IMG/VR virus record: IMGVR_UViG_3300036407_000005
Span: 1 to 26,839 of that record
Reading direction: 5' to 3' (one strand)
DNA length: 26,839 bases
Origin: a virus
A model generated the notes under the pieces. The model did no database searches. It saw nothing but the letters and a program-made list of their open reading frames with translations, and was not told the DNA's origin. Position numbers and translations under genes: made by a program. The stretch's first letter is position 1; every line of letters starts with the position of its first letter. Below are positions 1-26,839 of this stretch, in pieces.

Positions 1-349
1 CGTTAGATAGGTCTGACGGGTTCGCCTGCCCTGACCCGTAAGACTCATCTGACGGGTCACCCGTTTGGACGGCAGGGATCAGCGGAACCCGCAGCGTCGT
101 CCGCCCCGGCCGTGACACGCTCCGGAGCCAGCCCGCCGCTTCCACCTCGGCGACCCACTCAAACACCCGCTGCCGCGACCGCTTGGTCACCTTCTCCAAC
201 TCGGGCGCAGACGGCCGACAGTTGCTGCCGTCCGCGTTCATGTACGTGCAGAGCAGTAGCAGGAACGCCTTCAGGTGCCACGGCAGATCGGACTGGCGGA
301 CGGCGCGCTCCCACGCGAACCGTCCGACGCAGTCCTGTTGGGTGCTCAC
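1..349 (-). CDS. Winged-helix replication-type DNA-binding protein (partial, C-terminus off window)
   Basis: A GTG start at 349 follows an AAGGAG ribosome site and the frame stays open to the left edge, giving 116 visible residues and no stop. Residues about 18-90 look like the winged helix-turn-helix found at the N-terminus of phage replication-initiation proteins: a hydrophobic helix (AFLLLLCTYMNADG), then a recognition-helix segment (LEKVTKRSRQRVFEWV) and a wing (GWLRSVSRPGRTTLRV). After residue 95 the sequence turns polar (GDPSDESYGSGQANPSD), like an interdomain linker. It lies 35 bases downstream of the two-HTH gene in the early operon. By family, such proteins bind the origin and recruit helicase. 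That role is inference, because the C-terminal half is not visible. A transcriptional regulator remains possible. Confidence 0.72.
   Translation of the reverse strand, partial: MSTQQDCVGRFAWERAVRQSDLPWHLKAFLLLLCTYMNADGSNCRPSAPELEKVTKRSRQRVFEWVAEVEAAGWLRSVSRPGRTTLRVPLIPAVQTGDPSDESYGSGQANPSDLSN
12..64. repeat. Phased ACGGGT repeats, iteron-like, inside the replication-type gene
   Basis: The hexamer ACGGGT occurs at 16-21 and 52-57 and its complement ACCCGT at 34-39 and 59-64. The first three copies start exactly 18 bases apart in alternating orientation. Ten bases (TCTGACGGGT) are identical at 12-21 and 48-57, and 52-64 forms the palindrome ACGGGT-c-ACCCGT. They fall in the linker-coding part of the gene, as origin iterons do inside lambda gene O. 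An origin role is inference; the array may continue beyond the window. Confidence 0.4.
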
Positions 350-384
350 GGGTCTCCTTGTGGTGCTGGGTGGAGGACCGGCGG

Positions 385-924
385 TCAAGCCGCGGCCGTG
401 GTGATGTGGCGGCGAACGCCTTGGCGGTGAACGGTCCGATCGGACACGTGTGCACGGCGGGCGATGTCGCAGGTGCGCATGTTCAGCGCCAGCATTCGGC
501 GCACCGCCTCGCGGGCGTCGCACTGCCGAAGCTTCTCCCCGGCCGGCAGTTGTCCGCTGACCGCGAGCTCGACCATCTCCTCGTCGATGTCCTTCGACCA
601 GGCCGAGCCACGGGCACGAGCCTGCGAGTCGTCGATGTCGATGTCGTGCCACGCAAGCGTCGACGGCCAGCCAAGGTTCTTGGCGTGGGCGCGCATCGCC
701 TCCGCTATCGGTCCCTCGCGGTAGGTGCCGCTCAGCCGCTCGTACCGCAGCGCGACGTAGCGGGCGAGCGGCTGCTCCACCTTGGAGTGGACGTCGTCGA
801 GCAGTTCGCAAACCAGGCGCCGTGGAAGGTTGAACGCCTCAGCGATCTGGCCGTTCGTCCAGCCGATCGCGACGAGCGCGCGAAGGCGCCGCACCGTGCC
901 GAGGGAGCGCACAAGTTCCGTCAT
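385..924 (-). CDS. Helix-turn-helix protein with two HTH segments
   Basis: The protein has 179 residues, with an ATG at 924 whose ATGA overlaps the stop of the upstream gene. Residues 11-45 form one HTH-like segment (GWTNGQIAEAFNLPRRLVCELL), and residues 135-168 a second one (AREAVRRMLALNMRTCDIARRAHVSDRTVHR). Between them is a motif, AKNLGWPSTLAWHDIDIDD at 81-99, that I recognise from small HTH proteins frequent in the early regions of actinobacteriophages. The family's role is not established; it probably binds DNA as an early transcription or replication regulator. It sits in an unbroken chain of overlapping early genes directly before the replication-type gene. No enzymatic motif is visible. 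Confidence 0.75.
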   Translation of the reverse strand: MTELVRSLGTVRRLRALVAIGWTNGQIAEAFNLPRRLVCELLDDVHSKVEQPLARYVALRYERLSGTYREGPIAEAMRAHAKNLGWPSTLAWHDIDIDDSQARARGSAWSKDIDEEMVELAVSGQLPAGEKLRQCDAREAVRRMLALNMRTCDIARRAHVSDRTVHRQGVRRHITTAAA

Positions 925-1490
925 GCCGCACCTCCGTCGAGTGCCGCTCGGCCAGCGCGGGTCAACTGCCAGACGCCCTCGCGCACCGGGCCGCCGCTCC
1001 ACGTCGGCCGCACACGCACGAGTCCGGCCTCCATGAGGGCGGGCCACCAGTGGTCGTCGCGGCGAGAGAGCCCACGCGGATACCATCGCGTGCCCTCGAC
1101 TCCAGTCGCGACGACGAAGATCCGGCACTCATAGGCCGCCACCGCCCCGGCGCGGACGAGCTCAAGCAGCCGCCGCTGCGTGGGGTTCGGCCTGCCTCGC
1201 CATCGGTAGCGAGCGATGCGGCGTTCCTCGCGCTGCTTCGCCTCCGCACGGTGCTCGGCGCGATGCCGTTCCCACGCGCGGTTCACCCACTGCTCATCGC
1301 CGGTCGTCTTCCACGAGCAGCGGTCCCATGTGCACCGCGCACGCCACCGCTTCGGCCGTGCGGCCTCATGCTCAGCACGATGTGCTGCGACCGCCTCCTG
1401 CACGATGTCCTCGGTGCCGTCGAACACCCAGTCGCATTCGGGCGCACGACAGGTAGCGCGGTACTGCTGCCCCACAGCCGAGGCCGTCAT
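921..1490 (-). CDS. Double zinc-finger, winged-helix DNA-binding protein
   Basis: The protein has 189 residues; its ATG at 1490 overlaps the HNH gene stop (ATGA). Two potential metal sites with identical spacing are visible: C14-x4-C19-x17-H37-x3-H41 and C53-x4-C58-x17-H76-x3-H80. Each is a C2H2-like finger with a long helix carrying the HRAEH sequence. A basic stretch (about 82-100) follows. Then comes a winged-helix-like domain (about 102-185), whose helices RRLLELVRAGAVAAYE and WWPALMEAGLVRV precede a wing ending in GVWQLTRAGRAAL. The combination suggests sequence-specific DNA or RNA binding. The partner is unknown, and I do not recognise a named family for the full architecture. Confidence 0.72.
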   Translation of the reverse strand: MTASAVGQQYRATCRAPECDWVFDGTEDIVQEAVAAHRAEHEAARPKRWRARCTWDRCSWKTTGDEQWVNRAWERHRAEHRAEAKQREERRIARYRWRGRPNPTQRRLLELVRAGAVAAYECRIFVVATGVEGTRWYPRGLSRRDDHWWPALMEAGLVRVRPTWSGGPVREGVWQLTRAGRAALDGGAA

Positions 1491-1999
1491 GCCGCAGCCT
1501 CCAACATCGCCTGCAGCGGGTGCTGCTCGTGTGGCTCCCACGCAGTAGTGCCGGGCATCTGGTAGTCGAGCTTGCCGAAGCGGCGGACCGGCCACTCGTC
1601 GGCGCGAATGCCGTCTGGCACCAGCCAGCCGTCGATGCGGGCCTGCTTGCGGCTGGACTCCACCTCGTAGTGGCAGCCGCCGCGCGAAGTAGCGGAGCCA
1701 CACAGCAGCACCAGGTTCACCAGCGCGTGCGGGTCAGCCGTTGAGCCGCCCATGCCCCGCGGGTCCCGGTGATGCCGGGAGAACCAGCCGGTGATCAGGT
1801 GCCCGCAGCGCTGACACTGCGGCTGCCCGTACCGCTGGTCCCGCGCGTCGACGGCGTCCTTCACCGCATCCGGGATCACAGTGGACGCGCTGACCTTTCG
1901 GGCGGCAGCCCGGCCCGTCTGGCGCAGAAACGATGTGCGCTTGAGCGGCTCACCGCGCGGCATCGGCTTCATCCGCGGCGGCATGGCAGTGCGCTTCAT
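1487..1999 (-). CDS. HNH endonuclease
   Basis: The protein has 170 residues and an ATG at 1999 that overlaps the preceding stop (ATGA). The N-terminal 40 residues are very basic (KRTAMPPRMKPMPRGEPLKR), as expected for DNA contact. The HNH core spans about 60-112. It has a zinc pair C62-x2-C65, the catalytic/metal His pair H76-H77 (SRHHRDPRGMGG), N95 (LVNLVLLC), C100, and the closing C109-H110. All expected nuclease residues are present. It lies in the early operon between the ATPase-like and zinc-finger genes, so a role in replication, recombination or host DNA attack is likelier than the packaging role of HNH proteins encoded next to terminase. It is free-standing, with no intron or intein around it. 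Confidence 0.88.
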   Translation of the reverse strand: MKRTAMPPRMKPMPRGEPLKRTSFLRQTGRAAARKVSASTVIPDAVKDAVDARDQRYGQPQCQRCGHLITGWFSRHHRDPRGMGGSTADPHALVNLVLLCGSATSRGGCHYEVESSRKQARIDGWLVPDGIRADEWPVRRFGKLDYQMPGTTAWEPHEQHPLQAMLEAAA

Positions 2000-3204
2000 G
2001 CCACACCGACCTGTTCGCGTCCGGTCACGGTGGTGCCGGTCCTGCGCACGTGCACGGCGGCGCACTCAGCAAGCGCCTTGAGCGTGTAGCTCTCGCCAGC
2101 GGCTACGCCGAGCACCTCGCGATCCTGGTCGGACAGCAGGCCGGCGATGTCGGTGTCGAGGGCGCTCGAGGCGTCTGCGGTCATGCGGTCCCACAGGCTC
2201 TGCACCTGGTCGCGCTGGTGCAGGTGCAGCCACTCCTCGGTCAGGTCCGCGACGCGCTGGGCCTCGGAGGGCAGCGGCTCGGACGGGGCCGTCGGCTCGA
2301 CGGGCACGGCCGCTTTGGCGCTGGCTACGCGCCGCCCGGAGTCCGACGGGGGACGCACGGACTTCACCGCCTGCAGCACGCGCACCGGCTGCTCGCCAGG
2401 CAGCACCTGGTCGGCGTCGAAGGCGCGCGGCTCCGGTGCCTGCGCGGTCGCGCCGACGTCGGACCAGTCCCAGATCAACCGGGACAGGGTGAACTGTGAG
2501 CGCAGGGCGGCCCGCTCGGAACGGGTGAGGCGACGGTGCTGCGCGGTGTCGAGCACGAGGATCTCGGGTTCCTCGTCACGGGTCAGGCGGACCCACGCCG
2601 TCACGTCGAACCCAAGCTGGTCATTCGCCCGCAGCTGCCAGCGTCCGTCGAGCGCCCGGGTCTCCCGCGCGGTCATGACGACGGGACCCGGCCACGTGAG
2701 GATCTTGGCCATCAGCTGCTGGTGCCGCCGGTTCATGAGCTTCCACAGATCCGGGTGGATCTCGACGAGCACCTCGGAGGAGAACGCCGCGGCCGGGTCG
2801 AGGCCGCGGGCAGTGAGCGCGGCGGCGTGCTGGCGTCGGGCGCGCCGGTCGGCGGTGTCGTTGAACATCGCGTGCACGCCGCTCATCGACGTGACGATCA
2901 ACGCTGTCGGATAGCCCGCCACGGCCAGCGCCCGAGCCTCATCCCACGCCGCGCACACCTGCTCGTACATGTTGAGCCAGGTGCCGTCGTGCACGATGAC
3001 GTCGAAGTCGGCGCCGTCGGCCTTGGCGTAGAGGTCGGCGTTCGCGTCCGGTCCGACCTCCAGCCAGTACGCGCCGGCCAGCCGCGGGTCACAGGTGATC
3101 TCGGCTGCCGTCCACTCCGCTCCGGCGCCGGGTTCCGCGGAGAGCAGCACTCTGTGGTGCCATGAGACGTTCTTGTCGGGACGGCGTGTCTTCAGCTCGG
3201 CCAT
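1996..3204 (-). CDS. Sak4/RecA-like ATPase relative with degenerate Walker motifs
   Basis: The protein has 402 residues from the ATG at 3204; a GTG at 3207 is an alternative that would overlap the upstream stop. Residues 18-210 follow the layout of the RecA-like AAA proteins common in actinophage early regions (RVLLSAEPGAG, AYWLEVG, VIVHDGTW, EIHPDLWKLMNRRHQQLM, WPGPVVMTARE, GFDVTAWVRLTRDE). The P-loop reads EPGAGAEWT at 24-32, where relatives have GxGKS, so the Lys and Ser/Thr are missing (A29, E30). The Walker B strand reads ALIVTSMSG, with T105 where relatives have Asp. Residues about 250-402 are a linker and helical tail not typical of the short family members. The fold suggests a recombination or ssDNA-annealing partner, but ATP hydrolysis looks unlikely. 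Family assignment is from remembered patterns; the motif loss is seen directly. Confidence 0.72.
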   Translation of the reverse strand: MAELKTRRPDKNVSWHHRVLLSAEPGAGAEWTAAEITCDPRLAGAYWLEVGPDANADLYAKADGADFDVIVHDGTWLNMYEQVCAAWDEARALAVAGYPTALIVTSMSGVHAMFNDTADRRARRQHAAALTARGLDPAAAFSSEVLVEIHPDLWKLMNRRHQQLMAKILTWPGPVVMTARETRALDGRWQLRANDQLGFDVTAWVRLTRDEEPEILVLDTAQHRRLTRSERAALRSQFTLSRLIWDWSDVGATAQAPEPRAFDADQVLPGEQPVRVLQAVKSVRPPSDSGRRVASAKAAVPVEPTAPSEPLPSEAQRVADLTEEWLHLHQRDQVQSLWDRMTADASSALDTDIAGLLSDQDREVLGVAAGESYTLKALAECAAVHVRRTGTTVTGREQVGVA

Positions 3205-3830
3205 CACTCACCACCGGCCGCGATGACGTTGCCGTCGAGGTCGATGAAGCGGTCGAGGATGAGCGAGTCGATCGCGTCGAGGGCACCGGGGGTGAACTTC
3301 ACCAGCACGGTCGACTCCGGCTTGGTCACGACGATGCCGGGCGGTGCGTGCTCACCGATCTCGTTGCCCCAGCCCATCGGCTCCCCGGCCTGCTGGGACT
3401 TGAGCTCCAGCTCGTGCAGCACCCAGTCCTGGACTTCCTCGACGTCCTCGATCATGTAGCTGGCGTGCTTACGCAGCACCTGCAGCACGTCGTCGTCGGT
3501 GAAGCCCTCGCGCAGCTTGGTGCGCGGCCGCAGCTTGGCCGGGTAGTTCTCGCGCACCCACTCCTCGGCGGCCGTCCGGTCGACCACCTGCGCCTGGTAG
3601 TTCGTTTCGGATGCCGTGGCGTGCCACAGCTTCCGCTTCGGGTTGCGCGGGTCGTAGACCGGAACCTTGCCGCCGGCTCGCAGCGCCTTCACGACCTGGG
3701 CGCGCAACTCCGTCTCTTCCTGCTGCATGCGCATGCGGTTCAGCTGGACCACACCGAGTCGCAGCGCGAGCTTGTCCAGCTCGCTCAGTTCGTTGCCAGG
3801 TGCGACGGCGGCGGATTGCTCGACGGACAT
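3204..3830 (-). CDS. Early-region protein of unknown function, N-terminal coiled coil
   Basis: The protein has 208 residues. The ATG at 3830 is preceded by AGGAGTGACCC, a good ribosome site, which makes this the first gene after a 126-base gap in the early operon. Residues about 15-52 (ELSELDKLALRLGVVQLNRMRMQQEE onward) are predicted helical and coiled-coil-like. A basic patch, YDPRNPKRKLWH (59-70), follows. The acidic region around EDVEEVQDWVLHELELK (128-144) is helical, and the last 60 residues are mixed beta (GIVVTKPESTVLVKF). I see no catalytic motif. Its stop overlaps the start of the Sak4-like gene, so the two may work in the same DNA-processing complex; that is only a context argument. 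Confidence 0.7.
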   Translation of the reverse strand: MSVEQSAAVAPGNELSELDKLALRLGVVQLNRMRMQQEETELRAQVVKALRAGGKVPVYDPRNPKRKLWHATASETNYQAQVVDRTAAEEWVRENYPAKLRPRTKLREGFTDDDVLQVLRKHASYMIEDVEEVQDWVLHELELKSQQAGEPMGWGNEIGEHAPPGIVVTKPESTVLVKFTPGALDAIDSLILDRFIDLDGNVIAAGGE

Positions 3831-3956
3831 GGGTCACTCCTGTTTTCGGGTACGCGAAATACGCCCCTCGTCGCAGCGCGACAGGGTGTGTGGTGCAAGG
3901 GGGTGGGCTACGAACGAGCCCGAGAGGACGCGGAGCGGGCGGCGGCGGTGGCCGGG
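3831..3956. other. Short non-coding gap in the early operon with a small palindrome
   Basis: This is the only sizeable gap in the early operon. It contains GTCGC-agc-GCGAC (3870-3882) and the direct repeat GCGTA/GCGTA (minus strand), close upstream of the 3830 start. I see no convincing -35/-10 pair. It could hold an internal promoter or an operator, but nothing in it is decisive. Confidence 0.3.
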
Positions 3957-4406
3957 CTACGCGGATTCGGGGTGCTGCATGGGTTCGTCGCGGCCGTCGA
4001 GGTAGTCGACGATCGACTGCCCGCGGATCTCGACGCGGACGGTGCGTCCGTTGACGGCGGTGATCCGGTTCGCGGACACGAGGCGGCGGGCGGTCCAGTA
4101 GGACAGGCCGAGCAGGGTGGCGAGTTCCTGCAGTGTGTACTTCACGGCAACGTCAATGACCTGGCGGTAGTCAACGAGCGTGGAGGCGTTCCACAGGCCG
4201 GCGTCGACGGCAGCCGGTCCGGTGACGAGGTAACGACGCCCGGTGTGCCGGGCGGCCAGGGTTCCTCTGTGGATGCGGCGCCACAGTGCACCGGCCGACT
4301 CCCCTGTCAGCTTCGTCAGCTCGTCGATCGAGTAGACGACCGGCACGATCCGGACGAGTCTCTCTTCGGCGACGACCGCGAGGCGGGTGTGCTCCGTGGT
4401 CGTCAT
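3957..4406 (-). CDS. Tandem winged-helix (excisionase-like) regulatory protein
   Basis: The protein has 149 residues; its ATG at 4406 overlaps the stop of the XRE gene (ATGA). It carries two MerR/excisionase-type HTH units. Residues about 24-68 read VYSIDELTKLTG, then LWRRIHRGTL and RRYLVTGPAAVD. Residues about 89-137 read KYTLQELATLLGLSYWTARRLV, then ANRITAVNG and RGQSIVDYL. The second unit follows the usual excisionase layout more closely. Excisionases and excisionase-like regulators normally carry one such unit, so the duplication is unusual. Position as second gene of the early operon fits either a recombination directionality factor for the integrase or an early regulator. Which of the two cannot be decided from sequence. 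Confidence 0.75.
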   Translation of the reverse strand: MTTTEHTRLAVVAEERLVRIVPVVYSIDELTKLTGESAGALWRRIHRGTLAARHTGRRYLVTGPAAVDAGLWNASTLVDYRQVIDVAVKYTLQELATLLGLSYWTARRLVSANRITAVNGRTVRVEIRGQSIVDYLDGRDEPMQHPESA

Positions 4407-4771
4407 GCCGGCACCTGTACGAGCTGCTGCAGCTGCTCGCGCTTGGCCTTGATCTCCTCGAACGCGCTGGCGACGGTCTCCAGCCGAGTGGACAGCACGC
4501 TGACCAAGCCGTCGATCTCGGTGAGCATCTCCAACGGGTCCGGCGGCGACGTGGTGAACGGCACATCGGCCCGCAGCTCGTCGAACGGGACGCCGAGAAC
4601 ACGAGCGAGGGCGGCGATGGTGTCTTCGGACGGGCGGCGGTAGCCGCGGGCGTAGGCGCTGACGGACTGCCTGCTGATTCCGAGACGTGCAGCAAGATCG
4701 GTGTAGCTGATGCCGGTCCGGCGCACCGCGCGCTTCAGGCTCGGCCACGGCTGTGGGGGTGCGTTCGTCAT
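4403..4771 (-). CDS. XRE-family regulator, first gene of the early operon (Cro-like position)
   Basis: The protein has 122 residues from the ATG at 4771. Residues about 11-66 are a canonical lambda-repressor-type HTH (LKRAVRRTGISYTDLAARLG, then ISRQSVSAYARGYRRPSEDTIAALARVLGVPFDEL). Residues about 80-118 are a heptad-rich helix (EMLTEIDGLVSVLSTRLETV onward), likely for oligomerisation. It is transcribed away from the second XRE gene at 4883, so the pair forms a genetic switch. Because it heads the leftward early genes it occupies the Cro position. The predicted -10 box lies six bases before the ATG, which suggests a leaderless mRNA. The role as Cro rather than the main repressor is inferred from position and orientation. 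Confidence 0.82.
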   Translation of the reverse strand: MTNAPPQPWPSLKRAVRRTGISYTDLAARLGISRQSVSAYARGYRRPSEDTIAALARVLGVPFDELRADVPFTTSPPDPLEMLTEIDGLVSVLSTRLETVASAFEEIKAKREQLQQLVQVPA

Positions 4772-4777
4772 GCCGAC

Positions 4778-4806
4778 ACATTAACGACACGAGCCGCTAC
4801 AAACAA
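4778..4806 (-). promoter_or_regulatory. Predicted early promoter, leaderless
   Basis: On the minus strand, TTGTTT (4806-4801) and TAATGT (4783-4778) are separated by exactly 17 bases, a plausible sigma-70-type promoter. Only six bases (GTCGGC) separate the -10 box from the ATG at 4771, so transcription would begin at or next to the start codon. No ribosome-binding sequence is present there, consistent with a leaderless actinobacterial mRNA. The -10 box is bracketed by a direct repeat GTGTCG at 4791-4786 and 4780-4775. Confidence 0.55.
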
Positions 4807-4816
4807 GCATTTCTTC

Positions 4817-4826
4817 CATGATCATG
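4817..4826. promoter_or_regulatory. Candidate operator palindrome 1
   Basis: CATGATCATG is a perfect 10-base palindrome in the 111-base gap between the divergent XRE genes, about 10 bases upstream of the predicted -35 of the leftward promoter. It is a natural candidate site for either XRE protein. Function is inferred. Confidence 0.4.
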
Positions 4827-4845
4827 TGTCTGCGACCGTTTGGAC

Positions 4846-4855
4846 GTGGCGCCAC
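4846..4855. promoter_or_regulatory. Candidate operator palindrome 2
   Basis: GTGGCGCCAC is a second perfect 10-base palindrome in the same gap, centred 29 bases from the first and 27 bases before the ATG at 4883. Its sequence differs from palindrome 1, so the two could serve different XRE proteins or one could be coincidental in GC-rich DNA. Confidence 0.35.
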
Positions 4856-4882
4856 ACGCCCTTGTGCAGGATGATGCGCACC

Positions 4883-5410
4883 ATGACTGTCGGGGAGCGC
4901 GACCCTGGCACGTGGCAGGTTGGGCCCGTGCTCGAGAGCCAGCGGAAGAAGCTCGGCCTCTCACTTGATCAAGTTGCCGAGCGCGCCAGCATCGGCCGCG
5001 CAACGGTGCGGTACTACGAGACCGGCTACCGCGCCGACAACAAGGCCCCGATCAACCCCACCGTCAAAGTCCTCCGGCCGCTGGCCGAGGCCCTCGAACT
5101 CAACGTCGACGACGTGCTGGAGCTTGCCAGGATCCAGCCGGCGCGACGGATGACCGATCAGGAAGCCGCCGCCGAGGTGGCACGCCGGTCATCTCACCTC
5201 GCCGACCGCATCGCGCTGCTGGACCCGGCGTTCCGCAGCGCCATCGAAACGATCGTCGACGAGCACCTCAAGGCGCAGGGCTACGTGGACGGCGGGACGG
5301 CGACGATGAAGTCGGCCGCCCCGGCCGAGAGCCGAACTGCTCCGGCCTTCGGCCCGGGCGAGCCGCCGTTGGGAGAGCCTGCGAAGGACGGGGCACCGTC
5401 GCAGAGCTAG
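4883..5410 (+). CDS. XRE-family immunity repressor (predicted)
   Basis: The protein has 175 residues from the ATG at 4883; in-frame ATGs at 4871 and 4874 are alternatives, and no start has a well-placed ribosome site. Residues about 14-78 form an XRE HTH (VLESQRKKLGLSLDQVAERA, then IGRATVRYYETGYRADNK and a helix ending in LNVDDVLEL). Residues about 90-135 are helical (QEAAAEVARRSSHLADRIAL, then FRSAIETIVDEHLKAQGY) and may mediate dimerisation. The last 35 residues are Pro/Ala-rich and probably disordered. There is no LexA-type peptidase domain, so RecA-stimulated self-cleavage is not expected. It points toward the integrase and away from the early operon, the usual place of the lysogeny repressor. 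The repressor role is inferred from context. Confidence 0.78.
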   Translation: MTVGERDPGTWQVGPVLESQRKKLGLSLDQVAERASIGRATVRYYETGYRADNKAPINPTVKVLRPLAEALELNVDDVLELARIQPARRMTDQEAAAEVARRSSHLADRIALLDPAFRSAIETIVDEHLKAQGYVDGGTATMKSAAPAESRTAPAFGPGEPPLGEPAKDGAPSQS

Positions 5411-5674
5411 TCACGCCGATCTGCGTCGGCGGTCCCGGTCGTGGTTCGAGTCGCTGAGCGCGTCGCCGAGCATGCCTCGCTCCATGCTGCCGCTGACCGG
5501 GCCGTAGGGGTACACGCGCACGATCGTTGTCTCACCGCTGGGCAGCGCGAGCAGGGCGACGCCGACATAGTTTTCGAGCAGCGCACCGGGCGGCCAGTTG
5601 CTCGTGTCCCCCAGGAAAGCGCGCGCGTTCTCCTTCTTCGCGAATCCGTTGCGCCTGTCGTCGATGTCAGTCAC
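5411..5674 (-). CDS. Small protein of unknown function, convergent with the repressor
   Basis: The protein has 87 residues from a GTG at 5674 preceded by TTGGGGGC; a TTG at 5686 would add four residues. Its stop codon directly abuts the repressor stop (5410/5411), so the two genes converge with no space for a terminator. The sequence has a plausible globular centre (LLENYVGVALLALPSGETTI, then VRVYPYGPVSG) and a charged C-terminus rich in Asp and Arg (SNHDRDRRRR). I recognise no family. It would be transcribed antisense to the lysogeny operon from the region next to the possible attP. Coding status is probable but not certain. Confidence 0.5.
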   Translation of the reverse strand: MTDIDDRRNGFAKKENARAFLGDTSNWPPGALLENYVGVALLALPSGETTIVRVYPYGPVSGSMERGMLGDALSDSNHDRDRRRRSA

Positions 5675-5923
5675 ACGAGCCCCCAAGGTGATGGTGGTGG
5701 GACGCGCACGCAGGGGTGGAGGTGCGCCATCAGCTCACCTAAGCAGGGCGCGGCGGCAGTTGCATGTTCCACTATCGCCGCGGGCAGGACTTCACGCGGA
5801 TGGGCGAACACGGCCGATCACGGTGCGAAGTGTGCTGGAATCGTTAGCCGATCTGGCGTATCTAGTTGCGCCGTCAAGCGTTATAAGCGGGCCGCTCACG
5901 CTGTGTGAGTGCACGCGCGCGGC

Positions 5924-5952
5924 AAGATCGACCCCACTGTAAACCCACCGAA
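5924..5952 (+). repeat. Direct repeat copy A (possible integrase arm site)
   Basis: Copy A begins AAGATC and ends TAAACCCACCGAA (5940-5952) with ten bases between. Copy B at 6155-6182 has the same two blocks with nine bases between. The 13-base block is identical in both. Spacing between copies is about 230 bases. Confidence 0.6.
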
Positions 5953-5963
5953 AACGCACGCAA

Positions 5964-6003
5964 CCCCGGACACCTCCGCTTTGCGTACAGCGGCGTTCCG
6001 GGG
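5964..6003. repeat. 40-base hairpin between the direct repeats
   Basis: The outer stem is CCCCGGA (5964-5970) with TCCGGGG (5997-6003). The inner stem is CCGCT (5976-5980) with AGCGG (5989-5993), around the loop TTGCGTAC. All 12 base pairs are perfect, with an uneven internal bulge. No T-run follows on either strand, so a simple intrinsic terminator is not favoured. A recombination core or an RNA structure is possible. Confidence 0.5.
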
Positions 6004-6048
6004 CCAAGTTCCTGAGCTGGCCGCGACTACGCGCCAACCGGCGTTGAT

Positions 6049-6063
6049 GCACGCAAAGCGTGC
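6049..6063. repeat. Palindrome GCACGC-aaa-GCGTGC
   Basis: A perfect inverted repeat of six bases with a three-base spacer, midway between the hairpin and the integrase gene. It is a candidate protein-binding site (integrase, excisionase or repressor). Confidence 0.4.
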
Positions 6064-6080
6064 CAGCGACCTGGTGAGTT

Positions 6081-6115
6081 GTGCGTCATAGCGCCATCCT
6101 GTGCGTATAGTGGCA
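6081..6115 (+). promoter_or_regulatory. Tandem GTGCGT units and possible integrase promoter -10
   Basis: GTGCGTCATAGCGCCA (6081) and GTGCGTATAGTGGCA (6101) are imperfect copies exactly 20 bases apart; a third relative, TTGCGTACAGCGGC, lies at 5981 within the hairpin. The second copy contains TATAGT (6106-6111), a good -10 hexamer about 90 bases before the integrase ATG, but no good -35 lies 16-18 bases upstream. A protein binding the repeated units could therefore activate or block this promoter. Confidence 0.4.
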
Positions 6116-6154
6116 GATCACAGCTTTGCCGGTCCGCTCCACACCGGCAAAACG

Positions 6155-6182
6155 AAGATCAACCCACCATAAACCCACCGAA
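6155..6182 (+). repeat. Direct repeat copy B (possible integrase arm site)
   Basis: AAGATC followed nine bases later by TAAACCCACCGAA (6170-6182), matching copy A at 5924. Within copy B, AACCCACC also occurs twice about one helical turn apart (6161 and 6172). The repeat ends 20 bases before the integrase start, so bound protein could also repress integrase. Confidence 0.6.
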
Positions 6183-6202
6183 CTGCGGATGGGGAGGCAC
6201 CG

Positions 6203-7846
6203 ATGGCGCGGCCACCGCTCGGGATCGGCGAGCACGGCGAGATCAACACCAGCCGCCTGAGTCCTGAGGGCGCGGTCCCGGAGAAGTGGCGCGCCTACTG
6301 CCTCTACCGCGGCAAGGACGGCAAGACCTCCAAGCCCGAGCGCCGCGGTGAGGGACGCACCGCCGAGCAGGCGCAGAAGGCCGCGATCGCCAACCTCAAG
6401 AAGCACCTCCGCGAACTCGCCGGCGACAACACCACCAAGCTCGCGCGCAGCACTCGCCTGGCCAAGGCCATCGAGGTCTTCCTCGAGGACAACATCAAGA
6501 AGCGCCGCCTGGGCACCACCTACGACGAGTACCGCCGCTGGGCCAACGCGCGCATCATCCCCGACATCGGTGACCTCCGGCTCTCCGAGTGCACCCCCGG
6601 TCGCCTGCAGGCCTACTTCGACGAACTGGCCGAGAAGCCCAGCGCGCGCACCGGCAAACCGCTGTCCGCGAACTCGCGTCGCGGCATCCGCAAGGTCCTC
6701 AGCGGCGCCATGAAGGTCGCCGTCCGGGACGGCGCCCTCACTTCCAACCCGGTCGACTCCCTCGAGGAGATCGAGGGGGGTACGAAGAGGAAGACCCGCG
6801 GCTTCGACGGCGCCACCGCCGCCGTGTTCCTCGAACGCCTCGACAACGACCGGGTCGCCGTGCGCTTCGGCCACAACCTGTTGATCAAGTTCATGTTCCA
6901 CACCGGAACCCGAGTCGGTGAAGCCATCGCGGTCCGGTGGGGCGATGTCAACCTCAGCGACACATCCATCGAGCTCGACCACCCCATCTTCGGTCGATGG
7001 GTCATCCCGCCTCGCAGCATCTGGATCAACGGAAACCTGGTCCGCATCACCGGCCAAGGAGTCGTGCGACACCACGGCAAGACCGACGGCTCCGTCGACA
7101 TCATCGAGATGACCCCCACGCTGCGAGCCATGCTCACCGCCATCCGGCCCGTCGACGCACAGCCCGACGATCCGGTCTTCCCCTCCGCTACCGGCGGGCA
7201 CCGCGCCCCCGACGCCACCCAGACCATCGTCCGGAGACTCCGCAAGCGCATCGGCTTTCCGGAGTTCACCACGCACTTCGGACGCCGCACCTACGCGACC
7301 GCACTCGACGCGGCCGGGCACACCAGCCGGCAGGTCGCCGACGCGCTGCGCAAGACGTCCATCGCGGACACGCAGTCGGCGTACATGGTGCGCGGCCTCG
7401 CCAACCCGGCGGCGGCATCAGCGATCGAGCAGCACTACCGACCCAGCTCCACGAACGACACTACGGCCGTCCAGCCAGCTGGCTACGCGGTCATGCAGCC
7501 ACTGCAGCTGCCTCCGGCAACCGTCATCGACCCGGACCGCGGGCCGGTGACCCGGTTCTCGATCCTCGGTGCGCGCCACGGCAACCGCTGGATGTTCACG
7601 GCGGTACCGGAAGGCGGCACGCCGTTCCCGGAACTGGGCAAAATCTGGACAACAGAGGAGACCGCAGGCCAGGCCGCCGCAGCCCTTGCGGCCGAAGCGT
7701 GGGTGCGCGCTGAACTCGACGAGATCGGCGCCGAGCTCAGCACGATCCAGGACATGACCAGCAGCTACCCGGAGGAACAGCGCCGGTACTCGACGTGGAC
7801 GATCTACGAGCTGCGGCAGCAGCCTGACGGGGATGCTGTCGCCTGA
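6203..7846 (+). CDS. int: Tyrosine-type site-specific integrase with C-terminal extension
   Basis: The protein has 547 residues; the ATG at 6203 follows GGGGAGG. Residues about 27-70 resemble the arm-binding region and 80-180 the SAM-like core-binding domain (AKAIEVFLEDNI, GDLRLSECTPGRLQAYF, SANSRRGIRKVLSGAMKVAV, DGALTSNPV). The catalytic domain spans about 200-410: R237 (HTGTRVGEA), K293 (HHGKTDG), H358-x-x-R361 (THFGRRTYAT) and nucleophile Y394 (TQSAYMVRG). The position where relatives have LGH reads LRK, so the third conserved His is Lys384. Residues 415-547 are an extension beyond the usual end, with a mixed beta segment and a helix (AGQAAAALAAEAWVRAELDE); I know no family for it. It integrates and, with a directionality factor, excises the phage genome. 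It converges on the lysis operon across a strong terminator. Confidence 0.93.
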   Translation: MARPPLGIGEHGEINTSRLSPEGAVPEKWRAYCLYRGKDGKTSKPERRGEGRTAEQAQKAAIANLKKHLRELAGDNTTKLARSTRLAKAIEVFLEDNIKKRRLGTTYDEYRRWANARIIPDIGDLRLSECTPGRLQAYFDELAEKPSARTGKPLSANSRRGIRKVLSGAMKVAVRDGALTSNPVDSLEEIEGGTKRKTRGFDGATAAVFLERLDNDRVAVRFGHNLLIKFMFHTGTRVGEAIAVRWGDVNLSDTSIELDHPIFGRWVIPPRSIWINGNLVRITGQGVVRHHGKTDGSVDIIEMTPTLRAMLTAIRPVDAQPDDPVFPSATGGHRAPDATQTIVRRLRKRIGFPEFTTHFGRRTYATALDAAGHTSRQVADALRKTSIADTQSAYMVRGLANPAAASAIEQHYRPSSTNDTTAVQPAGYAVMQPLQLPPATVIDPDRGPVTRFSILGARHGNRWMFTAVPEGGTPFPELGKIWTTEETAGQAAAALAAEAWVRAELDEIGAELSTIQDMTSSYPEEQRRYSTWTIYELRQQPDGDAVA

Positions 7847-7852
7847 ACCCGA

Positions 7853-7912
7853 ACGACGCCCCTCCCGCTGCTCGGCCCGGACGTGCCGGGGAGCATGCGG
7901 GAGGGGCGTCGT
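7853..7912. terminator. Bidirectional terminator between integrase and holin
   Basis: A perfect 16-base inverted repeat, ACGACGCCCCTCCCGC (7853-7868) and its complement (7897-7912), encloses a 28-base loop that itself contains CCCGG-acgtg-CCGGG. It begins seven bases after the integrase stop and ends 38 bases before the holin stop, so it can end transcription from both sides. No long T-run follows, which is usual for actinobacterial terminators. Confidence 0.82.
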
Positions 7913-7950
7913 CCTGCCGCGCGACGGAAGTGCGCGGCAAGCCGCAGAAG

Positions 7951-8316
7951 TCAGGCAGCTCGCCGGAGCTGACCGGAGGTGGCCGCCTTCGGTACCGGTG
8001 CGTCGACCTGCTGGCGGACGTAGAACGCGCCGATCGCGGAGACGATGGCGATGATGCCGGTCTCCAGGTTCACGGGCAGCGCGACACCCAGGCCGAGGAT
8101 GAGCGCGAACGCGGCCTTGATGACGCCGATCAGCGCGGGCAGTGCCTTCTCGGCGGATACGAACGCCGCCGTCAGGAAGCCGCCGACGGCCACGACCGCG
8201 GCGTTGGCGTAGCCGAGCACCGTCGGCTCCATCCGGAAAGTCAGCAGGACACCCAGCGCCACGGCGACGAGCGTCTCGAAGAACACGGCAGGCTCACGGC
8301 CGAAGATGGTGCGCAT
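7951..8316 (-). CDS. Holin (predicted)
   Basis: The protein has 121 residues; its ATG overlaps the amidase stop (TGATG). Four hydrophobic segments are visible at about 11-27 (VFFETLVAVALGVLLTF), 33-53 (VLGYANAAVVAVGGFLTAAFV), 59-80 (ALPALIGVIKAAFALILGLG) and 84-99 (LETGIIAIVSAIGAFYV). A polar tail rich in Ala, Lys and Arg follows. Size, topology and position directly after the endolysin gene match the small multi-helix holins of actinophages, which form the membrane lesion that sets lysis time. There is no sequence motif that proves holin function, and the last gene in the cassette could instead be an accessory membrane protein. Confidence 0.75.
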   Translation of the reverse strand: MRTIFGREPAVFFETLVAVALGVLLTFRMEPTVLGYANAAVVAVGGFLTAAFVSAEKALPALIGVIKAAFALILGLGVALPVNLETGIIAIVSAIGAFYVRQQVDAPVPKAATSGQLRRAA

Positions 8317-9209
8317 CAGGCCACCACCCGCAGGCGCTCGCCGAGCCGGTCGACGATCGCCTCGGCCTGCTCCTCGTTGTCGGCGCCCAACGCGTCGCCG
8401 AGCACGTCCTTGAGGGCTGGCAGCACGACCGAGCTGATCGTCTCGCGCGTCGCTTGGCGCACGGACTCGTCGACCCGAGCCATGACGGCGTCCGCGTCGA
8501 GACCCTCGCTCACTGCCGCGAGGATCGCGGACAGCATCGCCGGAACCGTCTTGTACAGGTCAGAGGTCCAGAAGTACGTGTCACCGATGACACGCGCCGC
8601 TTCCTGCGTTTCCGCATACTCCCGGTTGGCCGGGGAGGTCACCCGGATCCTGTCGGTGAAAGCCACGTCGTCCTCCTTCGTCAGAGTCCCGCCGCCGGCG
8701 GTGATGCGGCCGAGAGCCGCGTACAGGTTTCTTCCGGGACACGACGTCGCGAAGACGTCGCGGTGCCCGCCGGTTACGCGGCTCGGCAGACCTGCGGTCC
8801 GCCACTCCCCGAGGACGAGGCAGGCGGTGTTGAGCGCGGCCGAGGTCGGCATGTCCTCTTCGAAGTTGCCGACGAAGCAGATGGCCCGTGCGCTGTCGTT
8901 GCGCTGGTAGGTGTGTGCGCCGCGCCGGTTGAGAGAGTGGCCCTGGTAGGCCCTGCCGGACGGGAAGACGATCACGGTGTACGAGATGCCCTGACCGAAG
9001 CTGTTCTGGCCGATGGACTCCAGCAGACGCATGTGTTCGAGCTCCTGCGCCACCGTGGCGTTTGCGCCACCAGGCACTCGGGTGACCGAGTGGTGGATGT
9101 AGATGTCACGCCACGCGCTAGTGCCGATGATGATCGGGCGCCCCTGAGCGTCCGTTGCACCGTCACTGTGTCTGGGTCCCCACGATGACCGTGGGGCGAT
9201 GACGCTCAT
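8316..9209 (-). CDS. Endolysin, N-acetylmuramoyl-L-alanine amidase (PGRP/Amidase_2 type)
   Basis: The protein has 297 residues; the ATG at 9209 follows GTAGGAGGGACC. Residues about 1-172 are a zinc amidase of the PGRP fold: first ligand in DIYIHHSVT (H39 or H40), Y77 (GISYTVIVFPSGRAYQGH), H149 (GGHRDV) and C157 (SCPG). It would cut the bond between MurNAc and the stem peptide. The usual RSSWGPR opening is at 7-13. Residues 180-297 contain no LysM, PG-binding-1 or SH3 repeat that I recognise; they look helical and acidic (TDRIRV, then AMLSAILAAVSEGLDADAVM). There is no signal peptide, so export depends on the holin. It is third in the lysis cassette, between a membrane protein and the holin. 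Confidence 0.9.
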   Translation of the reverse strand: MSVIAPRSSWGPRHSDGATDAQGRPIIIGTSAWRDIYIHHSVTRVPGGANATVAQELEHMRLLESIGQNSFGQGISYTVIVFPSGRAYQGHSLNRRGAHTYQRNDSARAICFVGNFEEDMPTSAALNTACLVLGEWRTAGLPSRVTGGHRDVFATSCPGRNLYAALGRITAGGGTLTKEDDVAFTDRIRVTSPANREYAETQEAARVIGDTYFWTSDLYKTVPAMLSAILAAVSEGLDADAVMARVDESVRQATRETISSVVLPALKDVLGDALGADNEEQAEAIVDRLGERLRVVA

Positions 9210-9217
9210 GGTCCCTC

Positions 9218-9511
9218 CTACAAGGACTCGTCCCGGTTGTGCGGCTGCTTCGACTGCGGGGGCTCCGACGGCAGCGGGTCGAGCTCGATGCCGGCGGCTG
9301 CTGCCTTGCGGATCTGTTTCACGGCCCACGTCCACAGCACGGCCAGGTCGCGCCGTAGGGCGTTGATGTCGGCTTGCTGGTCGTCGATGTAGATCCGCTG
9401 GTGTTCGCTGGTGGACAGGCGTCCCTTGCGGCGGTCGTTCCAGATCGCTCCCGCGGCCCCGAGAATGGAGACGACCGGGACCGCGATCGCGCCGATTTCC
9501 AGTGGCGTCAT
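9218..9511 (-). CDS. Small lysis-cassette membrane protein, one N-terminal helix
   Basis: The protein has 97 residues; its ATG overlaps the upstream stop (ATGA) and its stop lies eight bases before the amidase start. Residues about 4-24 form one membrane helix (LEIGAIAVPVVSILGAAGAIW). Then come a basic turn (NDRRKGR) and a helical region at about 35-72 (EHQRIYIDDQQADINALRRD, then LAVLWTWAVKQIRKAAA) that could be a coiled coil. The Pro-rich tail ends KQPHNRDESL. The layout resembles spanin-like or accessory holin proteins, but the host group has no classical outer membrane. A second holin or a lysis regulator is as likely. Confidence 0.68.
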   Translation of the reverse strand: MTPLEIGAIAVPVVSILGAAGAIWNDRRKGRLSTSEHQRIYIDDQQADINALRRDLAVLWTWAVKQIRKAAAAGIELDPLPSEPPQSKQPHNRDESL

Positions 9512-9939
9512 CTCTCACCCGCCTTGCGAGCTCTACGGTTGATCCACCACGGCTCGCCGATGCGCTGCCACCACGACCACACCGCTGCGATGGAGAACGC
9601 GAGCAGGAACAGGGCGAACGCGGTAGCGCGGCCTCCGGAGGTCGAGATGCCCATGATCCCGAAGCAGATCCACAGGCCAGCCAGTCCGAGATGTCCGTGT
9701 GCTTCGAGCCGATCCTGCTGCCGGATGATGGCGACCAAGACGATGCCGCCGAAGGTGGCGAGCAGCACCAGAAACGCGAAGGCGACCGGGAACGGGAACT
9801 GCTTGAGGCTCGGGGAGCCGAGGCGCTCGTAGAAGGGCAGAGCGAGCGCGCTGTAGGTGACGCACGCGGAGATGATGAGGATCTTGTAGGCGTCGCGGTG
9901 CGTCTGGTGCTTCTCGTACAGCTCGCCGTCGATGATCAT
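9508..9939 (-). CDS. Four-helix membrane protein, head of the lysis cassette
   Basis: The protein has 143 residues from the ATG at 9939, preceded by CCGGAAGGCCC. Hydrophobic segments lie at about 19-37 (KILIISACVTYSALALPF), 51-72 (FPVAFAFLVLLATFGGIVLV), 85-100 (LGLAGLWICFGIMGIS) and 105-123 (ATAFALFLLAFSIAAVWSW). The C-terminus is basic (RRARKAGER), so it probably stays in the cytoplasm. Proteins of this type occur next to endolysin genes in many actinophages without an assigned role. Because the preceding minus-strand gene ends over 500 bases away beyond an opposing gene, this gene may have its own promoter in 9940-10085. Confidence 0.7.
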   Translation of the reverse strand: MIIDGELYEKHQTHRDAYKILIISACVTYSALALPFYERLGSPSLKQFPFPVAFAFLVLLATFGGIVLVAIIRQQDRLEAHGHLGLAGLWICFGIMGISTSGGRATAFALFLLAFSIAAVWSWWQRIGEPWWINRRARKAGER

Positions 9940-9994
9940 GGCAGGGCCTTCCGGAGTGGACAGAAAGTGGTCGTTTCTTGCCCCGACCGGGTGA

Positions 9995-10004
9995 GTTGCG
10001 CAAC
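9995..10004. promoter_or_regulatory. Palindrome between divergent lysis and plus-strand genes
   Basis: GTTGCGCAAC is a perfect 10-base palindrome in the 146-base gap (9940-10085) that must supply the start of the plus-strand gene and perhaps of the lysis operon. No convincing promoter hexamers were found around it. An operator role is only a possibility. Confidence 0.3.
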
Positions 10005-10085
10005 CGGCTGTAGCGTCGGGCGTCCTCTCTGGCGATACGCACGTGAGGGCCGCCAGCAGACGCGGCCGATCCCCAGGGGGTTGGA

Positions 10086-10496
10086 GTGCAGAACAAGGGC
10101 GCGTTACTCACCGCGGGCGCGGTGGCCGCGGTGCTGATCGGCGGCGGTCTTACCGTCGCGCTCGCCTCAGGTGGCGACCCGGTGCCAGCGGGAACGGAGC
10201 AACTCCCGACGGTGGTCACGAGCACGGCGCCGTCGACCAGCTCGTCGAGCATCGCACCGGCCACGACCACGGTTCTCGTGCCCAGCCCTGAGCAGCCCGC
10301 ACCCGCCCCGCAGCCCACGCCCGCTCAGCGGACCGCTCCGGCTCAGCAGCCCGCGCCGCGCGTAGCCGATCCCCAGCCGACGACGTTGGAGCCCATGCCT
10401 CCGGAAACGCCGAAGCCGCCGGTGATGGAGCCGCCGCGACCACCGGAGATGTGCACGGACCCGAACGGGATCCGGATCCCGTGCCCTAGTCCGTAA
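10086..10496 (+). CDS. Membrane-anchored exported Pro-rich protein (moron candidate)
   Basis: The protein has 136 residues from a GTG at 10086, preceded by AGGGGGTTGGA. Residues about 6-28 are one hydrophobic segment (LLTAGAVAAVLIGGGLTVAL) after a short KG-containing start, so it is a signal anchor or uncleaved signal peptide. No lipobox Cys is present. Residues 30-118 are rich in Pro, Ser, Thr and Ala, like a cell-wall-spanning stalk. The C-terminus has two Cys in CTDPNGIRIPC, which could form a small disulphide loop outside the cell. It is the only plus-strand gene among the late genes and overlaps the end of the last tail-side gene by 11 bases. It is therefore probably expressed in the lysogen. 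Surface exclusion or host modification is inference; I recognise no family. Confidence 0.75.
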   Translation: MQNKGALLTAGAVAAVLIGGGLTVALASGGDPVPAGTEQLPTVVTSTAPSTSSSSIAPATTTVLVPSPEQPAPAPQPTPAQRTAPAQQPAPRVADPQPTTLEPMPPETPKPPVMEPPRPPEMCTDPNGIRIPCPSP

Positions 10497-10659
10497 TCAC
10501 CGGCAGGATGCCGTCGTCCGCCCGCTGCTCTCCCTCGAGGAGGCCAGCGGGCGGCGGCGGTTTCGGCACCGACTGCGCTGGGCGTGTCGCTGTGGCGTCG
10601 GCGACGTGTTCCGACGCGTCGACTACCGGTGTGTCGGCGAGCTCGGCTGGGGTCGTCAC
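10486..10659 (-). CDS. Small Pro-rich protein after the fibre gene
   Basis: The protein has 57 residues; the GTG at 10659 overlaps the stop of the fibre gene (GTGA). Composition is acidic and Pro/Ala-rich (PAELADTPVVDASEHVADAT, then KPPPPAGLLEGEQRADDG), with no recognisable domain and probably little fixed structure. It ends the rightward-to-leftward morphogenesis operon, and its last 11 bases overlap the end of the opposing exported-protein gene. It may be a minor tail or chaperone-like peptide. The coupled start and in-frame continuity support it as a gene, but its function is unknown. Confidence 0.55.
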   Translation of the reverse strand: MTTPAELADTPVVDASEHVADATATRPAQSVPKPPPPAGLLEGEQRADDGILPVITD

Positions 10660-11360
10660 GTCTGCTCTCCCCTGACGGTCATGTCCGCGCCGACGCGACC
10701 GGTGCCGCCGGTGCGCCGGCATTCGAGGATCAGGCGGTGCTGGGACATGTGGCTGCCGGGGATGGCGATCGGCCCGATGTTGGCGTAGGCGACGGCGAAG
10801 CCGACCGTAATGGTGGACCCGACCTGTACGCCGTCGAGCATCAAGCGAGCCTCACCGGTAGTGCCGGAGGTCGTGGCGCAGTGCACGACCTGCGCGTACG
10901 CCATCGGGTGCTGTTTGTAGACGAAACCGGTGTCGACCACCGCCTCGAAGGAGGCGCTGTCGGTGCTGGGCAGGCTGTCGAACCTCACGCGGCGGGTCGG
11001 CCAGCTGAGTGCTGGGCGCGCGATCCCCTGCCCTGCTGCGGCGTCGTCGCTGAAGACGATGCCGTTCTGGTTGTCGTGCAACGCCCATGCCTGCGCGCCG
11101 CTCGCGGTGAACGTGCGGATCACGAAGGTTCCGTTGTCGCGGAGGACGCCGAACTCGCGCTTGCCGTCGGTGCCCTTCTTGGCGTAGAGCGTGTAGGCAC
11201 CGGTGCTCGTCACGATCTCGAACGCGCCGTCATCTTGAATCCGGAGGCCACCTGCGGAGATGACCGCGCTGTACAGGGTTTTCCGCCCGAGTTCCTTGAT
11301 CTTCTGGAACTCGGCGTTGAGGACCTTGGCCACGTCGGCGATCCGTCCCTCTGGGGGCAC
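10656..11360 (-). CDS. Minor tail protein / tail fibre (host-recognition candidate)
   Basis: The protein has 234 residues; the GTG at 11360 follows GAGGAGGTGGACC. Residues about 1-30 are helical (IADVAKVLNAEFQKIKELGR), suitable for trimer attachment. Residues 32-110 are short repeated beta strands (GGLRIQDDGAFEIVTSTGAY and FGVLRDNGTFVIRTF), typical of fibre shafts. Residues about 120-225 look like a beta-sandwich (RFDSLPSTDSASFEAVVDTG, ARLMLDGVQVGSTITVGFAV). It is the last sizeable protein of the tail module, where siphoviruses place receptor-binding proteins. Binding to the host is inferred from position and fold-like composition, not from a known motif. Confidence 0.75.
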   Translation of the reverse strand: MPPEGRIADVAKVLNAEFQKIKELGRKTLYSAVISAGGLRIQDDGAFEIVTSTGAYTLYAKKGTDGKREFGVLRDNGTFVIRTFTASGAQAWALHDNQNGIVFSDDAAAGQGIARPALSWPTRRVRFDSLPSTDSASFEAVVDTGFVYKQHPMAYAQVVHCATTSGTTGEARLMLDGVQVGSTITVGFAVAYANIGPIAIPGSHMSQHRLILECRRTGGTGRVGADMTVRGEQT

Positions 11361-11374
11361 GGTCCACCTCCTCG

Positions 11375-12550
11375 TCAGAACCGCGCCGGAACGGGTGCGA
11401 GCGTCAGTGCGATGTGGTCGCGTTCGTCGCCGTTGCTGATGTCGATGATCCGGCGCCGGTAGTCACCATCGCTGAGCCACGGCTCGCCGGTGACCATGAA
11501 CAGCCCGTCGTCACCGGGCGCCACGCTCGACACATCGGGGCCATCGCCGAGGATGTCGACGACGGCGGTCCAGTTGTCGATGGGTGCGCCGTACATTTCC
11601 GCGTAGGCCGTGGCGTAGTCGTTGAGCGTCGTGAGTTCGGTGGCCGAGCTGTGTTCTCCCGCGACTCGCCACTTGCGCGGCGCACCTGCTGTACGCATGG
11701 CGGTGTTCTGGGCTGCGCCGATGATCCGGCCTCTCTCGGTGCCTTGGCCTGGTACGAGCCAGTCGGTGGCGGTCGGCACGAAGTCCGTGACCGCGGCGAC
11801 TGAGACGAGGTCCGAGCCTGAAGCCCACACGTGCGGGCTGCCCGACTGTCCCAGGTAGGGATTGCCGGTGCGCACCACCCACTCCAGCATCGTGCGGTCG
11901 CTGGACAGCCGGGGCGGCATCTCCACGTCGCAGCCGTCTTGGCGCTGTGTGATCTCGTGCACGCGTTCGCCGACCATGCCCAGGTCGTAGCCGCGGTAGG
12001 TGATGGTGTTCGTGCCGGCGACGTCGGTCTCGTACGCCAGCGGCAGGCCGCAGTCGGCCCAGGTCTCCATCTGCTCGAGCAGCCGCTTCACGATGGTGCG
12101 CCACGACAACGGTCCGAGGACGGTATCCGCTGCGGCTGCGGTCCAGTTGGTGGTGGCGGCCGGTGCGACTGGCCGGGTGTCGATGAGTGACCAGATCCCC
12201 TTGCACTCGACCCTCACCGCGCTGTCGATGACCTTCTCGGCACGTACGGGGCTGATTTTGGTGATCGGCCCGGCCTGCGCAACCCATGACCCTGCGCACC
12301 ACGCCAGCGAGTACCGGTCGCCTGCGGACAGCAGTTCCCGTAGCTCAGCGCGGCCGATCATGTCCGAGTAGATCGGCACCTGCGCGGTGAGTTCACCGCG
12401 CGCGTTGATGCCGCGGCTCCAGGACGGGTCGCTGCCCGGTACGACCGGCAGTTCGCGGACCACTGCGCCGGTGCGGGTCTCGGCGATGAGCAGCTCCCAC
12501 GTCGGCGCCGGGGCCTGCTTGGTGGAGCCTGCGGCGAACGCGGCCGTCAC
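11375..12550 (-). CDS. Minor tail protein, tail-hub/baseplate type
   Basis: The protein has 391 residues; the GTG at 12550 follows GGAAGGGAG. The N-terminal half resembles the hub proteins that follow Dit in long-tailed phages: SWSRGINARGELTAQVPIYS (about 43-62), GDRYSLAWCAGSWVAQAGPI (77-96), RVECKGIWSLIDTRPV, and a segment with LEQMETWADCGLPL. The C-terminal part carries short strands (RRRIIDISNGDERDHIALTL) that could close the hub ring. It would form the central tail-tip hub through which the tape measure and DNA pass. The gene lies fourth after the tape measure gene in transcription order. Assignment is by position and general similarity, so another baseplate role is possible. Confidence 0.75.
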   Translation of the reverse strand: MTAAFAAGSTKQAPAPTWELLIAETRTGAVVRELPVVPGSDPSWSRGINARGELTAQVPIYSDMIGRAELRELLSAGDRYSLAWCAGSWVAQAGPITKISPVRAEKVIDSAVRVECKGIWSLIDTRPVAPAATTNWTAAAADTVLGPLSWRTIVKRLLEQMETWADCGLPLAYETDVAGTNTITYRGYDLGMVGERVHEITQRQDGCDVEMPPRLSSDRTMLEWVVRTGNPYLGQSGSPHVWASGSDLVSVAAVTDFVPTATDWLVPGQGTERGRIIGAAQNTAMRTAGAPRKWRVAGEHSSATELTTLNDYATAYAEMYGAPIDNWTAVVDILGDGPDVSSVAPGDDGLFMVTGEPWLSDGDYRRRIIDISNGDERDHIALTLAPVPARF

Positions 12551-12566
12551 ATCGGCTCCCTTCCGC

Positions 12567-13643
12567 TCAGACCGGGATGACTTTGGCGGTCAGCAGGTTG
12601 TAGGCCGTGCTGGCCTGCGCGTAGGCACCGTTGCCAGCCGGGCCGAACTGCCTGATCAGGGACATGTGGACGACGTGCGCGCCGGTCAGGACCGTGTCCG
12701 ACTCGCCGTGTACGACGCGGTGGATGTTGTCCAGCAGCACTCCGCTGGAGTTGACCGCGCCGAAGCTTTGGCCCAGCACGGTGCCGGTGGTGCCGTCGAG
12801 TCGCAGCGAGACGTCGTAGTGGGTGCCGACGCCCTGCGACCAGATCAGGGCGCCGTCGCAGTCGAGCTTGTACGGCCAGCCTGGGTCCGCGATGTTCAGC
12901 GTCGCGACGGTCAGGTTCGCCGTCGTGAGAGTGGTGTCGACGGTGCGGGTCGACGAGGTGAGCGGCACCGTGCCGTGCCACTGACTGTCGGACTTCCACA
13001 CCTCGACTTGCTGGTGGGTGCGGCAGTAGCGGGAGTCGCCGGGGTAGATGCCAGCGTCGGCGTGCGAGTCGCCGGCGAGCATGAGCCGCACGGCGCCGCG
13101 GATACCCGCTGCTTTGCGCAGGTCGGTGATGTTCGCTCCGGTGATCTGCGTGGCGTTCGCGGCCACCGCTACCTCAGCGAGCGGGATCGCACCGGTCGGC
13201 AGGCTCGGCAGTGTCGGCGATCCGGCCGGGGTACCGGTAACGCTCCACAGTCGAGTGCGGGTTTCGGCGTCGCCGATGGAGGCGTCGAGGACCTGAGCGA
13301 CGATCAGGTCCCGTCTTGGGTTGGTGGTCGACGAGGCGGCGAGGTCGATACGGGCGGTCGAACGCAGCGACGCGACATAAGGTCCTTGACCGGTGCGGCT
13401 GATGACTGCTTGGCCGAGGTAAGACCGTACGGCCATGCCGGGAGTCGGTGAGTCCGGCACGATCATCAGGTCCAGGTAGAGACCTCCGCCGTAGGCCGAG
13501 GGCAGCACGCCGTCCCGATAGCTCGTGAGCGGGTTGACCGCGCCCGACCCCGGCGCGAGGAACGCGCCGTCGTGGTAGCGCCCGTCCACGGCGTTGTTAC
13601 CGGCCTGCGTCCACGTGTCTTCAAAGGTGTAGTCGACGGCCAC
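12567..13643 (-). CDS. Minor tail protein, baseplate upper-protein type
   Basis: The protein has 358 residues; the GTG at 13643 follows a near-perfect ribosome site (AAGGAGGTG). Sequence features include LDLMIVPDSPTPGMAVRSYL (about 57-76), GPYVASLRSTARIDLAASST (86-105), RRDLIVAQVLD (109-119) and LPTGAIPLAEVAVAANATQI (148-167). This pattern of RRDLIVA with GxxPLAEV is one I know from actinophage tail-tip proteins that follow Dit. The C-terminal 150 residues are beta-rich (TTANLTVATLNIADPGW, GALIWSQGVGTHYDVSLRLD) and could be a carbohydrate-binding or structural sandwich. It probably builds the baseplate. Confidence 0.78.
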   Translation of the reverse strand: MAVDYTFEDTWTQAGNNAVDGRYHDGAFLAPGSGAVNPLTSYRDGVLPSAYGGGLYLDLMIVPDSPTPGMAVRSYLGQAVISRTGQGPYVASLRSTARIDLAASSTTNPRRDLIVAQVLDASIGDAETRTRLWSVTGTPAGSPTLPSLPTGAIPLAEVAVAANATQITGANITDLRKAAGIRGAVRLMLAGDSHADAGIYPGDSRYCRTHQQVEVWKSDSQWHGTVPLTSSTRTVDTTLTTANLTVATLNIADPGWPYKLDCDGALIWSQGVGTHYDVSLRLDGTTGTVLGQSFGAVNSSGVLLDNIHRVVHGESDTVLTGAHVVHMSLIRQFGPAGNGAYAQASTAYNLLTAKVIPV

Positions 13644-13679
13644 CAGCGGCCACCTCCTTCGGTGATGAGCAGGCCGTGG

Positions 13680-14561
13680 TCACCACTGCGCGGTGGACCA
13701 GTAGGCGGTGAGCAGTGCGGTGGCCGGCATGGAGTCCGCGGAGAACGCGACAAGGAGCTCGGAGCGCGCGGGCACCGTGAACCACCTGCTGCCGGCCGCG
13801 CGTGCGCGCCGGTCGGTGGTGCCGCCGAGCAGCACGGTGCGCCGCCGCGGGTTGGTGTCGATCTCGACCGTCGGCACGTTGCCTGCTGTGGTGGTGAGGG
13901 TGTCGTTATAGCGCAGCAGACCGTCGATCGTGGGCGCGGTGACACGGGGGTTGACCAGCGATTCCCCGTTTGCTGTCGATCCGCTGATGACGAACCGGAC
14001 AGGTGCGTCCGCGTAGCCGCTGTTCTTCAGCACCGCCGATCCCGTCGAGACGACCACGCCCCAGGACAGGCCCGCGGACGCTGTCCAGTCCAGACCGGCC
14101 GGCCACGGCAGGCCTCCGCTGGACTGCGGCGGCAGCACCGCCACGCTCGTCTCCAGCCCGTACTTGCGCGGATCGACCGCGCGCAGTTGCAACGTGAAGG
14201 CCAGGCCGCCGCCGCCGGGCTGGACGGTCACCAGCGGTGCCGCGTCGCGCCGTACCCACGCGGACAGCGGGCCGGTCTCCTCGATGCACCGCAGTTCCCA
14301 CAGCCGATCGGGATGCGCTGGGTCCAGGCACAAGCTGTTGAGCCGATGCTCGGCGGCACGCCGCAGTTCCCAGGTGGGCGCGAACACCCAGCCGCGCAGG
14401 CTGATGATGCGCGGACCGTCCGCGGTTTGCGGTGAGCCGGACCAGCCTTCGTCGGCGTCGATCACCCACTGGCAGCCGTCGACGAGCACGTCGTTGAACC
14501 ACACGCCGTCAAGCAGCCACTTGACGGGCATCGACACGCCCAGGTCCCACACGTCGGTCAC
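13680..14561 (-). CDS. Distal tail (Dit-like) minor tail protein
   Basis: The protein has 293 residues; the GTG at 14561 follows GGGGAGGTGAGC at the end of the tape measure gene. Features fit the Dit family: the belt-like N-terminus (VDGCQWVIDADEGWSGSP at 28-45, then RIISLRGWVFAPTWELRRAA at 51-70), WELRCIE with an arm-like turn, FTLQLRAVDPRKYG at about 122-135, and a C-terminal galectin-like beta sandwich (VRFVISGSTANGESLVNPRV, then VEIDTNPRRRTVLLGG). The DPRKY motif is a good marker of this protein group in actinophages. Dit forms the hexameric ring that joins the tail tube to the tip. Immediate position after the tape measure agrees. Confidence 0.85.
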   Translation of the reverse strand: MTDVWDLGVSMPVKWLLDGVWFNDVLVDGCQWVIDADEGWSGSPQTADGPRIISLRGWVFAPTWELRRAAEHRLNSLCLDPAHPDRLWELRCIEETGPLSAWVRRDAAPLVTVQPGGGGLAFTLQLRAVDPRKYGLETSVAVLPPQSSGGLPWPAGLDWTASAGLSWGVVVSTGSAVLKNSGYADAPVRFVISGSTANGESLVNPRVTAPTIDGLLRYNDTLTTTAGNVPTVEIDTNPRRRTVLLGGTTDRRARAAGSRWFTVPARSELLVAFSADSMPATALLTAYWSTAQW

Positions 14562-14568
14562 CGGCTGC

Positions 14569-17500
14569 TCACCTCCCCAGGCTGTGCAGCAGCCGGTTCT
14601 GGCTGGTGGTGATGATGCTGTCGGCGTCCGCGCCGCGGGCGTCGATGTTCTGCACGACGCTGAGCTGTTCGCGGCGGACGTTGGCGAGGCTGCTGATCGC
14701 CGCCCACTGCTCGCTGGTGAGCACCGGCTCGGGCGACCCGGTGCCGTTGTAGACGGTCGAGTAGCCGGGCGGCAGGTAGCCGCCGCTGTCGAAGGCCCAG
14801 TGCACGTGGTCGTGGTGATCGGCTTGTGTCGGTCCGTCGTAGGCGAAGGGCCTGCCGTGGAGCAGGTTGACGCCCGGTGTGTAGATCAGCTGGGTGGAGT
14901 TCGGGAAGACCTTCGCGATCCAGGCGTTGATGGCGCCCATCGGTCCGCCGATGTCGATCGCGCGGCCCTTGCCGTGGTAGCCGGGATCACCAGGGCGGAG
15001 CGCCGAGGTCAGGATCGCCGACGGGAACTGCGCGCTGATGATCTGCCACATCTGCTGCCAGCCCATCGGCGCGCCGCCGGCGCCGCCAGCTGCTGCGGCC
15101 GCGGCGTCGCTGGAGAACCCGAAGTGGCCCTTGAGCTTGGCCCAGAGCCAGTCGGCGCTGCTGGCGATGAGCTTGGCCGGTGCGCGGGACAGCATGTCTG
15201 CCCAGCCGGTTGAGCCGATGCTTGCCTTGATCGTCCCGATCGGGTCCTTCCACAGCCGGACGATGTTGTCCCCTACGCCGGATACCCAGCTGAGCAGGTT
15301 GCCGACGATGCCGCCGCCGGCGAACGCCGCTACCCCGCTGCCGCCGCCGGCTACCGTTCCGCGCCGTCCAGATGCCGCGTAGTTGGCGGCCAGGATGTTG
15401 CGGGGGCCGATCGCCGCGGTCAGTTCGGGCACCAGCACGGACTCGCCACGTGAGAGCAGCGCGGGCACCGTGTCGCGGCCGGGCGCGTAGCCCGGCACCA
15501 CGCCGCCACCGGCGAAGTTGACGGGGCTGGCGTACGGGAGTTCGGCGACGCCGACCATGCCAGCGACTTTGTTCCACACGAACCTGATGCCGTCGTTGTA
15601 GACGGTGTTGATCACGAAGTTGACTGGTCCGGACAGCTTGGACTTCAGCCCGTCCCAGACCCTGCCGATCCAGTCGACCGCGGACTGGAAGGCGGAGCCC
15701 ACCTGGTCCACGCCGGACTTCAAGGCGTCAAATACCGGCCGGACGATGTTCTCCTGCACCCAGCGCAAACCGGTGCCGAGGGCGTTCCACGCGGGCTGGA
15801 TGACCGAGTTCCACACCCAGCTGAACGCGTCGCCGAGCATCCGCAACCCGGTCTTGATCGCATCGAACGCGGGCATGATCGCGCTGTTCCACAACCACAT
15901 CGCCGCTGCGCCCAGCGCGTCGATCGTCGGCTTGATGACCGACGACCACACCCAGGCGGCGGCGTCGCCCATCGCACGGAAGTAGCCGATCACGAAGTCG
16001 ATTACCGGCCGCAGCACGCTCTGCCACAGCCACGTGAACGCTGCGCCGATAGCGTCGATGGTCGGCCGCAGCACGCTCTGCCACAGCCAGATGCCGATCG
16101 CGGCCCACATGCGGAAGTACGCGACGACGCCGGACACGACAGGCGTGATCACGTTCTGGTACAGCCAGGTGGCGACCGCGCCGATCGCGTCGAACGCGGG
16201 CGCGATCGCCGTCTGCCACAACCACATCGCGACACCGGCCAGTAGCCGGAATGCGATCACCGCGGGCGTGACGAACACCGTGATCAGGATGGCGGCGAGG
16301 GTGCGCACGGCGGTGTCGATGAACGCGAAGACGGGTTGGAGCACGTTGGACCACAGCCACATCGCGGCCGCGGCGATGGCCTCCCAGGCTGGAACGAAAG
16401 CGTTCTGCCACAGCCACACCGCGGCGTCGCCGACCCACCTGAGCGCGGCGACGATGCCGTCGAACGCGGGCCGCAGTACGTTGTCGTACACCCACGAGGC
16501 AGCTGTGCTGATCGCGTCCCACACCACGGCCCACAGATCCTGGAACCACGTGGTCTGGGTGGCGATCCAGACGATCGCGCCGACCAGTGCGGCGACGGCC
16601 GCGATGATCAGGCCGATCGGGTTGGCCGTGATGGCGAAGTTGAGCGCCCACTGCGCGGCGGCCCACGACCGGATGAACGCCACGATGCCCTGGATGATGT
16701 TGAAGCCGATCAGGGCGGCACGGAACGCGATGAACCCCGCCACCAAGGCAGGCAGCGCCGGGGCGAGCCAGGTGATCAGCTCGACCAGCGATGGCAGCAG
16801 CGTCGTCACCAACGGTGTCAACAGGGGAATCAGCGGCGCCACCGAAGCCACGACCGCGGTGAAGCCGGCCGCCACGCCCGGTAGGTACGGGGCCACCTGG
16901 ATGACCGCCGCGAAGACAGCACCGGCGACGGCCTGCAGGCCAGGCAGCAGTGCCTGCACCACGCCATGCACTGCGCCGAAGAACGCCCCCAGCGCCTGCG
17001 TACCCTGCGCGGACTGAGCCAGCGCGAGCAGTGAACCGGTGATCTGCACCAGCGTGTCCAAGACGCCGCCGCCCTCTTGCTGCGCCGAGCCGAGCACCGT
17101 GTTGATCAGGCCGAACACGTTGCCGAACAGAGCACCGAACTGGGCCAGCGTGTCCAAGCCGGTACGAATCCAGTCCTCGATCTGGCCGGTCGCGCGCGCG
17201 TTCGCGACGAACGCCGCCGCGCCAGCCGCTGCGCCGCCGAAACCGGAGGTCACATCATCGAGCACGAGCGCGCCGACCACGCCAAAGTCCCGAACGATCT
17301 GAAGCAGCGGCACGAACCCGTCCGCCAGGTCGCCGACCGTGCCACGGGCGGCCTGGAGGATGAGGTGGACATCGTCGACAGTGCGGCCCGTCGCGGCGAA
17401 CCCGGCAGCCTGCTCTCGCGCATAGCCGAACTCACTCGCGATCCCCGGCAGGTCGCGGCGCAGCAGCGGCAGGTACACCTTCGCGAGCGACTCGATTTCC

Positions 17501-18408
17501 CTGGCGGCGTTGTTGAACAGGCCCTGCTGCACGGCGTTGCGCAACCCGAGCAGTTCGGGCCGTAGTTCCCGCACCTCAATCAGCGACGCCCGCGCCGCCG
17601 GAGCGAGACCAGCCACCGCCTCGGCGAACTTCTCGCCGTCGCCCCAGTCCTTGAGTGCGTCGGCGACACCCGACAGGCCCAGCTTCAGCACGCCGGCGGC
17701 GACTCCGCCGGCGAGGAACACACCGGGCAGCACCGCGCCAGCGAGCGCTGCTTGCGCCACTGCCACCGAGAGGCCAGCCACGGCAGGGGTGGTCGAACCC
17801 AGCGCAGCCGCGGCTACCGCGGCCTTCACCATGGACACCCCGAACCGGGCGGCCGAGCGGGCGCCGTTGTCCAGCCGGGTGGTGTCGACGCGTTCCAGGG
17901 ACGCGCCGAGCCGCAGGATCGCCGACTCGCCGCGCTCGGCCGCCTCGGTCAGGACCTTGCTGCGGGCAGCGGCGTCGGCCTGCACCTGGTCCAGGCGCGC
18001 GGTCGTTCCGATCGTGACGCGTTGCGCGGCAGCGAGCCGACGCTGGCTCGCGGCCAGGACTTCTTCGGCGCGCGCCTTCTGCGCGTCGGTGGCGTTGCTC
18101 TTGGCGCGCACCGCCTGCAGCGCCGCCTCCGCGACGCGGACCTTGCCAGCGGCGTCAGCCTCCGCGTCACGGGCCTTGACCAGCTGCCCGGAAACCTTCT
18201 CGACCTCGGCCTGTACGCGCTTGAGCTGGTCGGACACAGAGGCGGCCAGGTCTTTGCCCGCACCGGCCGAGGCCTTGTCGAACTCCGTGGCCGCGGCCTT
18301 GCCCGCCTTGCGTCCCGCACCGGCGGCGTCCTGCACCACGCGGGTCGCGAAACCGCGCATCGACGGCAAGACATCGATCCACACCGCATCGGAGGCCTCA
18401 GCGACCAC
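14569..18408 (-). CDS. Tape measure protein with C-terminal metallopeptidase domain
   Basis: The protein has 1279 residues from a GTG at 18408 preceded by GGGGGTGGG; the frame extends upstream but overlaps the chaperone gene there. Order of regions: N-terminal DVLPSMRGFATRVVQDAAGA; long coiled coil (about 45-145); hydrophobic Ala/Gly/Val segments (about 180-250 and 480-620), probable membrane-inserting stretches; about 11 Trp-Pro repeats (640-905); GGGVVPGYAPGRDTVPALLS with RGESVLVP near 965; and a zinc peptidase of the LAS/M15 type near 1120-1215. The expected metal ligands are present: H1145 and D1152 (HGKGRAID) and H1203 (HVHW). By the usual 0.15 nm per residue the tail would be about 190 nm. 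The peptidase likely opens peptidoglycan during DNA entry; that is inference from the family. Confidence 0.95.
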   Translation of the reverse strand: MVAEASDAVWIDVLPSMRGFATRVVQDAAGAGRKAGKAAATEFDKASAGAGKDLAASVSDQLKRVQAEVEKVSGQLVKARDAEADAAGKVRVAEAALQAVRAKSNATDAQKARAEEVLAASQRRLAAAQRVTIGTTARLDQVQADAAARSKVLTEAAERGESAILRLGASLERVDTTRLDNGARSAARFGVSMVKAAVAAAALGSTTPAVAGLSVAVAQAALAGAVLPGVFLAGGVAAGVLKLGLSGVADALKDWGDGEKFAEAVAGLAPAARASLIEVRELRPELLGLRNAVQQGLFNNAAREIESLAKVYLPLLRRDLPGIASEFGYAREQAAGFAATGRTVDDVHLILQAARGTVGDLADGFVPLLQIVRDFGVVGALVLDDVTSGFGGAAAGAAAFVANARATGQIEDWIRTGLDTLAQFGALFGNVFGLINTVLGSAQQEGGGVLDTLVQITGSLLALAQSAQGTQALGAFFGAVHGVVQALLPGLQAVAGAVFAAVIQVAPYLPGVAAGFTAVVASVAPLIPLLTPLVTTLLPSLVELITWLAPALPALVAGFIAFRAALIGFNIIQGIVAFIRSWAAAQWALNFAITANPIGLIIAAVAALVGAIVWIATQTTWFQDLWAVVWDAISTAASWVYDNVLRPAFDGIVAALRWVGDAAVWLWQNAFVPAWEAIAAAAMWLWSNVLQPVFAFIDTAVRTLAAILITVFVTPAVIAFRLLAGVAMWLWQTAIAPAFDAIGAVATWLYQNVITPVVSGVVAYFRMWAAIGIWLWQSVLRPTIDAIGAAFTWLWQSVLRPVIDFVIGYFRAMGDAAAWVWSSVIKPTIDALGAAAMWLWNSAIMPAFDAIKTGLRMLGDAFSWVWNSVIQPAWNALGTGLRWVQENIVRPVFDALKSGVDQVGSAFQSAVDWIGRVWDGLKSKLSGPVNFVINTVYNDGIRFVWNKVAGMVGVAELPYASPVNFAGGGVVPGYAPGRDTVPALLSRGESVLVPELTAAIGPRNILAANYAASGRRGTVAGGGSGVAAFAGGGIVGNLLSWVSGVGDNIVRLWKDPIGTIKASIGSTGWADMLSRAPAKLIASSADWLWAKLKGHFGFSSDAAAAAAGGAGGAPMGWQQMWQIISAQFPSAILTSALRPGDPGYHGKGRAIDIGGPMGAINAWIAKVFPNSTQLIYTPGVNLLHGRPFAYDGPTQADHHDHVHWAFDSGGYLPPGYSTVYNGTGSPEPVLTSEQWAAISSLANVRREQLSVVQNIDARGADADSIITTSQNRLLHSLGR
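15690..16500 (-). repeat. Trp-Pro repeats within the tape measure gene
   Basis: About 11 copies of the motif W-[LV]-[WY]-x-[NSQ]-x-[LIV]-x-P-x-x-[DE] run from WVYDNVLRPAFD (near 16490) to WVQENIVRPVFD (near 15760). Examples are WLWQSVLRPTIDAIGA and WVWSSVIKPTIDALGA. Unit lengths alternate around 18-19 and 25-28 residues. DNA copies have diverged, but CACGCTCTGCCACAGCCA recurs almost exactly at 16015 and 16072, showing recent duplication. Confidence 0.8.
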
Positions 18409-18427
18409 TGCCCACCCCCGATGCGGT

Positions 18428-19116
18428 TCAGGCCTCGGGCTTGAGGCTGTCCAGGTAGGCCACGACGTCTTCGACCGAGGCGCCGCCGCGGTCGCCGACG
18501 CGGTCGCGGGGTTTGCCCGGCCGGGGCAGAGGTTTCGGGGCGCGGGTCTTGCCACCGGCCACCTTCACGGTGGCGGCGGTGTTCTCCCCGATCCGGTCGG
18601 CTGTGATCGCCAGCAGGTACTCGAGGTCGGTCCACGAGTGGCCCTTGAGGTGGCGGTCGCGTGCGTTGTTCGGGGGCAGGTGTTCGATCAGCACCCGCAG
18701 CTGGCGGAGCGACATCTCGCCACGCCAGTACTCGGCGACGGGGTTGCCGCCGTACTCGGCGATCAGCGCTGCTTCGGTCGCTTCCTCGGCGCCGGCGAGG
18801 AGGTCGACCGCCGAGTAGGGCGGCCCGTGCGCGCATCGGTGTCGACGAAGTCCGCCTGCGCCTTCTTCATCAGCAGGGCGATGAACGACGCGCGGCCGCC
18901 GAGCTCGCGGAACTTCTCGTACTGCTCGTCGCCCAGGACGAAGCGGCCCATCTCCACGTCGGAGGTGATCTCGCTGAGCTCGTCCTTCCACTCGTCCTCG
19001 GCCAACAGCGGATGCGGCATGGTGAACGTCTCGCCGCCGAAGGTGAAGACCACGTCGTCGCCGCCGGTGGCGTCGCGGTGCTGGGCGATGAGGGCGTCGA
19101 GGTCGTACTCGGACAC
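18428..19116 (-). CDS. Tail assembly chaperone, frameshifted long form (gpGT-like)
   Basis: The long product starts at the same GTG as the short form and changes to the -1 frame near 18820-18826, ending at 18428. The second frame has no start of its own but encodes a well-conserved segment (PYSAVDLLAGAEEATEAALI, then AEYWRGEMSLRQLRVLIEHL and WTDLEYLLAITADRI), followed by a basic Pro/Lys tail. The total is about 229 residues, typical of gpGT-type chaperones. These coat the tape measure protein and recruit tail tube subunits; neither form enters the virion. The frame relation is a -1 shift, as in lambda. The exact slip codon is not proven. The stop lies 20 bases before the tape measure start. 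Confidence 0.85.
18763..19116 (-). CDS. Tail assembly chaperone, short form (gpG-like)
   Basis: The protein has 117 residues from a GTG at 19116 preceded by AGGAGCACCACC. It has an acidic N-terminal half (DELSEITSDVEMGRFVLGDE) and a helix FRELGGRASFIALLMKKAQA at about 69-88, both common in actinophage tail chaperones. The last 25 residues (TGRPTRRSTSSPAPRKRPKQ) have low-complexity, out-of-frame-like composition, as expected downstream of the point where the ribosome normally shifts. The short form is usually made in large excess over the fused form. It sits between major tail protein and tape measure genes, the universal location of this pair. Confidence 0.87.
   Translation of the reverse strand: MSEYDLDALIAQHRDATGGDDVVFTFGGETFTMPHPLLAEDEWKDELSEITSDVEMGRFVLGDEQYEKFRELGGRASFIALLMKKAQADFVDTDARTGRPTRRSTSSPAPRKRPKQR
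18785..18826 (-). promoter_or_regulatory. Candidate -1 ribosomal frameshift signal
   Basis: On the mRNA strand, GGGCCGC (18826-18820) is read G-GGC-CGC in the zero frame; P-site slippage GGC to GGG would enter the second frame exactly at GPPYSAV. It departs from the classical XXXYYYZ pattern by one base. Four bases later a perfect seven-base stem, CTCGGCG (18815-18809) with CGCCGAG (18791-18785), could stall the ribosome. No other good slippery heptamer was seen between the conserved ends of the two frames. Confidence 0.5.
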
Positions 19117-19142
19117 GGTGGTGCTCCTGCTCTGGCGGGCGT

Positions 19143-19180
19143 GGCGGGCTGAGAAGGGGGCCGGACACGGAGAGCCCGCC
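19143..19180 (-). terminator. Stem-loop after the major tail protein gene
   Basis: GGCGGGCT (19143-19150) and AGCCCGCC (19173-19180) form a perfect eight-base stem around a 22-base loop in the 92-base gap before the chaperone gene. It may partly terminate transcription or protect the 3' end of the message for the abundant tail tube protein. There is no T-run. Confidence 0.45.
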
Positions 19181-19208
19181 AGGCCCCGCGCCGACCCCCG
19201 CTATCGGG

Positions 19209-19781
19209 TCAGGCGGGCAGGGCCCAGCCCTCCTTGAACATGCGGCGCACCGAGATCCCGTCCGGGCCCTGGTAGCAGGTGACCGTCACCTCGTAGCCGA
19301 TCAGGGTGTCGGACTTGTAGGTGATGTCGCCGCGCTCGGTGACCTCGGCGTAGGGGGCGAGGACGCGCCGGGCGTAGACGCCGTCGATGACGTCGATGCC
19401 GAAGGACCGCAGGTCCCGCTTGGGTCGGCCCTTCTCATCGAAGATCTGGATCGTGTCGGCGCCGGTGCCGCTGGTCGTGACGTCGTCCGCGTCGACCTTG
19501 TAGTAGAGGCTGATGGTGTTCCAGTTGGTCTCCCACAGAGTGGCCTGGAACGTGACCACGCTCTTGGTGATCTCCGTGCGGATCGGCGACGTCGACTGCC
19601 AGGGGATGAACTCCTGGCGGTCCTCGTCGCGGCCTTCGACGATGCCGTCGTCGGAGATGTAGCCGAGGTCGGCGTAGCCGACCGGCCAGGTTTCCATCCC
19701 GGTGGGCAGGGTCGTGCCGATCGCGGCGACGCGCAGCGCCCCGGTCACACCCAGCCGTGCCAGTTCGGCATTGAGCGCCAT
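19209..19781 (-). CDS. Major tail protein (tail tube)
   Basis: The protein has 190 residues; the ATG at 19781 follows GAGGAGAAACG. The sequence has the typical tube-protein pattern: N-terminal LGVTGALRVAAIGTTLPTGM (about 10-29), DLGYISDDGIVEGRDEDRQE (38-57), IPWQSTSPIRTEITKSVVTF (59-78), WETNWNTISLYYKV, and a C-terminal beta part (ITYKSDTLIGYEVTVTCYQG) ending in FKEGWALPA. The GYxSDDGI and WQ...VRTE-like motifs are common to actinophage tail tube proteins. It forms stacked hexamers around the tape measure. It lies between tail terminator and chaperone genes, and the flanking gaps of about 80-90 bases suggest separate control of its abundance. Confidence 0.9.
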   Translation of the reverse strand: MALNAELARLGVTGALRVAAIGTTLPTGMETWPVGYADLGYISDDGIVEGRDEDRQEFIPWQSTSPIRTEITKSVVTFQATLWETNWNTISLYYKVDADDVTTSGTGADTIQIFDEKGRPKRDLRSFGIDVIDGVYARRVLAPYAEVTERGDITYKSDTLIGYEVTVTCYQGPDGISVRRMFKEGWALPA

Positions 19782-19861
19782 CGTTTCTCCTCGCAGCACA
19801 ACAAGGCCCGCACGCTGGGCGTGGAGCCGGAATGGAACGGATGGTCAGGCGGGCTGGCAGG

Positions 19862-20266
19862 TCAGGCGGGGCGGGTGACGAGGGTCCACACCGCGCCGTA
19901 GCGGCGGACACGGTGGTTGAAGTCCGGCCTGCGGGTCGCCGCAGGTGCTAGGACCTGTGCCACACGGCCGTAGGCACCGGTGACGCCTTGGAGTTCGGGG
20001 GCGACCTCGGTCACCTGCAGCGCCAGGTCGAGAACGGACACCCTGTCGGGGCCGTAGAAGTCGACGTCGACGTCCATGCGGTAGACCAGCGACGGACCAC
20101 CCCAGGCAGGCAGATCCGCTCGTGCCGGCAACGAGTTCACCTGCACCACCGCCGGGGCGGTGTCGCTTTCGAACAGGGTGTCCAGGTCGGTGACGACCTC
20201 CACCGCGGGGAACCTGCCGGAGAGCCACTGCACGAGCAGCGACTCGATGTCCGGCGGGCTGGTCAC
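19862..20266 (-). CDS. Tail terminator
   Basis: The protein has 134 residues; the GTG at 20266 overlaps the upstream stop (GTGA). Sequence pattern: PPDIESLLVQWLSGRFPAVE (about 4-23), VVTDLDTLFE, APAVVQVNSLPA (38-49), YRMDVDVDFYGPDRVSVLDL (about 63-82) and a final strand region RRPDFNHRVRRYGAVWTLVT. This alternation of an N-terminal helix, strands with VDVDFYG, and a C-terminal strand is typical of lambda gpU-like or HK97-type tail terminators of actinophages. It caps the tail tube and docks it to the head. It directly precedes the tube gene in the operon, the usual order. Confidence 0.82.
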   Translation of the reverse strand: MTSPPDIESLLVQWLSGRFPAVEVVTDLDTLFESDTAPAVVQVNSLPARADLPAWGGPSLVYRMDVDVDFYGPDRVSVLDLALQVTEVAPELQGVTGAYGRVAQVLAPAATRRPDFNHRVRRYGAVWTLVTRPA

Positions 20267-20439
20267 GACGAAGGCGGGGTGGGCTGCGCGGCCTTCTTCT
20301 CCGCGGCCGGGGTGGCGTAGCGGGCGCGGCCGGTGCGCACGAGCTCGACGGCGTCGTCCAGCGGCACCTTCTCGCTCTTGCCCTGCTTGGAGTGGTCGGG
20401 GTGGAACACCCACTCGATCTGCACGTTGTTGTCCGCCAC
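20263..20439 (-). CDS. Small conserved head-tail region protein
   Basis: The protein has 58 residues from a GTG at 20439 with GAGGAG six bases upstream; a longer frame to 20475 would overlap the upstream gene and lacks a ribosome site. Its core, VQIEWVFHPDHSKQGKSEKV followed by LDDAVELVRTGRARYA, resembles short proteins found among head-tail connector genes of actinophages, where a strand, a loop and a short helix form a small domain. The tail (TPAAEKKAAQPTPPSS) is disordered-looking. Its stop overlaps the tail terminator start. Function unknown. Confidence 0.65.
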   Translation of the reverse strand: MADNNVQIEWVFHPDHSKQGKSEKVPLDDAVELVRTGRARYATPAAEKKAAQPTPPSS

Positions 20440-20449
20440 GGTGTTCTCC

Positions 20450-20728
20450 TCAGGTGGATCGGGCCGCGCGCCCAAGAAGACGTCGGCGTGGGACTTTCTC
20501 GGTGCCGAACTCGCCCTCGGCGTCGGTGGACACCACTCGCGAGTAGGAGCGGCCTTGAGGCCGGGTGCCGGACTCGGTGTGGATGTCGGCGTCGCCGTTC
20601 TCGGCGTCGTTCATGGCCTTGGCTCGCGCCGCGATCCGGGCGGCACGCCCGGCCAGTGCAGCCCGCACCTGCGGCATCTGCTGGATCTGCTCCCACGTTC
20701 GGCGCGAGAGCCTGAACCGCGCCGCCAT
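20450..20728 (-). CDS. HK97 gp10-like neck protein (short)
   Basis: The protein has 92 residues from the ATG at 20728, which overlaps the preceding stop (TGATG). It matches the small gp10-like neck proteins: helix TWEQIQQMPQVRAALAGRAA (about 11-30), RIAARAKAMN, then HTESGTRPQGRSYSRVVS and the end FGTEKVPRRRLLGRA. The GT-x-P-RR-x-LGRA ending is a useful marker in this group. At 92 residues it is shorter than HK97 gp10, but similar short forms are common in actinophages. It is expected to sit at the head-tail junction between stopper and tail terminator, which agrees with gene order. Confidence 0.75.
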   Translation of the reverse strand: MAARFRLSRRTWEQIQQMPQVRAALAGRAARIAARAKAMNDAENGDADIHTESGTRPQGRSYSRVVSTDAEGEFGTEKVPRRRLLGRAARST

Positions 20729-21075
20729 CAGCCGGTCACCCGCTGCAGGTCGAACTCGACGTGGTGCACGGCGCCGGGCTTGATCGGGTGAGGCCAGCGG
20801 GCGATCTCCCCGATCACCTCGCACACTGCGCCGGTGTCGATGCGGACCCGGTCGCTGGGCAGCACGTCCAGGTCGACGCCGGCGCGCGAGTACACCCGCC
20901 ACCCGCTGATGACCTGGTCTCGTGGCTCGGTGTCGGCCTCGCGGGAGCTACGGGGCTGCACCGCCACGCCGGTGAACACCACCTCGGCGGCGTTGGGCCA
21001 GTCCCGGGTCTTGGAGCCGAGCCGCCCTTCGAGCAACGGTGCCCGCAGCCTGGTGATCGACTGGTTGAACATCAT
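20728..21075 (-). CDS. Head-tail stopper (head closure)
   Basis: The protein has 115 residues; the ATG at 21075 overlaps the adaptor stop (ATGA). The sequence is beta-rich and follows the stopper pattern: ITRLRAPLLEGRLGSKTRDW (about 7-26), EVVFTGVAVQPRSS, VISGWRVYSRAGVDLDVLPS (about 55-74), DRVRIDTGAVCEVIGEIARW and the last strand VHHVEFDLQRVTG. DRV followed by a Gly-containing strand and the EVxGEIxRW segment are typical of the head-closure proteins in actinophages. The protein plugs the portal channel after packaging and binds the tail. It lies directly between adaptor and neck genes, as expected. Confidence 0.85.
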   Translation of the reverse strand: MMFNQSITRLRAPLLEGRLGSKTRDWPNAAEVVFTGVAVQPRSSREADTEPRDQVISGWRVYSRAGVDLDVLPSDRVRIDTGAVCEVIGEIARWPHPIKPGAVHHVEFDLQRVTG

Positions 21076-21620
21076 GTGCGATCACCCCTGTTGAGCTGGT
21101 ACTTCTCCACCGTTCTGGTCCAGGTGTCGGTGACACCGACCACGGAGCCGGAGTGGCGGGAGGCGAACGTCAGGGACTCGCCGCCCACCACCATCGACGA
21201 CAGGCCGGACACGACGTTGAGGGCCATCTCCGCCTTCTGCAGCACCGCGTCCTGAATGTCGTCGGGCACGACGGTGTAGCCGTGGTTGCAGACCACGCGC
21301 ACCGCGCCGAGCTTCCGCGGCCAGAGCGCGGCTCGCTCGAGCAGGCCGTCCTCTGACCAGTCGTAGTCGGTGACCGCCGTGCCGTTCACCTCGACGCTGA
21401 TGACCGCGGCGAGCGGTGCGACCGGCAGGTGCAGCATGGTCGTGCCGCTGCCGTCGAGGCGGAACTCGGCGCCGACGACCAGCTTGATCGGCCGCCGCAC
21501 CTGGCCGGCGAACTCGCGGCTCGCCGACAGCAGCTCGGCCAGCAACTCGGGGTCGTCGGCCGGTCGGCCGGTCTTGCCCGCCAGGTCCTCCGGTACGGCC
21601 AGCAGTTCCCAGGCGGGCAC
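21072..21620 (-). CDS. Head-tail adaptor (connector, HK97 gp6-like)
   Basis: The protein has 182 residues from a GTG at 21620. Features: helical N-terminus (DDPELLAELLSASREFAGQV at about 22-41), the strand-turn-strand core (AEFRLDGSGTTMLHLPVAPL at about 51-70, then ISVEVNGTAVTDYDWSEDGL), RVVCNHGYTVVPDDIQDAVL and a C-terminal helix. HLPxxPL, YDWSEDGLL and NHGYTxVPDDI are consistently seen in gp6-like adaptors of actinophages. Twelve copies attach under the portal and start the neck. The gene comes after the capsid and zinc-knuckle genes, in the order typical of this phage type. Confidence 0.9.
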   Translation of the reverse strand: MPAWELLAVPEDLAGKTGRPADDPELLAELLSASREFAGQVRRPIKLVVGAEFRLDGSGTTMLHLPVAPLAAVISVEVNGTAVTDYDWSEDGLLERAALWPRKLGAVRVVCNHGYTVVPDDIQDAVLQKAEMALNVVSGLSSMVVGGESLTFASRHSGSVVGVTDTWTRTVEKYQLNRGDRT

Positions 21621-21627
21621 GACAGAC

Positions 21628-21942
21628 CTACTTGTTCTCGGTCGTGCGGGCCTTGTTGGCCGTGCCGCGCGTCTTGCCCGAGGTCACCAGCGACTCGTCC
21701 TGCTGGTCGCCATCACCGGTGCCCTCGCCTCCGCCTCCCGGCAGGACGCCCATCTTCTTGGCGTCGTCCTCGTTGAGCTGCATCGTGGTCATGTTGCCGT
21801 TGACCTCGACCTCGTACGTCTTCAGTTCGCCGCCCACGACGGCCACCTCCTGGAACAGGTCGTCCACTGCTGTGTCGACGGGATGGATCGCGCACGCGGC
21901 GTCGGCAGCACCGCAGACAGGGCACCGCCGACGCTCGCGCAC
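21628..21942 (-). CDS. Small zinc-knuckle protein next to the capsid gene
   Basis: The protein has 104 residues; the GTG at 21942 lies one base after the capsid stop. Residues 7-20 form a likely metal-binding site, C7-x2-C10-x6-C17-x2-H20. The middle part (LKTYEVEVNGNMTTMQLNED, about 40-59, followed by DAKKMGVL) resembles a small strand-helix module. The C-terminal 40 residues are Gly-, Asp- and Lys-rich and likely disordered. Small proteins of this kind are frequent between capsid and adaptor genes in actinophages, with no established role. A head accessory or assembly factor is possible. Confidence 0.72.
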   Translation of the reverse strand: MRERRRCPVCGAADAACAIHPVDTAVDDLFQEVAVVGGELKTYEVEVNGNMTTMQLNEDDAKKMGVLPGGGGEGTGDGDQQDESLVTSGKTRGTANKARTTENK

Positions 21943-21943
21943 G

Positions 21944-23218
21944 TCAGGCTCCGGCCGTGAGGTCGATCTTCACGAACGCGGAGGGCTGCAGGATGCCGAA
22001 CGCGGCCCGCATCTCCGCCAGGATCGCGACGAGGTTGCGCACGAAGTAGTTCTCGTGGCTGTCGGTCGCGGTCACCGAGGACTCCTCGCGGTCCCACAGC
22101 ACCGCCCACCGCCAGTCGCCGACGTAACCCACGCCCTGCGGGGTGGCCTCGGACTCGATGACCGGCAGCCGCCACAGCGGCGCGTTGTCCGACCCGCCAG
22201 TCGGACCGCCCAGGTAGTAGCGGCCCTCCAGGTCCTGCTCGAGGTCCGCGGTTTCCATGTCCAGCGGGTTGAGCAGGTAGGCGGTCGGCGTGCGCCGGCC
22301 GATCAGCTTCACCTTCGTCTTCGCCTTGCGCAGCGTGCGGAAGATGTTGGTGTCCCACGCCTGCGTCTGCAGGCCGGAAGTGTTCGCCAGCCCGACGAAG
22401 TTCTCGCCCGTGCCGTCACCGGCGATCATCTGGGTGTCGAGCGCTTCCTCCAGGTTGGCCATGAGGAAGGCGTCGATCAGCAGACGGACCTGGCCGGCGT
22501 CGGACAACGCCCGCTTGGTGACCGGCATCCAGTTGGCGATGGTCTTCACCACCGCGGTGACGCGGTCGGTGGTGAACCCGGACTCCGGCTTGGTACCCGA
22601 CGTGCCGGTGGCGGCCGTAGCCTCGGCGACCGGCGCGGCGTTGTTGGTGAAGCCGGTGATGCGGGCGTACTCGACGGTGTCGCTGTTCGTGGTCAACGTC
22701 GTGACCAGGTCGCGCATCGTCAGCTGCCGGCGCGGCACGTCGACCTGCAGGCCCAGCCAGTCGTTCTGCACGAACGCGCCCGCGCTCGTGTCCGACGCAC
22801 CGGTGACCAGCGCCTTGTAGCCCACCGGGGAGCTGGCCACGCGCTGCTTCTCGCCGAACTTGCCGTTCGGCGCCTGACCCATCAGCGCCTTGAACTCAGG
22901 CGAGTCGACGAACAGCTTGCCGACGCTGTCGGTCTTCGACGGCGTCCACAGCTGGTCTGGCCGCTGCTTCTGCCCGCCGCCCGGCTCGAAGCCGACGTCC
23001 TCGCCGAGGTCACGCACGGCCTGCCGCATCGCGGACAGTTCGCCCTTGCGCTTGAGGTCAGCCTGGATCTCCTTGACGCGGTCGATCGCGGCCTTGACCA
23101 GCGGGGCCTCCTCCGCAGAGAAGTCCCGGTCTTCCTTCTCAGCCAGCGCGGCGATGTCCCGCGCCTGCTTCAGCTTGACCTTGAGCTCGTCCTGGAGCTC
23201 GGCCACTGTGGCAGTCAC
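21944..23218 (-). CDS. Major capsid protein, HK97 fold, with N-terminal scaffold domain
   Basis: The protein has 424 residues; the GTG at 23218 overlaps the protease stop (GTGA). Residues about 1-75 are a helical, coiled-coil delta domain (VAELQDELKVKLKQARDIAA onward) that would act as scaffold and be cut away by the protease. The HK97 fold follows from about 130: VTGASDTSAGAFVQNDWLGL, RRQLTMRDLVTTLTTNSDTV, TTDRVTAVVKTIANWMPVTK and RALSDAGQVRLLIDAFLMAN, then the P-domain spine helix (LEEALDTQMIAGDGTG) and the C-terminal part (AVLWDREESSVTATDSHENY, LVAILAEMRAAFGILQPSAF). All are classical for the Phage_capsid family. Confidence 0.95.
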   Translation of the reverse strand: MTATVAELQDELKVKLKQARDIAALAEKEDRDFSAEEAPLVKAAIDRVKEIQADLKRKGELSAMRQAVRDLGEDVGFEPGGGQKQRPDQLWTPSKTDSVGKLFVDSPEFKALMGQAPNGKFGEKQRVASSPVGYKALVTGASDTSAGAFVQNDWLGLQVDVPRRQLTMRDLVTTLTTNSDTVEYARITGFTNNAAPVAEATAATGTSGTKPESGFTTDRVTAVVKTIANWMPVTKRALSDAGQVRLLIDAFLMANLEEALDTQMIAGDGTGENFVGLANTSGLQTQAWDTNIFRTLRKAKTKVKLIGRRTPTAYLLNPLDMETADLEQDLEGRYYLGGPTGGSDNAPLWRLPVIESEATPQGVGYVGDWRWAVLWDREESSVTATDSHENYFVRNLVAILAEMRAAFGILQPSAFVKIDLTAGA

Positions 23219-24036
23219 AGTGCCCCTCCCGATTCGTTGAGCGGGATCGCGACCTCCAGCAGGTCGAGATCGATGAGTGCTCGACGAGGCGAGGCGGTTC
23301 CGGACTTGGCGGGCGGAGCGTCAGCGGCCTGCGGGGGCGGCGTCTGCTCGGCCGGCGGAGTCATCGGCGTGGCCGTGTCGTCGTGCGTGATGCTGTCCAG
23401 CCGGGCCTTGAGGTCGGCCACGTCGCTGGCGAGGGTCAGCAGCGCCGTCTGCAGGTCGGGCTGCTGCTCCGGCGCGGACCGCTGCTGCGGGGCGCCGGAA
23501 GTCTTCGGCCGCTCGGCGGCCTTGATGGCGATCAGGTCGGTCTGCTGGTTCACACCCACCAAGCAGGGGCCGACCTCGTAGAGCTTGAGCTTGCGCAGCT
23601 CGTAGAAGGACCGGTCGACGCCGTCCTCGCGCTTCTCGACCCAGCCGCCCTCTTCGACGTCGAACGCGAAGCTGAACTGCGTGACCCTGCGGCCCTTGAG
23701 CAGCCGGTACACCCGCGAGGTCCGCGACTTCGGGTCCGCGAGATCGTCGACGTCGAGTTGGGCCTTCACCCACAGGCCCTCGTCGCGTTCCTCGGCTTCG
23801 AGCACCACGCCGATGTGCGACTCGGGGTCGCCGGACTGGTGTGCCCACAGCACCGGCAGTGGGTCACCGGAGGACTTCCACGCGGTGAGGGTGTCGGCGA
23901 ACGCGCCGGGCACGATCCGGTCGCCGTAGGTGTCGAGGTCGTAGGTCGCGACGATCGCCTCGAACACCCCGTCCTCTGCGCCGTCCTGGTCGCCCGCGGC
24001 CTTGATGTGCACGCGCGCGGTCTTCACGTTGGGCAT
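23215..24036 (-). CDS. HK97-type prohead maturation protease
   Basis: The protein has 273 residues; the ATG at 24036 follows GAGGGAGAGCC. Family U35/S78 features are present: TYDLDTYGDRIVPGAFADTL (31-50), catalytic-type His66 in LWAHQ, SHIG (73-76), Ser122 in FSFAFDV and E154 in LYEVGPCLVGVN. The last 95 residues are Pro/Ala/Gln-rich with a short helical segment (LLTLASDVADLKARLDSI) and are probably a scaffold-like tail degraded during maturation. The enzyme enters the procapsid, cleaves the capsid delta domain and then itself. It lies directly upstream of the capsid gene with a four-base overlap. Confidence 0.93.
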   Translation of the reverse strand: MPNVKTARVHIKAAGDQDGAEDGVFEAIVATYDLDTYGDRIVPGAFADTLTAWKSSGDPLPVLWAHQSGDPESHIGVVLEAEERDEGLWVKAQLDVDDLADPKSRTSRVYRLLKGRRVTQFSFAFDVEEGGWVEKREDGVDRSFYELRKLKLYEVGPCLVGVNQQTDLIAIKAAERPKTSGAPQQRSAPEQQPDLQTALLTLASDVADLKARLDSITHDDTATPMTPPAEQTPPPQAADAPPAKSGTASPRRALIDLDLLEVAIPLNESGGAL

Positions 24037-24067
24037 GGCTCTCCCTCACGGTGGTGCGCCGGGCCGG

Positions 24068-25972
24068 TCAGGCGAAGGTCAGCGCGCAGAAGCAGTAGTC
24101 GGCGTTGTCTCGTCCGCCGCGGAAGTCACCGGGCCAGCGGCCCACGTCCGGGAAGGCCGCGGCGAGCTCGACGGTCGTGCCGTCGAGGGCCGCGTGCTTG
24201 TCGTCGCCGGCCCGCCACGTCTTGGTCGATAGCCCCGAGGCCTTCGCCGCGTCCTGGCCGCCGAACGACGCGCACTCCGTCATCACCCGCTGAGCCCACA
24301 GGCGCGCGTACGACGCCCGGTCCTCCAGAACACCCCGGACCCGGTCTTCCCAGCCGTCCAGCGGGCTCATGGCCGCCAGCAGCAGCGTCCGGGTGCCCTT
24401 GTTCACCGCGTGCGCGTACGTAGCGGACGCGGAGGCCAGCCAGGGCTGCATTCTGTCCGCCGACCAGCCCTCTCGATCAGGGTTGTGCTCGTCGAACACC
24501 GCTGCCGCCGCGGCCTCGGCGAGGTCGGTGGCGTGCGTGAGCAGCAGGCCAGCCAAGGCAGCGTCCTGGTCGCTCTCGTCGCTCCACGCCTCGTCCAGCG
24601 ACGGCAACGCCTTCACGCCCAGCCGCGCGGCCAGCGCCGACGCCTGCTCGTCGAGGAACGACAGCAGCGCCTTCTCCAGCCCCGACACCTGCGGCAAGGC
24701 CGTCTGCTGTGCGCCCGCAGCCTTCCCTTCGATCACCAGACGCCGCTTGGGCGCGGTGTCACGCGGTGACGCCAGCCCACCGATGAGCACGTTGAGCGGG
24801 GTGATCAGCTCGTCGCCGCCGTCCAGCGCCGGCAGGTTGAACCGGGCGCGCTGCTCGTTGCGGGTCATCCACGGGGCGCCCGTCGCGGCCGATGCCGCGG
24901 TCGCCTGCTCCTCGAACGAGCCGGCCATCTTCGCCGCGATGTTGAACTCCGGGTACAGCCCGTCGACGTCGCGGAAGTCCGGCAGCAGTTGCTCGGCGAT
25001 GTCCTGCTGGAACTGCTCCAGCCACGGACCGAGCGTGTCCTGGTAGAGGTTCTTGTGCTGCTCGGTGATGTTGCTGTAGGTGGCGTGGTCGAGGATGCCC
25101 ACGAACACCGGGGACACGTGGTACTGAGCGGCGGCTTCCTCGCGGGTCAGCTTGCGGGACTCCACGTACTGCGCGGACTTCGGATCCAGGCCGATCGCCT
25201 TGTAGGTCATGCCGTCCTCGAGCAGCGGCGTGCCCCCGGCCTCTCCGCCGGCGCCGGTGAACGACGACCGCCACCCCTGCTTGAACCGGTTCCGCGCGGT
25301 CGGCCCCCAGTCGGGCGCGTCCTTCGGGCGCTCGATCACCCCGGACAGCCGGGCTCCGTTGCGCCACATCTGCTGCCGGTTGCGGGTGGCCTCGTACTCC
25401 TCGAGCATCAGGTCCCGCAGGGCGTTCATCGGGCTGTTGCCCACCCGCGGGTCGCGCGGGTCGTAGCCGTGGAAGTGCACGACGTCATCGGCGGCGATCG
25501 CCCGCCACCGGCCGTCGGTCCAGATCTCGTAGGACTCCGGGGCCAGCCAGTTCCCGCCCGTGGGACGGACCCGTGGCGGCGGGATCGGGATCAGCGTGCG
25601 CACCGCGCCGCCGGGCGCGCGGTCCTTGACCCAGAACCCGTTGTCGTAGATGCCCATGTCGTGTACCAGCCGGTCGAACAGCCGGTAAGGCGTCAGCCTC
25701 AGCACCGGGTTCGGGCGGGCGAGCAGCTGGGCGATCGGGTGCGTCGTGTCCCGTACCCGGTCGGTGTCCGACACGCGGCGGTACCAGTGCAGTCCGATGT
25801 GCGCGATGTTGCGGGCCAGGAAGCTGACCACGGTGCGCACCGACCGCTGCGACTCCCAGATCAACGTGTGGTCGGCGTAGATGTCGTCGCCCAGTCGCAC
25901 CGAGGCACCGAACGCCGGCGCCACCGGGGTAGACACCCAGTTGCCCTGGCCCGACGAGATCACGAATGCCAC
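24068..25972 (-). CDS. Portal protein fused to a MuF-like minor head domain
   Basis: The protein has 634 residues from a GTG at 25972, two bases after the preceding stop. Residues about 25-400 are an HK97-type portal: IWESQRSVRTVVSFLARNIA, HPIAQLLARPNP, YRLFDRLVHDMGIYDNGFWV, DDVVHFHGYDPRDPRVGNSP, VESRKLTREEAAAQYHVSPV, and FVGILDHATYSNITEQHKNL. The usual portal end (TRNEQRARFNLPALDGGDEL) is near 410-430. About 180 further residues follow, helical, with a C-terminal MuF/SPP1-gp7 signature near 586-634 (TWRAGDDKHAALDGTTV, RWPGDFRGG, and closing Cys residues YCFCAL). Portal and MuF are separate genes in most phages. The gap to the protease gene is 31 bases. Confidence 0.9.
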   Translation of the reverse strand: MAFVISSGQGNWVSTPVAPAFGASVRLGDDIYADHTLIWESQRSVRTVVSFLARNIAHIGLHWYRRVSDTDRVRDTTHPIAQLLARPNPVLRLTPYRLFDRLVHDMGIYDNGFWVKDRAPGGAVRTLIPIPPPRVRPTGGNWLAPESYEIWTDGRWRAIAADDVVHFHGYDPRDPRVGNSPMNALRDLMLEEYEATRNRQQMWRNGARLSGVIERPKDAPDWGPTARNRFKQGWRSSFTGAGGEAGGTPLLEDGMTYKAIGLDPKSAQYVESRKLTREEAAAQYHVSPVFVGILDHATYSNITEQHKNLYQDTLGPWLEQFQQDIAEQLLPDFRDVDGLYPEFNIAAKMAGSFEEQATAASAATGAPWMTRNEQRARFNLPALDGGDELITPLNVLIGGLASPRDTAPKRRLVIEGKAAGAQQTALPQVSGLEKALLSFLDEQASALAARLGVKALPSLDEAWSDESDQDAALAGLLLTHATDLAEAAAAAVFDEHNPDREGWSADRMQPWLASASATYAHAVNKGTRTLLLAAMSPLDGWEDRVRGVLEDRASYARLWAQRVMTECASFGGQDAAKASGLSTKTWRAGDDKHAALDGTTVELAAAFPDVGRWPGDFRGGRDNADYCFCALTFA

Positions 25973-25973
25973 G

Positions 25974-26186
25974 TCAGCCGCCCACGACCTGGATGAACTC
26001 CACCCGTGACCGCTCCACGATGATCTCGCCGTCCAGCGTCTGCGACTGCGCTCCCGGCTCGTGCATCTCCACATCCCGCAACACCAGCAGCGGGCCGCGC
26101 TGCGCCCACAGGATCCCGGCGAACGCCCGCTCCGCGGTGTTGACCACCACCCGCTGCCGGATCAGCCCACGCCACGACCAGAACAC
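25974..26186 (-). CDS. Small conserved protein between terminase and portal
   Basis: The protein has 70 residues from a GTG at 26186, with GGGAGG four bases upstream; it starts 14 bases after the terminase stop. The sequence (WRGLIRQRVVVNTAERAFAG, then ILWAQRGPLLVLRDVEMHEP and LDGEIIVERSRVEFIQVV) is a compact beta-rich fold. Its pattern of strand, RGPLLVLRD, and DGEVVIxRxxVxFVQV is one I know from short genes placed between terminase and portal in many actinophages. The composition and alternating hydrophobics resemble an Sm-like barrel, but that is a guess. Function unknown. Other frames over this segment are longer but have the composition of shadows. Confidence 0.78.
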   Translation of the reverse strand: MFWSWRGLIRQRVVVNTAERAFAGILWAQRGPLLVLRDVEMHEPGAQSQTLDGEIIVERSRVEFIQVVGG

Positions 26187-26200
26187 GACGCCTCCCAGGG

Positions 26201-26839
26201 TCAGACGACCTCGAGGTCGTGGTCCTCGTACGCACTGCGCTTCGGCGGCACCCGCGTCATCGCCTCCGACATCGCGGTCACCAGCGCCGACACCGCATCG
26301 ATCTTCTCGGCGCTCGCCGCCTTGTCCGGCTTCACGTTCCCGGCCGGGTCCGTGGTGACCGCGAGGTTGTCGACCATCCATCGCACCGCCGGGTTGCCGC
26401 CGTGCCGCAGCAGCGGTGCCTCCTCGGTGCCCGCCAGCAGCAGCCGCTGCGTCTCCTTCAACGGCGGGCTGAGCGTCTGGTAGCCCTGCCGCACCTTGAC
26501 CAGTGGCGCCCCGGCGTTGCCCAGATCGTTGGTCAACTGGGTGGCGTTCCACGGGTCGAACCCGAGCGACACCACCCGGAAGGTGTCCATGTCGCGCCGG
26601 ATCTGCGCCTCGATGAAGTCGTAGTCCGCCACGTTGCCGGGCGTGGTCCTCAGCAGGCCCTGGCGTACCCACACCGTGGCTTCGCCCGCGGTGCGTTTGT
26701 CCAGCGCCTCCAGGTTCGCCTCCGGCGTCCACAGCCGCCACAGCGCGTCGTAGCCGCCCCGTTCGTCGCAGGGGAACAGCCAGCACAACGCCAGCAGGTC
26801 GCTGGTGCTGGCGAGGTCGAGGCCGCCGTACGCCTCACG
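26201..26839 (-). CDS. terL: Terminase large subunit, C-terminal nuclease part (partial)
   Basis: The frame is open to the right edge, so 212 C-terminal residues are visible and the ATPase domain lies outside the window. The first residues (AYGGLDLASTSDLLAL) carry the first catalytic Asp of the RNase H-like nuclease (GLDLA). Further family motifs are VRQGLLRTTPGNVADYDFIE, GFDPWNATQLTNDL, GYQTLSPPLKETQRLLLAG and HGGNPAVRWMVDNLAVTTDP, then PDKAASAEKIDAVSALVTAM, in which D of KIDAV completes the metal site. This is the HK97-like cos-type or headful terminase group of actinophages. The enzyme drives DNA into the procapsid and cuts the concatemer. An internal TTG near 26788 is not a true start. 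Confidence 0.95.
   Translation of the reverse strand, partial: REAYGGLDLASTSDLLALCWLFPCDERGGYDALWRLWTPEANLEALDKRTAGEATVWVRQGLLRTTPGNVADYDFIEAQIRRDMDTFRVVSLGFDPWNATQLTNDLGNAGAPLVKVRQGYQTLSPPLKETQRLLLAGTEEAPLLRHGGNPAVRWMVDNLAVTTDPAGNVKPDKAASAEKIDAVSALVTAMSEAMTRVPPKRSAYEDHDLEVV

Follow-up and report, generated by a model that had tools for sequence, protein, structure and literature searches.

A conserved branch of an actinophage RecA-like protein family that appears to have lost its ATP site

The window analysed in this study is the 26,839-nt stretch from position 1 to 26,839 of the viral record IMGVR_UViG_3300036407_000005. The record is linear and incomplete (26.8 kb), comes from a siphophage or prophage, and carries portal, protease, major capsid, major tail, tape measure, integrase and repressor genes. 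An early operon on the minus strand has the order HTH regulator, excisionase-like gene, partner gene (208 aa), ATP-less RecA-like gene, HNH gene, small genes and replication initiator. The RecA-like open reading frame, for which the sequence-only reading had given no strand, lies on the minus strand; it begins with an ATG at 3204-3202, ends with a stop at 1998-1996 and encodes 402 amino acids. Its overlaps with the neighbouring genes are intact, TGATG with the upstream gene and ATGA with the downstream HNH gene. The features of the gene and of its surroundings are listed here.

1996..3204, minus strand: ATP-site-less RecA-like protein, 402 aa, phrog_1366 family (PHROGs match, AlphaFold2, hhalign)
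3115..3138, minus strand: degenerate Walker A, residues 23-30, AEPGAGAE, where canonical relatives have G-x4-G-K-[ST] (family alignment, codons)
3025..3060, minus strand: end of strand 2, residues 49-60, EVGPDANADLYA, against DLGEGAADEYG in canonical relatives, both conserved Glu lost (alignment)
2884..2907, minus strand: degenerate Walker B strand, residues 100-107, TALIVTSM, with Asp replaced by T105 (alignment)
2746..2856, minus strand: expected counterpart of RecA DNA loop L1, residues 117-153, ADRRARR...RGLDPAAAFSSE (conservation; putative match to RecA)
2038..2265, minus strand: C-terminal helical domain, residues 314-389 (AlphaFold2)
3204..3830, minus strand: upstream overlapping partner gene, 208 aa, related to phrog_5168 (homology)
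1487..1999, minus strand: downstream overlapping HNH endonuclease gene, phrog_740 (homology)
3957..4406, minus strand: excisionase/MerR-like DNA-binding gene at the operon head (annotation)
4403..4771, minus strand: HTH regulator (annotation)
4883..5410, plus strand: divergent HTH repressor-like regulator (annotation)
6203..7846, plus strand: integrase, phrog_1 (annotation)
2..811, minus strand: replication-initiation gene (HTH_36/O-like), cut by the window end, start probably near 349 (annotation)

The sequence-only reading held that A29 and E30 replace the P-loop Lys and Ser/Thr and that T105 replaces the Walker B Asp. The family alignment places these residues in the same columns, the re-read codons of residues 23-30 (GCG GAA CCC GGC GCC GGA GCG GAG) give AEPGAGAE, and the Walker B position reads IVTSM. 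Of 153 distinct homologues, 139 have Lys in the P-loop column and 144 have Asp in the Walker B column; thus, the window protein is far from the family norm. The two Glu residues that follow strand 2 (E in 143/153 and 136/153 distinct homologues) are replaced by P52 and L58. We infer that the Glu after strand 2 corresponds to the catalytic Glu of RecA, and one of the two lost residues is probably the catalytic one. No GK[ST] or G-x4-GK[ST] was present anywhere in the window protein, which leaves no alternative P-loop elsewhere. To restore a canonical codon, A29 and E30 would each have to undergo two or more base changes, and a homologue with 65% identity from another metagenome has the same loss; for these reasons, sequencing error is excluded. 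The canonical site belongs to other clades, and the window protein falls in a clade of seven with the loss.

The window protein matches phrog_1366 (E=1.5e-17, residues 4-257), a group of actinophage proteins annotated in the database as 'RecA-like DNA recombinase' or 'ASCE ATPase', some of which match a Sak4 profile. The window protein matched no Pfam family, AAA_24 included, and gave no direct match to the Sak4-like phrog_124, phrog_1366 being its only match there. Among the aligned relatives, 75 of 87 match AAA_24 and 29 of 87 match phrog_124, the Sak4-like ssDNA annealing protein. A tblastn search identified 147 phage records, almost all from actinophages and mostly annotated RecA-like DNA recombinase, with about 25-35% identity over as much as residues 1-302. 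Identity did not exceed 36% among the matches listed from this phage collection, which suggests that the collection does not contain the ATP-less clade. When this clade was compared with canonical members by hhalign, the probability was 100% over the core (E=1.6e-60) and the P-loop and Walker B segments were aligned without gaps. The L2-like hairpin of the ATP-less form is shorter than in canonical relatives.

Members of the clade are found in Pseudonocardiaceae chromosomes and in phage contigs. A scan of viral contigs with the single window protein gave no match and family-aware alignments were needed. A five-row profile identified full-length L195 (65% identity), L196, L197 and L010 in viral contigs, and a two-row profile identified L153, L154 and L155 in 390 Pseudonocardiaceae genomes. 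L196, an IMG/VR record, encodes the same protein as L155 (100% identical), which is located at G372:C1:6597247-6598386 in a chromosome of 8,248,144 bases. The clade contains at least seven distinct versions, the window protein and six relatives, which are 44-65% identical. The genomes sampled from Micromonosporaceae and from the order to which L125 belongs yielded no members. C-terminal-only matches in Pseudonocardiaceae genomes (L165-L175) were rejected; seven belong to a family of membrane proteins that is unrelated, and the others appear to be chance matches.

The seven members have seven distinct loops: AEPGAGAEW, GEPGTDAAW, GEAGTDAAW, GEPGTDPAE, GDESGIVDAAW, GEAGAGLAW and GLDGTDAPW. The P-loop Lys and Ser/Thr are missing in all seven and the Walker B Asp is missing in six, being kept only in L155. 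With regard to whether A29, E30 and T105 are conserved as such, which had been raised from the window alone, the canonical residues are absent throughout the clade but the replacements themselves are not conserved. In a tree calculated with the motif columns left out (a short search with SH-aLRT support only), the seven members form one group with a support of 99, which L198 and L199 join at 100. These two are intermediates whose loop is of the GxxGxRKS type and in which the Walker B Asp is kept, and they are sister to the ATP-less clade; the clade and the intermediates together are nested next to the canonical L200, L201, L219 and L086. Their position and loops indicate that the ATP site was lost stepwise. 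The ATP-less clade has a long stem branch and evolves fast.

Other members of the family also have altered ATP sites. Among the 153 homologues, the P-loop Lys is missing from the window clade, from L125 and L127 (with L130, which is the L127 gene reached by another search), and from L185-L187 and L208, in which Lys is replaced by Arg. L125 (4947-6188) and L127 (4950-6191), from bacterial chromosomes of Nonomuraea turkmeniaca and Planomonospora, form a separate clade of the same family that has neither an intact Walker A (the site reads GGNEDGGT / GGMEDGGA) nor the Walker B Asp. This clade appears to have lost its ATP site independently of the window clade; its use to scan viral contigs found no relatives. 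L185, L186 and L187 (Micromonosporaceae) and L208 retain the Walker B Asp beside the Arg-containing loop (GETGSGRS; EDKSGRS) and likely represent a third kind of altered ATP site. In addition, a related gene in one Pseudonocardiaceae genome (L161 and L174, genome G628) has the loop GPAGSRKSG, which is like that of the intermediates, and appears to be split by a frameshift into two open reading frames.

The clade members are all encoded by open, full-length reading frames of 387-402 aa with many invariant columns. NG86 dN/dS was about 0.28 for the closest pair, indicating purifying selection, and about 0.5-0.8 for distant pairs, in which dS is near saturation. The intact reading frames, the value for the closest pair and the conserved operon position agree with the earlier statement that the gene is not a decaying pseudogene, and the sequences identify the ATP-less form as a maintained protein, neither error nor pseudogene. 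Constraint was compared as mean identity within the ATP-less clade and within 18 canonical proteins of similar divergence. It is lower in the clade at the P-loop (0.51 vs 0.69) and at the strand-2/Glu segment (0.37 vs 0.73), which is the least conserved segment of the core. It is higher in the clade at residues 109-126 (0.56 vs 0.42), the L1-side loop 127-153 (0.59 vs 0.33), HDGTW (0.79 vs 0.65), strand 5 (0.84 vs 0.68) and residues 202-216 (0.73 vs 0.40). This shift is what a protein freed from ATP binding yet still used otherwise would be expected to show.

Sequence searches of the PDB found nothing meaningful, whether the query was the single protein or the family profile, and folds were compared for this reason. 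An AlphaFold2 model of the window protein built on 79 sequences had a pLDDT of 89.2 and a pTM of 0.68, with the core blocks mostly at 95-98, the P-loop region included. Foldseek against the PDB placed human BCDX2/RAD51-paralogue complexes at the top (E=6e-7, probability 1.00), with Dmc1, RAD51, RecA and secretion ATPases at lower ranks, and against viral models the matches included actinophage RecA-like recombinases. Thus, the RecA-like core described in the sequence-only reading is retained in the predicted structure. The net charge of the core is not positive (-2 to -8), and canonical members are alike in this. The Walker B strand of the clade stays hydrophobic; in Rad51 paralogues this strand makes subunit contacts (PMC4518479).

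A partner-family profile found the partner directly upstream, with overlapping codons, in all seven clade members and at many canonical loci. The window partner is homologous to the gene upstream of L010 (37% identity) and distantly related to phrog_5168, a member of which adjoins the canonical gene in phage GodPhather and also matches Mu Gam-like end protection (E=3.4e-9). The model of the partner (pLDDT 85) had no credible match in the PDB, so the term 'Gam-like' derives only from the PHROGs links of its relatives. An HNH gene is likewise downstream in L195 and L192. No match to SSB (PF00436) was obtained in either the window or the L010 contig, both of which are possibly fragments. A search of the L010 contig (58 kb) and of the genomes of L125 and L127 for a canonical paralogue that could complement the protein gave none. 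The three Pseudonocardiaceae genomes had one family match each, with few candidates scored. In the L192 prophage, the pair formed by the partner and the ATP-less RecA-like gene is immediately preceded by a DnaQ/polymerase-exonuclease-like gene (8698-9429), and phrog_2045 proteins are encoded downstream in two clade phages (L195:8784-9524 and L191:15754-16863).

The protein can be compared with several known systems. It is homologous to phrog_1366 proteins over residues 1-257, has a RecA core as they do, and is encoded at the same operon position, next to a Gam-like-related gene and in many cases an HNH gene. However, canonical members keep GxEK[SA]GK[ST], GEGAADEY and VIDSM, and the ATP-less clade has lost all of these. 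With Sak4 (phrog_124; HK620, PA73) it shares a RecA core without the RecA C-terminal DNA-binding domain and a place in the phage early recombination region. Sak4 usually adjoins an SSB, which was not seen in the possibly fragmentary records examined here, and needs ATP in vitro for ssDNA binding and annealing, whereas the window protein has no ATP site. Staphylococcal 80alpha Sak is a phage annealing protein that has no Walker motifs and anneals without ATP (PMC5499656), but its fold is of the Rad52 superfamily and not of RecA. In BcsE, the Walker A of a predicted RecA-like domain is degenerate, yet oligomerisation is retained (PMC7439463). By sequence and model, the window protein is like a RecA-core phage recombinase in fold and context but does not have the defining ATPase features, and a Sak4-type ATPase is therefore not the right class for it. 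The protein represents a new, conserved ATP-less branch of a known actinophage RecA-like family. The residue losses described in the sequence-only reading are thus confirmed, and its main interpretation is supported.

ATP is thought to switch RecA-fold proteins, Sak4 included, into gripping single-stranded DNA. A clade that has the fold and the operon slot but in which the switch is erased is a natural separation-of-function experiment. It makes testable which activities of a RecA core need nucleotide, and the surviving intermediates allow the loss of the ATP site to be traced. Such proteins are also easily mislabelled 'ATPase' in annotated databases.

The explanation we favour, to which we give about even chances, is a stable RecA-core (Sak4-like) branch that does not bind nucleotide and that would act as a DNA-binding, annealing or scaffold factor without the use of ATP. 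The protein would keep the family job, which is to bind ssDNA and help with annealing or with sheltering phage ends or replication intermediates. Its DNA-competent state may be constitutive, or it may be a fixed scaffold subunit, in place of ATP switching. The upstream neighbour, probably a physical partner, would protect or channel DNA ends. The pair has a fixed place in an early module that also contains HNH nuclease and replication genes. Several precedents are of interest here. Archaeal RadB and aRadC bind ssDNA without ATP, and recombineering by PA73 Sak4 K30A, a Walker A mutant, was still twofold above background (PMC5928155). On the other hand, HK620 Sak4 depends strictly on ATP to bind and to anneal ssDNA (PMC5928155), and by analogy the loss of the site could mean the loss of DNA binding. 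The lack of an SSB match in two possibly fragmentary records, the core without net positive charge and the shorter L2-like hairpin also count against this explanation. A more specific proposal, which we regard as tentative and rather less probable than the general one, is that a recombinase with a RecA fold became, in one phage lineage, an annealase or DNA scaffold that works free of ATP, through the series G-x4-GK[ST] to GxxGxRKS to GExGTDAAW, with the recombinase slot kept and the same loss occurring separately in the Nonomuraea/Planomonospora clade.

The main rival is that the protein acts on a host protein and not on DNA. Shaped like RecA, it would serve as a mediator, filament cap or decoy; by binding the RecA of the host, or some other protein with this fold, it would modulate recombination or the SOS response, by analogy with the ATPase-poor Rad51 paralogues that act on eukaryotic Rad51. 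The conservation of surface segments away from the ATP site agrees with this, as does the rank of the human RAD51 paralogues as top structural matches. RAD51D and XRCC2 in BCDX2 are RecA folds in which the catalytic Glu is missing and ATP is not hydrolysed (PMC7614784), and the best solved structural neighbours of the window protein are chains of such complexes. Yet both have intact Walker A/B residues and still bind ATP (PMC7614784), which is not expected here. Yeast Psy3-Csm2 (Shu complex) is a dimer with a RecA/Rad51 fold diverged from the canonical ATPase; it works in recombination and has been proposed to bind the Rad51 filament end (PMC6440994). It is eukaryotic, has no detectable sequence relationship to the window protein and works with Rad51, so it is a mechanistic precedent only. 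HK620 Sak4 had no effect on RecA strand exchange (PMC5928155), and the gene is in the canonical phage recombinase slot and not in a separate anti-host locus. We consider action on a host protein unlikely. Of the roles named in the sequence-only reading, a structural recombination cofactor or ssDNA binder would fit the conserved context and the constraint pattern better than a decoy.

The remaining alternatives seem less probable still. Nucleotide could be bound and left unhydrolysed by an unorthodox pocket (a GExGTDAAW-type loop) or through residues of a neighbouring subunit. The G-E-[PA]-G-T-D pattern does recur in several members and the P-loop region is modelled at high confidence, but Lys, Ser/Thr and both Glu are gone, as is the Walker B Asp in all but L155, and the strand-2/Glu segment is the poorest in conservation. 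The clade has no invariant Lys and L155 contains a single Lys in 393 aa; thus, a residual pocket is quite improbable. A slightly smaller chance is given to a purely structural role, in which the protein would have no DNA activity of its own and would only form a fixed complex together with the Gam-like-related protein encoded upstream. The overlapping gene pair in 7/7 members would suit such a complex, although canonical members with an ATP site show the same pairing, so the ATP-less form is not singled out by it, and the DNA-loop side is conserved. Lastly, the clade could be in early decay, with function lost and the gene unpurged through synteny or weak selection. The long stem branch, the fast evolution and the omega of the distant pairs, where dS is saturated, might be read in this way. 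We judge it very improbable given seven distinct full-length reading frames, the low omega of the closest pair, the many invariant columns and the conserved overlaps and partner.

Beyond the core, a linker at about residues 270-312 is of low confidence or unstructured in the AlphaFold2 model, and the helical domain at 314-389 is confident. The 'extra C-terminal 150 residues' of the sequence-only reading are not special, since canonical homologues are mostly 320-550 aa long with similar tails. The motif [LFW][DN]ADQ-x-[ML]-x2-E occurs just past the core, at 2386-2433 of the window (residues 258-273). It is common to the ATP-less clade, the intermediates and the canonical sisters (L198-L201 and L219) and is possibly a protein-interaction site.
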